DNA of 64,000 nucleotides from Tepidimicrobium xylanilyticum (GTDB lineage Bacteria > Bacillota > Clostridia > Tissierellales > Tepidimicrobiaceae): the NCBI RefSeq assembly GCF_900106765.1, contig NZ_FNNG01000001.1:65774-129773 (forward strand). The letters run 5' to 3'. Within the stretch, counting starts at the first letter, position 1; every line of letters starts with the position of its first letter. The translations under genes were made by a program, and so were the position numbers. The notes beneath the pieces were generated by a model that saw only the letters and a list, made by a program, of their open reading frames with translations, made no database searches and had not been told where the DNA came from. Shown one piece after another: positions 1 through 64,000 of the stretch.

Positions 1-1101
1 TTCAATTCCTTATAGGTAATCTAATAACTATAATACATTGAAGCATCCTTCAAACAAGAGGGCATGTTTCAATTCCTTATAGGTAATCTAATAACTATGC
101 AGATGGGTTTATCCCATCTCCAGTTCTCCTAGGTTTCAATTCCTTATAGGTAATCTAATAACCTTCTTTTAAATTCACATTTATCCCTCCCCATGACACA
201 GTTTCAATTCCTTATAGGTAATCTAATAACCTAATTATTGTTTTCATGTTAAATCCCTCATTTACAGTTTCAATTCCTTATAGGTAATCTAATAACTTAT
301 TATTTTATCACAGCTTAATAGAAATGCAGAAGGGTTTCAATTCCTTATAGGTAATCTAATAACGCGTTTGAAGTAGATGAAATTTCAGGAATTGAAGAAA
401 GTTTCAATTCCTTATAGGTAATCTAATAACCTTATTGTTTTTTATGAAATCCAAAGTTACTGCCGAAGTTTCAATTCCTTATAGGTAATCTAATAACGTT
501 AAACAAACATAGACGACCTTTAGCAGTACGTTAGTTTCAATTCCTTATAGGTAATCTAATAACCAAATTGCAGCAGGTCAACTGTATGGTGATGGAAAAG
601 GTTTCAATTCCTTATAGGTAATCTAATAACGATATACAAATGACAACGCTGGTAGCCCTACATCAACAGGTTTCAATTCCTTATAGGTAATCTAATAACG
701 TTGCTGAAACTATCGTCGTTATCACCACTATAAGCGTTTCAATTCCTTATAGGTAATCTAATAACTGTCCATGTTCGACTAACTGGGACTTGGTCATACC
801 CTCGTTTCAATTCCTTATAGGTAATCTAATAACGGGAAAAGCTAGAAAAGGCTCAAAATGCTCAAGGAAAGTTTCAATTCCTTATAGGTAATCTAATAAC
901 CCACCACAGTGTTTACATTTCAGAGCTTTTTCTTTGTTTCAATTCCTTATAGGTAATCTAATAACACGCCTGAGGCGTTATCTAATGCTGAAAGGCTTAG
1001 AGGTTTCAATTCCTTATAGGTAATCTAATAACAGGATTTATGTACCCCTCTTTATCTATTTGTTGTATAAGGTTTCAATTCCTTATAGGTAATCTAATAA
1101 C
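1..1101 (-). CRISPR. CRISPR array 1 (17 repeats in window)
   Basis: Seventeen copies of a 30-bp repeat, which on the + strand begins GTTTCAATTCC and ends ATCTAATAAC. They start at about 66, 133, 201, 267, 334, 401, 478, 534, 601, 670, 736, 804, 871, 936, 1003 and 1072, after a first copy cut by the left edge. Spacers are about 36-40 bp and all differ. Read on the minus strand the repeat ends in ATTGAAAC, the usual 5' handle of type I-B/III crRNAs, so the array is transcribed leftward with its leader on the right. The repeats are essentially invariant, as in an array under selection. The leader-distal end lies outside the window. Confidence 0.98.
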
Positions 1102-1116
1102 CCATTCTCTACATTG

Positions 1117-1145
1117 ATATTACTATGTTTTTCATTTTTTGTCAA
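1117..1145 (-). promoter_or_regulatory. CRISPR leader promoter, array 1
   Basis: On the minus strand there is a consensus -35 TTGACA (1145-1140), a 17-bp spacer and a -10 TAATAT (1122-1117). Exactly 15 bp separate the -10 from the first repeat (1101), so transcription should start about 8 bp before the repeat. The same hexamers, spacing and distance occur at array 2, which strongly supports the call. Confidence 0.85.
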
Positions 1146-1233
1146 ATTGGAATTTTTTTAATTTTGGGTAGCTAATTGCTTGCTAAATCCTCTATAAGAT
1201 TGAATTATAGCCATTTGTTAAAAAGCATAAAAT

Positions 1234-1277
1234 GTCGTCGATCTCCAGGGGTTTTTACACTACTGGAGGTCGACGAC
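1234..1277. repeat. Leader-associated hairpin, copy 1
   Basis: Inverted repeat with 15-nt arms (1234-1248 and 1263-1277) starting GTCGTCGA and ending TCGACGAC, with a 14-nt loop. The arms pair fully apart from one G-T type mismatch. It lies 132 bp upstream of the leader-proximal repeat and about 30 bp after the last cas gene. A near-identical element sits 134 bp from the first repeat of array 2, where no cas gene is adjacent. It is therefore a leader component rather than only a cas terminator. Function unknown. Confidence 0.85.
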
Positions 1278-1305
1278 AATAATATTTAAACCATAGCTTG
1301 CATTT

Positions 1306-2187
1306 TTAACTTCTCATCTGGAATATTCCTCTTATTAATTTATAATTACAATCTCTATCTACTTTTATTTTACTACCAGGGATTACACAAATCTTACTCT
1401 TCTCTGCTTTTAATCGTGCTGAAGAAAAATCATAGTCAATTATTACATGTTCGATTGTTCCAACATGAAAAATCCTTTCTCCTTCTCTTATTTCATCATA
1501 GAATCCATCTGTTATTGAAAAGTAGTTTTTAAGAAACTTATCTTTTTCAAATATTGGTTTTCCTTCCTTTGTTATGCCCCAACAATTACTTAACTCATCA
1601 TTAGTTGCCTCATTTAATTGGACTAATTCATCTAATTTCATATTTCCTAGACCATATCTATTATCTCCTCCAACGATTATATTCGAATTTTTCTCTAAAA
1701 AAGTTTCTATTTCTTCTTTTTTGTCCTCGTCAATTCCTAATAATCCAATCCAATAAAGATTTTCTTTATTTTCATTTACAAATTTGGATTTAGGTAAAAT
1801 AACTTCTATTTCATGTAATGATTCATCTTTTGCGGTTAAAGATAATGGTTGTATAGATGTTGATACATACACATCGGTAAATTTAGCCCGAAATTTATTT
1901 TCTGAATAGTCTCCTAAGTAAAATTCTCCATTTTTATATTCAGGAAATAGTACCTTATTTTTTTTTCCCAATTTAGGATAGAAGCATGTAATTGATTCAA
2001 AAATTTTCTTTCCTTCTTCAAAATACTCTTCTTTTCCTTTGTGCTGACCGTATTTATTGACTAAAGCTCCCCATATTGTCCATCCAGGTATAAAAATTCT
2101 AGTTTCAGATAATACACCATAATTGAAAATGCCTATATGAATAGGGCTAATTTGTTTAAAAATAAGCTTGTACCATATTTTAGCCAT
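1306..2187 (-). CDS. Type III CRISPR RAMP protein, Cmr3-like (Cas5 group)
   Basis: About 293 aa. The N-terminal strand-loop reads as a RAMP: an LIFKQISPIHIG segment, then FIPGWTIWGALVNKY, which fits the loop and first helix of the ferredoxin-like RRM fold. A Gly-rich loop (GGDNRYGLGNMKL) near residue 190 matches the C-terminal RAMP signature. As last gene of a cmr-type operon it probably caps the crRNA 5' handle (Cmr3/Cas5 role); this is inference from position and size, and a Cmr6-type role is possible. The ATG at 2187 has an AAAGGTGG site and overlaps the end of the cmr5 gene, so I prefer it to an upstream TTG/ATG-type start near 2229. Confidence 0.75.
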   Translation of the reverse strand: MAKIWYKLIFKQISPIHIGIFNYGVLSETRIFIPGWTIWGALVNKYGQHKGKEEYFEEGKKIFESITCFYPKLGKKNKVLFPEYKNGEFYLGDYSENKFRAKFTDVYVSTSIQPLSLTAKDESLHEIEVILPKSKFVNENKENLYWIGLLGIDEDKKEEIETFLEKNSNIIVGGDNRYGLGNMKLDELVQLNEATNDELSNCWGITKEGKPIFEKDKFLKNYFSITDGFYDEIREGERIFHVGTIEHVIIDYDFSSARLKAEKSKICVIPGSKIKVDRDCNYKLIRGIFQMRS

Positions 2188-2623
2188 TGCTACCACCTTT
2201 TTTTGCTGCTTTAGCATGATACCTAGCATAAATTAAAGCTCTTTCTAAAATATCTCTAAAGAAAAGCAGTTTGTGAAGGTCTTTTGATAAATTTCTAAAA
2301 AACAGTTCATAATTAATTTTTCCATTGTTTTCTTTAAGTTCATTTTTAAAGTATTCTTTCAAGTCTTTTGTATTATTTATTTCATTTACTACGTATTCTA
2401 TAAAAATTTTTTCTATTGAACTATCATTTTTTTCTGTCTCCTCACTTTTCTTGTTATTATCTTTTGATTTTGCTTTGCAGAATACATAATAAGCGTAAAC
2501 ACCATCATTTACTAAAACACCCAATGCCTTATCTATAAACCCTCTTTTTTCATCGTTGTTACATCCTTTATTAATATTAAATCCCAATAAATTAACAAAG
2601 CTATCTATATTTAGGTTGGCCAC
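2180..2623 (-). CDS. cmr5: Type III CRISPR small subunit, Cmr5-like (Cas11)
   Basis: About 147 aa, helical, no membrane segment. The C-terminal helix (ALIYARYHAKAAKKG) resembles the conserved Cmr5 tail helix, and the size and place between cmr4 and the last RAMP fit the Cas11 small subunit that lines the target-strand groove. A charged low-complexity insert of Lys, Asn, Glu and Ser lies around residues 55-75. I chose GTG at 2623, which sits 7 nt after AGGAGGT. The in-frame GTG at 2632 abuts the same site and is too close. The end overlaps the next gene by 8 nt. Confidence 0.75.
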   Translation of the reverse strand: MANLNIDSFVNLLGFNINKGCNNDEKRGFIDKALGVLVNDGVYAYYVFCKAKSKDNNKKSEETEKNDSSIEKIFIEYVVNEINNTKDLKEYFKNELKENNGKINYELFFRNLSKDLHKLLFFRDILERALIYARYHAKAAKKGGSNG

Positions 2624-2650
2624 AGCTTCCACCTCCTACTTACCTTGTTG

Positions 2651-3844
2651 TTAATCTTCAAAATAAACTTTTAATCTACCAAATCCTCTGGTTACAAGTC
2701 CTCCAATACCAAAGCTTTCATAGTACATCCTGCTCTCTTTCAAAGCTTGTATGATTAAATCAGAATTTAATCCTTTATCTTCTAGTTTGTCCATTATCCT
2801 AACATTACCATAAAATACAGTACCTCTTGGAATAGCTTCCGATGTAAATAATGCACCCTCTTTTGCTGCTCCAGTAAGAGGATCTATAGAAACAGAAGTC
2901 CTAACTTCTAAATTTGCATTAATTATTTGAGAAATAATACTGTCCGATACTACTATTATTTTGTTTTTTATTATATTCTCTATTTCATTACCTAACGTAC
3001 TTATAACAATACTACCATCTAATCTATCTACTTTAAAATTAAGCCACCCTAAATTCAAAAATTCATAATTACCAGCATTATTTACAACTTTTATTTTATT
3101 ATCTGAAAAATCTTCTATTTCTCCTAATCCCGCTTCTCTTAGAATAGATGGTGAAGTTATCCACCTAACGCCAAATCGAGTGCTTACAGGGAAAAATAGT
3201 ATGTTTAAATCTGAAAAATATGCTAATCCTTGCTGCGATTGCTTTTTAGAAAATCCAAAGGTCTTACAAATTATACAGTGACCGCAGTGCCCTGTATCAT
3301 CCAATCCTTTATATGCTGAGTTTTCTGTATCATCACTAGGCTTATCATCTTGACCTGCACATTTTATTGATGAAATTAAATTTCCCCAGTAGAATTCCCA
3401 TTGAATATTATCTGATTTTTCATTTTGTGATTGCTTATTTTTGCCTTTTAATTCTTCAGATTTATTTTTAATTGTTTCTGCATATTTTATAAATTCTTCT
3501 TTTCTCCTACTGAACTTTTCTTCATCATTACTAAGATTATTATTTGCTAGCGTATTTACTAATTTTCTAACATCTTTAGCATCAATGTCTTTATTATCTT
3601 TATTATATTCTTTATTTAAAATATCACGTATTTTATCGAAATTCTCTCTATAAAATCCTTGCAAAGTAAGAGCTGTATAATACCTCCATGTTCCAGCCAG
3701 TGATGATCCTGGTATTTTTGGTATTCTAGTTATAGGATCTCTTACAATTGTATTATCTACCCTACCAATTGTATATCCTCCAGTCCCTATATATATAGGG
3801 TCTGTTGAAATAGCATAAATGTTAAACCCTTTGCAAACCGACAT
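2651..3844 (-). CDS. cmr4: Type III CRISPR RAMP protein Cmr4 (Cas7 backbone)
   Basis: 397 aa. The N-terminus YIGTGGYTIGRVDNTIVRD followed by IPGSSLAGTWR is the Cas7/Cmr4 pattern of Gly-loop, thumb loop and helix. Asp30 in GRVDN is in the place of the Cmr4 Asp that cleaves target RNA at 6-nt steps, so the RNase looks intact. Later, YFSDLNILFFPV and ITSPSILREAG match Cmr4 core motifs. A Cys/His cluster (GHCGHCIICKTFG, about residues 180-195) could bind zinc. The region about residues 90-150 is a charged insertion. The ATG follows AAGGGGG. The gene sits between csx11 and cmr5 in one leftward operon. Confidence 0.88.
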   Translation of the reverse strand: MSVCKGFNIYAISTDPIYIGTGGYTIGRVDNTIVRDPITRIPKIPGSSLAGTWRYYTALTLQGFYRENFDKIRDILNKEYNKDNKDIDAKDVRKLVNTLANNNLSNDEEKFSRRKEEFIKYAETIKNKSEELKGKNKQSQNEKSDNIQWEFYWGNLISSIKCAGQDDKPSDDTENSAYKGLDDTGHCGHCIICKTFGFSKKQSQQGLAYFSDLNILFFPVSTRFGVRWITSPSILREAGLGEIEDFSDNKIKVVNNAGNYEFLNLGWLNFKVDRLDGSIVISTLGNEIENIIKNKIIVVSDSIISQIINANLEVRTSVSIDPLTGAAKEGALFTSEAIPRGTVFYGNVRIMDKLEDKGLNSDLIIQALKESRMYYESFGIGGLVTRGFGRLKVYFED

Positions 3845-3856
3845 TTAAATACCCCC

Positions 3857-6800
3857 TTAAAACTTTTTCAAAGCCTTATGCCAGAATTCATACATATCTA
3901 TAAATCTCCACAACAATTTATTAAACTCATCTTTCTTCATACTCTCAAGTTTTTCCCAAGTCATTCCTTCTCCAAATAGTCTTGCAAAACAATCTCTTTT
4001 TTCTTGGCCAGTTCGTTCATCCTTCTCATTCAATTCAAATGTATTAACAAAAGCTGATAGCATAAGTTTCTTTAGACTTTCATCATTTCCTTCCCAGTCT
4101 TTTATTTTTGAATAAATTAAGCTAACCATATTATTAAGTTTATTTATTTTTTGCTTTTTAGTATCTTTGTCATCAAAAAAATAATCTTTAAATACCTTGA
4201 AATTTTCCCATTCTTCCCATGTATAAGGTCTGTTATGCTTTTCTCCTAAAATTCGCTTTCCCTTTTCATAATAGATATCATTTCTTCTAATATTGGTATC
4301 CAAAAATTCAAAGTCTATCGTATTCGGATATATTTCTAATTTAACTTCTTTATACTCTTCACCTTGTAAATCAGACATACCATCTATCACTATAAGTTTT
4401 CTTTTCATTTTCTCGTGTGGTTGAATATAGAATTCATATGCATTGCTATATTCATTTTCGTTAGTTTCATTCTTCATTTTTATTAGGTAAAGGCTGTAAT
4501 AGTTTTGAGGTTCATTCGTTTCTTCTATACTTTGATCTTTAAAATACTTCCTTTGAATTTCTTTAAAGCCTTGATAGTTTATTACTTTCTTTATATCTTC
4601 CCAACTTGTAATATCTCTTCTTATCTTTCTTAAAGCCTTTAATCCTATATACAAAGGCTTTTTGTAATCTTGTATTACAATTCCTATGTGTAATGGAAGC
4701 TTGCCTATTACATATTTGAAATTATTTTTATATTTTTCTTGGATTTTATCTATTACATTTGGTAAATACTCTGCTGGTATAATAAATTGCCATGAAATTG
4801 GAGTTGGATCAATTATTGATAAATAAGGTAAGTATGATTCATATTTTACTTTTGAATTGTCTAATTTTATGTTAGTTGCTTTCTTAGTATCATATTCTTC
4901 AAGTATAAACTCCTTAATCCAGTCTTTGCTACCTTCTTTATTATCCTTTTCAATCTTTTTTGTAATTTCTGCAAAGTCATCTTTTCCTTTTATATTCCCT
5001 ATAATTGGAATTGCTTGTTCAATGGATGAAATGAGATGTACATTTCCTTTTTCATCCACCCAGAAATCAAGACCTTTATAGGTATATTCCTTGCTTTTGT
5101 ATCTTTCATCGTTAACTACGTTTTCCCATACAATCCTTTTTGCTCTCCAATCTTCTATGCCAATCAACTTTTTGAGATCATTTTTAATTTCTATAAAAAA
5201 TTCTTCAGTTGTTTCCCATATCCTTCTAAGCCTTGCTGGTGAAGGATTTTTACGTAGTAAAAATTGGAGTAGTATTTCTGCAATATCCTTATAATGCTGC
5301 TGATTATTTTTTAACTGTTTCCATTCAATTTTATTTTCATTAAAATTAATGTTGTTTTCTAATTTATTCTTCATAAATTTTTCCCATCTATCTCCAATTG
5401 TTCGTTCTGTTAATAAAATATCAGTATAATTCTGTAATGTATATTTTATACCTTCAGTACTAATTAAATTTTTTAACATTGTTTTATTTAAAACATTTCC
5501 TTTCTTTATTCTAAGGTTTTTCTCTAATTCTTCTTTTTTGCTATTCCAATCATCAATTATTGCTAATATTGTATTTAGCATATTTCCATTTAACCATTCT
5601 TTTAGCTCAAATTTAACTGTTACTAAAGCAATTCTTCCATTTTTGTCTTGCAATTCTCCTGTCCATATGGTTTCTCCATTAATATTCTCAATCCAATTGT
5701 GAAATCTTGAAATTCTTCTTTTGTCACATTGATCACATATGACAAAATCTTCTTTCTTTATACCTAATTTCAATCTGCATATTTGACATAAACCATCATA
5801 ATTTTTAGCATTATTACTTTCCTCTTTACATTTGTCAATAAAATTTTTAGAATAAACAGATTTTAAGAAATTGTCTCTGCTATTTTCTAACAAATAAGCT
5901 ATGTTCATAGTACCTCTCGAAGGCTTTGTAACGAATATGGAAGGCATAAATTCGTTTTCAAAAATTTCATGTTTGTCTTCATCTAATTCGATTTCTTTAA
6001 AGGCATTCACTATTTTTTCTTTTAATTCACAAAAGTCGGCACTCAATTCTAAATTATAGCCATCTCCGCTTTTCTCTCCTATATTTTCAGGTACGATAAA
6101 ATATATTCCTGTTTCATCTCTGTATATTTCATTTCCCAATGCATAATCTATTTCAACTATCTCTTTAATTTTAGCATCAATTTTTTTCACAGCTACCCTA
6201 TACCAATCTACGAAATATGGCTTTAAGGCTTTTTCTGCTAAACCAAGCTTATCGTATTGAACTCCTAGTATGCTCCATTTTATCTTTTGTGGATTGTTTT
6301 TATATTCATTTACATTAGAATCTTCCAAAACCATAGCTGCAAGACTTGCTTTAAATAAAGATGCTGTCATATAAGCTTGATCCCACAATGTTACATCATT
6401 AATTGGAAATCTTGAATCGCTTAACAAATGAGAATACCAACTCTTTATTTCATTAATTACAAAATTTCTTAAATTTATCCAATCTTCTTCTGAAAAATCT
6501 TTAATTTCTTTATTTAATCTATTTATTTTATTAGCTAATTTATTGAAAAAACAAATTCGTTGTCTGTCTAACATATAAATACTAACGTCTTCTTTAAAAC
6601 TTCCGAATGCATTAGAAATCCAAAGTTTTTCTAATTCATTTTTTTCAGGAGGTTGTCCTTTATCTATTCCCGAATTTATATTTTCGCATCCTCTGAAAAA
6701 AATACCATTAACCAATTCTATCACATCATTATTAATATTTTCTTCTTTGGCTATTTCTTCAATTGCATTACCATAAATAATGTTTACTATTTTCGTATCT

Positions 6801-7117
6801 TTAATTTTATTTAAATTAATTTTCACATTAAAAAATTCCAATAACTTATCATCTATAGATTTTAAATCTATTTTAAATGGTGTTTCTTTATTTTGGTTTT
6901 TGATAGTATAATAACCTTTATATCTTGTAAAAGTTTTATATCCATACTCTTCTATAAAATCTTCCTCTGTAAAATTATTCTCAACTGTACAAAAATGCTT
7001 CCTCCAACCACTAAACCCAACATGGGTTTTTCCTAAATTGAAAAGCAGTGCTCCTATTTCAGCTTTAAGTATTTCTATATTTTTCTGTTTTAGATTTTCT
7101 AATCTTTCATCATTCAT
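3857..7117 (-). CDS. csx11: Cas10-family large subunit, Csx11 type, catalytic motifs degenerate
   Basis: 1086 aa. The Csx11 signature NPSPARLRRIWETT is at 624-637, with further family motifs RGCENINSGIDKG (142-154), NDVTLWDQ (240-247) and LPLHIGIVIQDYKKPLY (807-823). A zinc finger is formed by C444-x2-C447 and C461-x2-C464. The expected HD-nuclease motif HDxGK reads FNLGK (26-30), and the later WDH reads WDQ (245-247). The strand that carries GGDD in Cmr2 appears to read PTPIS (771-775). DNase and cyclase activity are therefore predicted lost, as described for type III-C Cas10. It should still scaffold the crRNA complex. The start overlaps the upstream RAMP gene by 8 nt. Confidence 0.9.
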   Translation of the reverse strand: MNDERLENLKQKNIEILKAEIGALLFNLGKTHVGFSGWRKHFCTVENNFTEEDFIEEYGYKTFTRYKGYYTIKNQNKETPFKIDLKSIDDKLLEFFNVKINLNKIKDTKIVNIIYGNAIEEIAKEENINNDVIELVNGIFFRGCENINSGIDKGQPPEKNELEKLWISNAFGSFKEDVSIYMLDRQRICFFNKLANKINRLNKEIKDFSEEDWINLRNFVINEIKSWYSHLLSDSRFPINDVTLWDQAYMTASLFKASLAAMVLEDSNVNEYKNNPQKIKWSILGVQYDKLGLAEKALKPYFVDWYRVAVKKIDAKIKEIVEIDYALGNEIYRDETGIYFIVPENIGEKSGDGYNLELSADFCELKEKIVNAFKEIELDEDKHEIFENEFMPSIFVTKPSRGTMNIAYLLENSRDNFLKSVYSKNFIDKCKEESNNAKNYDGLCQICRLKLGIKKEDFVICDQCDKRRISRFHNWIENINGETIWTGELQDKNGRIALVTVKFELKEWLNGNMLNTILAIIDDWNSKKEELEKNLRIKKGNVLNKTMLKNLISTEGIKYTLQNYTDILLTERTIGDRWEKFMKNKLENNINFNENKIEWKQLKNNQQHYKDIAEILLQFLLRKNPSPARLRRIWETTEEFFIEIKNDLKKLIGIEDWRAKRIVWENVVNDERYKSKEYTYKGLDFWVDEKGNVHLISSIEQAIPIIGNIKGKDDFAEITKKIEKDNKEGSKDWIKEFILEEYDTKKATNIKLDNSKVKYESYLPYLSIIDPTPISWQFIIPAEYLPNVIDKIQEKYKNNFKYVIGKLPLHIGIVIQDYKKPLYIGLKALRKIRRDITSWEDIKKVINYQGFKEIQRKYFKDQSIEETNEPQNYYSLYLIKMKNETNENEYSNAYEFYIQPHEKMKRKLIVIDGMSDLQGEEYKEVKLEIYPNTIDFEFLDTNIRRNDIYYEKGKRILGEKHNRPYTWEEWENFKVFKDYFFDDKDTKKQKINKLNNMVSLIYSKIKDWEGNDESLKKLMLSAFVNTFELNEKDERTGQEKRDCFARLFGEGMTWEKLESMKKDEFNKLLWRFIDMYEFWHKALKKF

Positions 7118-8369
7118 CCCCTACTCCCTCCATATTATCTTCTGAACTTTTAATAATAGTAGCTTTGCCCCATCCTAATTTAGTCTTAGCTCCTATACCT
7201 ATTTCTTCAATTGCATATCTTATAAGCCCCTCTAAAATCCTACGGTCAAGTTCAACTTGTTTTTCTAGTTCCTCCTTTGAAAGGACAATGGCATCATAAG
7301 GAATATAGACAATTTGAACAAATCCTTCACTACCACTTGGTACTACTTCATAATAGATAGGGCTACTTCCAGCCTTTGTGTTTCTATTGTGCGGATTTAT
7401 AACTTCCAAAGATACTTCCTCAAAATAGGTAGGATAGAATACTGCTCGTCCTCTTTTCACTGTAAAAATATTTCCATTATTACACAACTCTTCATTATGT
7501 TTAGTTATCTGTTCAAAGATTTGTTCTGCTACTCTTCTACCATCCCTTTTAATATTTAAATTTAAGCCTAAATCGCTTAATGCATATTTGATAAGCTGCT
7601 TTATTAAAAGGTCTTCATCTTTATTTTCTTTCTCATCAATAAACTTTTTTATTTCTTCTTCTATTTCCCTGTATTCTTTAGAGCCTGTCCCAAAAATTCT
7701 CGTAATGCTAAAATAGTATTCAAGTATTTCTTTTATGTTATTATTTTCAATTAAACCTTTCAATTTTTCTCTAGCAGCTTTTAATAGCATTCCTTTCCAG
7801 GTACTTCCCCTAATTATTGGTACTTTCCAAACCTTTTCCTTCATAACTGGATTGTCTATTATATAAAACTCATCATCATCTTTAGAAAAATAGGGAGAAT
7901 CAAGTTTAAACCTATATTTAAAGCCAAAAGAACCGGGAATAAGTTTTTTTATGTAATCTTCTAAATCATTTTCGGTGGGAAATATACCCATTAGAACATC
8001 TAAAACCTTAATATTATCAGTTTCATTTAAATTTGGTATTTGCAATTTTACCTTTTTTTGACTTTTAGGAAATATTTCCTGATTAAATCTTTGTTTTTCA
8101 GAAAGAATTTCTTTCTTAAACCATTCTAAACAAAATTCTTTTACTTTAGTTCTCTTTAAATTCCCATCACATCTATTGTTCACAAACCTGAATAATTTAT
8201 TAAAATCTCTTATTTCTCTTGCTTTCCTATCTGCATCTTTATGAGCTTTGTATTTATATGAATACTTTAGAAAATGAAATATTTCATCATATTGATTAGC
8301 CTCATTATTTATTTGGCTTTTATTTATGTTTACTTTATTTAAATCTTCCAATATAACCTCAAAATTCAC
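7110..8369 (-). CDS. Type III CRISPR RAMP protein, Cmr6-like, with basic N-terminal extension
   Basis: 419 aa. Residues from about 135 carry a RAMP domain: KVPIIRGSTWKGMLLKAAR is the Gly-loop/helix signature, and IGIGAKTKLGWGKA near residue 395 is the C-terminal Gly-rich loop. Between them, NPHNRNTKAGSSPIYYEVV resembles Cas7-group Cmr6-like proteins of Csx11 operons. The first ~110 residues are rich in Lys, Arg and aromatic residues and match no RAMP part I know; they may touch RNA. The start is GTG, preceded by GGGGGTG. The order cmr1 - this gene - csx11 supports a terminal backbone subunit role; the exact family name is uncertain. Confidence 0.75.
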   Translation of the reverse strand: MNFEVILEDLNKVNINKSQINNEANQYDEIFHFLKYSYKYKAHKDADRKAREIRDFNKLFRFVNNRCDGNLKRTKVKEFCLEWFKKEILSEKQRFNQEIFPKSQKKVKLQIPNLNETDNIKVLDVLMGIFPTENDLEDYIKKLIPGSFGFKYRFKLDSPYFSKDDDEFYIIDNPVMKEKVWKVPIIRGSTWKGMLLKAAREKLKGLIENNNIKEILEYYFSITRIFGTGSKEYREIEEEIKKFIDEKENKDEDLLIKQLIKYALSDLGLNLNIKRDGRRVAEQIFEQITKHNEELCNNGNIFTVKRGRAVFYPTYFEEVSLEVINPHNRNTKAGSSPIYYEVVPSGSEGFVQIVYIPYDAIVLSKEELEKQVELDRRILEGLIRYAIEEIGIGAKTKLGWGKATIIKSSEDNMEGVGDE

Positions 8370-8373
8370 TATT

Positions 8374-9456
8374 TCACCCCCTAGGAAACTTTTCTAGTAA
8401 AATCAAAGAAATAAAACCGTATTCATATTTATTATCTTCAACATGATTAATCCAAGGTATTATTTTAGTAGCATTTGGCCCTTCAATTTCTCCATATTTA
8501 TCTCTTTCCGTAGACCCAAATACAAAATGTCGTTTTGCTTTTCGTTTACATAAATATCTTAAACTACTCTTTTCACTAAGAAGTATTTTTATCATATCTA
8601 AATATATTTTTTCTGGTTTTTCCTTGTTTTTAGATTCATAAAAACCAGGCCTATAAAATCCAATCTTTCTTTCATTTACTAAATCATCATTAATTAAATG
8701 GTCAAATTCCTCCTTTTCCTTAATAACATCATCAATTTTTACAGTTTTATTATAAAAACTAAATTGATTAAATTCTGATAGATTAGTCCTCTCTGAAAGA
8801 TTAGTATTCTCTAAATCAAATTTAACTCTTCCAAATCCTAAATTGTTTTTTCCACCAACAAAACCATATTTTTGAATAAAATTTAAAAGTGGAAATATTA
8901 TATCCTGACCAACTTTTTTATCTGCTAATTCTAATTTAATTTTCGCTTCACCAAATAAACAGGGGTCAGGAAAGTACCATGCATGTTCTTTTTCTTTATC
9001 AATATTTCCTGGACACTTTTTTATTCCATTCTTAATTACTGGATATTCTTCCTTCCAACCATCTTGTTTTTCCTTTTCTTTATATATGACACAAGGTAAT
9101 TCTATCTGTTTATTACAAAAATCAATTTCTTTTATCCTAACAAAACCTTCCCAGCCATTACACCCAAATAGCTGTGATGGAATAGATATAGCAAGTTCTT
9201 TTAATGCTTCTTTCTTTGCTTCGGGTAATGAAATTTCCTGCCTTTCTAGGATTTCATTTACTTTAGAAAAGAATGTACTTTGCTTTACTTCATTCTTACA
9301 ATTTATATCAAGTTCTCCTGCTGCATAGCAAATAACTTCAAGCCAAAATCTTAAAGAACCTAATAAAGATTGAGGTTTTAAATTATGACTTTCACTAAAC
9401 GCATCACCTGTACATAATGGAGTTTGAGTTATCATTTTAACTTCAATGTTTGACAA
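8374..9456 (-). CDS. cmr1: Type III CRISPR RAMP protein Cmr1
   Basis: 360 aa. The N-terminus fits Cmr1: TQTPLCTGDA, then PQSLLGSLRFWLEVI, the conserved SLRFW helix of the first RAMP unit. A Gly-rich loop GGKNNLGFGRVKF lies around residues 198-210. Cmr1 binds the 3' end of the crRNA or target in type III-B and related complexes. It is the first gene of the cas operon, with a TTG start 7 nt after AGGAGGTG and only 4 nt from the next gene. A Cmr1 subunit argues for a Cmr-type (III-B or III-C) rather than a Csm-type complex. Confidence 0.85.
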   Translation of the reverse strand: MSNIEVKMITQTPLCTGDAFSESHNLKPQSLLGSLRFWLEVICYAAGELDINCKNEVKQSTFFSKVNEILERQEISLPEAKKEALKELAISIPSQLFGCNGWEGFVRIKEIDFCNKQIELPCVIYKEKEKQDGWKEEYPVIKNGIKKCPGNIDKEKEHAWYFPDPCLFGEAKIKLELADKKVGQDIIFPLLNFIQKYGFVGGKNNLGFGRVKFDLENTNLSERTNLSEFNQFSFYNKTVKIDDVIKEKEEFDHLINDDLVNERKIGFYRPGFYESKNKEKPEKIYLDMIKILLSEKSSLRYLCKRKAKRHFVFGSTERDKYGEIEGPNATKIIPWINHVEDNKYEYGFISLILLEKFPRG

Positions 9457-9516
9457 CTTTTTTCACCTCCTTTGATATTTGAAAAATAATATATTTTTTA
9501 ATATATACTTCTACAT

Positions 9517-9537
9517 AACAAAGCAAAGTCCTTTGTT
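9517..9537. promoter_or_regulatory. Small inverted repeat upstream of cas operon
   Basis: Perfect arms AACAAAG/CTTTGTT around a 7-nt centre, 61 bp upstream of the cmr1 start. It could be an operator or a short mRNA hairpin. The cas promoter must lie in this AT-rich gap (9457-9750), but I could not find a convincing -35/-10 pair. Confidence 0.35.
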
Positions 9538-9652
9538 GAAATATGGTTTGTTTTGTCGATTCAAAAACTATTTAAAACTCAGTTTTTTATGGAAAAAGCA
9601 ATTCTATTCTGGATTCTTATTTTATGATTGACAAATTCACATAAAAAGTTAA

Positions 9653-9682
9653 TTTTCAATTTCTTATAAGTAATCTCCCAAC
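9653..9682 (-). repeat. Isolated degenerate CRISPR repeat
   Basis: 24 of 30 positions match the array repeat in the same orientation, with the changes at its ends and at two internal sites. No second repeat is at spacer distance and no leader promoter is beside it. It is probably a relic of an array that once lay upstream of the cas operon. Confidence 0.75.
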
Positions 9683-9750
9683 ATTTTCTAAATTGAAATT
9701 ATTCAATTTCTCATCTTCCTCCCAACGAAAATTCTATAAATTTATATAAC

Positions 9751-9775
9751 AAAAAAGTAGCTTGTAAGCTACTTT
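9751..9775 (-). terminator. Terminator of the ABC-transporter operon
   Basis: 10-bp stem (9754-9763/9766-9775) with a 2-nt loop, followed on the minus strand by TTTTTT. It directly follows the stop codon of the last permease gene. Confidence 0.85.
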
Positions 9776-10879
9776 CTAAGCTTTGTTTATAAAATTCTTA
9801 AACTTATAGTTTCCACCACTGAAAAGTGCCAATATCATGAGTAAAACTACCAGTGCATTTGGAAATAGTTTTAAATTCTCCACACTATCCATCAGCCAAT
9901 AAAAAGGAGTAAATTTCCCTAAGTTTCTAACTGCAAAAGGTATTTTAGAAAAAGAACTGGACTCTGAGGCTATTAAGCTTAAAAATATGTTGGCCATGCT
10001 GAATATAACTGCTACAAAGGATACAACACCTTGATTTTCAAATATTCTTGTCATGAACATGGTAAAAGTAATGGAAAATAGGCTTGCTAATACTATATTG
10101 ACTATCACTATAGAAAAACTAGGGATAGTAAAGTTTATTATGAATTTGCTTATGATTACTACTATTAAATTTGCAATAACATGCAATGCTAGAATGGATA
10201 AGCATAAGCTCCCTAATATCTCATAGCCCCTATTGGCTGTGGACATTGCCCTTGATAATATATTTTGTTTTTTCATGCTTACCATCTTTTCACCAATAAC
10301 ACTAGATGAAAGTATTATAAAATAAATGGACATTGTCATTGCCAATATAAATCCCTTGTCAAGTTTACTACCCTTAGATGTATAAACTTCTGCTTTTGCT
10401 CCATAATCTAATAATTCATCATTATTGATAATTCCTTCTTTAATTAATATTTGCCTTTTTACTTTGTTGTTTATCTCCTCTTCCAACCTTAACTCAAAGG
10501 CTAAAGTGGTGTTTCCTTCTTGTCTTTTAAAGGCTTTTATATTGGGCTTTTCCCCATTTGTAATTTTTTCAGTAAAGTCTTCAGGAATTTGATATACTGC
10601 TATTACCTCATTTCTATGAAGAAGCTCCAAGGCTTTATCCTCTTCATCATAAAATATATAATCCCCAATGTTCATATCCTTTAGAATCTCTTCGCCATAT
10701 ACACCTTTATCCTGTATGTTAAATGCGATGTTAGTATCTACTACATATCCACCCTTATTTCCTATAAAGTTTAATCCCAATATTAGTGCTAATGGTGCAA
10801 TTATCATGGTTAAAATGCTTGCAAAGTCCTTTATGGATAATTTAAAGTTAATATAGGTTAATCTTAATATTTTCACCAT
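9776..10879 (-). CDS. ABC-2 type permease, LnrN/LnrM-like
   Basis: 367 aa. It has the ABC-2 exporter layout: one N-terminal membrane helix (about 18-40), a large extracytoplasmic domain (about 40-180), then five or more hydrophobic segments from residue 185 to the end. It overlaps the upstream permease by 7 nt (GCATGGTGA), so the two are probably made together as a heterodimeric exporter. With the ATPase and two-component genes it forms the lnrLMN-like set known in Bacillus for polyene (linearmycin) resistance. The substrate here is inferred, not shown. Confidence 0.8.
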   Translation of the reverse strand: MVKILRLTYINFKLSIKDFASILTMIIAPLALILGLNFIGNKGGYVVDTNIAFNIQDKGVYGEEILKDMNIGDYIFYDEEDKALELLHRNEVIAVYQIPEDFTEKITNGEKPNIKAFKRQEGNTTLAFELRLEEEINNKVKRQILIKEGIINNDELLDYGAKAEVYTSKGSKLDKGFILAMTMSIYFIILSSSVIGEKMVSMKKQNILSRAMSTANRGYEILGSLCLSILALHVIANLIVVIISKFIINFTIPSFSIVIVNIVLASLFSITFTMFMTRIFENQGVVSFVAVIFSMANIFLSLIASESSSFSKIPFAVRNLGKFTPFYWLMDSVENLKLFPNALVVLLMILALFSGGNYKFKNFINKA

Positions 10880-12042
10880 GCCACACCCCTCTTCCTCTTA
10901 AATCCAAATAGGCTTATGGCATATATGATTATAGATACCAGAAACATAGATAATAGCCCTGTCTTAATTGAATTGAAATCACCATATATTAGATAATTCT
11001 TATAGGTATTTACAATTAAAGCATCTGGCGAATATCTATCAATCATATTAGCTAATATTCCATTTCCTATCTTACTTAACGACCTATAGGTAACACCAGA
11101 AATAAGCTGAACTATAATTAATATATTCAAAACTCCAATAGCGATTCTTTTGTTTAAAAATAATGATAGCAGTGCAGACAACATAGTACCTAGCAAGCTT
11201 TGTACAATAAGGATCATCACAAGTAGAGTAAAAGAACCTGTAAAAGATAAGCCTAATATTCTATAGGCAAATACATAGAGTAAATTGAATAATAATACAA
11301 ACAAATAGCTGGATACCAAGTTATAGTTAAAGTACTGTGTTTCTGTAATGGGTGCTGCCATAATCCTCGAATATAAATCATTTTCCCGTACCACATATTC
11401 TCCATTTGTTAAAGATGATATAACCATAAAAAGCATATAGCTTAAAAATGTTATGGAAAAATGTTCATAACTGGTTAAACTCTTCTTTGTAGTAACTATA
11501 ACATTTTCAATCAAATCATTGCCGTATATATTAGAAAATTTGCCATAAATCTTCTGATAAAGTGTTTCTTTTTCTTCTAAATTAAATTTCCTCTCTATAT
11601 TCTCTTGAATACAAAGGCCTAAATACATTTCCTCGTTGAATTTATCAATTATTTCAGCCAGAACACTTCCTTGCCTTGTAGAACCTTTATCAGTTACATC
11701 TATCTTTATTGGTATATTTTCATTACCTAAAAAGCTATCCCCATAGCCACTTGGAATGGTAATTATATATTCCCCTTCCTCTTCGTCCCTTGTTTCTACT
11801 AATTTTTTCATCTCATCGCTTTCCAAAAAGGCTATGAGATTTTTCGATTCCTCTGAATTGTCCCCATCTATTATGCTTATAGCCATAACAGGCATATCAG
11901 CCGATGGGACAAACATGTCCTCATTAAAATATCCAGTTACCAATCCCAATATTATAGGGAATATGGAAAAGGTAAAAATTAAAGGCAGAAAGTTTTTTAT
12001 AATAGATTTAAATGCCGATTTGACAAAAGCAAAAAGTTTCAT
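10873..12042 (-). CDS. ABC-2 type permease, LnrM-like
   Basis: 389 aa. A membrane helix at about 12-38 is followed by an extracytoplasmic stretch to about residue 190, then five C-terminal hydrophobic segments ending in KRKRGVAW. The segment STRQGSVLAEIID lies in the external domain. The start is ATG after AAAGGGGGG, 12 nt downstream of the ATPase gene, and the 3' end overlaps the second permease. It is the partner permease of the neighbouring exporter. Family assignment rests on topology and operon order. Confidence 0.8.
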   Translation of the reverse strand: MKLFAFVKSAFKSIIKNFLPLIFTFSIFPIILGLVTGYFNEDMFVPSADMPVMAISIIDGDNSEESKNLIAFLESDEMKKLVETRDEEEGEYIITIPSGYGDSFLGNENIPIKIDVTDKGSTRQGSVLAEIIDKFNEEMYLGLCIQENIERKFNLEEKETLYQKIYGKFSNIYGNDLIENVIVTTKKSLTSYEHFSITFLSYMLFMVISSLTNGEYVVRENDLYSRIMAAPITETQYFNYNLVSSYLFVLLFNLLYVFAYRILGLSFTGSFTLLVMILIVQSLLGTMLSALLSLFLNKRIAIGVLNILIIVQLISGVTYRSLSKIGNGILANMIDRYSPDALIVNTYKNYLIYGDFNSIKTGLLSMFLVSIIIYAISLFGFKRKRGVAW

Positions 12043-12054
12043 TATATCCCCCCT

Positions 12055-12993
12055 TTAATCCCTTAATCTTCTTCCTGTTAAGGCCAAAAAAACCTCTTCC
12101 AAGGATGGCTCTTCAAAATTGATACTCTTTATTTGCCCACCATGGCTTTCGATAACTTTCAAAAGAGGCTCTAACCTAAAATCCTTCTTATCCACTAAAA
12201 GCTTTATTAATCCATTTTCATCAATACATTCATTAACACCAGTTAAGGATTTAATAGCCAGTATCATTTCTCCCTTATAATCTAATACTTCTAATAAAAT
12301 TCTATCGTTATTACTTATCATGGATTTTATAGTCTTTTTACTTCCATAAGCCACTTCTTGACCTTGATCGATGATAAAAATACTGTTGCAGAGCATCTCT
12401 ACCTCCTCCATATAATGAGAGGTATATATAATTGTAGTGTTGTTTTCTTTATTAATTTTCTTTGTAAACTCAAATATGTGGTTTCTGGATTGGGGGTCTA
12501 TTCCCACTGTAGGCTCATCCATGATAAGGATTCTGGGTTCATGTAGTAGGGCACAGGCTATGTTAAGCCTTCTTTTCATTCCTCCTGAGAATTTTTCCAT
12601 CTTTTCCTTCCTCTTCTCCTCCAATCCAACTAACTCTAATGCCTCATCTATCCTTTTCTTTAGCAATTTCCCCTTTAAACCATATAGATAGCCAAAAAAC
12701 TCCAGATTATCATAAGCGGATATACCTTCAAATAAGGCAATTTCCTGAGGGACAAGACCGATTTGCTCCTTTACCTTTAAAGGTTCCTCTTTAATACTAT
12801 ATCCGTCAATTATCACTTCTCCACCATTACTATCCCATAGCCCTGTCATTATCTTAATGAGAGTTGATTTTCCCGCTCCATTAGGCCCTATTAATCCAAA
12901 TATATCCCCTTCATCTATGGATAGGCTTATATTGTCAAGAACTATATTTTCATCAAAACGCTTAGTAATATTTTTTACTTCAATTAAACCCAT
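12055..12993 (-). CDS. ABC transporter ATPase, LnrL-like
   Basis: 312 aa. Walker [10 protein letters not shown] (about 38-46), Q-loop VPQE, signature [12 protein letters not shown] (about 139-150), Walker [12 protein letters not shown] and the H-loop His in YTSHYMEE are all intact, so it should hydrolyse ATP. The C-terminal ~90 residues form the extension usual in drug-exporter ATPases of the NatA/CcmA group ([13 protein letters not shown]). It powers the two permeases downstream. Its GGAGGT ribosome binding site lies inside a perfect 20-bp hairpin (12998-13046), which suggests translational or antitermination control in addition to the kinase/regulator pair upstream. Confidence 0.88.
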
Positions 12994-12997
12994 ATAA

Positions 12998-13046
12998 AAA
13001 CCTCCTTAAATTTTCTACTAATATAATAGAAAATTTAAGGAGGTTT
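12998..13046 (-). promoter_or_regulatory. Perfect hairpin sequestering the ATPase-gene ribosome binding site
   Basis: 20-nt arms (12998-13017 and 13027-13046) are perfectly complementary around a 9-nt loop. On the minus strand the 3' arm contains TTTAAGGAGGTTT, the Shine-Dalgarno of the ATPase gene. The arm is followed by TT before ATATGGG, giving five T residues in all. It could hide the ribosome site, act as a conditional terminator, or both. Confidence 0.8.
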
Positions 13047-13057
13047 CACTACTATCC

Positions 13058-13088
13058 TCAGTAACTGAATATAGTGACTAAAGTCACT
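13058..13088. promoter_or_regulatory. Two dyads, candidate response-regulator sites
   Basis: TCAGTAACTGA (13058-13068) is a perfect 5-1-5 palindrome and AGTGACTAAAGTCACT (13073-13088) a perfect 7-2-7 one. Both lie between the response-regulator stop and the ATPase gene, where the exporter promoter would be. They may be binding sites for the LuxR-type regulator encoded next door; a short 3' hairpin of that gene is the alternative. Confidence 0.5.
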
Positions 13089-13736
13089 TTATTTAGCTAA
13101 TCCAATCTTAAAAGCAAATATAGCAATTTGAGTCCTATCCCTTAAATCCAGTTTAGTTAATATATTGCTTATATTGTTTTTAATAGTCCCTTCTGATAGA
13201 TAAAGTTTTTCTGCTATTTCCCTATTGGAAAGGCCATTTGCTATCTCCTTTATGATAGTTAATTCCCTATCTGTTAAACAGTATTTTTCTATTTCTTTGG
13301 AATAATCTTCTTCCTTAGAAACGCTGGATATAATAGTATTAGCCACCTTTGGATGGACTACTAAGCTTCCCTTTACAGCAACCTTAATTCCTTCATATAT
13401 GAGATCGTAGGAGCTATCCTTTAAAAGATAGCCTGATGCTCCGTATTTTAATGCTTCATGTATGTATTCCCTATCATCAAAGGTCGTTAGAATAAGTACC
13501 TTTATATCCTCAAATTCCTCTTTGATAATTCTAGTACCTAAAACTCCATCGCATATAGGCATTCTGATATCCATTAAAATTATGTCCACTCTATTCTTTC
13601 TTATGAATTCCAGAGCTTCCTGTCCATTACTACACATACCTACTACGTCTATATCCTCATGGGTAGATAGAATTATCTTTAGCCCTTCCCTTATAAGCTT
13701 TTCATCATCTACTATTAAAACCTTGATTATATTCAT
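13089..13736 (-). CDS. NarL/LuxR-family response regulator, LnrK-like
   Basis: About 215 aa. The receiver domain has the acidic pair (VLIVDDEKL), phospho-acceptor Asp in VDIILMDIRMP, the Thr of LILTTFDD and the Lys of YLLKDSS. The C-terminal ~65 residues are a LuxR helix-turn-helix (LTDRELTIIKEIANGLSNREIAEKLYLS in three helices). It should activate the adjacent exporter operon when phosphorylated by the kinase encoded just upstream. The gene overlaps the kinase 3' end by about 30 nt. I favour ATG at 13736 after AGGTGAG; GTG at 13745 is also possible. Confidence 0.88.
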   Translation of the reverse strand: MNIIKVLIVDDEKLIREGLKIILSTHEDIDVVGMCSNGQEALEFIRKNRVDIILMDIRMPICDGVLGTRIIKEEFEDIKVLILTTFDDREYIHEALKYGASGYLLKDSSYDLIYEGIKVAVKGSLVVHPKVANTIISSVSKEEDYSKEIEKYCLTDRELTIIKEIANGLSNREIAEKLYLSEGTIKNNISNILTKLDLRDRTQIAIFAFKIGLAK

Positions 13737-14898
13737 ATTGCTCACCTATATATTCCTTTTTCAAAGATATTACTACCCTCAATAGGAATCCTTTCCCCTT
13801 GGCAGTGCTGTACTCAACTTCTCCACCTAATTCCCCCACTCTTTCCCATATATTGGTTAAACCCATTCCCTTTTTAAGGTTATCCGTACCTATACCATTG
13901 TCCTTTAAGGTAATAATGAGCTGGTCATCATTAAAGTTCATGAAAACCTTCACCTTAGTTGCCTTCCCATGGCGAACTGAATTAGAAAGGAATTCCTGCA
14001 TAACCCTATAAACTACAGTGAATTGCTCATTGGTTAAAGGTTTTGTTTCTTTTGAAAATCCTAGATTTACGTCAATACCTGTAAGTTTACTGAACTGCTT
14101 GGTCAAGTTTTCAATAGCAATTATGGGCTCGTATTTTTCCATTTCCACTGGCTTTAATTCTCTGATAGCCATCCTTATTTCTTCTAGTCCAGCTTTAGCA
14201 AATTCCCTTAAGTTTTCTGCCATACTAGATGCAATTTCACCATCTTTTTTAGCCATTTTCCCTATGGCTCCCAACTGGATTATGATTGTAGAAAGACAAT
14301 GGCCTACGCTGTCGTGAATCTCTCTTGAAATCCTGTTTCTTTCCCTCATGGCTGTTAATTCCTTTATGGAGTCTGCATACATTTCCAACTCCATATTTGC
14401 CTTTTTAAGCTTTTCCTCTGAAGCCTTTAATCTAAAATATAACTTTTCTGCAGCTATCTTTTGACGATATTCATATTTTATATAGTAGGATATGAAAAAG
14501 AGTATGGTTACTACCCCTATGTTCAAAGTTAATATTTCAAGGCTTATATCCTTAGTCATGAAAATTATGATTAAATATATTATTAAGCCAATAATAAGGG
14601 CTCGTTTATCCTTTAAGTATAAAACTCCATCAAATATACTTGGTATAAAATAGAATAAAGCTATTCCACCATAATGTTCATAGATAATGTTTGATAGAAG
14701 TATCTCTAAGATTAATGAAATAAACACAAAAGCACTCCTATTTCTAAAAGCAAAAAACCTTAAATTGCTATTTATGATGAAGAGAAGGAGAAGTATTATG
14801 CCACGTGCATCTATATCACTTTTGCCGAAGGTTATCAAACCCAATATCAGCAACCCAAATATTATGTATCTGAATATAGACATCAACCTATTATCCAC
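13705..14898 (-). CDS. Sensor histidine kinase, HisKA_3 type, LnrJ-like
   Basis: 397 aa. Residues about 10-135 hold five or six membrane helices with almost no external loop, as in kinases that sense the membrane or an intramembrane ligand. A coiled-coil (about 145-185) leads to the H-box RISREIHDSVGHCLS with the phospho-acceptor His. The N-box is FLSNSVRHGKAT and the G-box LKDNGIGTDNLKKGMGL, so the ATPase fold is complete. It is the partner of the overlapping response regulator. Start GTG 7 nt after AGGTG. In Bacillus the equivalent kinase responds to linearmycins; the signal here is unknown. Confidence 0.87.
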   Translation of the reverse strand: MDNRLMSIFRYIIFGLLILGLITFGKSDIDARGIILLLLFIINSNLRFFAFRNRSAFVFISLILEILLSNIIYEHYGGIALFYFIPSIFDGVLYLKDKRALIIGLIIYLIIIFMTKDISLEILTLNIGVVTILFFISYYIKYEYRQKIAAEKLYFRLKASEEKLKKANMELEMYADSIKELTAMRERNRISREIHDSVGHCLSTIIIQLGAIGKMAKKDGEIASSMAENLREFAKAGLEEIRMAIRELKPVEMEKYEPIIAIENLTKQFSKLTGIDVNLGFSKETKPLTNEQFTVVYRVMQEFLSNSVRHGKATKVKVFMNFNDDQLIITLKDNGIGTDNLKKGMGLTNIWERVGELGGEVEYSTAKGKGFLLRVVISLKKEYIGEQYEYNQGFNSR

Positions 14899-15000
14899 TA
14901 AAGTTCACCTATCCATTTGCTTTACGTCTATTTTACCCCATGTTTACTAGAAATTCTACCAGTAATTTCTTTTTAACACCCTCAACTAAGAATCTATTAA

Positions 15001-15028
15001 ATAAAAAAGAAGCTAATTACATAGCTTC
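15001..15028 (-). terminator. Terminator of the corrinoid methyltransferase operon
   Basis: Stem GAAGCTA/TAGCTTC (15009-15015/15022-15028) with a 6-nt loop, followed on the minus strand by TTTTTT. It lies beyond the decayed methyltransferase gene and ends the leftward operon. Confidence 0.75.
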
Positions 15029-15139
15029 AATAATTGGTTATTACATATTGAATATCATAAAAAAGAAATCCTTGCAACTATTCTAATAACCATGATGAAT
15101 TTACAGGTGTAAGTTTAGAGTAAATTCTTTAAAAAAGCT

Positions 15140-15419
15140 CTACTCAACTATATCTATTAGCTCAGCAGAATCTGCACAGGAGATTATATCAAGACCCTTT
15201 TTTATAGGCTCTAAAATATAACTCCATATACTCAAACAAATTTATATCATTAATTACATATCCTGTAATTCTATTACCAAGCCTATAGTTCAAAAATAAC
15301 TTTTTAACTAAAAGCTTCAGCTTCTATAGTATGACAGAAAGCAAGTTTAAATCTTTTAGAATTCCAACAATTATTGATTTTTCGTCCTCACCGATACATT
15401 TCAACTTATTTACCGCCAT
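15140..15419 (-). pseudogene. Decayed UroD-type methyltransferase gene
   Basis: An ATG at 15419 with an AGGTGG site opens a frame (MAVNKLKCIGED) that soon stops. Pieces in shifted frames match the intact paralogue at 17178-18032: FCHTIEAEAF-like after a frameshift, GNRITGYVINDI against GNRIGEYAINDI, and LDIISCADSAELIDIV against ADIISFADPAGTLDIV. Most of the central and C-terminal parts are gone. It lies 13 bp after the RACo gene, as if it was once the last gene of this operon. It is a dead, shortened copy, not an active enzyme. Confidence 0.82.
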
Positions 15420-15432
15420 TTTACCACCTATT

Positions 15433-17157
15433 CTAGAAATTTAGATGAGATACGAAAACATCCTGAAAATTCTCTTTTAAGGACAACTCTAGTACTTCCA
15501 TGTTTTCCTTTATATCATACACCATTTTATAGCAGTCAGCATTAATCAAAGCAAGCCTTGCACCTTCTAGTGAAGTATTTCCTAAGAACTTTATATCTCC
15601 GTTAAAGCCTTTAGGTATCAATCCTATTTCCTTTATATTATTTGGATTTATATGATAACCAAAAGCTCCAGCTATGTAAATCAATGGTATATCTTCAATA
15701 CCTAATCCTATTTGGTCTAACATCATTGTTACACCAGCTGCTATAGCTCCCTTTGCTAATTGAATTTGTCTTATATCCTTTTGAGAAATATACACATCAT
15801 CAGTTATATAGAATTTCTTATCCACTAGTCTTTCAGCTAACTTAGGATGTATATCCTTATTCCATCTGCCAGATTTCATTATAATGCCTCTTCTTACCAA
15901 TGCTCCAGCTATATCTATAAGGCCACTACCACAAATTCCTATTGCTTTAGAATTTCCTATTGTTGAATAATGAATATTATATTCTTCATCAATATCAAAT
16001 CTTTCTATAGCTCCATCTTCTGCACGGCATCCACACTCAATATTCATACCTTCCAATGCTGGTCCTGCAGCAGTAGAAGTACATATTATCTTTCCATCCC
16101 TTAATGCTGCAAGTTCACCATTTGTACCAATATCTATATACACAGCTTTTTTATTATTTTGAAAACCTGAAGCCATAATACCTGATACTATGTCCCCACC
16201 AACATAGGATGAAGCAGATGGAATTATGGTTAGCAATGCTTCATCATTGGCCTTAATTGATATATCCCTTGCTTTAATACTTTGACAATCTAAAAATACT
16301 GATCTATATGGTGATACTGCTAATGATCTAGGGTTTATTCCCAATAATAAATGTATCATTGTGGTATTTGCCGCAATAGCAATATGATAAATATCACTAA
16401 TACTATAATAATCATCAACGATTTTATTAATTGAATTATTTATTTCATCTATTATTAACTCCTGAAGTTTAACAGCGCCTGATGAGTTTTCCATACAATA
16501 TGTAATCCTTGTTAGTACATCTCCGCCATACTGGGTCTGAGGATTTAAAGAGGATAGGTTCTTAACTATTTCTCCGTTAGATAAATCAACTAGATAATAT
16601 GAAACGCCTGTAGTTCCAATATCTATGGCTAAGCCTAATATATCCTTCTTATAAGTACAAATATCTAATAGCTTATCCTCAAAAACTACACCCCAAATTT
16701 CTTTAAAACTACCTTCTTCAATAAAAGCAATCTTTCTATATAAATCTGGTGAGCTAACTTTATACCCTATATCGTCTACATATGGAACAGGACTTAACCT
16801 GTTTATCTCAGGAAGCTTTACTAGTTTAACAGGACCATCAATTTCTACGTCAATACTAAAACCCTTATTAATTGTCTTTAACACTTTTTGTTTTTCTATT
16901 AATTCTACTTCTACATCACCTAAAATTTCTGCCATACATGATAGTCGTTCATTCTTTTCCCCATTGATAATCTTTTCTTCCCTATCCGTTGGTTCAGATA
17001 ATTGTCCTTTAGCTATTACCTTACATTTTCCGCAAAATCCCATGCCATTACAAGGTGTTTCAATGTTTAGATTAGCTTTTCTAATAGCATCCAGTAAAAT
17101 TGTATTTTTTTCAACTTCAATACATATATTTTCTTTAGCAAAACTTACTTTTGGCAT
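15433..17157 (-). CDS. RACo-type corrinoid activation protein (2Fe-2S + ASKHA ATPase)
   Basis: About 574 aa. The N-terminal ~90 residues are a plant-type 2Fe-2S ferredoxin (ETPCNGMGFCGKCKV, with the fourth Cys in RLSCMAEI). The rest is the RACo middle and C-terminal ASKHA fold, with the phosphate loop AIDIGTTGVSYYL and ICGSGLIDIAGAL, DIGTNGELAAL and IYIAGAFGYHINP. Such proteins use ATP to reduce inactive Co(II) corrinoid back to Co(I). Here it would maintain the corrinoid protein encoded at 20054-20725. I start it at ATG 17157 (site AAAGGAAG); a longer frame to 17193 lacks a ribosome site. Confidence 0.9.
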   Translation of the reverse strand: MPKVSFAKENICIEVEKNTILLDAIRKANLNIETPCNGMGFCGKCKVIAKGQLSEPTDREEKIINGEKNERLSCMAEILGDVEVELIEKQKVLKTINKGFSIDVEIDGPVKLVKLPEINRLSPVPYVDDIGYKVSSPDLYRKIAFIEEGSFKEIWGVVFEDKLLDICTYKKDILGLAIDIGTTGVSYYLVDLSNGEIVKNLSSLNPQTQYGGDVLTRITYCMENSSGAVKLQELIIDEINNSINKIVDDYYSISDIYHIAIAANTTMIHLLLGINPRSLAVSPYRSVFLDCQSIKARDISIKANDEALLTIIPSASSYVGGDIVSGIMASGFQNNKKAVYIDIGTNGELAALRDGKIICTSTAAGPALEGMNIECGCRAEDGAIERFDIDEEYNIHYSTIGNSKAIGICGSGLIDIAGALVRRGIIMKSGRWNKDIHPKLAERLVDKKFYITDDVYISQKDIRQIQLAKGAIAAGVTMMLDQIGLGIEDIPLIYIAGAFGYHINPNNIKEIGLIPKGFNGDIKFLGNTSLEGARLALINADCYKMVYDIKENMEVLELSLKENFQDVFVSHLNF

Positions 17158-17177
17158 TGCATACTTCCTTTCGTTTT

Positions 17178-18032
17178 TTAAATAAGTTTGCAAATTGTCA
17201 ACTCATTAGTTATTGCCTTTGTTTTTAAGCACCAATGACCTAAGATTTTTATATCTTTTCTTTTATTTTTTATGTTCAATATCTTTCCAAAATAATCTTG
17301 CCCTTCCACCATTACCTTTTCAGTTTCTAAAAGTCCTATAGATTCAAGAGAAGAAGAGGTTTTACCGCATAGATGAACCATTGAATCACCTAATTTATCT
17401 TCAACTCTCTTTAAAATATTATAAGCTGATTTCCCAGATAAGTCCTTATAAATCTTTGGCCCAACTATATCTAAAGTTCCCGCAGGATCAGCAAAAGAAA
17501 TTATGTCTGCTCCTGAATTTATCCCTTCCAGAATGAAGTCCACTACATTATCCTCAATTATTTTTAATAATTCTAAAACCTTTTCTCTATCCTTTCTAAT
17601 GGCCTTAAAAAACAGTTCACTATTAATAATTGATGTTCCTATGGTGAAAGGACCAGTTATTTCAAGAAATACATTTTCTCCCTCATCCTTTAATATGCTT
17701 ATAGCCTTTAAAACTTCGGCAATTCTTCCTTTCTTTAAGTCAAAATCCTTTAAATCACATATTGAATCTATATCATTTATAGCATATTCTCCAATTCTAT
17801 TACCATATATATGGTCAAAAACCACTTTAGATCCAAAGGTTTCAGCTTCTAAAGTATGACAAAAGGGTAATCTGCAAAATTGACTACCTTTATACTCTTT
17901 TAAAGTTTTTGACAAAGTAGCAATGTTAGAATCATACCTATTTAATTCTTCAAAGGAGAGATTTAAACCTTGTAAAACACTATCAGGTAACGCTTCTACT
18001 TCATTTCCTATACATTTAAATATATCTGCCAT
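17178..18032 (-). CDS. UroD-family (MtaA/CmuA-like) corrinoid methyltransferase, short form
   Basis: 284 aa, shorter than the usual ~340. The N-terminus lacks the RERLLxALxGxxVDRxP opening seen in its two paralogues and starts instead MADIFKCIGNEVEALP. Zinc-site residues typical of MtaA-like enzymes are present: HLCGKTSSS (His-x-Cys) and a later Cys in ILGHWCLKT. SFADPAGTLDIVGPKIY matches the conserved SDPxGTxxIxGPxxF segment. It should move a methyl group to or from a corrinoid protein. It sits 20 bp upstream of the RACo gene. A decayed sister lies at 15140-15419. Confidence 0.82.
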   Translation of the reverse strand: MADIFKCIGNEVEALPDSVLQGLNLSFEELNRYDSNIATLSKTLKEYKGSQFCRLPFCHTLEAETFGSKVVFDHIYGNRIGEYAINDIDSICDLKDFDLKKGRIAEVLKAISILKDEGENVFLEITGPFTIGTSIINSELFFKAIRKDREKVLELLKIIEDNVVDFILEGINSGADIISFADPAGTLDIVGPKIYKDLSGKSAYNILKRVEDKLGDSMVHLCGKTSSSLESIGLLETEKVMVEGQDYFGKILNIKNKRKDIKILGHWCLKTKAITNELTICKLI

Positions 18033-18053
18033 CTTATCAACCTTTCTAGAAGT

Positions 18054-19004
18054 TTAATCAAATAAATTCCTAATGGAATTTATATTTAAATCCTTTCCTA
18101 TAACTGCAACTTGACCTATGGTTTTCACTCTTCCTTTTCGAATATCATAATTACTAGGTGTAAAATCAAAATCAACCCACTTCCTATCAGCATCTAAAAG
18201 AAAACCTTTAGCCCTTAAAACCTTCCCATAAATTGGATTCTTTAAGGAACTTAAAATATAAGCTAACTCTTCATGACTATATATTTTCATTGTTTCAAAA
18301 GAATAATAGTCAAAAGTATTAGCTGAATCATCTTCATGGTTATGGTCATGATGATGGCCATGATTACAACAATGACCATCATACAAACAAGTATCCTCAT
18401 TTAATATACTTGATTTTACAACATCTAAAATATCCCTAGCTTCCAATTCATCCCATGGTGTGGCAATTATATTAGCATTAGAGTTTATTTTCCTAATAGA
18501 CCCTATTACACTATTAACTCTAAGTTCATCAGTTAATTGAGTTTTACTAATAGCAATAATATTTGCATATTGGATTTGATCTATAAAGAAATCCCCAAAA
18601 ACATCAATAAAATCTTCAAATTCCAATACATCCACTATTGTCATGACCATATTTAATTCAATATCCTCAGATTCTTTAATCACATTAATTATAGAGATTA
18701 TGTCAGTCAATCTTCCTACACCAGTTGGTTCAATTATAATTCTATTGGGATTATGTTCCTTAATCAGTTCCTTAATTGCTTTTTGAAAATCTCCCGAAAG
18801 TGTACAACAAATACACCCTGAGGATATTTCTTTTATTTCAATACCCGATTCCTCTAGTCTATTAGAATCTATACTAATATCTCCAAATTCATTTTCTATT
18901 ATGGCAATTCCATTTCCTAATACCTCTCCACCTAATAGCTTTTTTATCATAGTTGTTTTCCCTGCTCCTAAAAAGCCAGAAACAATATCTATTTTTACAG
19001 TCAT
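18054..19004 (-). CDS. CobW/COG0523-family GTPase metallochaperone
   Basis: About 316 aa. P-loop GFLGAGKTTMIKKLL, the COG0523 metal motif CICCTL (C-x-C-C), Walker B-like IIIEPTGVGR, and TKxD-like ISKTQL for guanine. A His-rich linker (HCCNHGHHHDHNHEDD, about 210-225) can bind metal, followed by the CobW C-terminal domain. Placed among corrinoid methyltransferase genes, it may deliver cobalt or zinc to the UroD-fold enzymes, or help cofactor handling; this is inference. The start is ATG 19004 after GGGAGG; an upstream extension to 19091 runs into the previous gene and is not credible. Confidence 0.87.
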   Translation of the reverse strand: MTVKIDIVSGFLGAGKTTMIKKLLGGEVLGNGIAIIENEFGDISIDSNRLEESGIEIKEISSGCICCTLSGDFQKAIKELIKEHNPNRIIIEPTGVGRLTDIISIINVIKESEDIELNMVMTIVDVLEFEDFIDVFGDFFIDQIQYANIIAISKTQLTDELRVNSVIGSIRKINSNANIIATPWDELEARDILDVVKSSILNEDTCLYDGHCCNHGHHHDHNHEDDSANTFDYYSFETMKIYSHEELAYILSSLKNPIYGKVLRAKGFLLDADRKWVDFDFTPSNYDIRKGRVKTIGQVAVIGKDLNINSIRNLFD

Positions 19005-19018
19005 TTTTGCCTCCCTAT

Positions 19019-20038
19019 TCAATTTTCGCCCCTGACGGTTTTTAGTATAGCTTGGATATTTTTCATTGGCGATTGTGTTCCAAGTCCACAAGCTGGCGAA
19101 ACAATATTTATACCACTATTGATTGAATTTTCTGTCATCCTCTTAATCTTTTCTTCATTAGCAGATTGAAGGGCAAATGAACTTATATTACCCATTAAAA
19201 TTTTGTCTTCCATATGCTTTCGTATTTCCTTTATGTTAACCACTGCATCAAAGCTAAAGGCATCCGCTTTTAACTCATTTATTTGAGAATATACACTGCG
19301 CATTTGACCACATATATGAACAATTATTGGGAAGTCTTTATCAACTTCTCTAATGCCATCTATTAACATATTGAGATATTTTACCGCATATTCCTCAAAG
19401 TATTTAGGCCCCAATATTTCTCCAGTACCACTAGGATCCGATATAGTGATTAAATCTGCTCCTGCTTCTACTTGAGCTTGGCCAAATTTAATAATTTGCT
19501 CTGTAACAAACTCCATAAATTTATGTGAATCTTCTCTTTTCCTTCTTAGTTCTTTATAATATGTAACCGGCTCCATTAATGAGGAAGCCACACTTATTGG
19601 CCCTGAAAGGTTTCCAACTATAGGTACTCCACCTCCCTTATTATTTAAAATTGAAATGGCATCTATAGTTACCTTAGCCCTTCCACTATTTACATCTAAT
19701 GCCTTTAGTTTATTATATTCAGACACAGAATCAATAACATAATCGACAACATGGGGTTCGAATATTTTTGAACCCATATCAATACCTGCACCCATAGCTT
19801 CTGCTTCAATAGTCATGCAGAATGGAACTCCATAGTTTTCAAACATCCCATATTCATATACAGCTGCTGCAAGGTCTGCCATTTTATTCGCATCTATATG
19901 AGCATCTGGCCACATGATCCCTGTTCTTTCCATTAATTCAGTTATAATCATATTCATCATTCCACCAGGGCAAATACAAGGTAGTCTATCTACTTTATTT
20001 CCCTTCAATGCAGAAAGAAGCCTTTCTCTTGAGTTCAA
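19019..20038 (-). CDS. UroD-family (MtaA-like) corrinoid methyltransferase
   Basis: About 339 aa, normal length. N-terminal RERLLSALKGNKVDRLPC is the family opening. Zinc ligands are suggested by IIVHICGQMRS and SPACGLGTQSP, the His-x-Cys...Cys set of MtaA/MtbA. ISDPSGTGEILGPKYFEEYA is the conserved central segment. It probably transfers methyl between substrate, or an acceptor such as tetrahydrofolate, and the corrinoid protein encoded directly upstream. I chose TTG at 20038, 8 nt after AGGAGG; the TTG at 20044 is too close to the site. Confidence 0.85.
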   Translation of the reverse strand: MNSRERLLSALKGNKVDRLPCICPGGMMNMIITELMERTGIMWPDAHIDANKMADLAAAVYEYGMFENYGVPFCMTIEAEAMGAGIDMGSKIFEPHVVDYVIDSVSEYNKLKALDVNSGRAKVTIDAISILNNKGGGVPIVGNLSGPISVASSLMEPVTYYKELRRKREDSHKFMEFVTEQIIKFGQAQVEAGADLITISDPSGTGEILGPKYFEEYAVKYLNMLIDGIREVDKDFPIIVHICGQMRSVYSQINELKADAFSFDAVVNIKEIRKHMEDKILMGNISSFALQSANEEKIKRMTENSINSGINIVSPACGLGTQSPMKNIQAILKTVRGEN

Positions 20039-20053
20039 TATCAAAACCTCCTT

Positions 20054-20725
20054 TTATTTCGCTGGAATACCCATACCGACTAATGACTTTGCTAGTTTAA
20101 CAGCTTCTACTGCATTGGGTGAATAACCATGAGCTTCGATTTTATCGCAGTATGCTTGGGATACAGGGCCACCGCCTATCATTACTTTTACTTTTCCATA
20201 CATATTCTCTTCTTTAAGCATCTCAACTACTTTTTTCATGCCAGGCATAGTAGTCGTCATTAAAGTTGATAAACAGATAAGGTCAGCATCTACTTCTTTG
20301 GCTTTATCAATGAAATTTCTTAAAGGTACATCTCGTCCTAAATCATAAATTTCAAAACCAGCAGTTTCCAACATGATTTTTACTAGATTCTTCCCTATAT
20401 CATGGGTATCGCCTTCAACAACTCCTATGACACATTTATAAGTCTTTTCTCCTTCAAGTTTATTTTGAGGTAAATGGGGCCTTAATATATTTAATCCATT
20501 ATACATGGCATCTGAACAGATTAATAAATCAGTTATAAAGTATTCCTCTTCTTCATACATTACTCCAGCCCTATTCATTCCATCAACTAATCCCTCTGTA
20601 ATACCTTCTAGCGGATCATATCCGATATCTATATATTCTTGTGCTACACTTATAACCTTTTCATCTTCCATTTCAAAAACACAATCTGATAATTCTTTTA
20701 ATAATTCTTCCTTTAATCTTGCCAT
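20054..20725 (-). CDS. Corrinoid (B12-binding) methyl carrier protein, MtaC/MtbC-like
   Basis: 223 aa. The N-terminal ~85 residues form the helical B12-binding cap (GLVDGMNRAGVMYEEEEYFITDLLICSD in pieces). The C-terminal Rossmann domain has GDTHDIGKN, the DxHxxG motif whose His ligates cobalt, and the SxLMTTTMPGMKKV and GGGPVS loops. It carries the methyl group between the UroD-type methyltransferases of this operon, and the RACo protein would re-reduce it. The ATG follows AGGAGGT. It is the only corrinoid protein seen in the cluster, although three methyltransferases surround it. Confidence 0.93.
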   Translation of the reverse strand: MARLKEELLKELSDCVFEMEDEKVISVAQEYIDIGYDPLEGITEGLVDGMNRAGVMYEEEEYFITDLLICSDAMYNGLNILRPHLPQNKLEGEKTYKCVIGVVEGDTHDIGKNLVKIMLETAGFEIYDLGRDVPLRNFIDKAKEVDADLICLSTLMTTTMPGMKKVVEMLKEENMYGKVKVMIGGGPVSQAYCDKIEAHGYSPNAVEAVKLAKSLVGMGIPAK

Positions 20726-20778
20726 TTATTATACCTCCTAATTTTCTAATAAATTTAATCTAGAAAATTATTAATTCT

Positions 20779-21891
20779 TTACATCATTCCCAAAGGCATT
20801 TCACCAATTTTAGCGCCTCTGCCATATGTTCTTACTGCATAAACATATGCTTCTAGGTTTTCCTTTGGTGTCCCTAAAGGCACTTGGCATCCGCTAGAAA
20901 TAATATATCCCTTTGGTGATTTAGCAGCCTTCTGGATACATTCTTTCACACTTTCTATGACATCATCAATTGTCCCATTTCTTAAAATATCTACTGGTGG
21001 AACATTTCCCACAATAGTCATTGTATCTCCTAAAATTTCACTTGTTTCTCCGAGGTCTTCACAGTTGTCTACACTGAAAGAAGATATTTCTAATCCTTTT
21101 AAATAATTCCATATACCTTTAGTATGTCCACAAATGTGTAAAGAAGGTTTCAAACCTGTAATCTCTTTAATTCCTAATATAAGTCGCTTAAGCTCTGGAA
21201 AAGAGAACTCCTCAAATTGCTTTAGACTTAAAATATCTGTACATGTAACAGGATCTGATATGGAAACTATACCTGGCCCAAATTCTTTAGTGAAAGCTTC
21301 AACCCATTTTAAGGAATTATCTACAGCAAGGGCAATTAACTCTTTTAGTTTCTCTGGATTCTTTCTTGTATCTCTTAGAACTTTCTCAATAGGACGGATA
21401 GCGATTGCAGTAGATATTGGACCTGCAACACCTGTACTTATGGACATGTCAGGAAATCTTTCTCTCACCTTAGCTGCTTTTTCCAGCATTGGTGTCAAAA
21501 CTCTGTTATTATATGGGTCTATTTCAACCATTTTGTCCCAATCATTGTAATCCTGCAAAATATGTTCTTCTATACGATCAATACCATGCTCTGGATAGTT
21601 AAGGGTTGACCCCATAGCTGCTCCCATGGCCCGAAGTCTTAAGCCTATATTGACACCTTCTAAACCAAAATCTTCTCTCGCTCTCTCAATAATTTCCGCA
21701 AATATATTAAAATCAGAGTTCAATTGGCTGGTAGTATATCCGTATATTTCAGACAAGGCCTCATATAATGAAATCAAGCCATATGGAATATGGTCTACTT
21801 CTTCCCCTGCTAAATACTTCTTCATCCTTTCAGATGGTGTCATTTCTGATTTTACTTCTTTCATTTTAAGCTTTAGTTCACTATAATCCAT
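20779..21891 (-). CDS. UroD-family corrinoid methyltransferase (probable substrate-specific MT-I)
   Basis: About 370 aa. N-terminal MTPSERMKKYLAGEEVDHIPY, zinc-site motifs SLHICGHTKGIW and ISSGCQVPLGTP, and central SDPVTCTDILSLKQF. It is longer than its paralogues and is the first gene of the operon, so it may be the enzyme that demethylates the external substrate, for example an O-methyl aromatic, methylamine or similar compound. The sequence alone does not show which. Start ATG 21891 after GGGGGT; an upstream GTG (21909) has no ribosome site. Confidence 0.83.
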   Translation of the reverse strand: MDYSELKLKMKEVKSEMTPSERMKKYLAGEEVDHIPYGLISLYEALSEIYGYTTSQLNSDFNIFAEIIERAREDFGLEGVNIGLRLRAMGAAMGSTLNYPEHGIDRIEEHILQDYNDWDKMVEIDPYNNRVLTPMLEKAAKVRERFPDMSISTGVAGPISTAIAIRPIEKVLRDTRKNPEKLKELIALAVDNSLKWVEAFTKEFGPGIVSISDPVTCTDILSLKQFEEFSFPELKRLILGIKEITGLKPSLHICGHTKGIWNYLKGLEISSFSVDNCEDLGETSEILGDTMTIVGNVPPVDILRNGTIDDVIESVKECIQKAAKSPKGYIISSGCQVPLGTPKENLEAYVYAVRTYGRGAKIGEMPLGMM

Positions 21892-22049
21892 AATAATACC
21901 CCCATTCACTCTTATATCCCGTTCCTAGTTCTCAATTTTTCTTCCTTCCGTTAAAATTTTATCACAACGGTATTTTTAATAAAATTGAATATGTAAATAA
22001 CAGAATAATTCTTATTGATAAAATTTATATATGTTAATAAACTTGCTTT

Positions 22050-22093
22050 ATAAAACAATATCAGTTCAAAAATTTGAACTGATATTGTTTTAT
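22050..22093. terminator. Terminator of the metNIQ operon (bidirectional palindrome)
   Basis: Perfect 21-nt arms with a 2-nt loop; the arm ends TTGTTTTAT. It lies after metQ and before the methyltransferase operon, both leftward. Confidence 0.85.
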
Positions 22094-22151
22094 GCAAAAT
22101 ATATGATTTCATTAGGTGCAACAGCATTCTATCTTTTTAGATTTTCGTTTG

Positions 22152-22967
22152 CTATAACAAAGGAATAAGTGACCCTTCCTCTTTGTAATAATTCCTCAAA
22201 CTATCGCTATTAGTAGCACATTCTACCAAATCCTTTAGCCATTGTGCGTCAGCATCTTCTTTTCTGGTTACAAATCCTAATGGATAGCTTGGCCCATCTT
22301 TAGATTCTGCTATGTAGGTCGAAGCATCAAATCCTGCATTATTCATATGTGCACCTGCAAGTATTATCGCATCTAAATCAGGTAGAGATCTAGGTAACAC
22401 ACTCATCTCAACTTCTATAAATTCAAAATCATGTGGATTCTCTACTATATCATAAATAGTGGGTTCATCAACAGATTCATCTAATGTAATTAATCCTAAA
22501 TCCTGAAGCATTAGTAATCCTCTAGTCTGGTTTGCTCTGTCATTACATAAACCTATTTTTGCACCATCGGGAATCTCTTCTACTGAATCATATTTTTCAG
22601 AATACATCCCAAAAATAGGGTAATGAGTGTATGGTTCTGCCATTACAAAATCTGTCCCATTACTAGCGTTATAACTATCTAAATATGGCTTATGTTGAAA
22701 CCAGTTCACATCTATACCTCCTTCTCCAAGTGCAACATTTGGTTGAATACTATCTTCAAATGTAATAACTTCTAGTTCATACCCAGCTTCTTCAACATCT
22801 TTTCTTATTGCTTCAGCCATATCGAGGCCATCTGCTCTAACACCTAACATTATTTTATTCTTTTCACCTTTGTCTTTTTCATCAACCTTCTTTGAATTTG
22901 TACTACAAGCTGATAAAAGCATCAAACTCATCAATGCTAATAAAATAATCTTAATAACTTTCTTCAT
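22152..22967 (-). CDS. metQ: MetQ/NlpA-family substrate-binding lipoprotein
   Basis: 271 aa. A lipoprotein signal (LMLLSACSTNSKK, lipobox Leu-Ser-Ala-Cys near residue 21) anchors it outside the membrane. NlpA/MetQ motifs follow: VNWFQHKPYLDSYN, HYPIFGMYSEKY, and ANQTRGLLMLQDLGLI. It binds methionine or a related amino acid and hands it to MetI. It is the last gene of the metN-metI-metQ operon, with an AGGAGGAAG site. No SAM or T-box riboswitch was recognised upstream of the operon. Confidence 0.9.
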   Translation of the reverse strand: MKKVIKIILLALMSLMLLSACSTNSKKVDEKDKGEKNKIMLGVRADGLDMAEAIRKDVEEAGYELEVITFEDSIQPNVALGEGGIDVNWFQHKPYLDSYNASNGTDFVMAEPYTHYPIFGMYSEKYDSVEEIPDGAKIGLCNDRANQTRGLLMLQDLGLITLDESVDEPTIYDIVENPHDFEFIEVEMSVLPRSLPDLDAIILAGAHMNNAGFDASTYIAESKDGPSYPLGFVTRKEDADAQWLKDLVECATNSDSLRNYYKEEGSLIPLL

Positions 22968-22987
22968 TTTTTCTTCCTCCTAAAACC

Positions 22988-23647
22988 TTATATTTTTTTC
23001 CTATAAATTTTACACCCAACCAATTGAATTAGTTGTACTAAGATAATCAAAATAACTACTATTCCATACATTATAGTATCATTGAAATTTTGATAACCAT
23101 AAGTTATTGCTGTTGCTCCCAGTCCTCCTGCTCCAACTGTACCAGCCATAGCTGTAGTACCTAAAATTGCAACTGTAGCAAAAGTTATATTGTTTATAAT
23201 AGTAGGAACAGCTTCTTTAACTGCGATTTTGAAAATTATTTGAGTATGAGATAACCCAAAAGATTTTCCAACTTCTACCAAACCCTTATCAACATCTTTT
23301 AAACTACCTTCAATCAATCTTGCAATAAAAGGTGAGCCTGCAAATACCAAAGGAACAATCGCTGCATTTTTCCCTATGGAAGTTCCAACTATTGCTCTAG
23401 TAATTGGTATTATTGAAACAACAAGTATTATAAATGGAAATGACCTTATCATATTTACAACTGCATCTAAAACCTTATATATGCTCGCATTTGGTCTTAG
23501 TCCATCTTTATCTGTCACATAAAGAATGATTCCAATGAAAAACCCAATTATAGTAGAAATAGTAGTAGCTATTACTACCATATATAAAGTATCTAAAAAT
23601 GCAGGCATTACAATTTTCACAATTAGTTGTAGAGGATCTCTATTCAT
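22988..23647 (-). CDS. metI: MetI-family ABC permease
   Basis: 219 aa, about five membrane helices. The EAA-type loop that contacts the ATPase is visible: EVGKSFGLSHTQIIFKIAVKEAVP in pieces. TMAGTVGAGGLGATAITYGY is the characteristic MetI segment. It overlaps metN by 8 nt and precedes metQ by 20 nt. It forms the membrane channel for methionine-type uptake. Confidence 0.92.
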   Translation of the reverse strand: MNRDPLQLIVKIVMPAFLDTLYMVVIATTISTIIGFFIGIILYVTDKDGLRPNASIYKVLDAVVNMIRSFPFIILVVSIIPITRAIVGTSIGKNAAIVPLVFAGSPFIARLIEGSLKDVDKGLVEVGKSFGLSHTQIIFKIAVKEAVPTIINNITFATVAILGTTAMAGTVGAGGLGATAITYGYQNFNDTIMYGIVVILIILVQLIQLVGCKIYRKKI

Positions 23648-24611
23648 TTTCTACAACCTCCCAAGTAACATTTTGATAATCAAGAAATTCAGCTACTTTA
23701 TTAAAGTTTTCACATTCAACATTTATTACAAATAGTGCCATTGTACGTTCTTTAAATTGCTCAATATTAGCGACAGGGATAGAGAAAGCAACGTTCAATA
23801 TTTGCGCCATTCTTGAAATTATTCTATTGGATTCCCCCTCTTCAGGGACAATAATTCTAATATTAATCCCAGTACTTGGAAGTGCTATTTTATTTGCTCC
23901 CCCAAAAATTTCTCTTATCTCATCTTGTTTATGTAAAAATACATCTACTACTTTTCCATCCAATGCTATTTTCCCTTGATCCAACACTGATACCTTGTCA
24001 CAAACTCGTTTTATTACTGACATTTGATGTGCAACAATTACTATTGTAATACCAAGATTTCTATTAATCCTTTTTAATAATGATAAAATTGAGTCCGTAG
24101 TCTTAGGGTCTAATGCAGAAGTTGCTTCATCTGATAGAAGAATTTTAGGATTTAATGATAATGCTCTTGCAATAGCCACTCTCTGCTGCTGCCCACCACT
24201 AAGTTCCCTAGGTTTTGAACTTAACTTATCTGTAATTTCTACTACTTCAGCCAACTCTCTAACTCTCTTATCAATTTCATCCTTATTATATCCCCAGCAC
24301 TCCATTGGAAGGGCTATATTTTCATAAACACTTCTTCGTTGCATCAATGAAAAATTCTGAAAAATCATCCCGATATTTTTCCTAAATTCTCTTAATTTAG
24401 TACCCTCTAAATCTCTTACTTCAACTCCATCAACTTTAAGACTTCCTGATTGAAAATCTTCTAATCTATTAATACATCTCAAAAGAGTTGATTTACCAGC
24501 ACCACTTCTACCTACAAGTCCATAAATCTCTCCCTCTTTTATTTCTAAACTTATGTCATCTAATACTTTTATGTCTCCATAAAACTTAGATAATCCTTTG
24601 ATTTCTATCAA
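23640..24611 (-). CDS. metN: MetN-family ABC ATPase with NIL domain
   Basis: 323 aa. Walker A GRSGAGKST, signature LSGGQQQRVAIARAL, Walker B ILLSDEATSALDP, H-loop VIVAHQM. The C-terminal ~80 residues form the NIL domain, which in MetN binds methionine and gives trans-inhibition, so feedback on uptake is likely. The start is TTG, 7 nt after GGAGG. First gene of the metNIQ operon. Confidence 0.93.
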   Translation of the reverse strand: MIEIKGLSKFYGDIKVLDDISLEIKEGEIYGLVGRSGAGKSTLLRCINRLEDFQSGSLKVDGVEVRDLEGTKLREFRKNIGMIFQNFSLMQRRSVYENIALPMECWGYNKDEIDKRVRELAEVVEITDKLSSKPRELSGGQQQRVAIARALSLNPKILLSDEATSALDPKTTDSILSLLKRINRNLGITIVIVAHQMSVIKRVCDKVSVLDQGKIALDGKVVDVFLHKQDEIREIFGGANKIALPSTGINIRIIVPEEGESNRIISRMAQILNVAFSIPVANIEQFKERTMALFVINVECENFNKVAEFLDYQNVTWEVVENE

Positions 24612-24658
24612 TTTTATTCCTCCAAATGATAAAACTAGTTTTCAATTTTATTACTTTT

Positions 24659-24772
24659 CTAAGTCTTCATTCCATCAATAAATATATCATTTGCTATGTT
24701 AATCATTTTGATATATTCAACGTTATGGGTAGAATCAGTTTTACTCCAGGTGACTACTAAATTTAATTGAAT
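24659..24772 (-). other. Possible short peptide or gene remnant upstream of metN
   Basis: A 37-codon frame follows a strong GGAGGAG site at 7 nt, but the codon there is ATT, not a usual start. It contains THNVEYIKMINIANDIFIDG, which reads like protein but matches nothing I know. It ends 47 bp before metN. It may be the tail of a lost gene, a leader peptide or chance. The rest of the 24612-24947 gap is AT-rich with no recognised element. Confidence 0.25.
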
Positions 24773-24947
24773 AAAAAATCTCCTCCTCTCTAACTTAAGT
24801 AATTTATAAATATGACAATGTTCGACAACACTTGAAATTATAACATTGCTAATATTTCCATTCAAATTAATATTTTATATACTAAAGTCAGATATTATAA
24901 AATTAATCAATCCACAACTCGTCACAAAAATTTAGGGGTAGGATTTC

Positions 24948-25375
24948 GTGATTCGATTAGCAAATGTAGAAGATGCTCTTTTAATTCATGAAATAATGTT
25001 ATCAGTCTTTGAGGAGTATAGAAATATTGATGTTCCATCAGGTACACTTAATGAAATTATAAGCTCCATAGAAAAGGCGTATTAGGAAATGGTTCTAAAA
25101 AAGCATTGCTTTACTTTCTGATAAATGTTCCCCATGATACTGTAAGATTTAAATTTGGTGAAAAATCTCTATACTTCTTTCGACTTTCAGTCTGTCCTGA
25201 AGCAAGAAGAAGAGGAATAGCCAAATCTATTCTATCATGGCTTGAAAATTACGCCAAAGAACATAGGATAACAGAAATTTGGTACAGGGTTCAAATGTCC
25301 ATTCCACAGAATATACAATTATACCAATCTGTTGGATACACTGTTTATAAGGAAAAAAATCGTTACACATTCTAA
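24948..25375 (+). pseudogene. GNAT acetyltransferase gene, frameshifted
   Basis: GTG at 24948 follows a GGGGTAGGA site and encodes VIRLANVEDALLIHEIM, a typical GNAT N-terminus. This frame stops at 25085. The shifted frame (from about 25079, VLGNGSKKALLYF) continues to 25375 with the acetyl-CoA-binding segment VCPEARRRGIAKSILSWL and the C-terminal YQSVGYTVYKEK. One small indel near 25076-25085 explains the break. The two halves otherwise give a normal ~142-residue protein, so the loss looks recent. An error in the sequence would give the same picture. Confidence 0.8.
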
Positions 25376-25476
25376 TGGTTATGCAGTAAAAATAGTAGTT
25401 ATAAAAAAGAAATTTAATATATTTAAACAGTTGCCATAAATATATAGGAAGACTATCTTAAACTCTATCTAATTCA

Positions 25477-25515
25477 AAAAGTAGCACAAATACTCAGTGC
25501 TACTTTTCTTTTTTT
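25477..25515 (+). terminator. Terminator after the acetyltransferase pseudogene
   Basis: Stem AAAAGTAGCAC/GTGCTACTTTT (25477-25487/25497-25507) with a 9-nt loop, followed by TCTTTTTTT on the + strand. Confidence 0.85.
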
Positions 25516-25568
25516 AAATAAAAATAAAAAACTGTTAATCAAAAAAAACTAAACATTAATTCATAAAT

Positions 25569-26532
25569 ACAAATACCTTATAGGTAAATCTAATAACAAA
25601 TAAAACAAATTAAAGTTGAAGGGTTGGACTTTTTGTTTCAATTCCTTATAGGTAATCTAATAACCTATCATGAGTAAGGGTCATAGCTTGATAAGTATTG
25701 TGTTTCAATTCCTTATAGGTAATCTAATAACTAGACAAACAAGTGCCTGAAACAGTAATTGATTCTATGTTTCAATTCCTTATAGGTAATCTAATAACCT
25801 ATCATGAGTAAGGGTCATAGCTTGATAAGTATTGTGTTTCAATTCCTTATAGGTAATCTAATAACTAGACAAACAAGTGCCTGAAACAGTAATTGATTCT
25901 ATGTTTCAATTCCTTATAGGTAATCTAATAACTTACCACTACTGTCTAAGGAGGGTGATAAGTTATGAGGTTTCAATTCCTTATAGGTAATCTAATAACA
26001 CATCATTCAGAAAAGCTATAGGTACTATATACTTTTAGTTTCAATTCCTTATAGGTAATCTAATAACTAATGTTTCACTTGTAAAGCCACCTACTGTAGT
26101 CCCGTTTCAATTCCTTATAGGTAATCTAATAACTATATGTTAGATTTCCTAGGTGGGTAAGAGTAACTATGTTTCAATTCCTTATAGGTAATCTAATAAC
26201 GGGTTTCAGCGTTTAGTGATGTTAGATAGATATTCATGTTTCAATTCCTTATAGGTAATCTAATAACCCATCTTCTCCATGCTCGTATCAATTTACCACC
26301 CCTGTTTCAATTCCTTATAGGTAATCTAATAACTTAAAATTGGAGTTATCCAGGGAATATACATTGGACGTTTCAATTCCTTATAGGTAATCTAATAACA
26401 ATAAGAAATAAACTTACCTTCTATACTCTCCCCCGCGTTTCAATTCCTTATAGGTAATCTAATAACTTTGTAGAGAAGCCAAGTTTTCGAGCAATTGCCT
26501 ACGTTTCAATTCCTTATAGGTAATCTAATAAC
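25569..26532 (-). CRISPR. CRISPR array 2 (14 intact repeats plus one degenerate)
   Basis: Same 30-bp repeat and orientation as array 1. Intact copies start at 25635, 25702, 25769, 25836, 25903, 25970, 26038, 26104, 26171, 26238, 26304, 26370, 26437 and 26503. A degenerate copy (about 25569-25597, with a 1-nt insertion) marks the leader-distal end. Spacers are 36-38 bp. Two neighbouring repeat-spacer units (spacers at 25665 and 25732) are repeated exactly at 25799 and 25866, a tandem duplication. The leader is on the right. No cas gene adjoins the array, so it must use proteins encoded elsewhere. Confidence 0.98.
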
Positions 26533-26547
26533 TCATTACTTACTTTG

Positions 26548-26576
26548 ATATTACCTAATTTCACATTTTTTGTCAA
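26548..26576 (-). promoter_or_regulatory. CRISPR leader promoter, array 2
   Basis: Minus-strand TTGACA (26576-26571), 17-bp spacer, TAATAT (26553-26548). The -10 is 15 bp from the first repeat, exactly as in array 1. The spacer shares AAAAATG with leader 1 just after the -35. Confidence 0.85.
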
Positions 26577-26666
26577 TCGATTTAATTATTACAATAATGT
26601 AATATTTTTTATATGGATTTAGCTGTAATCATTGAAATTATCATGTTTTTTCAAAAAAATAAGTTT

Positions 26667-26710
26667 GTCGTCGATCTCCAGGGGTTTCTGCACTATTGGA
26701 GGTCGACGAC
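26667..26710. repeat. Leader-associated hairpin, copy 2
   Basis: Arms 26667-26681 and 26696-26710 (15 nt) around a 14-nt loop. It differs from copy 1 at three positions: two in the loop and one that keeps a G-T pair in the stem. It is 134 bp from the first repeat (132 bp in array 1). A 70-codon frame running through it on the + strand is not credible as a gene. Confidence 0.85.
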
Positions 26711-26881
26711 AATTATTTTCTTAAAATCTAAAATTATTAATGGTTCTCTATATGATAGAAAAACACTAATAAATAAAGAGGAAACAAATTATATAGCTTT
26801 TATTCGGTCACTATGTATTGAATAGCTCAACAAAAAATGACAGATAAGCTAATATTCTATGAAAATCGCTGACATTGCATT

Positions 26882-27056
26882 ATTTCGATTCCTTATATGT
26901 AATCTAATAACGGATGAAAAAACAATTATAATCAAAAAGTTTTATTAATTATATCAATATATCAATTCCTTATAGGTAGTCTATAAAGGTTGCATATATA
27001 CAATTACTGGGCAAGTCTGTATAGAGTTTTAATCCCTTATAGGGTAATCTATTTAT
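26882..27056 (-). CRISPR. Decayed CRISPR array 3 (three degenerate repeats)
   Basis: Three repeat relics in the same orientation: 26882-26911 (27 of 30 matches), 26959-26988 (about 23 of 30) and 27026-27056 (one inserted G plus substitutions). The interval between the first two is 47 bp and between the last two 37 bp. The leader promoter at 27071-27099 is at the right place for this array, so the unit was once a full locus. Confidence 0.8.
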
Positions 27057-27070
27057 AGTCCTTTAATTTG

Positions 27071-27099
27071 ATATTACTATGTTACTATTCCCTTGTCAA
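27071..27099 (-). promoter_or_regulatory. Leader promoter of decayed array 3
   Basis: TTGACA (27099-27094), 17-bp spacer, TAATAT (27076-27071) on the minus strand. The -10 lies about 15 bp from the end of the last repeat relic. The promoter is intact although the repeats are not. The leader hairpin expected ~110 bp further right is absent, since guaA begins to occupy that space. Confidence 0.75.
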
Positions 27100-27176
27100 A
27101 GGAAATTTTCTATATTAATTGATATGGGATGAAAAGTTCTAGTCAAGTATCCTAGGAGTAGTACCAATTCAAGGCA

Positions 27177-28682
27177 CTACTCCCATTCAATTGTTGCTGG
27201 TGGTTTATTGGTTATATCGTATACCACCCTATTTACCTGTGGTATTTCCTCTGTTATTCTATTTGAAATTTTTTCTAATAGTTCTAATGGAAGCCTTACC
27301 CATTGAGCTGTCATACCATCTACACTATTTATTGCCCTTAAAGCTATAGTGTAGGTATAAGTTCTTTCTCCATCTTTTATACCTACTGTTTTAATATCAG
27401 GAAGAACCGCAAAGTACTGCCAAATCTTTTTATCCCATTTAGCTTTTTTTATTTCGTCTCTAAATATATAATCAGCTTCTCTAACTATGTTTAACTTTTC
27501 TTCTGTTACTTCACCTAAAACTCTAACTCCCAATCCTGGCCCTGGGAAGGGCTGCCTTTCCACTATTTCTTCGGAAATTCCCAATAATCTACCTACTTTC
27601 CTAACCTCGTCCTTAAACAATTGTCTTAAAGGTTCTACCAATTCAAAATCATAATCATCAGGGAGGCCTCCTACATTATGGTGGCTCTTTACAGCTACAT
27701 CTCCACTCAAACCCGATTCTATAACATCCGGATATATGGTTCCTTGAACAAGGTAACCTATATCATCAAGTTTCTTCTGTTCTTCTTCAAATACTCTAAT
27801 AAATTCCTCTCCGATGATCTTTCTCTTTTTTTCTGGATCGGTAACTCCTTTCAGCTTTTTCAAAAACCTATCCTTTGCATCAACAGTTATAAGATTCATA
27901 TGGAATTGGTCTCTAAATACCTTCTCTACCTGTTCCTTTTCATTTTTCCTCAATAATCCATGATCCACAAATACACATATGAGGTTATCGCCAATTGCAT
28001 TATGAACCAGTACTGCTGCAACAGAAGAATCCACCCCACCAGATAAAGCACAAAGAGCTTTTCTGTCCCCTATTTCTTTCCTTATTTCTTCTATAGTGTT
28101 TTCAATGAATTCTTCCATATTCCAGTTTGGAGCAGCATTACAAACTTTGAATAGGAAATTATCTATAATATATTTCCCTTCATTAGATGTTTCAATTTCT
28201 GGATGGAACATAACTGCATATATTTTTTTATCCCTGTTTTCAATTGCTACTGTCTTCCCATCTATATATCCTATGGTTTCAAATCCTTCAGGAATATTGT
28301 CAAATACATATTCTTTATCTAACCATAAAGACAAGCTTTCATATAATCCATTAAACAATAAACTTTCTTTGTCTGCATTAATGGTTTCAAATTTATAATT
28401 AAAAGTATTAGGTTTTATTGAGCTTCCTCTAAAAGTTTGAACTAATAAATCTGCTCCATATCCAATGGATAGAACAGGAACCCCTAGCTCAAATATACTT
28501 CCATTTATTGCACCTATATCTATTGGCATCTCACCAGAGATGATAATTCCTTCTGGATTTTTGCCTTTTATCTTTTCCATAGGATAGTTATAAGGAACTA
28601 TCTCGCAATATACCTTGGATTCCCTTATTCTTCTACCTAAAAATCGGCTAAATTTTGAGCCTAAATCCAATATTAAAATCAA
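27177..28682 (-). CDS. guaA: GMP synthase with degenerate glutaminase domain
   Basis: 501 aa. The ATP-pyrophosphatase part is intact: P-loop ALSGGVDSSVAAVL (Ser214-Ser219) and PFPGPGLGVRVLG, ending in VYDITNKPPATIEWE. The N-terminal class-I glutamine amidotransferase domain is not. The nucleophile elbow GICYG reads SIGYG, with Gly74 for the catalytic Cys, and the oxyanion SGGP reads SGEMP. His160 and Glu162 (FHPE) remain. The enzyme should make GMP from XMP with free ammonia or a separate amidotransferase. TTG start 7 nt after GGAGG, 11 bp after guaB. Confidence 0.92.
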   Translation of the reverse strand: MILILDLGSKFSRFLGRRIRESKVYCEIVPYNYPMEKIKGKNPEGIIISGEMPIDIGAINGSIFELGVPVLSIGYGADLLVQTFRGSSIKPNTFNYKFETINADKESLLFNGLYESLSLWLDKEYVFDNIPEGFETIGYIDGKTVAIENRDKKIYAVMFHPEIETSNEGKYIIDNFLFKVCNAAPNWNMEEFIENTIEEIRKEIGDRKALCALSGGVDSSVAAVLVHNAIGDNLICVFVDHGLLRKNEKEQVEKVFRDQFHMNLITVDAKDRFLKKLKGVTDPEKKRKIIGEEFIRVFEEEQKKLDDIGYLVQGTIYPDVIESGLSGDVAVKSHHNVGGLPDDYDFELVEPLRQLFKDEVRKVGRLLGISEEIVERQPFPGPGLGVRVLGEVTEEKLNIVREADYIFRDEIKKAKWDKKIWQYFAVLPDIKTVGIKDGERTYTYTIALRAINSVDGMTAQWVRLPLELLEKISNRITEEIPQVNRVVYDITNKPPATIEWE

Positions 28683-28693
28683 ATTTAGCCCTC

Positions 28694-30466
<1,773 letters not shown>

Positions 30467-31324
30467 ATGTCAAGATTTCATAAGAGTCCCAATATATATG
30501 TTAATATGATATCCTTAAAGGTAAAAGATATAGACGCTTCTATTGAATTCTATAGTAAAATATTGGGATTCAAGCACATCAATAGGAAGGAAAGGAAAGC
30601 ATTAGTTTCAGCAAATGGAGTAGATCCACTAATTGTATTGGAACAACCAGAAAATGTTAAACCTAAAGAGATGAGAAGAACAGGATTGTACCATTTTGCA
30701 TTGCTATTACCAAATAGGAAGGAACTTGGAAAATTCTTAAACCATATAATGAACATAAGATATCCTTTAATGGGTGCATCCCATCATGGGATTAGCGAAG
30801 CCATATATTTACAGGATATTGATGATAATGGCATCGAAATATATACAGATACTCCCATTAATAAATGGAAGTGGATCGATGATTCTCTTGAAATGATAAC
30901 TACTAGGTTAGATTTACAAAGCCTTATAGATGAAGGAAAGGATGAAAATTGGGAAGGTATGCCTAAAGAAACTATTATAGGTCATATACATCTTCATGTA
31001 TCCGATTTAGATGAAGCAGAAAGGTTTTATGTAGATGGATTAGGTTTCAATATAGTTAATAAAATACCCAAACAAGCTACTTTTACCTCTACAGGTGCTT
31101 ACCATCATCATATAGCTTTCAATATTTGGAATGGAAAAGGCATTCCAGCTCCCGATGAAAACAGCGTAGGTATGAAATACTACCAAATAAAATTTCCAGA
31201 TCAAGGAACTAGAATTAAAACCATAAATAGATTAGAAGAGTTAGGTTATGAGGTAACTAATGAGAATGATACATTTATCACTTCCGATCCTTCTAACAAT
31301 AAAATCCATTTAGTATTAAAATAA
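30467..31324 (+). CDS. VOC-family ring-cleavage dioxygenase-like protein (CatE type)
   Basis: 285 aa with two vicinal-oxygen-chelate units: ISLKVKDIDASIEFYSKILGF at the N-terminus (in pieces) and IHLHVSDLDEAERFYVDGLGF from about 170. Metal ligands would be His in GHIHLHVSD, His in AYHHHIAFN and a late Glu/His. It resembles Bacillus CatE (catechol 2,3-dioxygenase fold). In an anaerobe a dioxygenase role is doubtful, and it may act in glyoxal or thiol detoxification. It is single-gene, with an AAAGGTGG site and a terminator just after. Confidence 0.8.
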   Translation: MSRFHKSPNIYVNMISLKVKDIDASIEFYSKILGFKHINRKERKALVSANGVDPLIVLEQPENVKPKEMRRTGLYHFALLLPNRKELGKFLNHIMNIRYPLMGASHHGISEAIYLQDIDDNGIEIYTDTPINKWKWIDDSLEMITTRLDLQSLIDEGKDENWEGMPKETIIGHIHLHVSDLDEAERFYVDGLGFNIVNKIPKQATFTSTGAYHHHIAFNIWNGKGIPAPDENSVGMKYYQIKFPDQGTRIKTINRLEELGYEVTNENDTFITSDPSNNKIHLVLK

Positions 31325-31332
31325 TCTATTAA

Positions 31333-31362
31333 AACCATTCCCTCTAGTTGAGAAGGAATGGT
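31333..31362 (+). terminator. Terminator after the VOC gene
   Basis: Stem ACCATTCC/GGAATGGT with inner CTC/GAG pairing, followed by CCTATTTT. Confidence 0.7.
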
Positions 31363-31481
31363 CCTATTTTGTCAAAATATACTGATATTCACAAAATTAT
31401 GTTATAATATGTTTATAGCCTTAAAAATCTTTAATTCCTTCCCTATTTCTTTTAATAACCAATTATTGAGGGGGTTGCAAT

Positions 31482-32867
31482 ATGTTAAAACTTTTTCCCA
31501 AGAAGCCCAATTCCACAGGATTAGACGAAAAAAAGACTGAGTACATACATAAAGATATTCTCATTAATATTTTATCTGATATTATTGAAGGAAAAATGAC
31601 AAAAATAGATACAAATATTATTGATGACAAAAGCGTAGTAGATAAATGGAACCAAATGATAGACGTATTATGTGAAAACAGAAGAAAAAATATTATGGAT
31701 ATAAATGATTTATTGCAAATGGTAACAAAGCTGGATTCAATAAAGGATATGATTAGCAGCGTACACCAGCAAACAAAAGCTTTACATTCCATGTCTGCAC
31801 ATAGTGAACAGATGAGTGCATCCTTAGAAGATGTGGCTAACATGACCCAGATGGTATCCGAGAGTTCAAATGAAGCATCCCAAATTTCTGAAAAGGGCAT
31901 AAAGGACATATCTGAATCAGTAGAATTTGTAAAAAAATCTTTTGAACAGATTAATACTGTAAATGAACAAATGCAAAAGGTAAAAGAAAAAACTAATGTA
32001 ATAAATGAAATAGTAAAAATCGTAGAAGAAATTGCCAACCAAACTAATTTACTTGCACTAAACGCGGCAATAGAAGCAGCAAGAGCAGGAGATCAAGGTA
32101 AGGGCTTTACCGTTGTTGCAGAAGAAGTGAAAAAACTTGCAGAACATACTAAAAACTCAGTATCGGATATACGGGAAAACATAGCAAAATTATTGCAGGA
32201 TGTAGATTCAGCCGTTGAAAAGGTTAATGAAACATCAGAACAATTGAATACAGGAAAAGAATTAGTTGATAATGCATTAAAATCCCTTCAAAAAATTAGC
32301 TTTTCGATTCAAAATGTCAATGAATCCATAATGCAGGTGGCAGCAAATACAGAGGAACAAACAGCAGCAACTGAAACCTTTACAAGCCATATAGTAGACT
32401 TATCCCAAGAAGCAGATTTGCTAAATAACAGCTGTGAAACTACAGGTAAAAGCATATACGAAATAAGCAATAAAATAGATTCAATTAGGAAGGAGTTGCT
32501 AAAAAATAGATATTGCTTAACGGATTTAGAAATGATAGATATTTATAAGATTGACCACTTACATTGGAGATGGAGAGTATATAATATGCTTCTTGGCTAC
32601 CAAAGTTTGGACTCAGAGGAAGTTGGAGATTATAACCACTGTAGACTTGGAAGATGGTATTATGGAAAAGCTTTTGAAAAATATAAAGACCATGATATTT
32701 TTAAGGAATTGGAAATTCCTCATTTGGCTTTACATGAGGCTGCAAAAGACGCTACCATTGCATATGAAAATGGAAATATAAAGGAAGCCGAAGAAGCACT
32801 TAAAAGAATGGATAAAGAATCGGAGAAGATCTTCCATTTATTAGATGAAATAAAAAAAATATTATAA
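31482..32867 (+). CDS. Soluble methyl-accepting chemotaxis protein with CZB zinc domain
   Basis: 461 aa, no membrane helix or signal peptide, so cytosolic. Residues about 90-350 form the coiled-coil signalling domain with the hairpin tip [21 protein letters not shown], the contact site for CheA/CheW. The C-terminal ~110 residues are a CZB (chemoreceptor zinc-binding) domain: His in DHLHWRWR, Cys in [12 protein letters not shown] and His in HLALHEAAK form the 3His/1Cys site. CZB receptors sense zinc or hypochlorite-type oxidants. A TATAAT lies about 75 bp upstream and GAGGGGG precedes the ATG. Confidence 0.92.
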
Positions 32868-32905
32868 TACCATACATAATTCTTATCTATAGATTTAATG
32901 CTAAA

Positions 32906-32933
32906 CTCCTTAGATAAACTTTTATCTAAGGAG
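32906..32933. terminator. Bidirectional terminator between convergent genes
   Basis: 12-bp perfect stem CTCCTTAGATAA/TTATCTAAGGAG with a 4-nt loop and T-rich flanks, between the chemoreceptor and the acylase gene. Confidence 0.8.
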
Positions 32934-32937
32934 CCTT

Positions 32938-33876
32938 TTACTTTATCCTTTCGGTTAAAAAATCTGAATCAATGAAAAAAGCCTGTCTCTTATTCTCCTC
33001 TTCTATGTCTTCAAATGTCAATCTATAGACTATTGGATTGGTCATGGATTTTACAGTTAGCAGTTTATGTTTTGAATCATAGACACAAATATATCTGGTA
33101 TAAGTAGTATAATTATACTTTTTATTCTTTACGAATCCATTGGGCATAGCCATTGCACCCATTATATTATATGCATAGGCAATGGCCTCCTTATAGTTTT
33201 TAGGTTTAACATGAGTTTTGGTTAGGTAAAAGGCTTTGATGAATCTGGAAACAGGGTCATACCCTCCCGGCAGGTCTTTAGCAGAGTTAAACTCATCTAG
33301 ATTATCCAAATCTATCAGCTTCTTTAACTTCCTAACCTGGGATTCAAAGCTGGGGGAATTGGTCATTACATCAAATGGATTTTCGTACAAGACCAGTTTC
33401 TTCCCCTTAGGTTCTATTACAACGCATTTCTTAGTCAAATCAGCAAACATGAAATGGAAATCTGGCGATATTACATTTTCCCCTCTATGGTTCTTGGTGG
33501 ATATATGGATATTGGGCAAATCATCAACCAATTCAGCTACCGACTTATAATTTGCAAGGGCATAGGTAAAGTAATCTAAACTGGAAATATTAACTTTCCC
33601 AAATTCTACCTCATTATCATAGAGGTTAAATCCAGCAAAGGCATTGGTTATGCCCATTAGTCCATGTTCATTTATTCCATCTTTCAATGGATCTCTATTT
33701 TCAAAACATACCCCTAAGGTCTTATATTTTGAATATAGAGGATTTCCCATTAAATCATTGCAAAAATTGTAGTTCCTTGGTAAGTAGATTACATTATAGT
33801 TTAAGGGAACTTCATAATCCATAGTCCTTCCCATAACACACCCATCTTCGTAATCTATTTTAATACCTGTACACAT
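32938..33876 (-). CDS. Choloylglycine hydrolase-family amidase (bile salt hydrolase / penicillin V acylase-like)
   Basis: 312 aa, Ntn-hydrolase. After removal of Met1 the nucleophile would be Cys2 (MCTGI). The catalytic set is visible: Arg17 and Asp20 in GRTMDYE, Asn78 in ITNAFAGF, Asn173 in VMTNSPSF and Arg211 in PVSRF. No signal peptide, so intracellular. The family cleaves amide bonds of conjugated bile salts, penicillin V or N-acyl homoserine lactones. Loop sequences that separate these activities cannot be judged by eye. Monocistronic. Confidence 0.87.
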   Translation of the reverse strand: MCTGIKIDYEDGCVMGRTMDYEVPLNYNVIYLPRNYNFCNDLMGNPLYSKYKTLGVCFENRDPLKDGINEHGLMGITNAFAGFNLYDNEVEFGKVNISSLDYFTYALANYKSVAELVDDLPNIHISTKNHRGENVISPDFHFMFADLTKKCVVIEPKGKKLVLYENPFDVMTNSPSFESQVRKLKKLIDLDNLDEFNSAKDLPGGYDPVSRFIKAFYLTKTHVKPKNYKEAIAYAYNIMGAMAMPNGFVKNKKYNYTTYTRYICVYDSKHKLLTVKSMTNPIVYRLTFEDIEEENKRQAFFIDSDFLTERIK

Positions 33877-34002
33877 ATTATCCCTCTTTTGTCATATTTT
33901 CATCTATAATACTTTATGCAGATTTCACTATTATCAATTATATCAAAATTAATACAGTATTAAAAATAATGCCATATAGTCTATTTTTTCAAAATATAAA
34001 AA

Positions 34003-34040
34003 ACAAGTTAAGATAGAATGCTGCTACTATCTTAACTTGT
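34003..34040 (-). terminator. Terminator of the PTS-nanE operon
   Basis: 14-bp perfect stem (34003-34016/34027-34040), 10-nt loop, followed on the minus strand by TTTTTTAT. Confidence 0.88.
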
Positions 34041-34081
34041 CATGGTAATTACATTGTATATTATAACTGATATCTACGTTT

Positions 34082-35680
34082 TTATAACTGTTTATTTATT
34101 TCATTCTTTAATATTTCAGCAAGAGCACCATATACTATCTGTACTCCATTTCCTTTTTTAAATACTCCCTTAGCCTTAAGCTCTTTAGTCCAAACATCTG
34201 AATCTGCCACTTTAGATACATCGCTAACCGTAACCCTTAATCTAGTTATACATGCATCAACCTCTTCTAAGTTTTCCTTACCCCCTAATGCTTCTATTAC
34301 TTTAGATACATCAACTTCTTTTAATAAAGTATCCTTTCTAGTATATAATTTTACTTCTTCGCTGTCTCCTCTACCAGGAGTCTTTAAATCCAATTTAACT
34401 ATTAGGATTTTAAATACATAGTAGTAAATCAAAGCTGTTGGGATACCAAGTATCAGAATCCAAATATAATTTGTCTTTGCATTTCCTTGTAACAATCCAA
34501 ATAGGGTAAAGTCTATTATACCTCTTGAGAAAGTTACCCCTACTGCTACATCTAACACATAGAGAATTGCATAAGATAGACCTTCAAGTACAGCATGTAT
34601 ACCATAGAGTACAGGTGCCACAAACAAGAAGGTAAACTCTATAGGCTCAGTTATTCCCGTTAAGAATGAAGTAAGAGCTGCAGAGAATAACAAGCTTCCT
34701 ACTGCTTTTTTATTCTTATCATCAGCTACTCTATACATGGCCAAAGCTGCTGCTGGTAGACCAAACATCATAGGTAGGAAACCACCTGTAAAGTATTTGG
34801 TAGCTTCTGCTGAAAACCTAACGGTATTAGGATCTGCAAGTTGAGCAAAGAAAATATTCTGTCCACCTTGGATTAATTTCCCTGCTACCTCCAATTCTCC
34901 ACCAAGAGGTGTATACCAGAACAATGGATAAATAGCATGATGTAGTCCAAAAATATTCAACAACCTCATCAAAGACCCATAGAAGAACATTCCGATTCCA
35001 CCAGTTCTTCCAAAGAACTCTGAAAATGTTGATATACCCAGATGTACAGTAGGCCATATAAATGGTATTATGGCTCCAACTAATGCAACTGTTAATACAG
35101 AGATTATTGGCACAAACCTAACTCCTGAGAAGAATGATAGAGAATCTGGAAGCTTCTTATCATAATATCTGTTAGTTAAAATAGACACTATAACCCCTAC
35201 TATAATTCCACCTAATACTCCTATTTTTACGGTAAATATTCCTAATTCATATCCAAATACATTAGATTGTTTTGTTGCTTCCAAAGCTGATAAACCTTGG
35301 GACATGAAATAATCAACAGATGTGGTTTCTGGAGTATATCCTTGAAATCCTAATATTACACTTATTACAGTGTGCATTACTATAAAGGATATTGCTGCTG
35401 AAAGAGCTGCTGCTCCTTTTTCCTGTAATGCTAATCCTCCAGCAATACCTACTGCAAAGATTAATGGTAGGTTATTGAAAACTGCTGAACCCAAATTAGA
35501 CATAACAGTTAATACATAATAAAGAAAAGTCCCTTGTCCTAGTATTTTAGTTAAACCATAAGTTTCTACCATTAATGGATTAGTAAAGGCTGCACCAACC
35601 CCTAGCATAATACCAGCTATTGGTAATACAGCTATGGGAATCATAAATGCTTTACCTAAACGCTGAAGTTTTTCAAACAT
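34082..35680 (-). CDS. PTS transporter, glucose-family EIIC-EIIB
   Basis: 532 aa. EIIC with about ten membrane helices (residues 15-440), opening FEKLQRLGKAFMIPIAVLPI and containing GITEPIEFTFLFVAP, a glucose/GlcNAc-family EIIC motif. A C-terminal EIIB domain follows, with the phospho-Cys in VDACITRLRVTV. No EIIA is fused or adjacent, so it must use one encoded elsewhere. The gene lies 23 bp after nanE, and together they suggest uptake of an amino sugar such as ManNAc or a related hexosamine. The sugar is inferred from context. Confidence 0.88.
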   Translation of the reverse strand: MFEKLQRLGKAFMIPIAVLPIAGIMLGVGAAFTNPLMVETYGLTKILGQGTFLYYVLTVMSNLGSAVFNNLPLIFAVGIAGGLALQEKGAAALSAAISFIVMHTVISVILGFQGYTPETTSVDYFMSQGLSALEATKQSNVFGYELGIFTVKIGVLGGIIVGVIVSILTNRYYDKKLPDSLSFFSGVRFVPIISVLTVALVGAIIPFIWPTVHLGISTFSEFFGRTGGIGMFFYGSLMRLLNIFGLHHAIYPLFWYTPLGGELEVAGKLIQGGQNIFFAQLADPNTVRFSAEATKYFTGGFLPMMFGLPAAALAMYRVADDKNKKAVGSLLFSAALTSFLTGITEPIEFTFLFVAPVLYGIHAVLEGLSYAILYVLDVAVGVTFSRGIIDFTLFGLLQGNAKTNYIWILILGIPTALIYYYVFKILIVKLDLKTPGRGDSEEVKLYTRKDTLLKEVDVSKVIEALGGKENLEEVDACITRLRVTVSDVSKVADSDVWTKELKAKGVFKKGNGVQIVYGALAEILKNEINKQL

Positions 35681-35703
35681 ATAAAGACCTCCTTTATATT
35701 AAT

Positions 35704-36399
35704 TTAATCAAAATTATTTATTGCTTTTACAAACCTTTTAGTAATTTCCATTGGTCTAGTTATAGCAGTACCAACTACTGCTGCATATACTCCAGTATCA
35801 AAAGCTCTTTTAAGGTCCTCAGGTGTCCAAATACCCCCTTCTGCAATTATAGGGGTACTGAGTTTTTCATTTAATTCTTTCATTAACGTAAAATCGGGTA
35901 ATTTTTTCCCTTTTGTATCTTCAGTGTATCCACTTAAAGTAGTTCCAATTAAATCGAAACCAAGTTTTTCGCACTCGATACCTTCCGAGAGTTTAGAAAC
36001 ATCTCCCATCAATATAATGTTGGGAAATTGTTTTCTTATCTCATTGACAAATTCTCCTAGTGTAAGCCTATCAGGTCTTAGTCTGTCAGTGGCATCAAGG
36101 GCTACGATATGAGCTCCTGCTTCAACAACTTCTTTTACTTCTCTTATAGTTGGAGTTATAAAAACGGGACAATCTCCGTAGACTACCTTTGATATTCCAA
36201 TTATCGGAAGATCTACAGTTTCCTTTATAGCTCTAATGTCCTGCCCACTATTTGCTCTAATTCCTACAGCTCCACCAAGCATGGCTGCATAGGCCATTTT
36301 GGACATTATGTAAGAGCTATGAAGAGGTTCTTCTTCTAGAGCTTGACAAGATACTATTAATCCCCCTTTAATGCGTTGCAAAATTTCATCTTTGTTCAT
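35704..36399 (-). CDS. nanE: N-acetylmannosamine-6-phosphate 2-epimerase
   Basis: About 231 aa TIM-barrel. Family segments: GLIVSCQALEEEPLHSS, GAVGIRANSGQDIRAIK, HIVALDATDRLRP and IIAEGGIWTPEDLKRAFDTGV. It converts ManNAc-6-P to GlcNAc-6-P. It is first in the operon with the PTS gene, which would deliver the phosphorylated sugar directly. Downstream enzymes (nagA, nagB) and a sialic-acid lyase are not in the window. Start ATG 36399; the site is GGAAGG. Confidence 0.93.
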   Translation of the reverse strand: MNKDEILQRIKGGLIVSCQALEEEPLHSSYIMSKMAYAAMLGGAVGIRANSGQDIRAIKETVDLPIIGISKVVYGDCPVFITPTIREVKEVVEAGAHIVALDATDRLRPDRLTLGEFVNEIRKQFPNIILMGDVSKLSEGIECEKLGFDLIGTTLSGYTEDTKGKKLPDFTLMKELNEKLSTPIIAEGGIWTPEDLKRAFDTGVYAAVVGTAITRPMEITKRFVKAINNFD

Positions 36400-36501
36400 C
36401 AATTCACTTCCTTCCTATTTCTTAAGTATATAATATTACAGAAAGTTGGATTTGTCCACCATTTTTTTATCTTTTTTTGGAGTGTTGTTCCATTTCTTTT
36501 A

Positions 36502-36510
36502 TGATATAAT
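36502..36510 (+). promoter_or_regulatory. Extended -10 promoter of the rpiR-type gene
   Basis: TGATATAAT (TG-n-TATAAT) about 30 bp before the regulator start, in the 140-bp divergent gap with nanE. Confidence 0.55.
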
Positions 36511-36539
36511 ATAATCAGACTATTAGAAAGGTGATAATC

Positions 36540-37400
36540 ATGAATGAAGTTATATCTGTTCTGTCTTTTATAAAAAGTACTTATAATTCCTTAACCAAAT
36601 CGGAAAAAAAGGTAGCAGACTTTATATTGGCAAATCCCCAGGATGTGGTTTATATGCCTATATCAGAAGTATCAACCAATTCATCAGTAGGGGATACTAC
36701 TGTATTAAGATTCTGTAAGAAATTGGGATTTAATACTTACCAAGATTTTAAACTTTCCTTAGTACAAGACATTACTAGTAAAGAGTTGAATAATAATATT
36801 GATGATTTCAAGATTACTAAGGAAGATTCTTTAGAAGAGCTGGCAAAGAAAGTTATTGGATATGATATGGGAATTTTAGAAGAAACCCTTGAATTAATAG
36901 ATTTTGAAGAGCTTTCACAAGCTAAAGATGCGGTTATAAATGCCAATAGGATTGCAATATTTGGGGTAGGTGCTTCAGCACTAACGGGCTTAGATGTGGC
37001 ATTAAAGTTTATGAGAATAGGCTTTAGTGTAAGCTGTCATATCGAATTACATGCTCAGATGATGTATGCAGCATTGTTAAATGAAAAAGATTTAGCTATA
37101 GGTATCTCCTTTTCGGGCAGCTCCAAAGATACTAATAAAGTTTTAAATATAGCAAAAAAAGCTGGCGCAAAGATTTTATGCATAACCCACCATGCTAATT
37201 CTCCAATAACAAAAATTGCTGATATCACATTACTACACGGAGCAAAGGAAGACCCGCTGCAAGGAGGTAATTTTTCATCTAAAATTGCTCAAATGTCCAT
37301 TTTAGATATTCTGTACCATGCCGTCTATAGAGAAGTTAGTGAAAAAGTATCTAAACACAATGCAATAACTTCAAGGGCCATAACCGAAACCATGATATAG
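36540..37400 (+). CDS. RpiR-family transcriptional regulator
   Basis: About 286 aa. N-terminal HTH_6 (LTKSEKKVADFILANPQDVV, then VGDTTVLRFCKKLGFNTYQDFK) and a C-terminal SIS sugar-phosphate isomerase-like domain (ANRIAIFGVGASALTG, GISFSGSSKDTNKVL). It is divergent from nanE-PTS and most likely controls that operon in response to the phosphorylated amino sugar. ATG 36540 follows AAAGGTG. Confidence 0.9.
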   Translation: MNEVISVLSFIKSTYNSLTKSEKKVADFILANPQDVVYMPISEVSTNSSVGDTTVLRFCKKLGFNTYQDFKLSLVQDITSKELNNNIDDFKITKEDSLEELAKKVIGYDMGILEETLELIDFEELSQAKDAVINANRIAIFGVGASALTGLDVALKFMRIGFSVSCHIELHAQMMYAALLNEKDLAIGISFSGSSKDTNKVLNIAKKAGAKILCITHHANSPITKIADITLLHGAKEDPLQGGNFSSKIAQMSILDILYHAVYREVSEKVSKHNAITSRAITETMI

Positions 37401-37439
37401 ATTTTTATAGGGAGATTAAAATCTCCCTATAAAAATCTA
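37398..37439. terminator. Palindromic terminator spanning two stop codons
   Basis: Perfect 20-nt arms with a 2-nt loop. The outer ends overlap the TAG of the RpiR gene, and the right arm includes the last codons and TAG of the convergent hydrolase gene, so one hairpin serves both directions. Confidence 0.85.
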
Positions 37440-38197
37440 TCAAACCATGCAATACACTCCTCCATCATATTGGTAGTAACAAAATGGTTTAGATTTGGAT
37501 ATTCTATTAATTTTATCCTATCGCGATAACTGTATTTATGTCTAATTTTATGATAGAAAATGCGCTGGCTTTCAATGGGTACTACATTATCCCTATCTCC
37601 ATGTAATAACAGAATAGGTCTATCTATCAATAGATTCAGATTGTTTTGCGGATCTAATCTTTTCACTTGATCTATCTCTTTAAACTCAAAAGCATTGGAT
37701 ATTTCATGGTTTTTTCTTAACCATTTGTTGAAATTCTCCCATCCACAGGAACCATTGAATATTACTGAAGCCTTTACATTGGGATTATGAGTAAATATTC
37801 CAGCCGCAGTAAATCCTCCCATGGAATGGCCTAAGACTCCAATCCTGTTTGGATCTGCGTCATACTTAGATATTATTTGGTCTATTATGGTATTAGATTC
37901 CTTGATATTGGTTAGTATCGTATCCCAAAAATATTGTTTTGCATCTTCTAAATCGTATTTTGATAATGCTCCCCTTTCTCCATGGTGGATAGCATCAGGA
38001 ATTATTACCTGATAGCCTACTGTAGATAGAATGAAACCCCTCATCCTCTGCAATTCCTTATTTGAACTCCAGCCATGGTAAAGGATAACTGTTGGCAGTG
38101 GTTTTTCCCACTCTTTAGGTCTAAATAAAATCGCTGGAATTCCTTCAATTGTAATTTTGTCTTCTAAAATATAACTGGATTTCAAATAGCTAGTCAT
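37427..38197 (-). CDS. Alpha/beta hydrolase, esterase-like (YitV/DLH type)
   Basis: 256 aa, cytosolic. LYHGWSSNKE marks the oxyanion-hole strand, GVLGHSMGGF the Ser nucleophile elbow, LLLHGDRDNVVP the catalytic Asp and NLNHFVTT the His. The N-terminal FRPKEWEKPLPTVILYHG layout is that of YitV-like esterases. Monocistronic, convergent with the RpiR gene. Substrate unknown. Confidence 0.83.
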   Translation of the reverse strand: MTSYLKSSYILEDKITIEGIPAILFRPKEWEKPLPTVILYHGWSSNKELQRMRGFILSTVGYQVIIPDAIHHGERGALSKYDLEDAKQYFWDTILTNIKESNTIIDQIISKYDADPNRIGVLGHSMGGFTAAGIFTHNPNVKASVIFNGSCGWENFNKWLRKNHEISNAFEFKEIDQVKRLDPQNNLNLLIDRPILLLHGDRDNVVPIESQRIFYHKIRHKYSYRDRIKLIEYPNLNHFVTTNMMEECIAWFDRFL

Positions 38198-38278
38198 CCT
38201 ATTACCCCTCTTAAATTATTATAAACTAATAATATGATACTACAAAATGGATAAAATAAAAACTATATAATACGAAAA

Positions 38279-38306
38279 AACCAAGGTGGAAAACTCCACC
38301 TTGGTT
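38279..38306 (-). terminator. Terminator of the surface-protease operon
   Basis: 12-bp perfect stem AACCAAGGTGGA/TCCACCTTGGTT with a 4-nt loop, followed on the minus strand by TTTTTTCG. Confidence 0.88.
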
Positions 38307-38312
38307 ACCTAT

Positions 38313-41300
38313 TTATTTTATATAGACTTTAGTATTACCATCCCTATCATAATAGATTATAGTATTAGGCAGCACCCCTTCTCCTACTATCTCACCATAT
38401 TCATTTACTATATTCCCATCAACTTTCATATATGTTTCATTGCCTGCATTTAACCATTCTATTAAGACTAATTGGGCTTCAGCATTACTATTTAGATAAT
38501 CACTATCATATGCATTATTGTCTGCAATTACTGAGTTGTTTGGAAGATCTCCCATATTTCCTAGTATAGTTACCCTTCCTTCAGCTATTCCATTTATCCT
38601 AATACCCTCGCTACTAATGTATATTACTTCTACCTGTAAGTCCTTAGCAACTACACCTTCTGGCACAGTCCAGGTACCAGTATATAATCCATTCTCTTCC
38701 ACCATCGGTATGCCAATATCTTCGGCTGTATTCAAAGATGGTACTAATAGTCTAAAGTATCCAGAACCTCCTATTGGTGCATTGAAGCTTACAGTTAGTA
38801 CATCTCCAGCTTTTAATTCCACATCTTCTGATGGCTCTATATTTGTGATAGTTATTTCTTCTGGCTCTGGTATAATGTTCAGCTTACCTTCAGCTATTGC
38901 TGTCACCTCAGTTCCAAAGGGGCTAATATAGACTACTTGGATTTCTATTCCTTTGGCAATTACTCCCTCAGGTATAGTCCAAGTTCCAGTATATAGTCCA
39001 TCTACTTCTATCATTGGTATTCCTGTGGTTTCGGTCATGCTTAATGTTGGCAGCAATAGCCTAAAGTATCCAGAACCTCCTGTTGGTGCATTGAAGCTTA
39101 CGGTTAGTACATCCCCAGCCATCAATTCTATATCTTCAGATGGTTCTATATTTGTAATAACAGGCAATCCCAAATCTACTATTACTCTTCTTTCAACTAC
39201 AGTTTCATTTCCAGCTAAATCCACCGCTTTCACAACTATTATATTTTCACCTTGTTCTACTAGTGATCTTTCATGGAAGTTGCCATCTTCATCTATTGTT
39301 ATTTCTTTATCATTTATCAATAATTTTTTAATTCCTATATTATCTCGGACATTTCCCCTTATATGGACTACTTCTGCATTAATCTTCTTATTATCTTCCG
39401 GTTCAACTACTTCTAATACTGGTACTACCTTGTCTTTTATTACTGTTACCAGCTTAGATGGTTCAGTTTCTATTCCATCCATTTCAGCTGTCGCCATAAT
39501 TTGGTTGCTTTCCAGTGGTAGTTCCACTTCTATTGCAAATCGATTGTTCTCTGTGTTGCTGCTTGCTACCTTTTCATCATTCACATATATGTTTATCTTT
39601 CCTTCTGATGATAACATTCCTTCTACTGTTATACTATCTTTATTAGTGTAGTTAATCTCCTCTAAATTGGTTATTACTGGTGTTGATACAGAGTATTCCA
39701 TTATAGCTCTTATCATTAGAGCTCCTTCTACCCCTTCACTGGATATAAGCTGGAATTCTCCATCTATGTTCATATAGGACCTATCTCCATGAGGTGAGCT
39801 GGTATCTACTCCCGTTCCTGGACAGTAACTACCTGCTTGATCCTGTATTGTCGATATGAAGTAATCCCTATCTGTAGAAAATCCGATGCTAGATAGGTCT
39901 ATATAGTTCCATTGTCCCCTTACCACATCATCTACAAATATGGTGTCTCCAACTTTAATTGGCTCTCCATTCTCATTTATATCGTATATGGCAAACCCTA
40001 TTCTATTGCCTCCTGGCGTTGGCCAGTCATTACCCCAGAAGAATATATTTACTCCCTTAACCTTTCCATACTGGGACGGGGTGAATCTTACTGCCAATCC
40101 ATTTGGTGCATTGTTTAATACCAAAGCATTTTCTGCTGTACCATCATCATAAGCTATTTCATCATCATATCCGACAAATCTTTGTAAACCTAATTCCACT
40201 TCAGTTACTTGGTCTGCTTCAACTGTTACTGTAAATTCTCCTGATGTAAATCCATCAGCTACTACCTTTAGGGTATAGGTACCTACTAGTACATCTGGTA
40301 TTGTAAAGTACCCATCTTCATCTGCAGCTACCTTTTCTATCCTAGGATCCTCAACAACTCTTATCAATGCATAGGAAGCAGGATTTTTGTAATATCTATC
40401 TATTACCCTACCAGTTATACTTCCTCTTGGCTTTTCCTCTAGAATGAAGGTTTGCCTTGCTATTTCATCTTCTACTACCGTCATTTGGCTATCCTGTGAA
40501 TAGTACCCATAGGCTTCTGCCCTTAGAGTATATTGCCCTGTTGGTAATCTCATGGAAAACTCGCCAGTTATAGGATCGACTTTTATGCTCTTTCCAGTTT
40601 CTAGTACCGTTACTACTGCATCCTCTATTGGAATTCCTCCACCTCTAGCCTGTGGTATTTTGTTTATAACTTTATCTTCTACTTTCTCATGCTTAATTAC
40701 AGACGATACTCTACTTCCAATTCTAAAGCTTGGATCTACTTCTTTAACCAATTCCTTTGAAAAAACATTCATTATGCCTTTATTATTGCTTTCAACCGAT
40801 TTGGATGCATTCCTTGAAATCGCTTTAACAGTTTTAACTTTACCAGTCTCTGATGGAGTTTGAGTATAGTCTATATGAGCCCTAATCATGAATACTCCTT
40901 CAAATCCTTCATCAGCAAGTGGGTACATTTCTCCACCAACGTTTAAATAAGCTCTATTTCCATGAAGAGAATTGGTATCTAATCCAGTGCCGGGTACATA
41001 ATCTCCTATAGTATCTTGCATTGTGGAAATAAAGAAATCCTTATCTGTAAAGAAGTCATAATTCGAGAGGTCTATATAGTTCCAATCTCCCCTAATTAAA
41101 TTATCAATGTACAATGTTTCTCCAAACTTGGATATACTTCCATCATCATTGACTTCATAAACTTCAAAGCCTAATCTATTGCCACCAGGTGTTGGCCAAT
41201 CATCATCCCATAAGTAAATGCTTGCTCCCATCAATTTCCCATTTTGACTTGGAGTAAATCTTACCGCACAGCCATTACCCGCTGAAACCAATACCAAAGC

Positions 41301-44300
41301 ATCGTCTGCTATTCCATCATCATAGGCAATCACTTCTTCAGTTGGAGGTTCATAATTTACTCCTGATACGATTACATCGTCTATATACCAACCACTGCGG
41401 ACTATTGAATAATCCGAGTAGAATTTGAATCTAATCTTTATAGTATCGCCCCGGTATTCTGTTAACGGTATTTCTTCTGCTACCCAGCCATTGCTTACGT
41501 TGGTAATCTTACCTGTTAAATTGGTCCAAGTAGCTCCATCATCCTTTGAAATTTGGACATAGCCGTAATCATAGTTGTTCTCAGTATGATACCAATGTTT
41601 GAAGGATAAATATGGCATTTGATCTTCTGGAATAACTATTTCTGGACTTTCTATATAAGCATCACTATTAGTATAATAATCCCCTGAAAGATTGGTAGCC
41701 CATACCTTTTCACCAGATGCTGCTGAATTTGGTCCAGATGTTGGTATTCCCCACTCCCAACAGCTATTAGTTCCGCCTATAACAAATCCGCCATCATCTT
41801 CTTCAAAATCTGAGCTATATAATATGGTAATTTCTAGAGCAGTAGCTTGTACTGCTCCAGTAAAATCGCTAACATTGCCCGAGGTATCTTCTGCATTGAT
41901 CTTATAGTAATAGGTCTTATTTCCAACTACATCCATATCCAAATAGGTAGTTGCAACAGTTTCTCCTATTTTTACATATTCCCCATCAGCTTCTTCTGCC
42001 CTATAAACATTATAGTGAGACATATCTCCATCTGGAGAAGGAATCCATGTCAATTCAATACCTGCCATGCCTGCTTTAGCTTTGAAATCTGTTGGAACTT
42101 GAGGAGCTTCTGAATCGGGACCTAATAATCTCACATTGTCAATGTACCAGCCCTCATAATTTGATGAACCATCACTTGTAAGCCTGAATCCTACAAACAC
42201 TGGATTTGTGGATCCAATATAATCATTTAGATTTATAACTAGCTCCTTCCAGCTAGCGGAAGATCCAGTAATAGTGGTAACTTGATTCCAGTTCTCACCA
42301 TAGTCGTTAGATACATATACATAGCCTTTATCATAATTATTTTCCAATCGATACCAGTGATGAAATCTTAAGGACGCAGATGGCAGAGAAGTATCCCTTA
42401 AATCTATTGGAGGAGTAATTAACCAATCATCTGCATTGTTACTATAATTTCCACCCAAGACTGTACCCGCTAGACCTTCTCCCTCATAGGGTGTTGGGTC
42501 TGAACCTGTGGCTTTACCCCATTGCCAGCTACCATTAAACTTCCAGCCTAATGCGTTCTTTTCAAATCCTTGGACGTATTCATCTGGAACTACTCCAAAT
42601 CTTATATCTATTCCATAATCCTCGGATACTACTGCTACTCCAGCATAATCTACAGCCTTTATCTTGTATGTTATGCTATCACCTATCAACATGTCAGAAC
42701 TTATTATCCCTTTATATATTCCATCTTTATGGTCACCTGATATCCTATTCATTGGTATCATGAACCAATAGGATTTGCCTGCAGGTTTCACCAATAGTTC
42801 TGCTTCTGTTACAGCTACATCGTCTATTAATCGAGCTTCTATTTCTATCTCAGAACCAACAAAAGCTTCAGTAATTTCCTGTTCGTGGATAATACTTACA
42901 TCTTCTAAATCTTCACCTTCTTTTAATACTTTACCTTCTACTACTCCTATTCCTGTTACCACTTCAGATACAGCTTTGAAAGCATTTACCATACCATATC
43001 CATATCCAAAGTTAGGCGACTTGCGATAGGTATTGTCTGTTAGTGGGTCTGCTGTATTAGCTAAGATGTTTTCAATATCCCCTAAATTCAATGAATTGTT
43101 TGCAGATAATAATAGAGCCACCGTTCCACTAACATGTGGAGCTGACATAGATGTTCCCGAATAACCTCCAGTGTATCCTCCTGGTATAGATGAATAAATA
43201 TTTACTCCCGGAGCAGATATATTTGGTTTAATCAAAATTTCATCATAAGGAGATGGTCCTAATTTAGAGAAGCTTGCCCTTTTATCATATCTATCTACTG
43301 CTGCTACTGCATAGGATTCGGGATAATTTGCTGGATTTGAAATTGAACCTGGCCATGGCAATGGTTCTCCAGGTCTTTGATTCCCTGCTGAAAATACTGG
43401 GAATATTTTAGCTGCGCGCCATGCTCTTACAGCATCCCTGTACCAGTCGTCAATCCCTCCTGGTCCTCCCCAGGAATTGTTCACTACATCTGGAGCTGCA
43501 GTTGGATCTCCACCTGGATGTAGCATCCATTCGGCTGCATCAAGCAAAATTCGATCCGTTGTATATCCAGATCTATCGAATACCCTGGCAGCTATCCATC
43601 TGGCCCCAGGTGCTACCCCTATTGGATTAGAGCCATTTGGTTCTCGTCCTAATATGGTACCCAATACGTGAGTTCCATGGGTATCTGAATCCTCTGGTAA
43701 ACTAGCTCTGTATTGTAGGTCTATCCAGCTCTTCTCTGGCTCTACTACTTTACCTGTATTAGGGTCATATCCCCTCCATTTATTACGAAGGGCTGGATGA
43801 GTCCAATCCGCTCCTGAATCTATTAAACCTACTACAGTACCTGTACCATCAATTCCCATATTCCAAACCTGATCTGCACCAACTCTTATTATATTCCATT
43901 GAGGTTCTGTGTAATCTAGATTGATTTTTCCATCTGCTCTAGTTTCCTTAATATACTCTAGCTTATGAATTTTATTTTTGTAAATCTTTCCTACTTCATT
44001 CATGAAGGAAATATTCTCTACTACTTCTGGTGTGGCTTTTACAAATACCATGTTCACAATATGGAATGATTTAAATTCTTCTACATTACCCTTTTCCTTT
44101 TCCTGTTCTAAATATTTGATTAATTTGGATTGAGTCATATCTGCTTTATCCCTTAGAGCTTCCGTAACCGCTTTTCTTACTTCCATCTTTGTGCTATAAG
44201 GAGTCATCTTAGATAACAATGAAACTTCTGTAGCCTTAGCCACATTCATCACATCAGCCTGATCTTTCATATACACCAATACTTCAACTAGATCTCCCTT

Positions 44301-44477
44301 TTTAAAGTCTTCCCTTACTTCCTTAGTCACCTTATTTGCTGCTTCTAGTTTTAAATCCTCCTTGACTGTAGATAAATTTTGTTCTTTTGCATGGACTAAA
44401 GATGTCACATTGCCCAATACCAAAATCATGGCAATAAGCAGGGACAATATCTTTACAGTTCTTCTGTTCTTCGGCAT
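38313..44477 (-). CDS. Giant secreted subtilase (S8) with MAM-like, CNA-like and Ig-like repeats
   Basis: 2054 aa. Signal peptide 1-30, a propeptide region, then a subtilase with Asp220 (VVGLIDSGAD), His267 (DTHGTHV) and Ser443 (GTSMSAPH), as in bacillopeptidase F-like enzymes. Downstream are two jelly-roll-like modules (each with a GWYIDxV motif), an Fn3-like unit, and two copies of a ~120-residue module (AYDDGxAxxALVL ... FTPSQ ... DWPTPGGNR). Carboxypeptidase-regulatory-like and Ig-like domains follow, then two tandem ~95-residue repeats (IEPSEDxELxAGDVLTVSFN), and a last ~80-residue module shared with the neighbouring protease. No LPxTG or SLH anchor. Confidence 0.92.
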   Translation of the reverse strand: MPKNRRTVKILSLLIAMILVLGNVTSLVHAKEQNLSTVKEDLKLEAANKVTKEVREDFKKGDLVEVLVYMKDQADVMNVAKATEVSLLSKMTPYSTKMEVRKAVTEALRDKADMTQSKLIKYLEQEKEKGNVEEFKSFHIVNMVFVKATPEVVENISFMNEVGKIYKNKIHKLEYIKETRADGKINLDYTEPQWNIIRVGADQVWNMGIDGTGTVVGLIDSGADWTHPALRNKWRGYDPNTGKVVEPEKSWIDLQYRASLPEDSDTHGTHVLGTILGREPNGSNPIGVAPGARWIAARVFDRSGYTTDRILLDAAEWMLHPGGDPTAAPDVVNNSWGGPGGIDDWYRDAVRAWRAAKIFPVFSAGNQRPGEPLPWPGSISNPANYPESYAVAAVDRYDKRASFSKLGPSPYDEILIKPNISAPGVNIYSSIPGGYTGGYSGTSMSAPHVSGTVALLLSANNSLNLGDIENILANTADPLTDNTYRKSPNFGYGYGMVNAFKAVSEVVTGIGVVEGKVLKEGEDLEDVSIIHEQEITEAFVGSEIEIEARLIDDVAVTEAELLVKPAGKSYWFMIPMNRISGDHKDGIYKGIISSDMLIGDSITYKIKAVDYAGVAVVSEDYGIDIRFGVVPDEYVQGFEKNALGWKFNGSWQWGKATGSDPTPYEGEGLAGTVLGGNYSNNADDWLITPPIDLRDTSLPSASLRFHHWYRLENNYDKGYVYVSNDYGENWNQVTTITGSSASWKELVINLNDYIGSTNPVFVGFRLTSDGSSNYEGWYIDNVRLLGPDSEAPQVPTDFKAKAGMAGIELTWIPSPDGDMSHYNVYRAEEADGEYVKIGETVATTYLDMDVVGNKTYYYKINAEDTSGNVSDFTGAVQATALEITILYSSDFEEDDGGFVIGGTNSCWEWGIPTSGPNSAASGEKVWATNLSGDYYTNSDAYIESPEIVIPEDQMPYLSFKHWYHTENNYDYGYVQISKDDGATWTNLTGKITNVSNGWVAEEIPLTEYRGDTIKIRFKFYSDYSIVRSGWYIDDVIVSGVNYEPPTEEVIAYDDGIADDALVLVSAGNGCAVRFTPSQNGKLMGASIYLWDDDWPTPGGNRLGFEVYEVNDDGSISKFGETLYIDNLIRGDWNYIDLSNYDFFTDKDFFISTMQDTIGDYVPGTGLDTNSLHGNRAYLNVGGEMYPLADEGFEGVFMIRAHIDYTQTPSETGKVKTVKAISRNASKSVESNNKGIMNVFSKELVKEVDPSFRIGSRVSSVIKHEKVEDKVINKIPQARGGGIPIEDAVVTVLETGKSIKVDPITGEFSMRLPTGQYTLRAEAYGYYSQDSQMTVVEDEIARQTFILEEKPRGSITGRVIDRYYKNPASYALIRVVEDPRIEKVAADEDGYFTIPDVLVGTYTLKVVADGFTSGEFTVTVEADQVTEVELGLQRFVGYDDEIAYDDGTAENALVLNNAPNGLAVRFTPSQYGKVKGVNIFFWGNDWPTPGGNRIGFAIYDINENGEPIKVGDTIFVDDVVRGQWNYIDLSSIGFSTDRDYFISTIQDQAGSYCPGTGVDTSSPHGDRSYMNIDGEFQLISSEGVEGALMIRAIMEYSVSTPVITNLEEINYTNKDSITVEGMLSSEGKINIYVNDEKVASSNTENNRFAIEVELPLESNQIMATAEMDGIETEPSKLVTVIKDKVVPVLEVVEPEDNKKINAEVVHIRGNVRDNIGIKKLLINDKEITIDEDGNFHERSLVEQGENIIVVKAVDLAGNETVVERRVIVDLGLPVITNIEPSEDIELMAGDVLTVSFNAPTGGSGYFRLLLPTLSMTETTGIPMIEVDGLYTGTWTIPEGVIAKGIEIQVVYISPFGTEVTAIAEGKLNIIPEPEEITITNIEPSEDVELKAGDVLTVSFNAPIGGSGYFRLLVPSLNTAEDIGIPMVEENGLYTGTWTVPEGVVAKDLQVEVIYISSEGIRINGIAEGRVTILGNMGDLPNNSVIADNNAYDSDYLNSNAEAQLVLIEWLNAGNETYMKVDGNIVNEYGEIVGEGVLPNTIIYYDRDGNTKVYIK

Positions 44478-44543
44478 TCGCCAATACCCCCTTTATTTTT
44501 TATCCTCCTGGCTAAACCAACCTTTAGCCTTTGGAATATTTAC

Positions 44544-44577
44544 TAAATAGGTCCTCCAATAAAAGAGGACCTATTTA
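44544..44577 (-). terminator. Hairpin between the two subtilase genes
   Basis: 12-13-bp perfect stem around an 8-nt loop; few T residues follow, so it may attenuate rather than stop transcription. Confidence 0.6.
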
Positions 44578-44591
44578 ATTTTCTCTGGAAA

Positions 44592-47500
44592 TTATTTTTC
44601 ATAATAGGTGATATTGCCCTTAACATCGTAGTAGATTATCCTTTCTGGTAATACTTCTATGCTTACATCCTTTCCTTGTAAATTAACCATTCTGCCATCA
44701 ACAGGCTTAATGTAAACTTCCTTCCCACCATTGATCCATTCTATTAACCTTCTTTGTGCTTTTGGATTGCTATTCAGATAATCCACATGGTATGCCTCAT
44801 CACCTACTATTGTCGTATCTCCTGGTAAATCACGCAAGTCTCTTACAACAGTAATTTTACCCTCTGCCATCTTAGAATGAGTTCTTTCATTAATGTCTAC
44901 ATATACTACTTCTACCGTTAGGTTAGAAACTGCTAATCCTTCCGGTACAATCCAAGTCCCTGAATATAGGCCTTTTTCCTCAACCATAGGAGTTCCCAAT
45001 GAGTTTTCTAATCCAAATGGCAGCATTATCTTATAATATCCTTTCCCTCCACTAGGAGCATTGAAACTGATATTTAATGTGTCTCCAGCCTTTAATATTA
45101 CATCTTCAGATGGTTGAACATTTGAAATAAGGTTAGTAGGGTCAATTGCCAATTGAACCTTCGTTTCATGACCTCCTAGGTCTACTAGAGTGAAATTAAA
45201 TACATTTTCTCCTTCTTTAAGATTTACGGTATAATCAGTGATCATCTCCGTAGGCTCCACCTTTAATAATGGGTATTCGTATCTGTAAATTTCACTATCA
45301 CCTAGATATAATACAAAGTTTCCAAGTTCATCAAACATCCTAATATTAAGCTCTGCCTTTAAATCTTCTGTATCTATGTTGGTAACAACTACTTCCAACT
45401 CTGGAGCTTTTGTATCAACATAGAACATTCTTGCAATGCCACCATTGGTTCCTGATTTGGATATGGCTTCTACTTTTATTTCATGATAGCCGTCTTCTAA
45501 TACCAACACCTTTTTAAACTTATATGCAGGACCTTTATACAATAACTGAGTTGGATCTTCTGGGTTGGTGATAGTTGCATTTTCTACATACTCAATTTCA
45601 GCTTCTTGACCATCTACAAGGACTTTGTCTAGTAGATGGAAGTTTGCCACATAACCTTCAAATAGTACATTATTATCTGTAAATGTCTCGAGTAATAATG
45701 GTTTCAATAAGAAAATATATGGATGTTCATTATCAACAGCTATGGTTATACTTCCAGAACCTATATTAAATGCTTTATCAATTACGACTACTTCTACCTC
45801 ATTAACTCCTATTAATTTATCTAGGCCTATTTCATACAAGGATTCCTTTTCATCTATTAATACTGGTTCTTCATCTAATAGTTCATCATTTAGATATACT
45901 AAGAATCCCATGACACCGGAACTTTCCTCAACTACCTTAAATCTAACTTTATTGTTTTCCCTGTCAAAGACCAGATCCACTATTTCTGGTACAACGGTAT
46001 CTACAATTATTGGAATCTGTTTTGACTGTACTGACGCATTATCATAGTGAATCTTTGCTTCTATTTCATATATATAATCTCCATCTGGGACTATCTCCCC
46101 ATTAATATCGCCAAACCACCAAGCATCCATAACCAAGGTAGTTGGACTTCTTCTACCGTTATCTATTAGGTTCTTTCTTTGATATTGGCTAGTATATAAA
46201 TTCCTTAAATTATTTCCTTCTCCATCTAATATCCTATAATTTACGAATTCGGCATTTCTTAAGAACGACATATAGGGTAGTACATTATCGGTTCCAAATA
46301 TGAGTCCATCTATCGTTCCAGGACTCATATAGATTCTATTAGGTGTGTTATAGTAATATGCAGTGCCAAATAGATCTGCATAAAGCATTCCTGATAATTG
46401 GAAATAAGATGAATCTACTGGATCAATAAATCTCATTCCATCTATAATTTTTGGTTCTCCCCAATTGCCATAAAATCCAACATAAGGAACGGAAAGATTT
46501 GGATTATTTCCATTTACATCCGATAAAACTACAAATCCTTCCACAAACATATTCCTATAGATGGTTGGATCAGATCCAATATCTACCCTTACTTCAAATT
46601 CTATTTGGTCATTGGCGGGAACAGTAATGGTATCTGGACTATCCACAATGGCATCAATGTAATCGGAAGATAGTAGATTAAGTTCTGCATCTCCATAGGA
46701 GTAGATATAATCTTTCAATACCACTACATTTACATTATAGGTGGCATCTGTACCTGAATCATTTATAGCTAAAAATCGCATGGTAAATGCTGTAGATTCA
46801 AAATCCTTTAGTTCCACCTTAGCTTCTTTGGTATCGGCATCCACTACTCGGACTGGGGTAGTAACTGCGCCATAAATATCCATTAGCCCAGCTCCTTGCC
46901 TTCTAGGCGAATACTCACACCCATAATCATCTAATACTATGTTAGCAGTATTCATCAACAATACTTTAGTAAGCCTTGATTGTTCTGATAAAGGTAAGTT
47001 CCTATATAAAGTATGTTCTTTAATATATTCCATAACTAACGCTGACCCGCCTGCCACATGGGGTGCTGCCATGGAAGTTCCGCTGGCTATACCATACCTA
47101 TCATCATTCAAGGTAGAATAGATTTTTCCACCAGGGGCAGTAATTTCTGGTTTTAATTCAAAGGAAGCTGTAGTTCCCCAAGAAGTGAAATCGGACATCA
47201 ATCCTCCCGTCGGATTAGGTACGGATATTAATTCATCGGTAAAGGTTACATATTTCTCCTCCAATTCTAATAATTCCAATCCTGCTTTATAGCCTACAAA
47301 TACTGCAGGAATCTTCACATCATCGGGAGTTTGCATATTGACTAAACCTTCTCCACCTGCTTCGTGGTTTCTAACTATTACACCAATGGCTCCTGCCTCC
47401 TGTGCATTCTTTATTTTTTCTACGAAGGGTGCAGGATCTCCACCACGAACTATTAAAGCTACTTTGCCTTCCACCTGAGTCAGTTCTGACGGATGACCTG

Positions 47501-48851
47501 CTCCGCCATCTGCGAATTTCTGAGGCCCTTGCAATACTTTCCAAGGTTCTATATTTCCTGCTACCAATATAGGAGCTGTACGAACTTCCCCATCCACCTC
47601 ATAAGTCAATGTATTTACTAGCTGATTTGTATTCTCTATGGAAGCCACTTGTATTGTATCCTTGTTTAATCCTGGAACCCCTACTACTCCTATATCAGGA
47701 TTTTCCTTAATTGGATAGCCTAAATGGGTATCAGTCCATCCCCAAGTAAATTGTCCTGCATTACCTGCTGATACTGAGCAAACTATACCATTATCAGTAG
47801 CATTCTTCAAAGCCACAGCTTCCGCAGAATCTGGTAAATAGAAACCCGCTGGTGAACCCAAACTCATATTAAGCACATCTGCTCCTAACCTTACCGCTTC
47901 ATCTATGGCAAGTAAGTAAATATCGGAAAAAGTAGAACTATACACTGGGTCATTGGAAAACACCTTCATAGCAAGCAATTGAGCCTCTGGAGCAACTCCT
48001 TTTATTCCTCCATTCTCTACATCTCCATTAGCTCCTGCAATGCCAGCCACGTGCATTCCATGTTCTGAAGGTGCTGGACCCACGTCTTTTATTTGATGAT
48101 TCAAGTCATAATAGTTATATCCATAAGGAATCTTTTCAGTATAGTAACGGCCTAGTAATCCTTTGCTTGTAATCAAGTCTTGAACAATTTCCCTAGTTAG
48201 TTTAGGATCAATGCCTTCGCTAAGCTTCATATCCCTATGATTTGGATCTATACCACTGTCGATGATGGCTATTACAGTGCCTTCCCCTTTATATCCTGTT
48301 TCCCAGGTAGCCCTAGTACCAACCATATCATTAGAAGAAATCATTTCAGGATCTGGCCTTTCATATTCATTAGCTATATATACCTTTTTAACTGATGGAA
48401 TTTTCTCTATTAATTTAATATCGCCAAATTTAACTTTTCCGCTGAATCCATTAAAGGCTGTCTTAAAGCTGTGGATAAACTTCATGTCCACTTTATTGAT
48501 TTGAATCTCTTTCTTCACCGCTTCCTGTTCTGCTTCAATTTTAGCTTCTATGCTTTTAGCTGAGCTAAAATTTTCATAACTTAGCTTGTTTTTAGTTGCA
48601 TATACTATGGATGGTTCAGATTCTAATTCAACAATTATCCTAACCTCATCCTCATCTTTAAAAAACTGGGCATCAGATGGGATATTTATATTGGCATCAG
48701 ATTCAGATCTAAATTTTTTATTTATATCATCGTACAGTTTCTTTTGCACATCATTTAATTCTACCTGTTTATATTCTCGTGCGAAGGTAAAACCCGGTAA
48801 AAGTAAAGAAAGTATTAACAGGATGGATAACAGTTTAATGGTTCTTTTCAA
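44592..48851 (-). CDS. Secreted subtilase (S8) with PA domain, lactocepin/Vpr-like
   Basis: 1419 aa, TTG start after GGGGGAG. Signal peptide about 1-24, inhibitor-I9-like propeptide, catalytic Asp198 (IIDSGID), His264 (EHGMHVAG) and Ser593 (GTSMAAPH). A PA domain (about 405-530, KVALIVRGGDPAPFVEKI) is inserted before the Ser, as in Vpr and C5a-peptidase-like enzymes. Fn3/Ig-like domains follow to about 1240. The C-terminus carries one SEDVILKAGDTLNISFN repeat and the ~80-residue end module shared with the 2054-residue protease. It probably processes surface proteins or external peptides. Confidence 0.92.
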   Translation of the reverse strand: MKRTIKLLSILLILSLLLPGFTFAREYKQVELNDVQKKLYDDINKKFRSESDANINIPSDAQFFKDEDEVRIIVELESEPSIVYATKNKLSYENFSSAKSIEAKIEAEQEAVKKEIQINKVDMKFIHSFKTAFNGFSGKVKFGDIKLIEKIPSVKKVYIANEYERPDPEMISSNDMVGTRATWETGYKGEGTVIAIIDSGIDPNHRDMKLSEGIDPKLTREIVQDLITSKGLLGRYYTEKIPYGYNYYDLNHQIKDVGPAPSEHGMHVAGIAGANGDVENGGIKGVAPEAQLLAMKVFSNDPVYSSTFSDIYLLAIDEAVRLGADVLNMSLGSPAGFYLPDSAEAVALKNATDNGIVCSVSAGNAGQFTWGWTDTHLGYPIKENPDIGVVGVPGLNKDTIQVASIENTNQLVNTLTYEVDGEVRTAPILVAGNIEPWKVLQGPQKFADGGAGHPSELTQVEGKVALIVRGGDPAPFVEKIKNAQEAGAIGVIVRNHEAGGEGLVNMQTPDDVKIPAVFVGYKAGLELLELEEKYVTFTDELISVPNPTGGLMSDFTSWGTTASFELKPEITAPGGKIYSTLNDDRYGIASGTSMAAPHVAGGSALVMEYIKEHTLYRNLPLSEQSRLTKVLLMNTANIVLDDYGCEYSPRRQGAGLMDIYGAVTTPVRVVDADTKEAKVELKDFESTAFTMRFLAINDSGTDATYNVNVVVLKDYIYSYGDAELNLLSSDYIDAIVDSPDTITVPANDQIEFEVRVDIGSDPTIYRNMFVEGFVVLSDVNGNNPNLSVPYVGFYGNWGEPKIIDGMRFIDPVDSSYFQLSGMLYADLFGTAYYYNTPNRIYMSPGTIDGLIFGTDNVLPYMSFLRNAEFVNYRILDGEGNNLRNLYTSQYQRKNLIDNGRRSPTTLVMDAWWFGDINGEIVPDGDYIYEIEAKIHYDNASVQSKQIPIIVDTVVPEIVDLVFDRENNKVRFKVVEESSGVMGFLVYLNDELLDEEPVLIDEKESLYEIGLDKLIGVNEVEVVVIDKAFNIGSGSITIAVDNEHPYIFLLKPLLLETFTDNNVLFEGYVANFHLLDKVLVDGQEAEIEYVENATITNPEDPTQLLYKGPAYKFKKVLVLEDGYHEIKVEAISKSGTNGGIARMFYVDTKAPELEVVVTNIDTEDLKAELNIRMFDELGNFVLYLGDSEIYRYEYPLLKVEPTEMITDYTVNLKEGENVFNFTLVDLGGHETKVQLAIDPTNLISNVQPSEDVILKAGDTLNISFNAPSGGKGYYKIMLPFGLENSLGTPMVEEKGLYSGTWIVPEGLAVSNLTVEVVYVDINERTHSKMAEGKITVVRDLRDLPGDTTIVGDEAYHVDYLNSNPKAQRRLIEWINGGKEVYIKPVDGRMVNLQGKDVSIEVLPERIIYYDVKGNITYYEK

Positions 48852-48890
48852 TTTTTCTCCCCCTTTTAGTTTTATATTTTAGTCAACAAG

Positions 48891-48917
48891 CCCAAAGGAA
48901 GATTTCCCTTGGGCTGA
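48891..48917 (-). terminator. Hairpin after the Ig-like secreted protein gene
   Basis: AGCCCAA.../...TTGGGCT stem with a small mismatch, between two surface genes of the same strand; likely a weak terminator. Confidence 0.55.
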
Positions 48918-48940
48918 ATAAAACTCGGGTCAGAAAGCAA

Positions 48941-50206
48941 CTAATTTACTCTCACAAGGTGTACATCATAGAAGGTATAAATTAAATTTTCTTCAACATC
49001 ATATATTTTAATATCTACCGTATCATATTGATTGGAATCGTAAAATATCAATCCAGCTTGCTCGCCTATGTTAAATATTGTTGTTTCAACTATGTTTTGA
49101 GTCCCATCCTCGTTATCTGAAAGATGGTAAACTACTGAGAACTTAGAAGCATCTTCTAAATTTTCAACTACCACTGTAACATAACCAAAGGTAGGTAACA
49201 TTGAATGTGGGTGGAAAGTTGCTCTTATAAGTGGATCTTTAACTGGTGCATCTACTAACTCAACCCTTATCTTTCCCTTTAAATCATCTGAATTTGTCCC
49301 ATCTGCTACCTGGATTCTCCATTGAAAGGGCGCATCTTCTATCTGGGTAGCTGGACTTCCATCCACATAAACCCCCTCAACCTTATCTACATACTCAGGC
49401 ATAATATTTATGTTAGCGTAAGTTTTTTCAGTAATGGAACTCTTTCCAACCGTTACCGATTCAACTTCCTCTGGGAATTCCTCCTCTTCTTCTGTCTTTT
49501 CTACTGTAACAGTTGTTCTAACTTCTAAGTCTAAACCTCTATTATTTTCAATACCTTCTGGTAATTCAAAAGTACCTATTGCTGTATAATCACCTTCAAC
49601 ATTTGGATTATAGTCTTTAATAGTCCAGTATAGGTCTACAGTATGGATTCTACCTATACTATCCAAAATAGTTGTTCTCTTTGGCAGCCTTGAAATAGCC
49701 ACTTCTAATGAAGTACCAATCTCAACTATAATACCATCTACAGGGTCGATTCTAACTATGTCTACTGCTTCTTCGTCCTCCTCTTCCTCTACTTCAACTA
49801 TTCTAGCCACTCCGTCTACCTTCTTTAGTATATGGGTATATGCTATTGGTCCTGCTACTTGATATTTTGAATTCCCTATAATGTCTTCAAATCTAAAAAG
49901 ATTATCTATTAGAGCAGTTTTATAATCTAATATTAGCCCGGTATTTGTTTCGATGAACAGTGGTCTACCTTTTTCCTCTGCGATTCCTACATATTCTTTG
50001 ATAGCATTGTAAAGAATATAATCGCCATCCATTGCATCTTGAATTGCCCTAGCATAATCAACAAACACCATATTCCCATTTTCATCCTGAAAATACACAT
50101 TTTTAATAGTAACGTCAGTATTGGTAGATGCGAATATTACCGTTGGAATCATTAAAGATAAAATAAGTATGATAGATATCAAACTTTTAAAGCCTAATTT
50201 CTTCAT
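48941..50206 (-). CDS. Secreted protein with bacterial Ig-like region, function unknown
   Basis: 421 aa. Signal peptide about 1-26 (ISIILILSLMIPTVIFA). Residues ~40-130 (YARAIQDAMDGDYILYNAI) are unrecognised. A Glu/Asp-rich linker (VEVEEEEDEEAVD) precedes an Ig-like unit with IGTSLEVAISRLPKRTTI and VEGDYTAIGTFELPEGI, the Big_4-type pattern seen in surface proteins. A second acidic linker (EKTEEEEEFPEEVE) leads to an unrecognised C-terminal ~170 residues. It lies between the SLH protein and the proteases. It may be an S-layer-associated or substrate protein of these proteases; that is inference. Confidence 0.7.
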   Translation of the reverse strand: MKKLGFKSLISIILILSLMIPTVIFASTNTDVTIKNVYFQDENGNMVFVDYARAIQDAMDGDYILYNAIKEYVGIAEEKGRPLFIETNTGLILDYKTALIDNLFRFEDIIGNSKYQVAGPIAYTHILKKVDGVARIVEVEEEEDEEAVDIVRIDPVDGIIVEIGTSLEVAISRLPKRTTILDSIGRIHTVDLYWTIKDYNPNVEGDYTAIGTFELPEGIENNRGLDLEVRTTVTVEKTEEEEEFPEEVESVTVGKSSITEKTYANINIMPEYVDKVEGVYVDGSPATQIEDAPFQWRIQVADGTNSDDLKGKIRVELVDAPVKDPLIRATFHPHSMLPTFGYVTVVVENLEDASKFSVVYHLSDNEDGTQNIVETTIFNIGEQAGLIFYDSNQYDTVDIKIYDVEENLIYTFYDVHLVRVN

Positions 50207-50230
50207 TTCAGGCCCCCCTTTATTTATAAT

Positions 50231-51202
50231 TTAATCTTCCTCCATAGCCTTTATTGAAATAAATAATCTTTCTTCCCCAGATTCCCCTTTAATTATTATT
50301 TGAATAATATCTCCAATCTCCAGATCTAGCCTAGTACCCTTCCATCTGCCATCCTTTACATCATATTCTAAAACTTGCTCATCTGCCCTTACCTCTATTG
50401 GCTTAATTTTTTCATCTACGATTACGTGCATATAGGTAATTCCAAATAAGTCTTGCTTGGCAATTACCTTTATTCCTTCTGATTCTCCCACTTTCATTAT
50501 GTTGTTTAGTGCATATAATGCTTCAGCACGAGTTATATTGTTCTGCGGCCTAAAAGTTCCATCGGGATAGCCTTTCATTAGCCCTTTATTTACTACAGCC
50601 CCAATATATCCTTTGCTCCAATTAATCTTTTCCTTATCTGCAAAAATCTCCGTTTTAGAACTATTTAATTCTAGCTTCATTATTTTAGCAATAATAGTGG
50701 CCACTTCCTCTCTGGTAATTGAATTATTTGGTTTTAAACTTCCATCGCTATAACCCTCTATATATCCTGCCGCTACGGCTTTTCTTACCGTATCATAAAA
50801 CCATTGGCCTTCATTTACATCGGTAAAAGCTATATCCTTCTCATTAGTAAAACCAAAAACATTGTTTACCAATATCATAAATTCAGCCCTTGTAATCGGA
50901 TTATTAGGTCTAAAAGTCCCATCGGTATATCCACTGGCTAGTCTTTTATCCAACCACTTTTGAATTACTTCCTGGGCCCAATGGCCAGTTATATCATTTA
51001 CTGCTGCATAAACTATTAAGGTCGACATAGATAATAAAATGATCACTAGTAAAGCTATTAAAAATCTTTTAATTTTGCCTCCTTTAATGTTTATACAAAC
51101 CCCTCCTTTCCTTTCGATTTGAATATTCTTCTCAATATTTATTGCTTCATAAAAATAGCAGCTTGTACTTTTGTAGTTGCTTTCTTTATATTGTAAATAC
51201 AA
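50231..51202 (-). CDS. S-layer homology (SLH) protein, three SLH repeats
   Basis: Three SLH domains in tandem: GHWAQEVIQKWLDKRLASGY, WFYDTVRKAVAAGYIEGY and KGYIGAVVNKGLMKGY, each ending in an ITRxE(A/V)-type segment (ITRAEF, ITREEV, ITRAEA). SLH repeats bind pyruvylated cell-wall polysaccharide. A signal peptide (KIKRFLIALLVIILL) precedes them, and about 75 residues of unknown fold follow. The only canonical in-frame start is TTG 51202, far from any ribosome site. Two strong sites (AAAGGAGGGG and AAAGGAGG) lie just before ATA (51094) and ATT (51073), which would give natural signal peptides. The true start is unresolved. First gene of the surface operon. Confidence 0.85.
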   Translation of the reverse strand: MYLQYKESNYKSTSCYFYEAINIEKNIQIERKGGVCINIKGGKIKRFLIALLVIILLSMSTLIVYAAVNDITGHWAQEVIQKWLDKRLASGYTDGTFRPNNPITRAEFMILVNNVFGFTNEKDIAFTDVNEGQWFYDTVRKAVAAGYIEGYSDGSLKPNNSITREEVATIIAKIMKLELNSSKTEIFADKEKINWSKGYIGAVVNKGLMKGYPDGTFRPQNNITRAEALYALNNIMKVGESEGIKVIAKQDLFGITYMHVIVDEKIKPIEVRADEQVLEYDVKDGRWKGTRLDLEIGDIIQIIIKGESGEERLFISIKAMEED

Positions 51203-51400
51203 GCTGTTAATATATTTGTCATTTTCTGTTAATGGCCTCGATTTTTTTTCCGACAGCGCTTGATAATATAAATGGATTTGCTAGCAATTATTTGAATTTT
51301 CAGTTATCTTGTGTTCTAATTGACTTCAATTTCTTGGCGAATTAAAATGAACCGATTTACTAATTGTCGTCCGAATTTTTTAAATTTTACGCAAAAATAA

Positions 51401-51421
51401 AAAGCAGACTCAATCTGCTTT
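51401..51421 (-). terminator. Terminator after the DUF45 peptidase gene
   Basis: Stem AAAGCAGA/TCTGCTTT, 5-nt loop, followed by TTATTTTTG on the minus strand. Confidence 0.8.
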
Positions 51422-51430
51422 AAATAATCT

Positions 51431-52129
51431 CTATAACCCAGAACTATTTAATTCCTCCTTTACTGTCCTCCAATTGGGAATAAACTCATCCATATAGGCT
51501 ATAAATCTTTTATTATGGCCTCTTTCCAATAAGTGTACCATCTCATGAACTAATACATATTCCAAACATTTAGGATTCATTTTTACCAATTCTAAATTAA
51601 TCCATACCCTCTTGGCAGTAGGATTACAGGTCCCCCAACGGGTTTTCATACGTTTAACCCCAAATTCATTAACCTTTACCCCCATAATTAGCTCCCATTT
51701 TTCTATTAAGGGAGAAATCAATTTTTTTAATTCACTGCGATACCATTCAGTCATAATCCTTTCTCTAATATGTTTAGGAGCATTTTCTCTAACAAATAGA
51801 TCAATATATTCTTTATTCCTAATCTCCACCCCTTGATTCCTTTTATTAGTATAAACTACATTTAATAGGTAGCACTGGCCTAGAAAATGATGTTTTTCTC
51901 CCGATATATACTCCTTTTCTGGGAACTTTTGCTGGTCTTTAAATTTTTTCTGATGTCTTTTAATCCAAGATAGTTTAGAAATGGCAAATAACCGAATGGC
52001 ATCCTCATCCATCCATTTTGGTGCAGAAATTTTCACCTCCCCATTGGGAGGATGGACTGACAGATAGAGATTCTTTATATTTTTCTTTGTCAATTCAATT
52101 TCTACATCGTTTATAATTATCTTTTCCAT
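51431..52129 (-). CDS. YgjP/DUF45-family zinc metallopeptidase
   Basis: 232 aa, soluble. The zincin motif HEMVHLLERGHNKRF (HExxH plus third His) is near residue 195, with the family segments RMKTRWGTCN and VWINLELVKMNPKCLEYVLV. N-terminal LTKKNIKNLYLSVHPPNGEV is also typical. Such proteins often lie near restriction or repair genes, but none is seen here. Its role is unknown. Confidence 0.88.
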   Translation of the reverse strand: MEKIIINDVEIELTKKNIKNLYLSVHPPNGEVKISAPKWMDEDAIRLFAISKLSWIKRHQKKFKDQQKFPEKEYISGEKHHFLGQCYLLNVVYTNKRNQGVEIRNKEYIDLFVRENAPKHIRERIMTEWYRSELKKLISPLIEKWELIMGVKVNEFGVKRMKTRWGTCNPTAKRVWINLELVKMNPKCLEYVLVHEMVHLLERGHNKRFIAYMDEFIPNWRTVKEELNSSGL

Positions 52130-52352
52130 TGATATCCTTCCTAACCTTATACTACTTCCTTAATCTTATCTATATATCTAACAAGAGAAAGTATAAATCG
52201 CTCTTCTTTAAAGCCAATATGTACCATTTAAGCATTTATATAATCTATATTTTACAATATTTTATTCCTATTGTCCAAAGTAAGGAAATAATATTAAAAA
52301 TTATAATTCATCAATAAGCCAGAATAGTTTGGGCATATTAAATTTGGGTATA

Positions 52353-53129
52353 ATGAAACTGTGTAAAAATTTTGCAAAGGAGTTGATTACAATTAGCAAT
52401 ACTACCATAGAATTGCTTAAAAATCACGTTTCTATTAGGAAATTTAAAGATAAGGATATAGACAAAAATATGATTGATACCATAATCGAATGTGCGCAGA
52501 TGGCACCTACATCTAATAATCTTCAAACCTATACAATAATCGAAGTTAGAGATAAGAAGAAAAAAGAAGATTTATCTAAAATAGCTGGAAACCAGCCTTG
52601 GGTAGCTGAAGCACCAGTAGTTTTGTTGTTCTGTGCTGATTTACATAGGAGTAAAAAGTATATCCAGGTTGACGACCCGGGAATATTTAGTAATGCTGAA
52701 TTATATACGGTAGCTGTTATGGATACAGCATTGGCAACCCAGAAAGCTTTAATAGCTGCTCAAAGTTTAGGATTAGGTGGAGTTATTGTAGGAGGTATAA
52801 GAAATGATATGAAGGCAGTTCATGATATGTTTAAATTGCCAAATTTAGTTGCACCATTATTCCTACTATGCTTAGGATATCCAGACCAAAGCCCAGAATT
52901 AAAACCAAGGCTGCCAAAGGACATAATTCATAAAATAGATTATTACGATGAACATAAGGATAGCAAATTAATAGAAGAATATGATGAGATAATGAAAGAA
53001 TACTATAGTAAAAGATCAAGTAATCAAGTTAGGGAAAGTTGGACAACAAGTTGTGAAAAAGCCTTCTCTAAAAGTAGCAGGAATTCCACTGGAATATTCT
53101 TAAGAAGTATAGGATTTCTAAATAGATAA
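52353..53129 (+). CDS. Nitroreductase-family FMN oxidoreductase
   Basis: About 258 aa. FMN-binding opening NHVSIRKFKDKDIDKNMIDT, MAPTSNNLQTYTI, and GLGGVIVGGIRNDM; C-terminal LGYPDQSPELKPRLP is typical of NADPH nitro/flavin reductases. The start is unclear. A TATAAT at 52349-52354 overlaps the ATG at 52353, and the ribosome site AAAGGAG (52376-52382) is followed by TTG at zero distance and ATT at 9 nt (52392). Initiation may therefore be at 52383 or 52392. Monocistronic, convergent with tctA. Confidence 0.87.
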   Translation: MKLCKNFAKELITISNTTIELLKNHVSIRKFKDKDIDKNMIDTIIECAQMAPTSNNLQTYTIIEVRDKKKKEDLSKIAGNQPWVAEAPVVLLFCADLHRSKKYIQVDDPGIFSNAELYTVAVMDTALATQKALIAAQSLGLGGVIVGGIRNDMKAVHDMFKLPNLVAPLFLLCLGYPDQSPELKPRLPKDIIHKIDYYDEHKDSKLIEEYDEIMKEYYSKRSSNQVRESWTTSCEKAFSKSSRNSTGIFLRSIGFLNR

Positions 53130-53162
53130 AGTAGAACTCCTTTAGTGAGTTCTACTTTATCT
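53124..53162. terminator. Bidirectional terminator, nitroreductase / tctA
   Basis: 16-bp perfect stem with a 7-nt loop overlapping the stop codons of both convergent genes. Confidence 0.85.
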
Positions 53163-54537
53163 ATTTTATCAGCACAGATAGGGATATTAATTGGCTTACT
53201 ATCCAACTGGAAGCATAATAGGCCATGAATTGAACTCCAGTATGAATATCGAATAGATTGTGTAGTATTCCACCAAATAATCCAATGGATAAAGCAATTA
53301 TTATCCCCATTATTCCTGCTTCGTAAAATGCAAGCATGAATATTAATCCCAAAAATGAACCTATTAATGCTTCATGACTGATTTTTTTTAACATTATCTC
53401 CGTCCAAACTCGGGCCTTTCGTATAGATATTGGATAGGCTAATAAAGAACCACCAATTATACCTATAAGACCAAAAACAATATAATCCCTAAAGCTTAAA
53501 TAGTTATGAAGGTTGTGGATAGGCTCTATTGTGAAAACTGGTGGTGCATTGAATAAGGGGGCTGCTGGCCCTAAGGCTACAGGACTTAATGGTAGTCCAA
53601 AGGCTAATAGAGGGATTATCAAACCTCCAATGTAGGTGGCATTGCTTACTGCATCTTGTACCCCTAAAGTGGTAGTTATCTTATCATATAATTCTTTCTT
53701 CCTACCGGAAATTAATTCTCCAAACAATACGGTGGTACCTACTGGTGAAAAGGTAAACATACACGAACTTACTAGCGATGCAAGAATTACGCTTCTTCTC
53801 TGTTTCCTTGTAAAGAATCTTAATGGATTTGGATAATATCCATAATTCTCTTTAATATCGGGAGCAAGCCAAATCTCATTGGGCTTATCTTTCCTTTGTT
53901 TGCTTCTCACCTTAGGTACAAATACATTGAACAGTTCTGAAATCATGGGACCTATGGTTATGCCCATAAAGATGGATATGAATAAAGTCTTATCTACTGT
54001 TTCCACAGCTATACGCTGCAGTCCTTGTATTAAGAAAGAATATGGTATTAGTGAAATAATCGCTGCCCATTTAGCACTTGACATATAGGCTATTATAATT
54101 GCTCCTATAGTGAAGATTAGTCCAATATAGGGCTTTACAACATCTCCTAAGGGTGCGAGAAAATATGCAAATATTATTGATATCGGCAGTGCAATAAAAG
54201 AACCTATTAATGATCCAGCTGCCATCTTTCTCATTCCTATATGAGGAATTCCTAACCTTTTTGCAATTGAACTATAGTATACCATGGGGACGGCTATGGT
54301 ACTACCGGGCAAGGCTGCCATGGAGGTTGGTATAGTATGGGTGATTTGCATAGCTACAATTACTCCAATGGTCCAGGAGAATAACACCAAAGGATTTAAG
54401 CCCAGTAAAACCAATACCAATGTAATCGGGACCATAGTAGCTGTTTCATCAGTACCAGGAATTATGCCTATGATTGAAAATATAAGTCCTCCTAAAAAGG
54501 CCACTACAAAGCCTTGTATTATTAATTCTATAGTCAT
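53161..54537 (-). CDS. TctA-family tripartite tricarboxylate transporter permease
   Basis: 458 aa, about ten or more membrane helices. Family motifs: FSIIGIIPGTDETATMVPIT (the GxxPGxG-type loop) and HTIPTSMAALPGSTIAVPMV. It starts directly after the stop codon of a small membrane protein gene, which takes the place of TctB, and no TctC-type binding protein gene is adjacent. Carboxylate transport is the family role; the substrate is unknown. ATG follows GGGAGG. Confidence 0.83.
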   Translation of the reverse strand: MTIELIIQGFVVAFLGGLIFSIIGIIPGTDETATMVPITLVLVLLGLNPLVLFSWTIGVIVAMQITHTIPTSMAALPGSTIAVPMVYYSSIAKRLGIPHIGMRKMAAGSLIGSFIALPISIIFAYFLAPLGDVVKPYIGLIFTIGAIIIAYMSSAKWAAIISLIPYSFLIQGLQRIAVETVDKTLFISIFMGITIGPMISELFNVFVPKVRSKQRKDKPNEIWLAPDIKENYGYYPNPLRFFTRKQRRSVILASLVSSCMFTFSPVGTTVLFGELISGRKKELYDKITTTLGVQDAVSNATYIGGLIIPLLAFGLPLSPVALGPAAPLFNAPPVFTIEPIHNLHNYLSFRDYIVFGLIGIIGGSLLAYPISIRKARVWTEIMLKKISHEALIGSFLGLIFMLAFYEAGIMGIIIALSIGLFGGILHNLFDIHTGVQFMAYYASSWIVSQLISLSVLIK

Positions 54538-54996
54538 CTATATATCCTCCCTAAATCTATATTCTGGCTTATAATTCTTTGAATCCTCTGGAATTAAAGC
54601 CAATAACCCGTACAACTTTAACCCTTCAAGTTCTTTAATAATTTGGGAATCTATATTGGATAAAGCCTCTATCTCTTCTTCCACAGTCATACCTGCTGCA
54701 GAAATAACCTCTTCTGTATTCTCTTTACTGTGCCTTACTTCTATTATTCTCTTAGGTTTAAACAGTCTGGCAGATATTATACCTGATAAAATACAGCCTA
54801 GAACCCCGAATAATAGGGAATATCCATTTACAAGGTCTAGATTAATATTATTCATATTTAGAAAGATTTTTCTTCCAATTAAAAACATACCCATAGTCAG
54901 TACTATACCTATAATACTTGCATAGACCAGCTCCTTTAAGTCTACCGTATCTCCCCAAACCTCAATATATTTCTTATCCATTCTTTTATGTTCCAC
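54538..54996 (-). CDS. Small two-helix membrane protein, TctA partner candidate
   Basis: 152 aa, GTG start 7 nt after AGGAGG. Two membrane helices (about 18-38 and 50-72), then a soluble tail of ~75 residues rich in Glu (TVEEEIEALSNIDSQIIKEL). It is not recognisable as TctB, which has four helices. Its stop abuts the tctA start, so the two are translated together and it may be a regulatory or accessory subunit. Function unknown. Confidence 0.65.
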   Translation of the reverse strand: MEHKRMDKKYIEVWGDTVDLKELVYASIIGIVLTMGMFLIGRKIFLNMNNINLDLVNGYSLLFGVLGCILSGIISARLFKPKRIIEVRHSKENTEEVISAAGMTVEEEIEALSNIDSQIIKELEGLKLYGLLALIPEDSKNYKPEYRFREDI

Positions 54997-55112
54997 TTAA
55001 CTTCCTCCTTTATAAAGAAAAAATCTTGTGTTAATAAAGGTTTTCTATTAACCCTTATGATACCTTTAAGGAAAATTCTATATAAATATACCCTTTTTGA
55101 TTCAAATTTATT

Positions 55113-55154
55113 AAATAAACCGTCTAATGGATCAATCCAATAGACGGTTTATTT
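55113..55154 (-). terminator. Terminator of the AI-2E-family gene
   Basis: 14-bp perfect stem AAATAAACCGTCTA/TAGACGGTTTATTT, 14-nt loop; reaches the stop codon of the gene. Confidence 0.8.
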
Positions 55155-56317
55155 TAGTAATATTCCTTTGTATCCCTAGGTAGCTCCTTTTTTTCTAATC
55201 TATATTCTACTATATCCTTTATTATGGAATAAATGAATACAAATAACGGTACACCTATTATCATTCCAACAAATCCTAATATCTTTCCTGCCACTAGAAG
55301 GGAAAAGAGGATCCAAAATGCTGAAATACCAAGGGAATCTCCTAATATTTTCGGACCTATAATATTACCATCGATCTGTTGTATTATTAATATTATGAGT
55401 AAAAACCAAAACCCCTTCACAGGTGAAACAAAAAATATTATGAAGAAGGAAGGTATGGCTCCAATAAAAGGTCCAAAAAAAGGAATTATATTAGTTATTC
55501 CAACTATAAAGGATACTAAAATAACGTAAGGCATCTTTACTATTTTCAATACTATAAAGGTCAACACCCCTATTATTAATGAATCCAATATCTTGCCGCT
55601 TAAAAATCTGCCAAATATATGATCAATTCTATTTACCAGCACCATTATTCTATTTGCATTCTTCTCTGAAAAAATGGAAAGTATCATCTTTTTGCTTAAA
55701 GCCTTAAACCTTTCCTTGTCTAATAATAGATATATGGAAATGATTATCCCCAACGCTATATTCCATATGCTGGAAATTATTGCCTTAGTTAAATAGCCAA
55801 GCTTTGGCACTAAATCAGTCGCAAATCTTAATATATATTCAACAAACTCATTCCATTTGGCGAGAATAATATCGTAGTACTCTTCCCCTATATAGAAATC
55901 ATTAGTAATTTCTCCAATTTTATTGGTTATAGCTGTAAAGTAGCCAGGTATATCATTGACTAATCCCATAATAGAGGATATTAGCTGGGGCAGCACAAAT
56001 TTTAAAAATAGGTAGAATAATAAAGCAACAACTAAATAGGTTAATACGATTCCTACAATCCTCTTTATCTTTCTGTGTTTCTCAGCGGTAAATATCTTGG
56101 ATAATAGGACTGTTTCAAAAAATTCTAATATAAAATTGAATATATAAGCCATTACAAATCCTATTATAATTGGTTGGAATATGCTTAAATATTTGTTTAC
56201 TTGAATCTTAAATAAACTTACCTCAGATACAATCAAATAAAAAATAATGCTTAATACGACTACGATAAAGGCATAAACCGCTATTGTTGTATATTTGGTA
56301 TTCCAGTTTACCTTCAT
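55154..56317 (-). CDS. AI-2E/YtvI-family membrane transporter
   Basis: 387 aa, seven or eight membrane helices with a long amphipathic region (about 120-190) between the first and second halves. The signature GITNIIPFFGPFIGAIPS lies near residue 290 and ILGDSLGISAFWILFSLLVAG follows. Members export AI-2 or exchange Na+/H+; which applies here cannot be told. Monocistronic. Confidence 0.85.
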   Translation of the reverse strand: MKVNWNTKYTTIAVYAFIVVVLSIIFYLIVSEVSLFKIQVNKYLSIFQPIIIGFVMAYIFNFILEFFETVLLSKIFTAEKHRKIKRIVGIVLTYLVVALLFYLFLKFVLPQLISSIMGLVNDIPGYFTAITNKIGEITNDFYIGEEYYDIILAKWNEFVEYILRFATDLVPKLGYLTKAIISSIWNIALGIIISIYLLLDKERFKALSKKMILSIFSEKNANRIMVLVNRIDHIFGRFLSGKILDSLIIGVLTFIVLKIVKMPYVILVSFIVGITNIIPFFGPFIGAIPSFFIIFFVSPVKGFWFLLIILIIQQIDGNIIGPKILGDSLGISAFWILFSLLVAGKILGFVGMIIGVPLFVFIYSIIKDIVEYRLEKKELPRDTKEYY

Positions 56318-56430
56318 AAATTCACCTCTTTATCTTTATGTATCTTTTGTTTAGGTTTAGTTTATATAATTATATTAACAAAAAATCCAGATAACAACTA
56401 CTATTTTATGATAATTTCAACAAAATAATA

Positions 56431-56462
56431 AACCCCACCTTAGGTTTCCCTAAGATGGGGTT
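56431..56462 (-). terminator. Terminator of ald
   Basis: Stem AACCCCACCTTAGG/CCTAAGATGGGGTT with one mismatch, short loop, directly after the ald stop. Confidence 0.75.
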
Positions 56463-56473
56463 ATAATCATATC

Positions 56474-57595
56474 TTAAATGCCTAATACTTCCTCTACAGG
56501 TGTATATGGCATATTGAAAGCATCAGCTACAGACTTATAAACAATCTTTCCATCTAGTACATTAGCGCCTTTTCTTAATGGTTCATCATCTATTAAAGCT
56601 TGTTTCCAACCCTTATTAGCTATTTTAACTGCATAAGGTAAAGTTACGTTGGTTAGTGCAAAAGTAGATGTTCTTGGAACAGCACCAGGTATGTTGGCAA
56701 CTGCATAGTGAATTACTCCATGTTTTTCAAAAATAGGATCAGCATGAGTAGTTGGATGTTCGATAGTTTCAACACAACCACCTTGATCAATGGCCACATC
56801 CACTATTACGCTGCCAGGTTCCATTTGTTTTACCATTTCCTCTGTAATCAATTTTGGCGCTTTAGCCCCAGGAATTAGAACAGCACCTACTACTAAATCT
56901 GCAGTTTTAACAGCTTGCATAATATTATAATTATTGGAATATAAGGTTTCTAATCTTCCCATAAATACTTCGCCTAGATAACGAAGCCTATTTACGTTAA
57001 CATCAAGTACGGTAACTCTAGCACCCAAGCCAATGGCTCTTCTAATAGCACCAGTACCAACTACACCAGCACCAACAACAACTACATGGGCTGGAGGTAC
57101 TCCTGGAACGCCATCAATTAATACACCTTTTCCGCCACGGGTCTTTTCTAAATAAATTGAGCCCTGTTGAACTGCCATACGTCCAGCAACTTCACTCATA
57201 GGGGTAAGTAATGGTAATGAACCATCTGGATTTTGTACAGTCTCATAAGCAATAGCTACAGCACCAGAATCCATTAAAGCCTTTGTCAATTCTTCTTCTG
57301 CAGCCAAATGTAAGTAAGTGAATATTATAAGGTCTTTTCTGAAGTATTTGTATTCTGATTTAAGGGGTTCTTTAACTTTTAATATCATATCCGCCTGTTC
57401 CCAAACCTTAGAAGCATCAGGCATGATTTCAGCACCTAAGGCAGCATACTCTTCATCTGTAAAACCTGAACCCATCCCTGCATTTGTTTCTACTAATACT
57501 TTATGTCCAGCTCTAACGAAAGCATCTACGCCAGCAGGTGTTAGGGCCACTCGGTTTTCCTGTTCCTTAATTTCCTTTGGAACACCAATAATCAT
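56474..57595 (-). CDS. ald: Alanine dehydrogenase
   Basis: 373 aa, full length. [20 protein letters not shown] opening, catalytic Lys in ILKVKEPL (about 75) and His in TYLHLAAE (about 96), NAD-binding [18 protein letters not shown]. It interconverts alanine and pyruvate with NAD(H) and ammonia, useful in amino-acid fermentation. ATG after AAGGAGG. Monocistronic with its own terminator. Confidence 0.97.
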
Positions 57596-57936
57596 TACTA
57601 TCAGTCCTCCTTAAATAATTGTACTATCAAACTATATTCTATCATAATAAGAAAATGTTTGCATAGCCCTTAAAAATAAAATTTGTTATTTAATTAACTA
57701 TATGGTTTAATTTAAGTATTTTTTATTTATATGCTGCAGAAAAGCATATTTATAAACCATTTGTCTATTATTACATATAAAAAGCATAATAAATAAGTTC
57801 ACAAATTGGATAATAAACAATTATGCAGCTAGTGTAGGTAGATCAAAAAACATGCTATTCGATACATAAAATAAAGCAGATACTCCAACTAACTGTTTTC
57901 TCAAGTCTCCTAGTATATTCTTTCTGTTTCCTTCCA
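57596..57936. other. Intergenic region between flavodoxin gene and ald
   Basis: AT-rich. The part near ald holds its promoter region. The part near the flavodoxin gene holds the small frame at 57821-57943. No terminator with a T-run was seen. Confidence 0.4.
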
Positions 57937-57943
57937 TTAACAT
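57821..57943 (-). CDS. Possible 40-residue protein coupled to the flavodoxin gene
   Basis: A frame of 40 codons (starts MLMEGNRKN, ends DLPTLAA) whose ATG overlaps the flavodoxin stop region by 7 nt (AGATGTTAATGG), an arrangement that allows coupled translation. It has a basic N-terminal half and a hydrophobic VGVSALFYVSNSMFF stretch. No ribosome site of its own and no known family. It may be chance. Confidence 0.3.
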   Translation of the reverse strand: MLMEGNRKNILGDLRKQLVGVSALFYVSNSMFFDLPTLAA

Positions 57944-58473
57944 CTGAATAATTGAATTAAAGGTTTTATAGTATTCCTATCAGAAAAGTCTATTTTTTTC
58001 CCATAAGTAGCTAAGAATTCCTTATTTTCTAAATCCAATTCATTGGAATCCCTTTTTGAAAGCACAATTTTAAACATAGCCATCATAGTTTTATGTATAA
58101 TTCCTAATTTTTTATAGTCAATTCCTCCACGAAAATGGAAAAAACTAATATTATCTCTCATTTCCTTGATTGGAAAGTTTTTCTCTATGACTGGAATAAA
58201 AACTTCCTTATTATCTGTAGAAACTAATCCTACTGTAAAGACTATTATCTTTTTATTCTTTAGAATATTATAATTTCTGGTTATTAGCGATACTCCTGCA
58301 ATTCCACCGGCATACAACCCTCCTCCATAAATAATAGTAGAGTATTCTAGTAGTTTCTTAAGGTCAGCTTGAGAATGTTCATATAAATCTGCATTTAATT
58401 CTTCAACTATCCATCGAGCATACCTTTCTGTGCTGCCATATTTGGATTTATATACCACAGCTACCTTGTCCAT
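57937..58473 (-). CDS. Flavodoxin-domain protein (HemG-like)
   Basis: 178 aa. The FMN-phosphate loop VVYKSKYGSTERYARWI and YGGGLYAGGIAG are flavodoxin_5 features; HFRGGIDYKKL resembles menaquinone-dependent protoporphyrinogen oxidase HemG. No haem genes are near, so a general electron-transfer role is as likely. Confidence 0.83.
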   Translation of the reverse strand: MDKVAVVYKSKYGSTERYARWIVEELNADLYEHSQADLKKLLEYSTIIYGGGLYAGGIAGVSLITRNYNILKNKKIIVFTVGLVSTDNKEVFIPVIEKNFPIKEMRDNISFFHFRGGIDYKKLGIIHKTMMAMFKIVLSKRDSNELDLENKEFLATYGKKIDFSDRNTIKPLIQLFRC

Positions 58474-58567
58474 ATAATCTACCTCCTATTTTATTTGCTT
58501 AAAATATCTTCTACCATTTTAAGATTTTTTACTACTAGGAGATTTTTATTAGTATTTAATTCAGGAA

Positions 58568-58595
58568 TAAAAAAAGGCAAGCCACATATACCTGC
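58568..58595 (-). terminator. Weak terminator between glyoxalase and flavodoxin genes
   Basis: Minus strand GGCAGG/CTTGCC stem with one G-T pair, then TTTTTTT. Confidence 0.55.
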
Positions 58596-58672
58596 CTGCC
58601 CAGTTGCTAATTCCATATTACTACTTTGCTAGTATATTATCAAGCATTCCATATATAATTTTATTTTGATTT

Positions 58673-59053
58673 TTAAGCCCTTATAACCTCTACCTGGTAT
58701 CCATCAGGGTCGGTAATAAAATAAAATCTAAGGGGCCTATCAGGTAACCCCATAATCTCTGTAATCTCATAGCCCATTTCCTTATGTCTTTTCCTAGAGG
58801 CTTCTAAATCCTCCACCCCCACTGCTATGTGACTGAAACCATTTCCGATTTCGTAAGGTTTTTCAGGATTATAGTTGTAAGTTAGTTCTATCTCATAATT
58901 ACCAGTTTCATCGGTTAGATAGACTAGAGTGAATTCATCTTCAGGAAAGTCCATCCTTTTCGTTTCTCTGAATCCTAAAGCTTCCTTATAAAACTTTAGG
59001 GATTTTTCCAAATCCATTACCCTTATACATGTATGAAGTAGTTTGTATTTCAT
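58673..59053 (-). CDS. gloA: Lactoylglutathione lyase-like glyoxalase I (VOC)
   Basis: 126 aa, a single polypeptide with two VOC half-units. The expected metal ligands are present: His in LLHTCIRV, Glu in NYEIELTY, His in FSHIAVGV and Glu in YQVEVIRA. FYKEALGFRETKRMDFPEDEF is typical of bacterial GloA. It detoxifies methylglyoxal, perhaps with a thiol other than glutathione in a clostridial host. ATG after AAGGAG. Confidence 0.88.
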   Translation of the reverse strand: MKYKLLHTCIRVMDLEKSLKFYKEALGFRETKRMDFPEDEFTLVYLTDETGNYEIELTYNYNPEKPYEIGNGFSHIAVGVEDLEASRKRHKEMGYEITEIMGLPDRPLRFYFITDPDGYQVEVIRA

Positions 59054-59144
59054 GGGATTTCACTCCTTTATTCATTTTACGATTTAATTATATCCTTAAT
59101 TAGAAATATTAAACTTATATTTGCTTTTATATTATTAGGATATA

Positions 59145-59387
59145 TTAATCACAATACAGGATAATATTAGCCCACGTTGCACCTGCACCTATCAAGTCTA
59201 AAGCCATAAATTGACTGGCTCCAGCATAAACAATCAAAGATAATAGATTTGTATCCCTAAAAGATATTGATGTATTCTTAGATAATAATCCAAAGGCCAT
59301 TGCTATGGGAAAATATCCTATGACTATTGGAAGCCCTATTATTACAGCTTCTTTTATCTTATCCTTAATATTTTTATCCCTTATCAT
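59145..59387 (-). pseudogene. Truncated azlC (branched-chain amino acid exporter) fragment
   Basis: 80 codons matching only the N-terminal third of AzlC (usual length about 230): GLPIVIGYFPIAMAFGLLSK and YAGASQFMALDLIGAGAT. After ATWANIILYC the frame ends at once, and no AzlC sequence or azlD follows. The first two membrane helices remain. It is a gene remnant, next to an orphan CRISPR leader promoter, which suggests a deletion or rearrangement here. Confidence 0.8.
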
Positions 59388-59460
59388 GCTTCATCGTCCT
59401 TTTCTGCTTTAATTTATAAAAATTAATAATATTTTTGAAATGATTCAACTTTATCAAATG

Positions 59461-59490
59461 AAAAAGCATGGCAACCATGCCACGCTTTTT
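59461..59490 (-). terminator. Hairpin beside the orphan leader promoter
   Basis: Stem AAAAAGCATGGC/GCCACGCTTTTT with one G-U-capable mismatch and a 6-nt loop. It lies where the first repeat should be relative to the promoter at 59496-59524. It could end transcription from the ABC operon on the right. Confidence 0.65.
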
Positions 59491-59495
59491 CATTG

Positions 59496-59524
59496 ATATT
59501 ACTATTTTTCTCACTTTTTTTCAA
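59496..59524 (-). promoter_or_regulatory. Orphan CRISPR-leader-type promoter
   Basis: TTGAAA (59524-59519), 17-bp spacer, TAATAT (59501-59496) on the minus strand. The stretch CATTGATATTACTAT (+ strand) is identical to leader 1 around the -10. No repeat follows. Confidence 0.6.
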
Positions 59525-59598
59525 TAATATTCAGTTTGTAACCTCATCTACTTTTTCATAAATAAATTCTGCTACTTATTATAGAAAGATGAGTTTTA

Positions 59599-59690
59599 CT
59601 TTTGTGGCTAATCCTTACATATTTTAAAAAATGCTTCCTCCAATTGAAAGTTTCATAAATATTAAAGGTATGTCAGAACAGCCACAAAAG
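59599..59690. repeat. 11-bp inverted repeat around a 70-bp centre
   Basis: CTTTTGTGGCT (59599-59609) and AGCCACAAAAG (59680-59690) are exact inverse copies. They might be ends of a tiny mobile element relic or a structured RNA. No target-site duplication could be recognised. The remaining 59388-59761 gap holds the leader-type promoter and its hairpin but no gene. Confidence 0.4.
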
Positions 59691-59761
59691 CACATTCAAG
59701 TAATAATTATCCAAAACTAATCCCTTCTCTTACTTGATAAGTATGAATTTAAAGCCTGCTT

Positions 59762-60529
59762 TCATTCAACCTTATTTAAATCCTCTAATGCATCTAATAA
59801 TTGCTGATTTAATTCAGCATACCTTGGATTTGCCCTATCTCTTATCCTTGGGATATCTACTTGGATATCTACTTCAATAGCCCCTTTATTTTTACTCATT
59901 AGAATTATTCTGTCTGCTAAATATACTGCTTCATCAACACTGTGTGTTATAAAAACTATTGTTTTTTTATGTTTCTCCCATATTCTCAATAGTTCTTTTT
60001 GTAACTGTATTCTTGTATAAGCATCTAAAGCTCCAAAGGGCTCGTCCATTAACAATACATCTGGATTATTAGCAAGTGATCTTGCTATTGCAACTCTTTG
60101 TTGCATACCTCCAGAAAGTTCATATGGTTTTGAAGTCCTAAATTTAGTTAAACCTATCATTTCCAAATATTCGTCCACTATCTTCTTCTGCTTTTCTTTG
60201 GATATGCTTTGAAATTTTAAGCCTAAAGCAATATTTTCTTCAACGCTTAACCAAGGCATAAGTGAGTAATTTTGAAATACCATGCCAATATCTTTGGTTG
60301 GTTTTTTTAGTACTCTACCTCTATAATAAATTTCTCCTTCAGTTGGTAATTCCAAACCTGCTAAAATTCTCAACAAAGTAGACTTTCCACAGCCTGAAGG
60401 TCCTACTATACATAAAAATTCATTTTCCTTAATTTCTAAATTAAGATTTTTAATTACTGTCAGTTCATTTTTTTCATTTTCATTATAAACTTTTCCAATA
60501 TTATTAAGTTTAAAAACTATATTGTTCAT
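59762..60529 (-). CDS. ABC ATPase of SsuB/TauB/NrtD family
   Basis: 255 aa. Walker A GPSGCGKST, signature LSGGMQQRVAIARSL, Walker B VLLMDEPFGALDA, H-loop FITHSVDEAVYLADR. Family members energise uptake of sulfonates, nitrate, thiamine precursors and similar small anions or cations. It ends a three-gene operon with the permease (6 bp away) and the binding lipoprotein. Confidence 0.9.
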   Translation of the reverse strand: MNNIVFKLNNIGKVYNENEKNELTVIKNLNLEIKENEFLCIVGPSGCGKSTLLRILAGLELPTEGEIYYRGRVLKKPTKDIGMVFQNYSLMPWLSVEENIALGLKFQSISKEKQKKIVDEYLEMIGLTKFRTSKPYELSGGMQQRVAIARSLANNPDVLLMDEPFGALDAYTRIQLQKELLRIWEKHKKTIVFITHSVDEAVYLADRIILMSKNKGAIEVDIQVDIPRIRDRANPRYAELNQQLLDALEDLNKVE

Positions 60530-60535
60530 CTCACA

Positions 60536-61384
60536 TCACCTTACTAGCCTTTGCCATGAAAAATACTTATTCGATATATAACTATATATCCCATCAAATA
60601 ATGCACCAATAACTCCAATACATATTATTCCTGCTACTATTAAATCCATTCTGGTAAGTTCATATGCATGAGAAATTAAGTAACCAAGGCCGCTCATACT
60701 ACCTGGAAGCATCTCCGCAGCAACTAAACAACTCCAAGACGCTGTTAATCCAGATTTTAATCCATTAATAATATTAGGCCCTGCACCAGGCAACAATATG
60801 TGAAAAAATATATCTTTTTTTGATGCTCCTAAAACTTGAGCACTTTCTACTAATACTTCTTGAACATTGCTTACTCCAAACATTGTATTCCCCCAAATGG
60901 GGAAAAATGCACTTAAAAATATCAAAAATATCATAGATAACTTAAAGTTGTCCATAATTGCATAAGCTGGCCCATAGTCTAAGTTAAATAACGTAGCAAT
61001 ACTCGTTACTCCAAACCAACCTAACACCAGCGGCCTCCATGCAATTGCTGGTACTGGTTGAAATAAGCTTATAAATAGATTAAAGGCTCCTTTAACTCTC
61101 CTAGAATATCCCATTAGTAATCCCAAGGGTAGTCCAGCAATAATTGCTAAAGCATATCCAATAAAGACTCTAACTAAGCTATATAAGATATTCTTTGGAA
61201 TACTTCCTATACCTATTACATCTTCATTAATATTTATAAAATGTTTAGCTACTGTTGTTACTTGAGGAATAACAGCATTATTACCAACTTTTCTAGCAAA
61301 TAATTCCCAAAATATTATAAATAGAATAGGAATAAGAGTTGGCGACACAAAAGATATTACTCTTCTAATTCTATTCTCTATCAT
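60536..61384 (-). CDS. ABC permease of SsuC/TauC family
   Basis: About 282 aa, six membrane helices. The EAA loop is visible (SAQVLGASKKDIFFHILLPGAGPNI in two pieces), as is LPLGLLMGYSRRVKGAFN. ATG 61384 lies 9 nt after GAGG; the TTG at 61399 lacks a site. Partner of the neighbouring ATPase and binding protein. Confidence 0.88.
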   Translation of the reverse strand: MIENRIRRVISFVSPTLIPILFIIFWELFARKVGNNAVIPQVTTVAKHFININEDVIGIGSIPKNILYSLVRVFIGYALAIIAGLPLGLLMGYSRRVKGAFNLFISLFQPVPAIAWRPLVLGWFGVTSIATLFNLDYGPAYAIMDNFKLSMIFLIFLSAFFPIWGNTMFGVSNVQEVLVESAQVLGASKKDIFFHILLPGAGPNIINGLKSGLTASWSCLVAAEMLPGSMSGLGYLISHAYELTRMDLIVAGIICIGVIGALFDGIYSYISNKYFSWQRLVR

Positions 61385-61440
61385 ATTAATCAACCTCAAC
61401 TATATAAAACTTTACTACTTTCTATGTCCTTCAAAATTAT

Positions 61441-61478
61441 AATCAAAGTATTTGGACTAAAGCCCAAATACTTTGATT
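61441..61478. promoter_or_regulatory. Intercistronic hairpin, binding-protein / permease genes
   Basis: Perfect 15-bp stem with an 8-nt loop between the binding-lipoprotein stop and the permease start. The T-run after it is weak. Such hairpins often protect the upstream mRNA, giving more binding protein than membrane subunits. Confidence 0.75.
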
Positions 61479-61494
61479 CCTATAGAATTATGCC

Positions 61495-62667
61495 CTATTT
61501 ACCAGATATATTTTCTCTAAAAGAGAAATCAAATACCATATCTTTGATTTCATCAAAATCCTTTCCTGCAAATTCACCTGAAAATTTACCCATCTCGGTC
61601 ATAGCTTCGTAATATACACGCATACCATTTATAAAATGATCAGTTATTGCTGTAGAATATGTTGTATCATTATTCCTTAGTATTTCTTCATCAAGACCTA
61701 CAAATCCAGCCAATACCTCTGCTGTCTCTTCCCTATTGTTTTGAGCAAAATTATGAATATCTGTAGCAGCTTCAACCAAAGCTTGTACTACTTCTGGATG
61801 ATTCCTTATTAAATCATTGTGTACATTAATAGTACAGCATGGGAAGTCAACCCATTTCCCTCCAGGCAATTCATCTAAAGTTGAAATAATTTTACCAACG
61901 CCTTGAGCTTCAGCATTTTGAGGGTAAGGAATAGGGCCTGCCCATAGCTCTACTTGTCCGGAGCTTAGTGAAGGTATTAAATTATTTAGGCCCTTTAAAT
62001 CTATCATTATTACATCTGCCTCAAAATCTGAAGTATCTTCAGTTACCTTTAGACCCGCTTCTCTCAATGCATATTCTAATACAATTCTTGGACTGCTTAC
62101 TGCAGAATGGTAGCCAGCTAATATTGGTTTTTCTATATTTTTTGCATACTCAATTAATTCTTCAAAAGTATCATATTCAGCATCAATATCTGCAACTACA
62201 GATACTCCTCCACTTTGAATAGGGCATAATATACTACAATCTAAACCTTGGTCAATACCAGTCATAAAAGCTGTACTAGAACTAAAAGCAACATCCAAAT
62301 GCCCTTGCGACATAAGCGTTACATTTTCAGAACCACTACCACCAAGAATGAAATTCACAATTGCAATAACTTCCCCATCTTTAACCAATTCCAATTTGCT
62401 ATCAGTTATTGGTCTTAAGTGTACAGGGTTATTTTTAAATAGTTCTGATGCCTCAAAAGCCATATGTGGATTTGCAGTATGTAAATCTTTCCCCCAAGCA
62501 ACATTTATTTCAGGAATTTCCACATCAGCTTTATCTGCTTTATTTTCTCCAGATTCATTAGCTAATTCTACATTATCACTATCATTTGATGCTTCTTTGC
62601 TAGTACAACCTGCAGATGCACCAACTATAAGCACAGCTACTAAAAACAGCAAAAGAATTCTTTTCAT
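61495..62667 (-). CDS. SsuA/NrtA-like substrate-binding lipoprotein
   Basis: 390 aa. Lipobox GASAGCTSKE (Cys about 20), acidic linker (ASNDSDNVELANESGENKAD), then a periplasmic-binding fold of the NMT1/SsuA kind: AIVNFILGGSGSENVTLMSQGHLDVAFSS in pieces and GVSVVADIDAEYDTFEELIEY. Two adjacent Cys (FPCCTINVHN) are unusual. First gene of the ABC operon, AAGGAG site. Ligand unknown; family ligands include sulfonates, nitrate and pyrimidine precursors. Confidence 0.85.
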   Translation of the reverse strand: MKRILLLFLVAVLIVGASAGCTSKEASNDSDNVELANESGENKADKADVEIPEINVAWGKDLHTANPHMAFEASELFKNNPVHLRPITDSKLELVKDGEVIAIVNFILGGSGSENVTLMSQGHLDVAFSSSTAFMTGIDQGLDCSILCPIQSGGVSVVADIDAEYDTFEELIEYAKNIEKPILAGYHSAVSSPRIVLEYALREAGLKVTEDTSDFEADVIMIDLKGLNNLIPSLSSGQVELWAGPIPYPQNAEAQGVGKIISTLDELPGGKWVDFPCCTINVHNDLIRNHPEVVQALVEAATDIHNFAQNNREETAEVLAGFVGLDEEILRNNDTTYSTAITDHFINGMRVYYEAMTEMGKFSGEFAGKDFDEIKDMVFDFSFRENISGK

Positions 62668-62912
62668 GTAAATTCTCCTTTCGACTATAATTTCATTAAA
62701 TAAAATTCAATGATTATTAATTGATAGTTAAATCATCTACAATATTTGACATAAAAGATGATTTTACTACATACGCTTTTTTACATCAGATAAAATTTTA
62801 TCACTGTAAAATATCTATTTCCAATTGTAAATACTTATGTTTAAAAGTTTGTTATAAAATTAATTAATAGTTGAAGATAGTAATTGTTGGAAACATTATT
62901 TTATCAAATAAA

Positions 62913-62940
62913 AGAAGCATGGAAATTAACCATGCTTTTT
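62913..62940 (-). terminator. Terminator after the hypothetical gene at 62943
   Basis: Stem AAGCATGG/CCATGCTT, 7-nt loop, T-rich on the minus strand. It resembles the hairpin at 59461-59490, including a following ATTTGATAAA. Confidence 0.7.
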
Positions 62941-62942
62941 TA

Positions 62943-63590
62943 TTATCTAGTCATTACCCATACAGAACCATCTGGCATCCTTCGCAAATATCCAGGCATT
63001 CTTTCAAGGATTTCTCCGGTTTCAGCATCCCTAATGATTATTTCTTCACGATAATGTGGGTCTTCTATCCATTTTGATGTGTATATTTTCCCATCATTTT
63101 GGAAGTTTAAGAACTCATTTTCTTCAAATTGAATATGCTTTTCTTTGGGCCATAAAAAATCAATTGTATCATTTTGAATATCATACTTAACTAAGACAAA
63201 AGGAGAAACTTCTAATCGAAGGTTTATCATATCTCCCACCTTTGAAAAGGGCATTTCTGTGATAATTTCCACACTGGAACAATCCGGTTTAAAAATAAAC
63301 ACCTGAATAACTTCTTTATTAAAATCGTAGCGAATTATTCCAAATGAATTATCTTTATATTCATAAACTGGTCTTTCTAAAAATACATTTTTTTCTTGCT
63401 TAATCGGCTCAAAAACATTGCCAGATGGATATTCAAAAAAATACAATCTCGTACCTGGGTACTCGCCTTTAAAACATGGTACTTCATATGCCTCTGAACA
63501 TGGAGTCAACTGTGCATAATACCAAGAATCCGTTCCTTCTACTCCTTCAGGGTATGTATCTTCAAACCCTTTAAATATCTTAAAAATCAT
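62943..63590 (-). CDS. Hypothetical protein, beta-rich
   Basis: 215 aa, no signal peptide or membrane helix; the sequence looks all-beta with many aromatic residues (TDSWYYAQLTP, YFFEYPSGNVFEPI, WPKEKHIQFEE). Near the end, DAETGEILERMPGYLRRMP resembles a repeat-type beta blade. I do not recognise the family. ATG follows AAGGA, with GGAGG further up. It is followed (on its strand) by a terminator and preceded by a decayed gene at the window edge. Confidence 0.65.
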   Translation of the reverse strand: MIFKIFKGFEDTYPEGVEGTDSWYYAQLTPCSEAYEVPCFKGEYPGTRLYFFEYPSGNVFEPIKQEKNVFLERPVYEYKDNSFGIIRYDFNKEVIQVFIFKPDCSSVEIITEMPFSKVGDMINLRLEVSPFVLVKYDIQNDTIDFLWPKEKHIQFEENEFLNFQNDGKIYTSKWIEDPHYREEIIIRDAETGEILERMPGYLRRMPDGSVWVMTR

Positions 63591-63711
63591 AGTCCTTGAT
63601 ACCTCCTCTATACATCCCTTATTTTGCTACAACTTAATTTATATCTATGTTTAGGTAAATCTTCAGCATAAAAAAATTGATTTTACTATGGTCATTCATA
63701 TAGTAGCTTAT

Positions 63712-64000
63712 TTATGTATCAAATTGCAATAATAAAGTATCCGATTTATCTTTATCGTAAATAGCAATTGTAAAATTGAAACAATACCGATTTAATAAAT
63801 CAGTATCATCTTTCGCATCTTTAATCTCACTATATCTGTCTATAAAAAATAACAGCAACTATATCTCTTTGGAAAAATTGCTTCTCCTCCATCATCCGTC
63901 AAATATTAATCGATAGACTTCCATGGACTTTTTTTGCCATATACAACAATATTCAAATTTTCAGATAAGGGTAACCTATTTCATTTGATAAATCTATGCC
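63712..64000 (-). pseudogene. Decayed coding remnant at the right edge
   Basis: Protein-like pieces in two frames: LPLSENLNIVVYGKKSPWKS, then (after a stop) YLTDDGGEAIFPKRY, then (after a frameshift) FFIDRYSEIKDAKDDTDLL and FTIAIYDKDKSDTLLLQFD to a stop at 63712. Together they read as the C-terminal ~95 residues of one protein broken by a stop and an indel. Family not recognised; the 5' part is outside the window. The 63591-63711 gap holds nothing else visible. Confidence 0.5.

Follow-up and report, generated by a model that had tools for sequence, protein, structure and literature searches.

The window, that is, the whole stretch of 64,000 nucleotides from Tepidimicrobium xylanilyticum which we analyzed, carries an operon with the gene order cmr1-cmr6-csx11-cmr4-cmr5-cmr3, all on the minus strand (Table 1). 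All six genes were identified by profile matches (PADLOC, TIGRFAM, Pfam). A Csx11-type Cas10 stands alongside Cmr1, Cmr3, Cmr4, Cmr5 and Cmr6, and its Palm2 cyclase motif is replaced, as in subtype III-C. Judged from sequence, the type III-C CRISPR locus is complete, with a six-gene effector operon and an array in cis. The same order was found in 64 of the 65 loci which hold all six genes. As exceptions among the relatives, locus L102 has a different gene order and locus L122 an additional Cmr4-like gene. The true start of cmr3 may be Met15, and in Cmr6 about 140 amino acids precede the Cmr6 match. A match to the carbohydrate-binding family PF03173 (5.5e-4, under the cut-off) is regarded as chance.

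Table 1. Features of the type III-C locus and positions in the window (residue numbers refer to the protein named).
Feature	Position	Strand	Basis or remark
CRISPR array 1	66..1101	-	16 perfect 30-nt repeats within the window; continues leftward beyond it
Leader-side element with palindrome	1203..1286	.	77% like 26636-26719 beside array 2
cmr3 (Cas5)	1306..2229	-	307 aa as listed; PADLOC Cmr3 1.3e-72 over residues 19-304
cmr5 (small subunit)	2180..2632	-	150 aa; PADLOC Cmr5 5.3e-30
cmr4 (Cas7)	2651..3844	-	397 aa; TIGR02580 109.7 bits, cut-off 87
Cmr4 Asp30, putative RNase Asp	3755..3757	-	alignment to solved Cmr4
csx11 (cas10 of type III-C)	3857..7117	-	1086 aa; TIGR02682, PADLOC Cas10c, Csm1 fold
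Csx11 T772-P773-I774-S775 at Palm2 GGDD	4793..4804	-	Csm1 and Cmr2-type profiles
Csx11 zinc-finger cysteines C444, C447, C461, C464	5726..5788	-	
Csx11 Palm1 beta-hairpin NEIYRDETGIYF, residues 329-340	6098..6133	-	model strands 329-334 and 337-343
Csx11 Palm1 first-strand end LGVQYDKLGLAE, residues 284-295	6233..6268	-	model strand 281-287
Csx11 Q247 at His of (F/W)DH motif	6377..6379	-	Csm1 profile
Csx11 E145 at Asp of HD-domain AD motif	6683..6685	-	Csm1 profile; conservative change
Csx11 F26-N27 at HD pair	7037..7042	-	profile alignments; HD-positive Csx11 relatives
cmr6	7110..8369	-	419 aa; PADLOC Cmr6 8.5e-77 over residues 140-412
cmr1	8374..9456	-	360 aa, TTG start; PADLOC Cmr1 6.6e-63; RAMP Pfam
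CRISPR array 2	25635..26532	-	14 perfect repeats, repeat identical to array 1

The leader palindrome is common to all three arrays, that is, the two arrays of the window and the array of a type I-B locus, whose repeat agrees with the window repeat at 26 of 30 positions. Comparison of the spacers with phage records gave repeat-like matches and one marginal match of 27 bases (E about 1), nothing better. In the remainder of the window, no exact match of 21 bases to a spacer was found.

The assignment of the large subunit is clear. Csx11 scores 541 bits against TIGR02682 (cut-off 249) and 9e-125 with PADLOC Cas10c. An AlphaFold2 model (mean pLDDT 86.1, pTM 0.90) aligns over residues 14-1086 to the Csm1 protein of T. 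onnurineus (4uw2; Z 18.5, rmsd 4.0, 554 aligned). The preliminary description had noted F26 N27, W245 D246 Q247 and P771 T772 P773 I774 S775 at the places of the active sites, and these residues are indeed present in the open reading frame. In a profile alignment with 20 Csm1 proteins (probability 97.6), F26-N27 pairs with HD, E145 with the aspartate of the AD motif, Q247 with the histidine of FDHSK and T772-P773-I774-S775 with GGDD. With 20 Cmr2-type proteins the alignment is weaker (local mode, probability 87.3); it gives the same registers for HD and GGDD, and places Q247 opposite a glycine. The assignment of Q247 therefore relies on Csm1 and on HD-positive Csx11 relatives with WDH. In the controls, GGDD was present in 20/20 Csm1 and 19/20 Cmr2-type proteins. 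The stretch just past the PTPIS motif weakly matches the solved Pyrococcus Cmr2 (E 0.003), with the motif itself left uncovered.

F26-N27, E145 and Q247 thus occupy the HD, AD and DH positions, which we take to be metal ligands in Cas10, and the GGDD of a Palm2 which makes cyclic oligoadenylate is absent. A mere misalignment of HD and GGDD is ruled out as the two profiles concur on both and the Cas10 fold extends over the whole length; a second HD pair elsewhere is ruled out as well, with zero HD dipeptides across 1086 amino acids. According to alignment and predicted structure, which both bear out the earlier claim, Csx11 is without an HD DNase and without a canonical cyclase, and in the model the losses are substitutions inside a retained Cas10 fold.

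How unusual is this protein? The preliminary description had called the loss of HD as well as GGDD unusually bare. In a family search of 398 genomes, HD was absent in 15 of 25 Csx11 proteins, a sample which comes from a single phylum and includes three proteins from matches under the family cut-off, one of them partial. The accessible text of PMC11229360 already reports that III-C loci lack the cyclase sites and that half have a recognizable HD. The loss of both sites is thus not unusual. In a quick LG+G4 tree, the window protein falls into a branch of 26 HD-dead Csx11 proteins, which span many phyla and share a median of 41% identity between pairs. Whole open frames are present in 23 of these rows; L060 is ended by a contig edge, and L056 and L080 are interrupted. 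The branch was compared within an alignment of 78 Csx11 rows, made after the removal of 6 exact duplicates and of 12 loci whose rows are shorter than 800 aa. Most rows outside the sample were gathered by peptide patterns requiring ND[VI][TS]LW[DE]Q or [LM]G[IV]QYDKL, and the counts for Q247 and for the first strand of Palm1 are biased because the patterns demand those peptides. Within the branch, E145 is glutamate in 24/24 readable rows, Ser775 is present in 26/26 and Q247 likewise in 26/26, the last count being subject to this bias. We found no Csx11 relative on viral contigs and three distant relatives (25-26% identity) on plasmids. An accessory gene replacing the lost functions was also considered and rejected, since no neighbor family is common to the branch (715 ORFs clustered, families in at least 4 loci). 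Among the recurrent neighbor families are some which resemble Cas3, Cas6, Cas1, Cas2, a methylase-like and a helicase-like protein and an ABC ATPase, with labels read from sequence.

The most conserved part of the branch lies in Palm1. The hairpin NEIYRDETGIYF is its top-ranked 12-residue window, with a mean entropy of 0.09 bits per column versus 1.80 in other Csx11 proteins, and LGVQYDKLGLAE at the end of the first strand ranks third (26 rows, first-strand counts biased as above). The hairpin is absent from the gathering patterns. It ranked first in 200/200 subsets made of the window protein and 12 random rows, and the ranking was unchanged in 7 rows gathered without a peptide pattern. As controls we used the longest ORF per locus of Csm1 and Cmr2-type proteins. 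In 20 Csm1 proteins the first and second ranks go to the corresponding motifs of Palm2, RADVDNMG and AGGDD, followed by the first strand of Palm1 (DISGIQ) in third place; in 20 Cmr2-type proteins AGGDD ranks first and the DGD motif fourth. D289 is found in 26/26 branch rows versus 9/52 other Csx11 proteins, again with the bias of the first strand, and E335 is invariant in the branch and variable outside. Across all 78 Csx11 proteins, regardless of HD, E322 is present in 78, Y332 in 77 and D334 in 76.

Do these residues form an active site? A model of the Palm1 fragment (pLDDT 86.2) has as its closest fold the active single-palm cyclase mCpol (Z 8.6, 8.4, 8.2); the match to 9pd0_C (Z 8.6, rmsd 3.2, 100 aligned) is what is expected of any Cas10 Palm1. 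Foldseek returned no match under E 0.001 for the fragment. By the structural-alignment offset, the metal-binding Asp6 of mCpol falls on Q287, not on D289, and by profile alignment the GGDD aspartates fall on T336-G337 in the register of the hairpin. In these registers the invariant Palm1 acids miss the canonical metal positions by roughly two residues. The active KpOptS, as described in the accessible part of PMC12657218, nearly lacks GGDEF and uses Asp6 and Asp57. In the literature searched we found no description of a III-C branch with a hyper-conserved Palm1. This spot is so strictly conserved that it may have a so far undescribed function, perhaps a ligand-binding or noncanonical catalytic one. 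Because the stretch is so strongly conserved and is acidic and polar, we doubt that "bare" is the right word for this Cas10, and signaling by another route, which had also been proposed, is still conceivable.

The other catalytic residue of interest is in Cmr4. Asp30 aligns with the aspartate of GVVDQPIQRE in the solved Cmr4, so the earlier statement that the RNase aspartate is kept stands; this segment alone contributes only 8.8 bits, whereas the whole match has E 6.5e-14. The position is aspartate in 76/76 aligned Cmr4 proteins, including 10/10 from HD-positive loci; these come from the loci of the 78 Csx11 proteins, two of which yielded no Cmr4. The equivalent aspartate of PfCmr4 is, we assume, the tested RNase residue. 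Our literature search found no experiment or activity for any III-C complex, and therefore RNA cutting is inferred here from this one residue.

We searched the rest of the genome for proteins which could act together with the locus. A profile search for Cmr2 or Csm1 gave no match, and a second Cas10 supplying a signal was rejected on this ground. Two sub-threshold Palm2 matches are a GGDEF protein (contig C8) and a frame of 110 aa (contig C4). With one family tried, the sole CARF-HEPN locus is broken by in-frame stops, and a Csx1_HEPN search found none; in the SAVED search the controls were silent. Stand-alone mCpol, searched with PF18182 in 149 genomes, gave no clear case: the six matches lie in frames of 538-637 aa, and the Cmr2 search had already hit the places of all six. 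Contig C5 carries a type I-B locus with genes for Cas3, Cas6 and Cas1, a Cas6 gene is also present on contig C16, and a type III-A remnant is found elsewhere.

Gene identities and order, fold, the loss of both canonical sites and the retention of the Cmr4 aspartate are, on the level of sequence and model, firm. For the mode of action we suggest, with somewhat more confidence than doubt, a crRNA-guided RNA-cutting complex. A processed crRNA would guide the Cmr-like complex to matching transcripts, which would be cut by the Cmr4 backbone. Csx11, with its HD DNase and Palm2 cyclase presumably dead, would be a large subunit with a structural role. Cas6, as well as the Cas1 needed for new spacers, would come from elsewhere, possibly from the type I-B locus, so that crRNAs would be supplied in trans. 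No collateral activity is expected, and the conserved Palm1 stretch would have a structural role, sense RNA or hold a ligand, and would not be a canonical cyclase. The guided RNase of the preliminary description is the plainest reading, as the canonical sites are gone, Asp30 is kept, the genome gave no Cmr2 or Csm1 match and its one CARF-HEPN locus is broken. Against our explanation, a merely structural large subunit leaves the top-ranked hairpin and the third-ranked first strand of Palm1 unaccounted for.

In another reading, the Palm1 stretch is an interface which holds Cmr3, the crRNA 5′ tag or the target 3′ flank, in a complex that cuts RNA or only binds it. We consider this a reasonable, if tentative, possibility. 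According to part of PMC8964682, the target 3′ flank is bound at the Palm domains and Csm4, and the near-invariance of E322, Y332 and D334 irrespective of HD points in the same direction. However, D289 is branch-specific and E335 is variable outside the branch, although the loci have the same set of partner genes.

Alternatively, Q287-Y288-D289, E330 and R333-D334-E335 at the Palm1 edge could bind a nucleotide or another ligand and make or sense a product, so that the complex would still signal, its site having shifted from Palm2 to Palm1. This is suggested by the ranking of both windows in the branch, which holds for the hairpin in all subsets and in the pattern-free rows, while the top windows of the Csm1 controls, and the first of the Cmr2-type controls, are catalytic Palm2 motifs. 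The distribution of D289, the similarity of the fragment to the active mCpol and the example of KpOptS would fit as well. But the invariant acids are displaced at both metal places, the first strand is conserved in Csm1 too though Palm2 catalyzes there, D334 occurs whatever the HD state, Foldseek returned nothing under its threshold and no intact partner effector was found among the families tried. In our view such a function is unlikely. Bolder still, and a long shot, is the idea that a widespread branch of III-C has shifted the active centre of its Cas10 from Palm2 into Palm1, where a noncanonical site of Q287-Y288-D289 and R333-D334-E335 would produce or sense a nucleotide ligand once target RNA is bound. 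If true, "dead" Cas10 complexes still signal, with a receptor and a chemistry that have yet to be described.

It is rather improbable that the operon needs a partner to work, such that the I-B Cas3 destroys DNA and the III-C complex removes transcripts. The I-B genes on contig C5 and the likeness of the repeats would allow this, and a Cas3-like protein (label read from sequence) lies near 15 of 90 compared sequences, many of which are cut short; yet such a gene is near only a minority of the loci, and there is no sign of physical coupling. A decaying, non-functional locus, for which the lost sites, the III-A remnant as a precedent and a few relatives with interrupted csx11 frames could be quoted, is very hard to reconcile with six intact frames, two arrays and losses common to 26 proteins of many phyla with strict conservation elsewhere in the protein.

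Type III defence is thought to work mainly via the two activities of Cas10. A branch which crosses phyla without both of them and keeps the Cmr4 RNase aspartate raises the question whether RNA cutting alone can give lasting immunity. The handful of Palm1 residues in the strictest-conserved stretch is a concrete target for mutation, which would tell whether the "dead" Cas10 is silent.

How does the locus compare with known systems? With type III-C (Csx11/Cas10c) it shares the signature Cas10 family, the Cmr gene set and the inactive cyclase, as given in the accessible parts of PMC11229360, PMC8730458 and PMC12669027; the "III-C" of PMC11090510 is, from its accessible part, another system. Compared with III-C in general, the window Csx11 has also lost HD, like about half of III-C (PMC11229360, in part), and falls within the branch whose Palm1 stretch is hyper-conserved. 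Type III-B (Cmr) has the subunits Cmr1, 3, 4, 5 and 6 and the Cmr4 RNase aspartate in common with it, but the system described here is without GGDD and HD, and its genome is without an intact CARF effector among the families tried. The systems with an inactivated Cas10 cyclase in the accessible text of PMC12669027 share this loss; they are described as keeping HD and losing the Cas7 aspartate, the reverse of what is seen here. Type III-E (Cas7-11) acts through target RNA cleavage alone (PMC8730458, in part), and RNA cutting is predicted here as well; III-E, however, is a single fused protein without Cas10, whereas our locus has six genes and a whole Cas10 fold. Finally, mCpol/OptS (Panoptes) has the fold closest to the Palm1 fragment, but it is a free-standing, active cyclase that relies on Asp6 and Asp57 (PMC12657218, in part), and the equivalent positions of Csx11 are, in the registers read, non-acidic.

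The window's operon is assigned to subtype III-C because one of its ORFs is Csx11 (TIGR02682, 541 bits), the Cas10 of this subtype. The preliminary description held that this protein has lost its HD and cyclase motifs, and this was confirmed when the Csx11 family profile was aligned with that of Csm1 (probability 97.6, E 3.3e-12). GALLFNLGK stands opposite GGLLHDIGK in the HD region, NDVTLWDQAYMTAS opposite SDISLFDHSKITAA, CENINSG opposite ADNISSG in the AD-motif region and PTPIS opposite AGGDD. Thus, other residues stand at the HD pair, the Csm1 DH histidine and the two GGDD aspartates, and Glu takes the place of the AD-motif Asp. A Cmr2-type profile (probability 87.3, local mode) gave the same HD and GGDD register but placed Gly opposite Q247. 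As positive controls served 20 Csm1 and 20 Cmr2-type proteins, from 199 genomes each of the window's phylum; GGDD was present in 20/20 and 19/20, respectively, and the HD(x)(G/A)(K/R) motif in 18/20 Csm1 proteins. The AlphaFold2 model of Csx11 retains the whole Cas10 fold, and the domains are therefore present but altered.

The interpretation offered with this observation is only partly supported, as a double-null Cas10 is ordinary for III-C rather than unusually bare. The family search found Csx11 in 23 of 398 genomes, 21 of them above the cut-off, and HD was present in 10 and absent in 15 of the 25 proteins retrieved. In the alignment of 78 Csx11 proteins, which combines these with added loci from a search biased by peptide patterns, 10 have HD, 65 do not and three are unreadable. 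At least three changes of the HD state are required on the unrooted tree; on the tree as drawn we count six separate losses, assuming that HD is ancestral and was never regained. According to PMC11229360, cyclase sites are missing from III-C loci and HD is recognisable in half of them. The thumb-loop RNase Asp of Cmr4 is D in all 76 aligned Cmr4 proteins, whether or not Csx11 has HD, and is thus a catalytic residue which III-C retains throughout the sample. Locus L054 encodes a second, highly divergent Csx11 of 1242 aa in which HD and WDH are intact; the same genome carries locus L032.

The window's protein falls into a branch of 26 HD-less rows (SH-aLRT 100), with named members from Clostridia and Tissierellia, WOR-3, Neomarinimicrobiota, Aminicenantes, Thermosipho, Cloacimonadota, Sulfurihydrogenibium, Desulfonauticus, Paceibacterota, Gracilibacteria and Methanocaldococcus; many are metagenome bins. 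H26 and D27 occur in none of the 24 readable branch rows, E145 is found in 24/24 and Q247 in 26/26. Since HD-less Csx11 outside the branch keep H26 (41/41 readable) and H145 (42/42), this branch is the most stripped Csx11. Replacements common to several phyla argue against recent decay, although the csx11 gene is interrupted in two branch loci, L056 and L080. At a further branch locus, L075, no Cmr gene was found within its 13.5 kb; its Csx11 is perhaps an orphan copy, and the same bin has a whole operon at L070. In L078 and L081 (Thermoanaerobacter thermocopriae, Hydrogenothermaceae bin) csx11 is spread over three ORFs, by decay or sequencing errors.

Profile search of the window's genome gave no match to Cmr2 or Csm1, and the double-null Csx11 is therefore the only Cas10 found there. 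The III-A remnant of this genome comprises cas6, a CARF-HEPN gene with in-frame stops, csm4, a split csm5 and a csm3 short at its N-terminus. No cas6, cas1 or cas2 was seen among the ORFs adjoining the III-C operon. A CRISPR array stands downstream of cmr3 in the direction of transcription, with the minus-strand repeat GTTATTAGATTACCTATAAGGAATTGAAAC. Together, the two window arrays gave 28 spacers of 35-39 nt, 26 of them different; at 25635-25938 in array 2, two spacers are present twice with their order kept, which resembles the duplication of a unit of two spacers. The degenerate repeats near cmr1 and array 2 may be vestigial or may form a regulatory mini-array. The I-B repeat agrees with the III-C repeat at 26/30 positions and its leader palindrome is the same; this likeness would fit shared spacer uptake by both systems. 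Two of the three leader elements at the Defluviitalea locus flank its III-C operon. A large methylase-like protein adjoins nine III-C loci (L034, L041, L044, L053, L078, L086, L087, L094, L100) and a helicase-like protein eight (L034, L038, L041, L044, L052, L053, L089, L125); with these labels read from sequence, the neighbourhood would be as in a defence island.

Positions of the features (window coordinates unless a locus or contig is named)
Feature	Location	Strand	Remarks
cmr1, cmr6, csx11, cmr4, cmr5, cmr3	9456 to 1306	minus	six-gene order
Second CRISPR array	25635-26532		repeat identical to first
Degenerate CRISPR repeat	9653-9682	minus	24/30 identical; ~200 bp upstream of cmr1
Decayed repeats of similar kind	~26880-27080		upstream of array 2
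Palindromic leader element GTCGTCGACCTCCAG...CTGGAGATCGACGAC	1258-1274, 26691-26707	minus	at both III-C arrays
Palindromic leader element, I-B side	L140 18656-18672		just before I-B array, window's genome
Palindromic leader element, Defluviitalea	L069 1811, 6017, 15271		three copies
Type I-B locus (cas8b, cas7, cas3, cas6, cas1)	contig C5		own CRISPR array
Type III-A remnant	contig C16, L142 3289-7599		no Cas10; decayed
Divergent second Csx11	L054 7343-11071
Branch Csx11	L075 8992-12117

Conservation was ranked by mean entropy in sliding windows of 12 residues, for the 26 branch rows against the 52 others. The most conserved branch window is 329-340 (NEIYRDETGIYF; 0.09 bits, 1.80 in the 52 other Csx11), followed by 623-634 (KNPSPARLRRIW) and 284-295 (LGVQYDKLGLAE). 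In the AlphaFold2 model 329-340 forms a beta-hairpin of Palm1, one of the two Cas10 palms, and 284-295 the end of the first Palm1 strand. The hairpin ranks first in 200/200 subsets, each made up of the window's protein and 12 randomly drawn rows, and also in the seven rows found without any peptide pattern. In Csm1 the top two windows are the Palm2 motifs RADVDNMG and AGGDD, the equivalents of the branch's Palm1 motifs, and the Palm1 motif DISGIQ is third; in the Cmr2-type set the leading window is AGGDD, with the DGD motif in fourth place. The hairpin ranks fourth in HD-positive Csx11 (0.92 bits) and lies outside the top five in other HD-less Csx11. In this branch it is thus the other palm, Palm1, that is conserved in the manner of an active palm. 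This displaced conservation is the part worth following, and it makes the "dead Cas10" a testable claim.

The Palm1 fragment model is nearest in fold to mCpol, a single-palm cyclase that is active (Z 8.6, 8.4, 8.2), followed by Cas10, guanylate cyclases and GGDEF domains; Foldseek alone gave no match under E 0.001 for this fragment. The common palm fold is expected and reveals no function. According to passages on KpOptS, Asp6 and Asp57 are catalytic there though GGDEF is nearly absent (PMC12657218). By the aligned range (model 17 to chain 1), assuming no gap, Asp6 falls on Q287, not D289, and by the hairpin register of the profile alignment the GGDD aspartates fall on T336-G337. The invariant Palm1 acids, D289, D334 and E335, lie off these positions, and a canonical two-metal Palm1 site is therefore unsupported; a shifted or different site may still exist in the branch. 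Two papers locate ATP and the target RNA's 3′ flank at the Palm1-Palm2 surface (PMC13060164, PMC8964682). An RNA-sensing or interface role for the conserved Palm1 stretch is therefore at least as likely as a shifted site.
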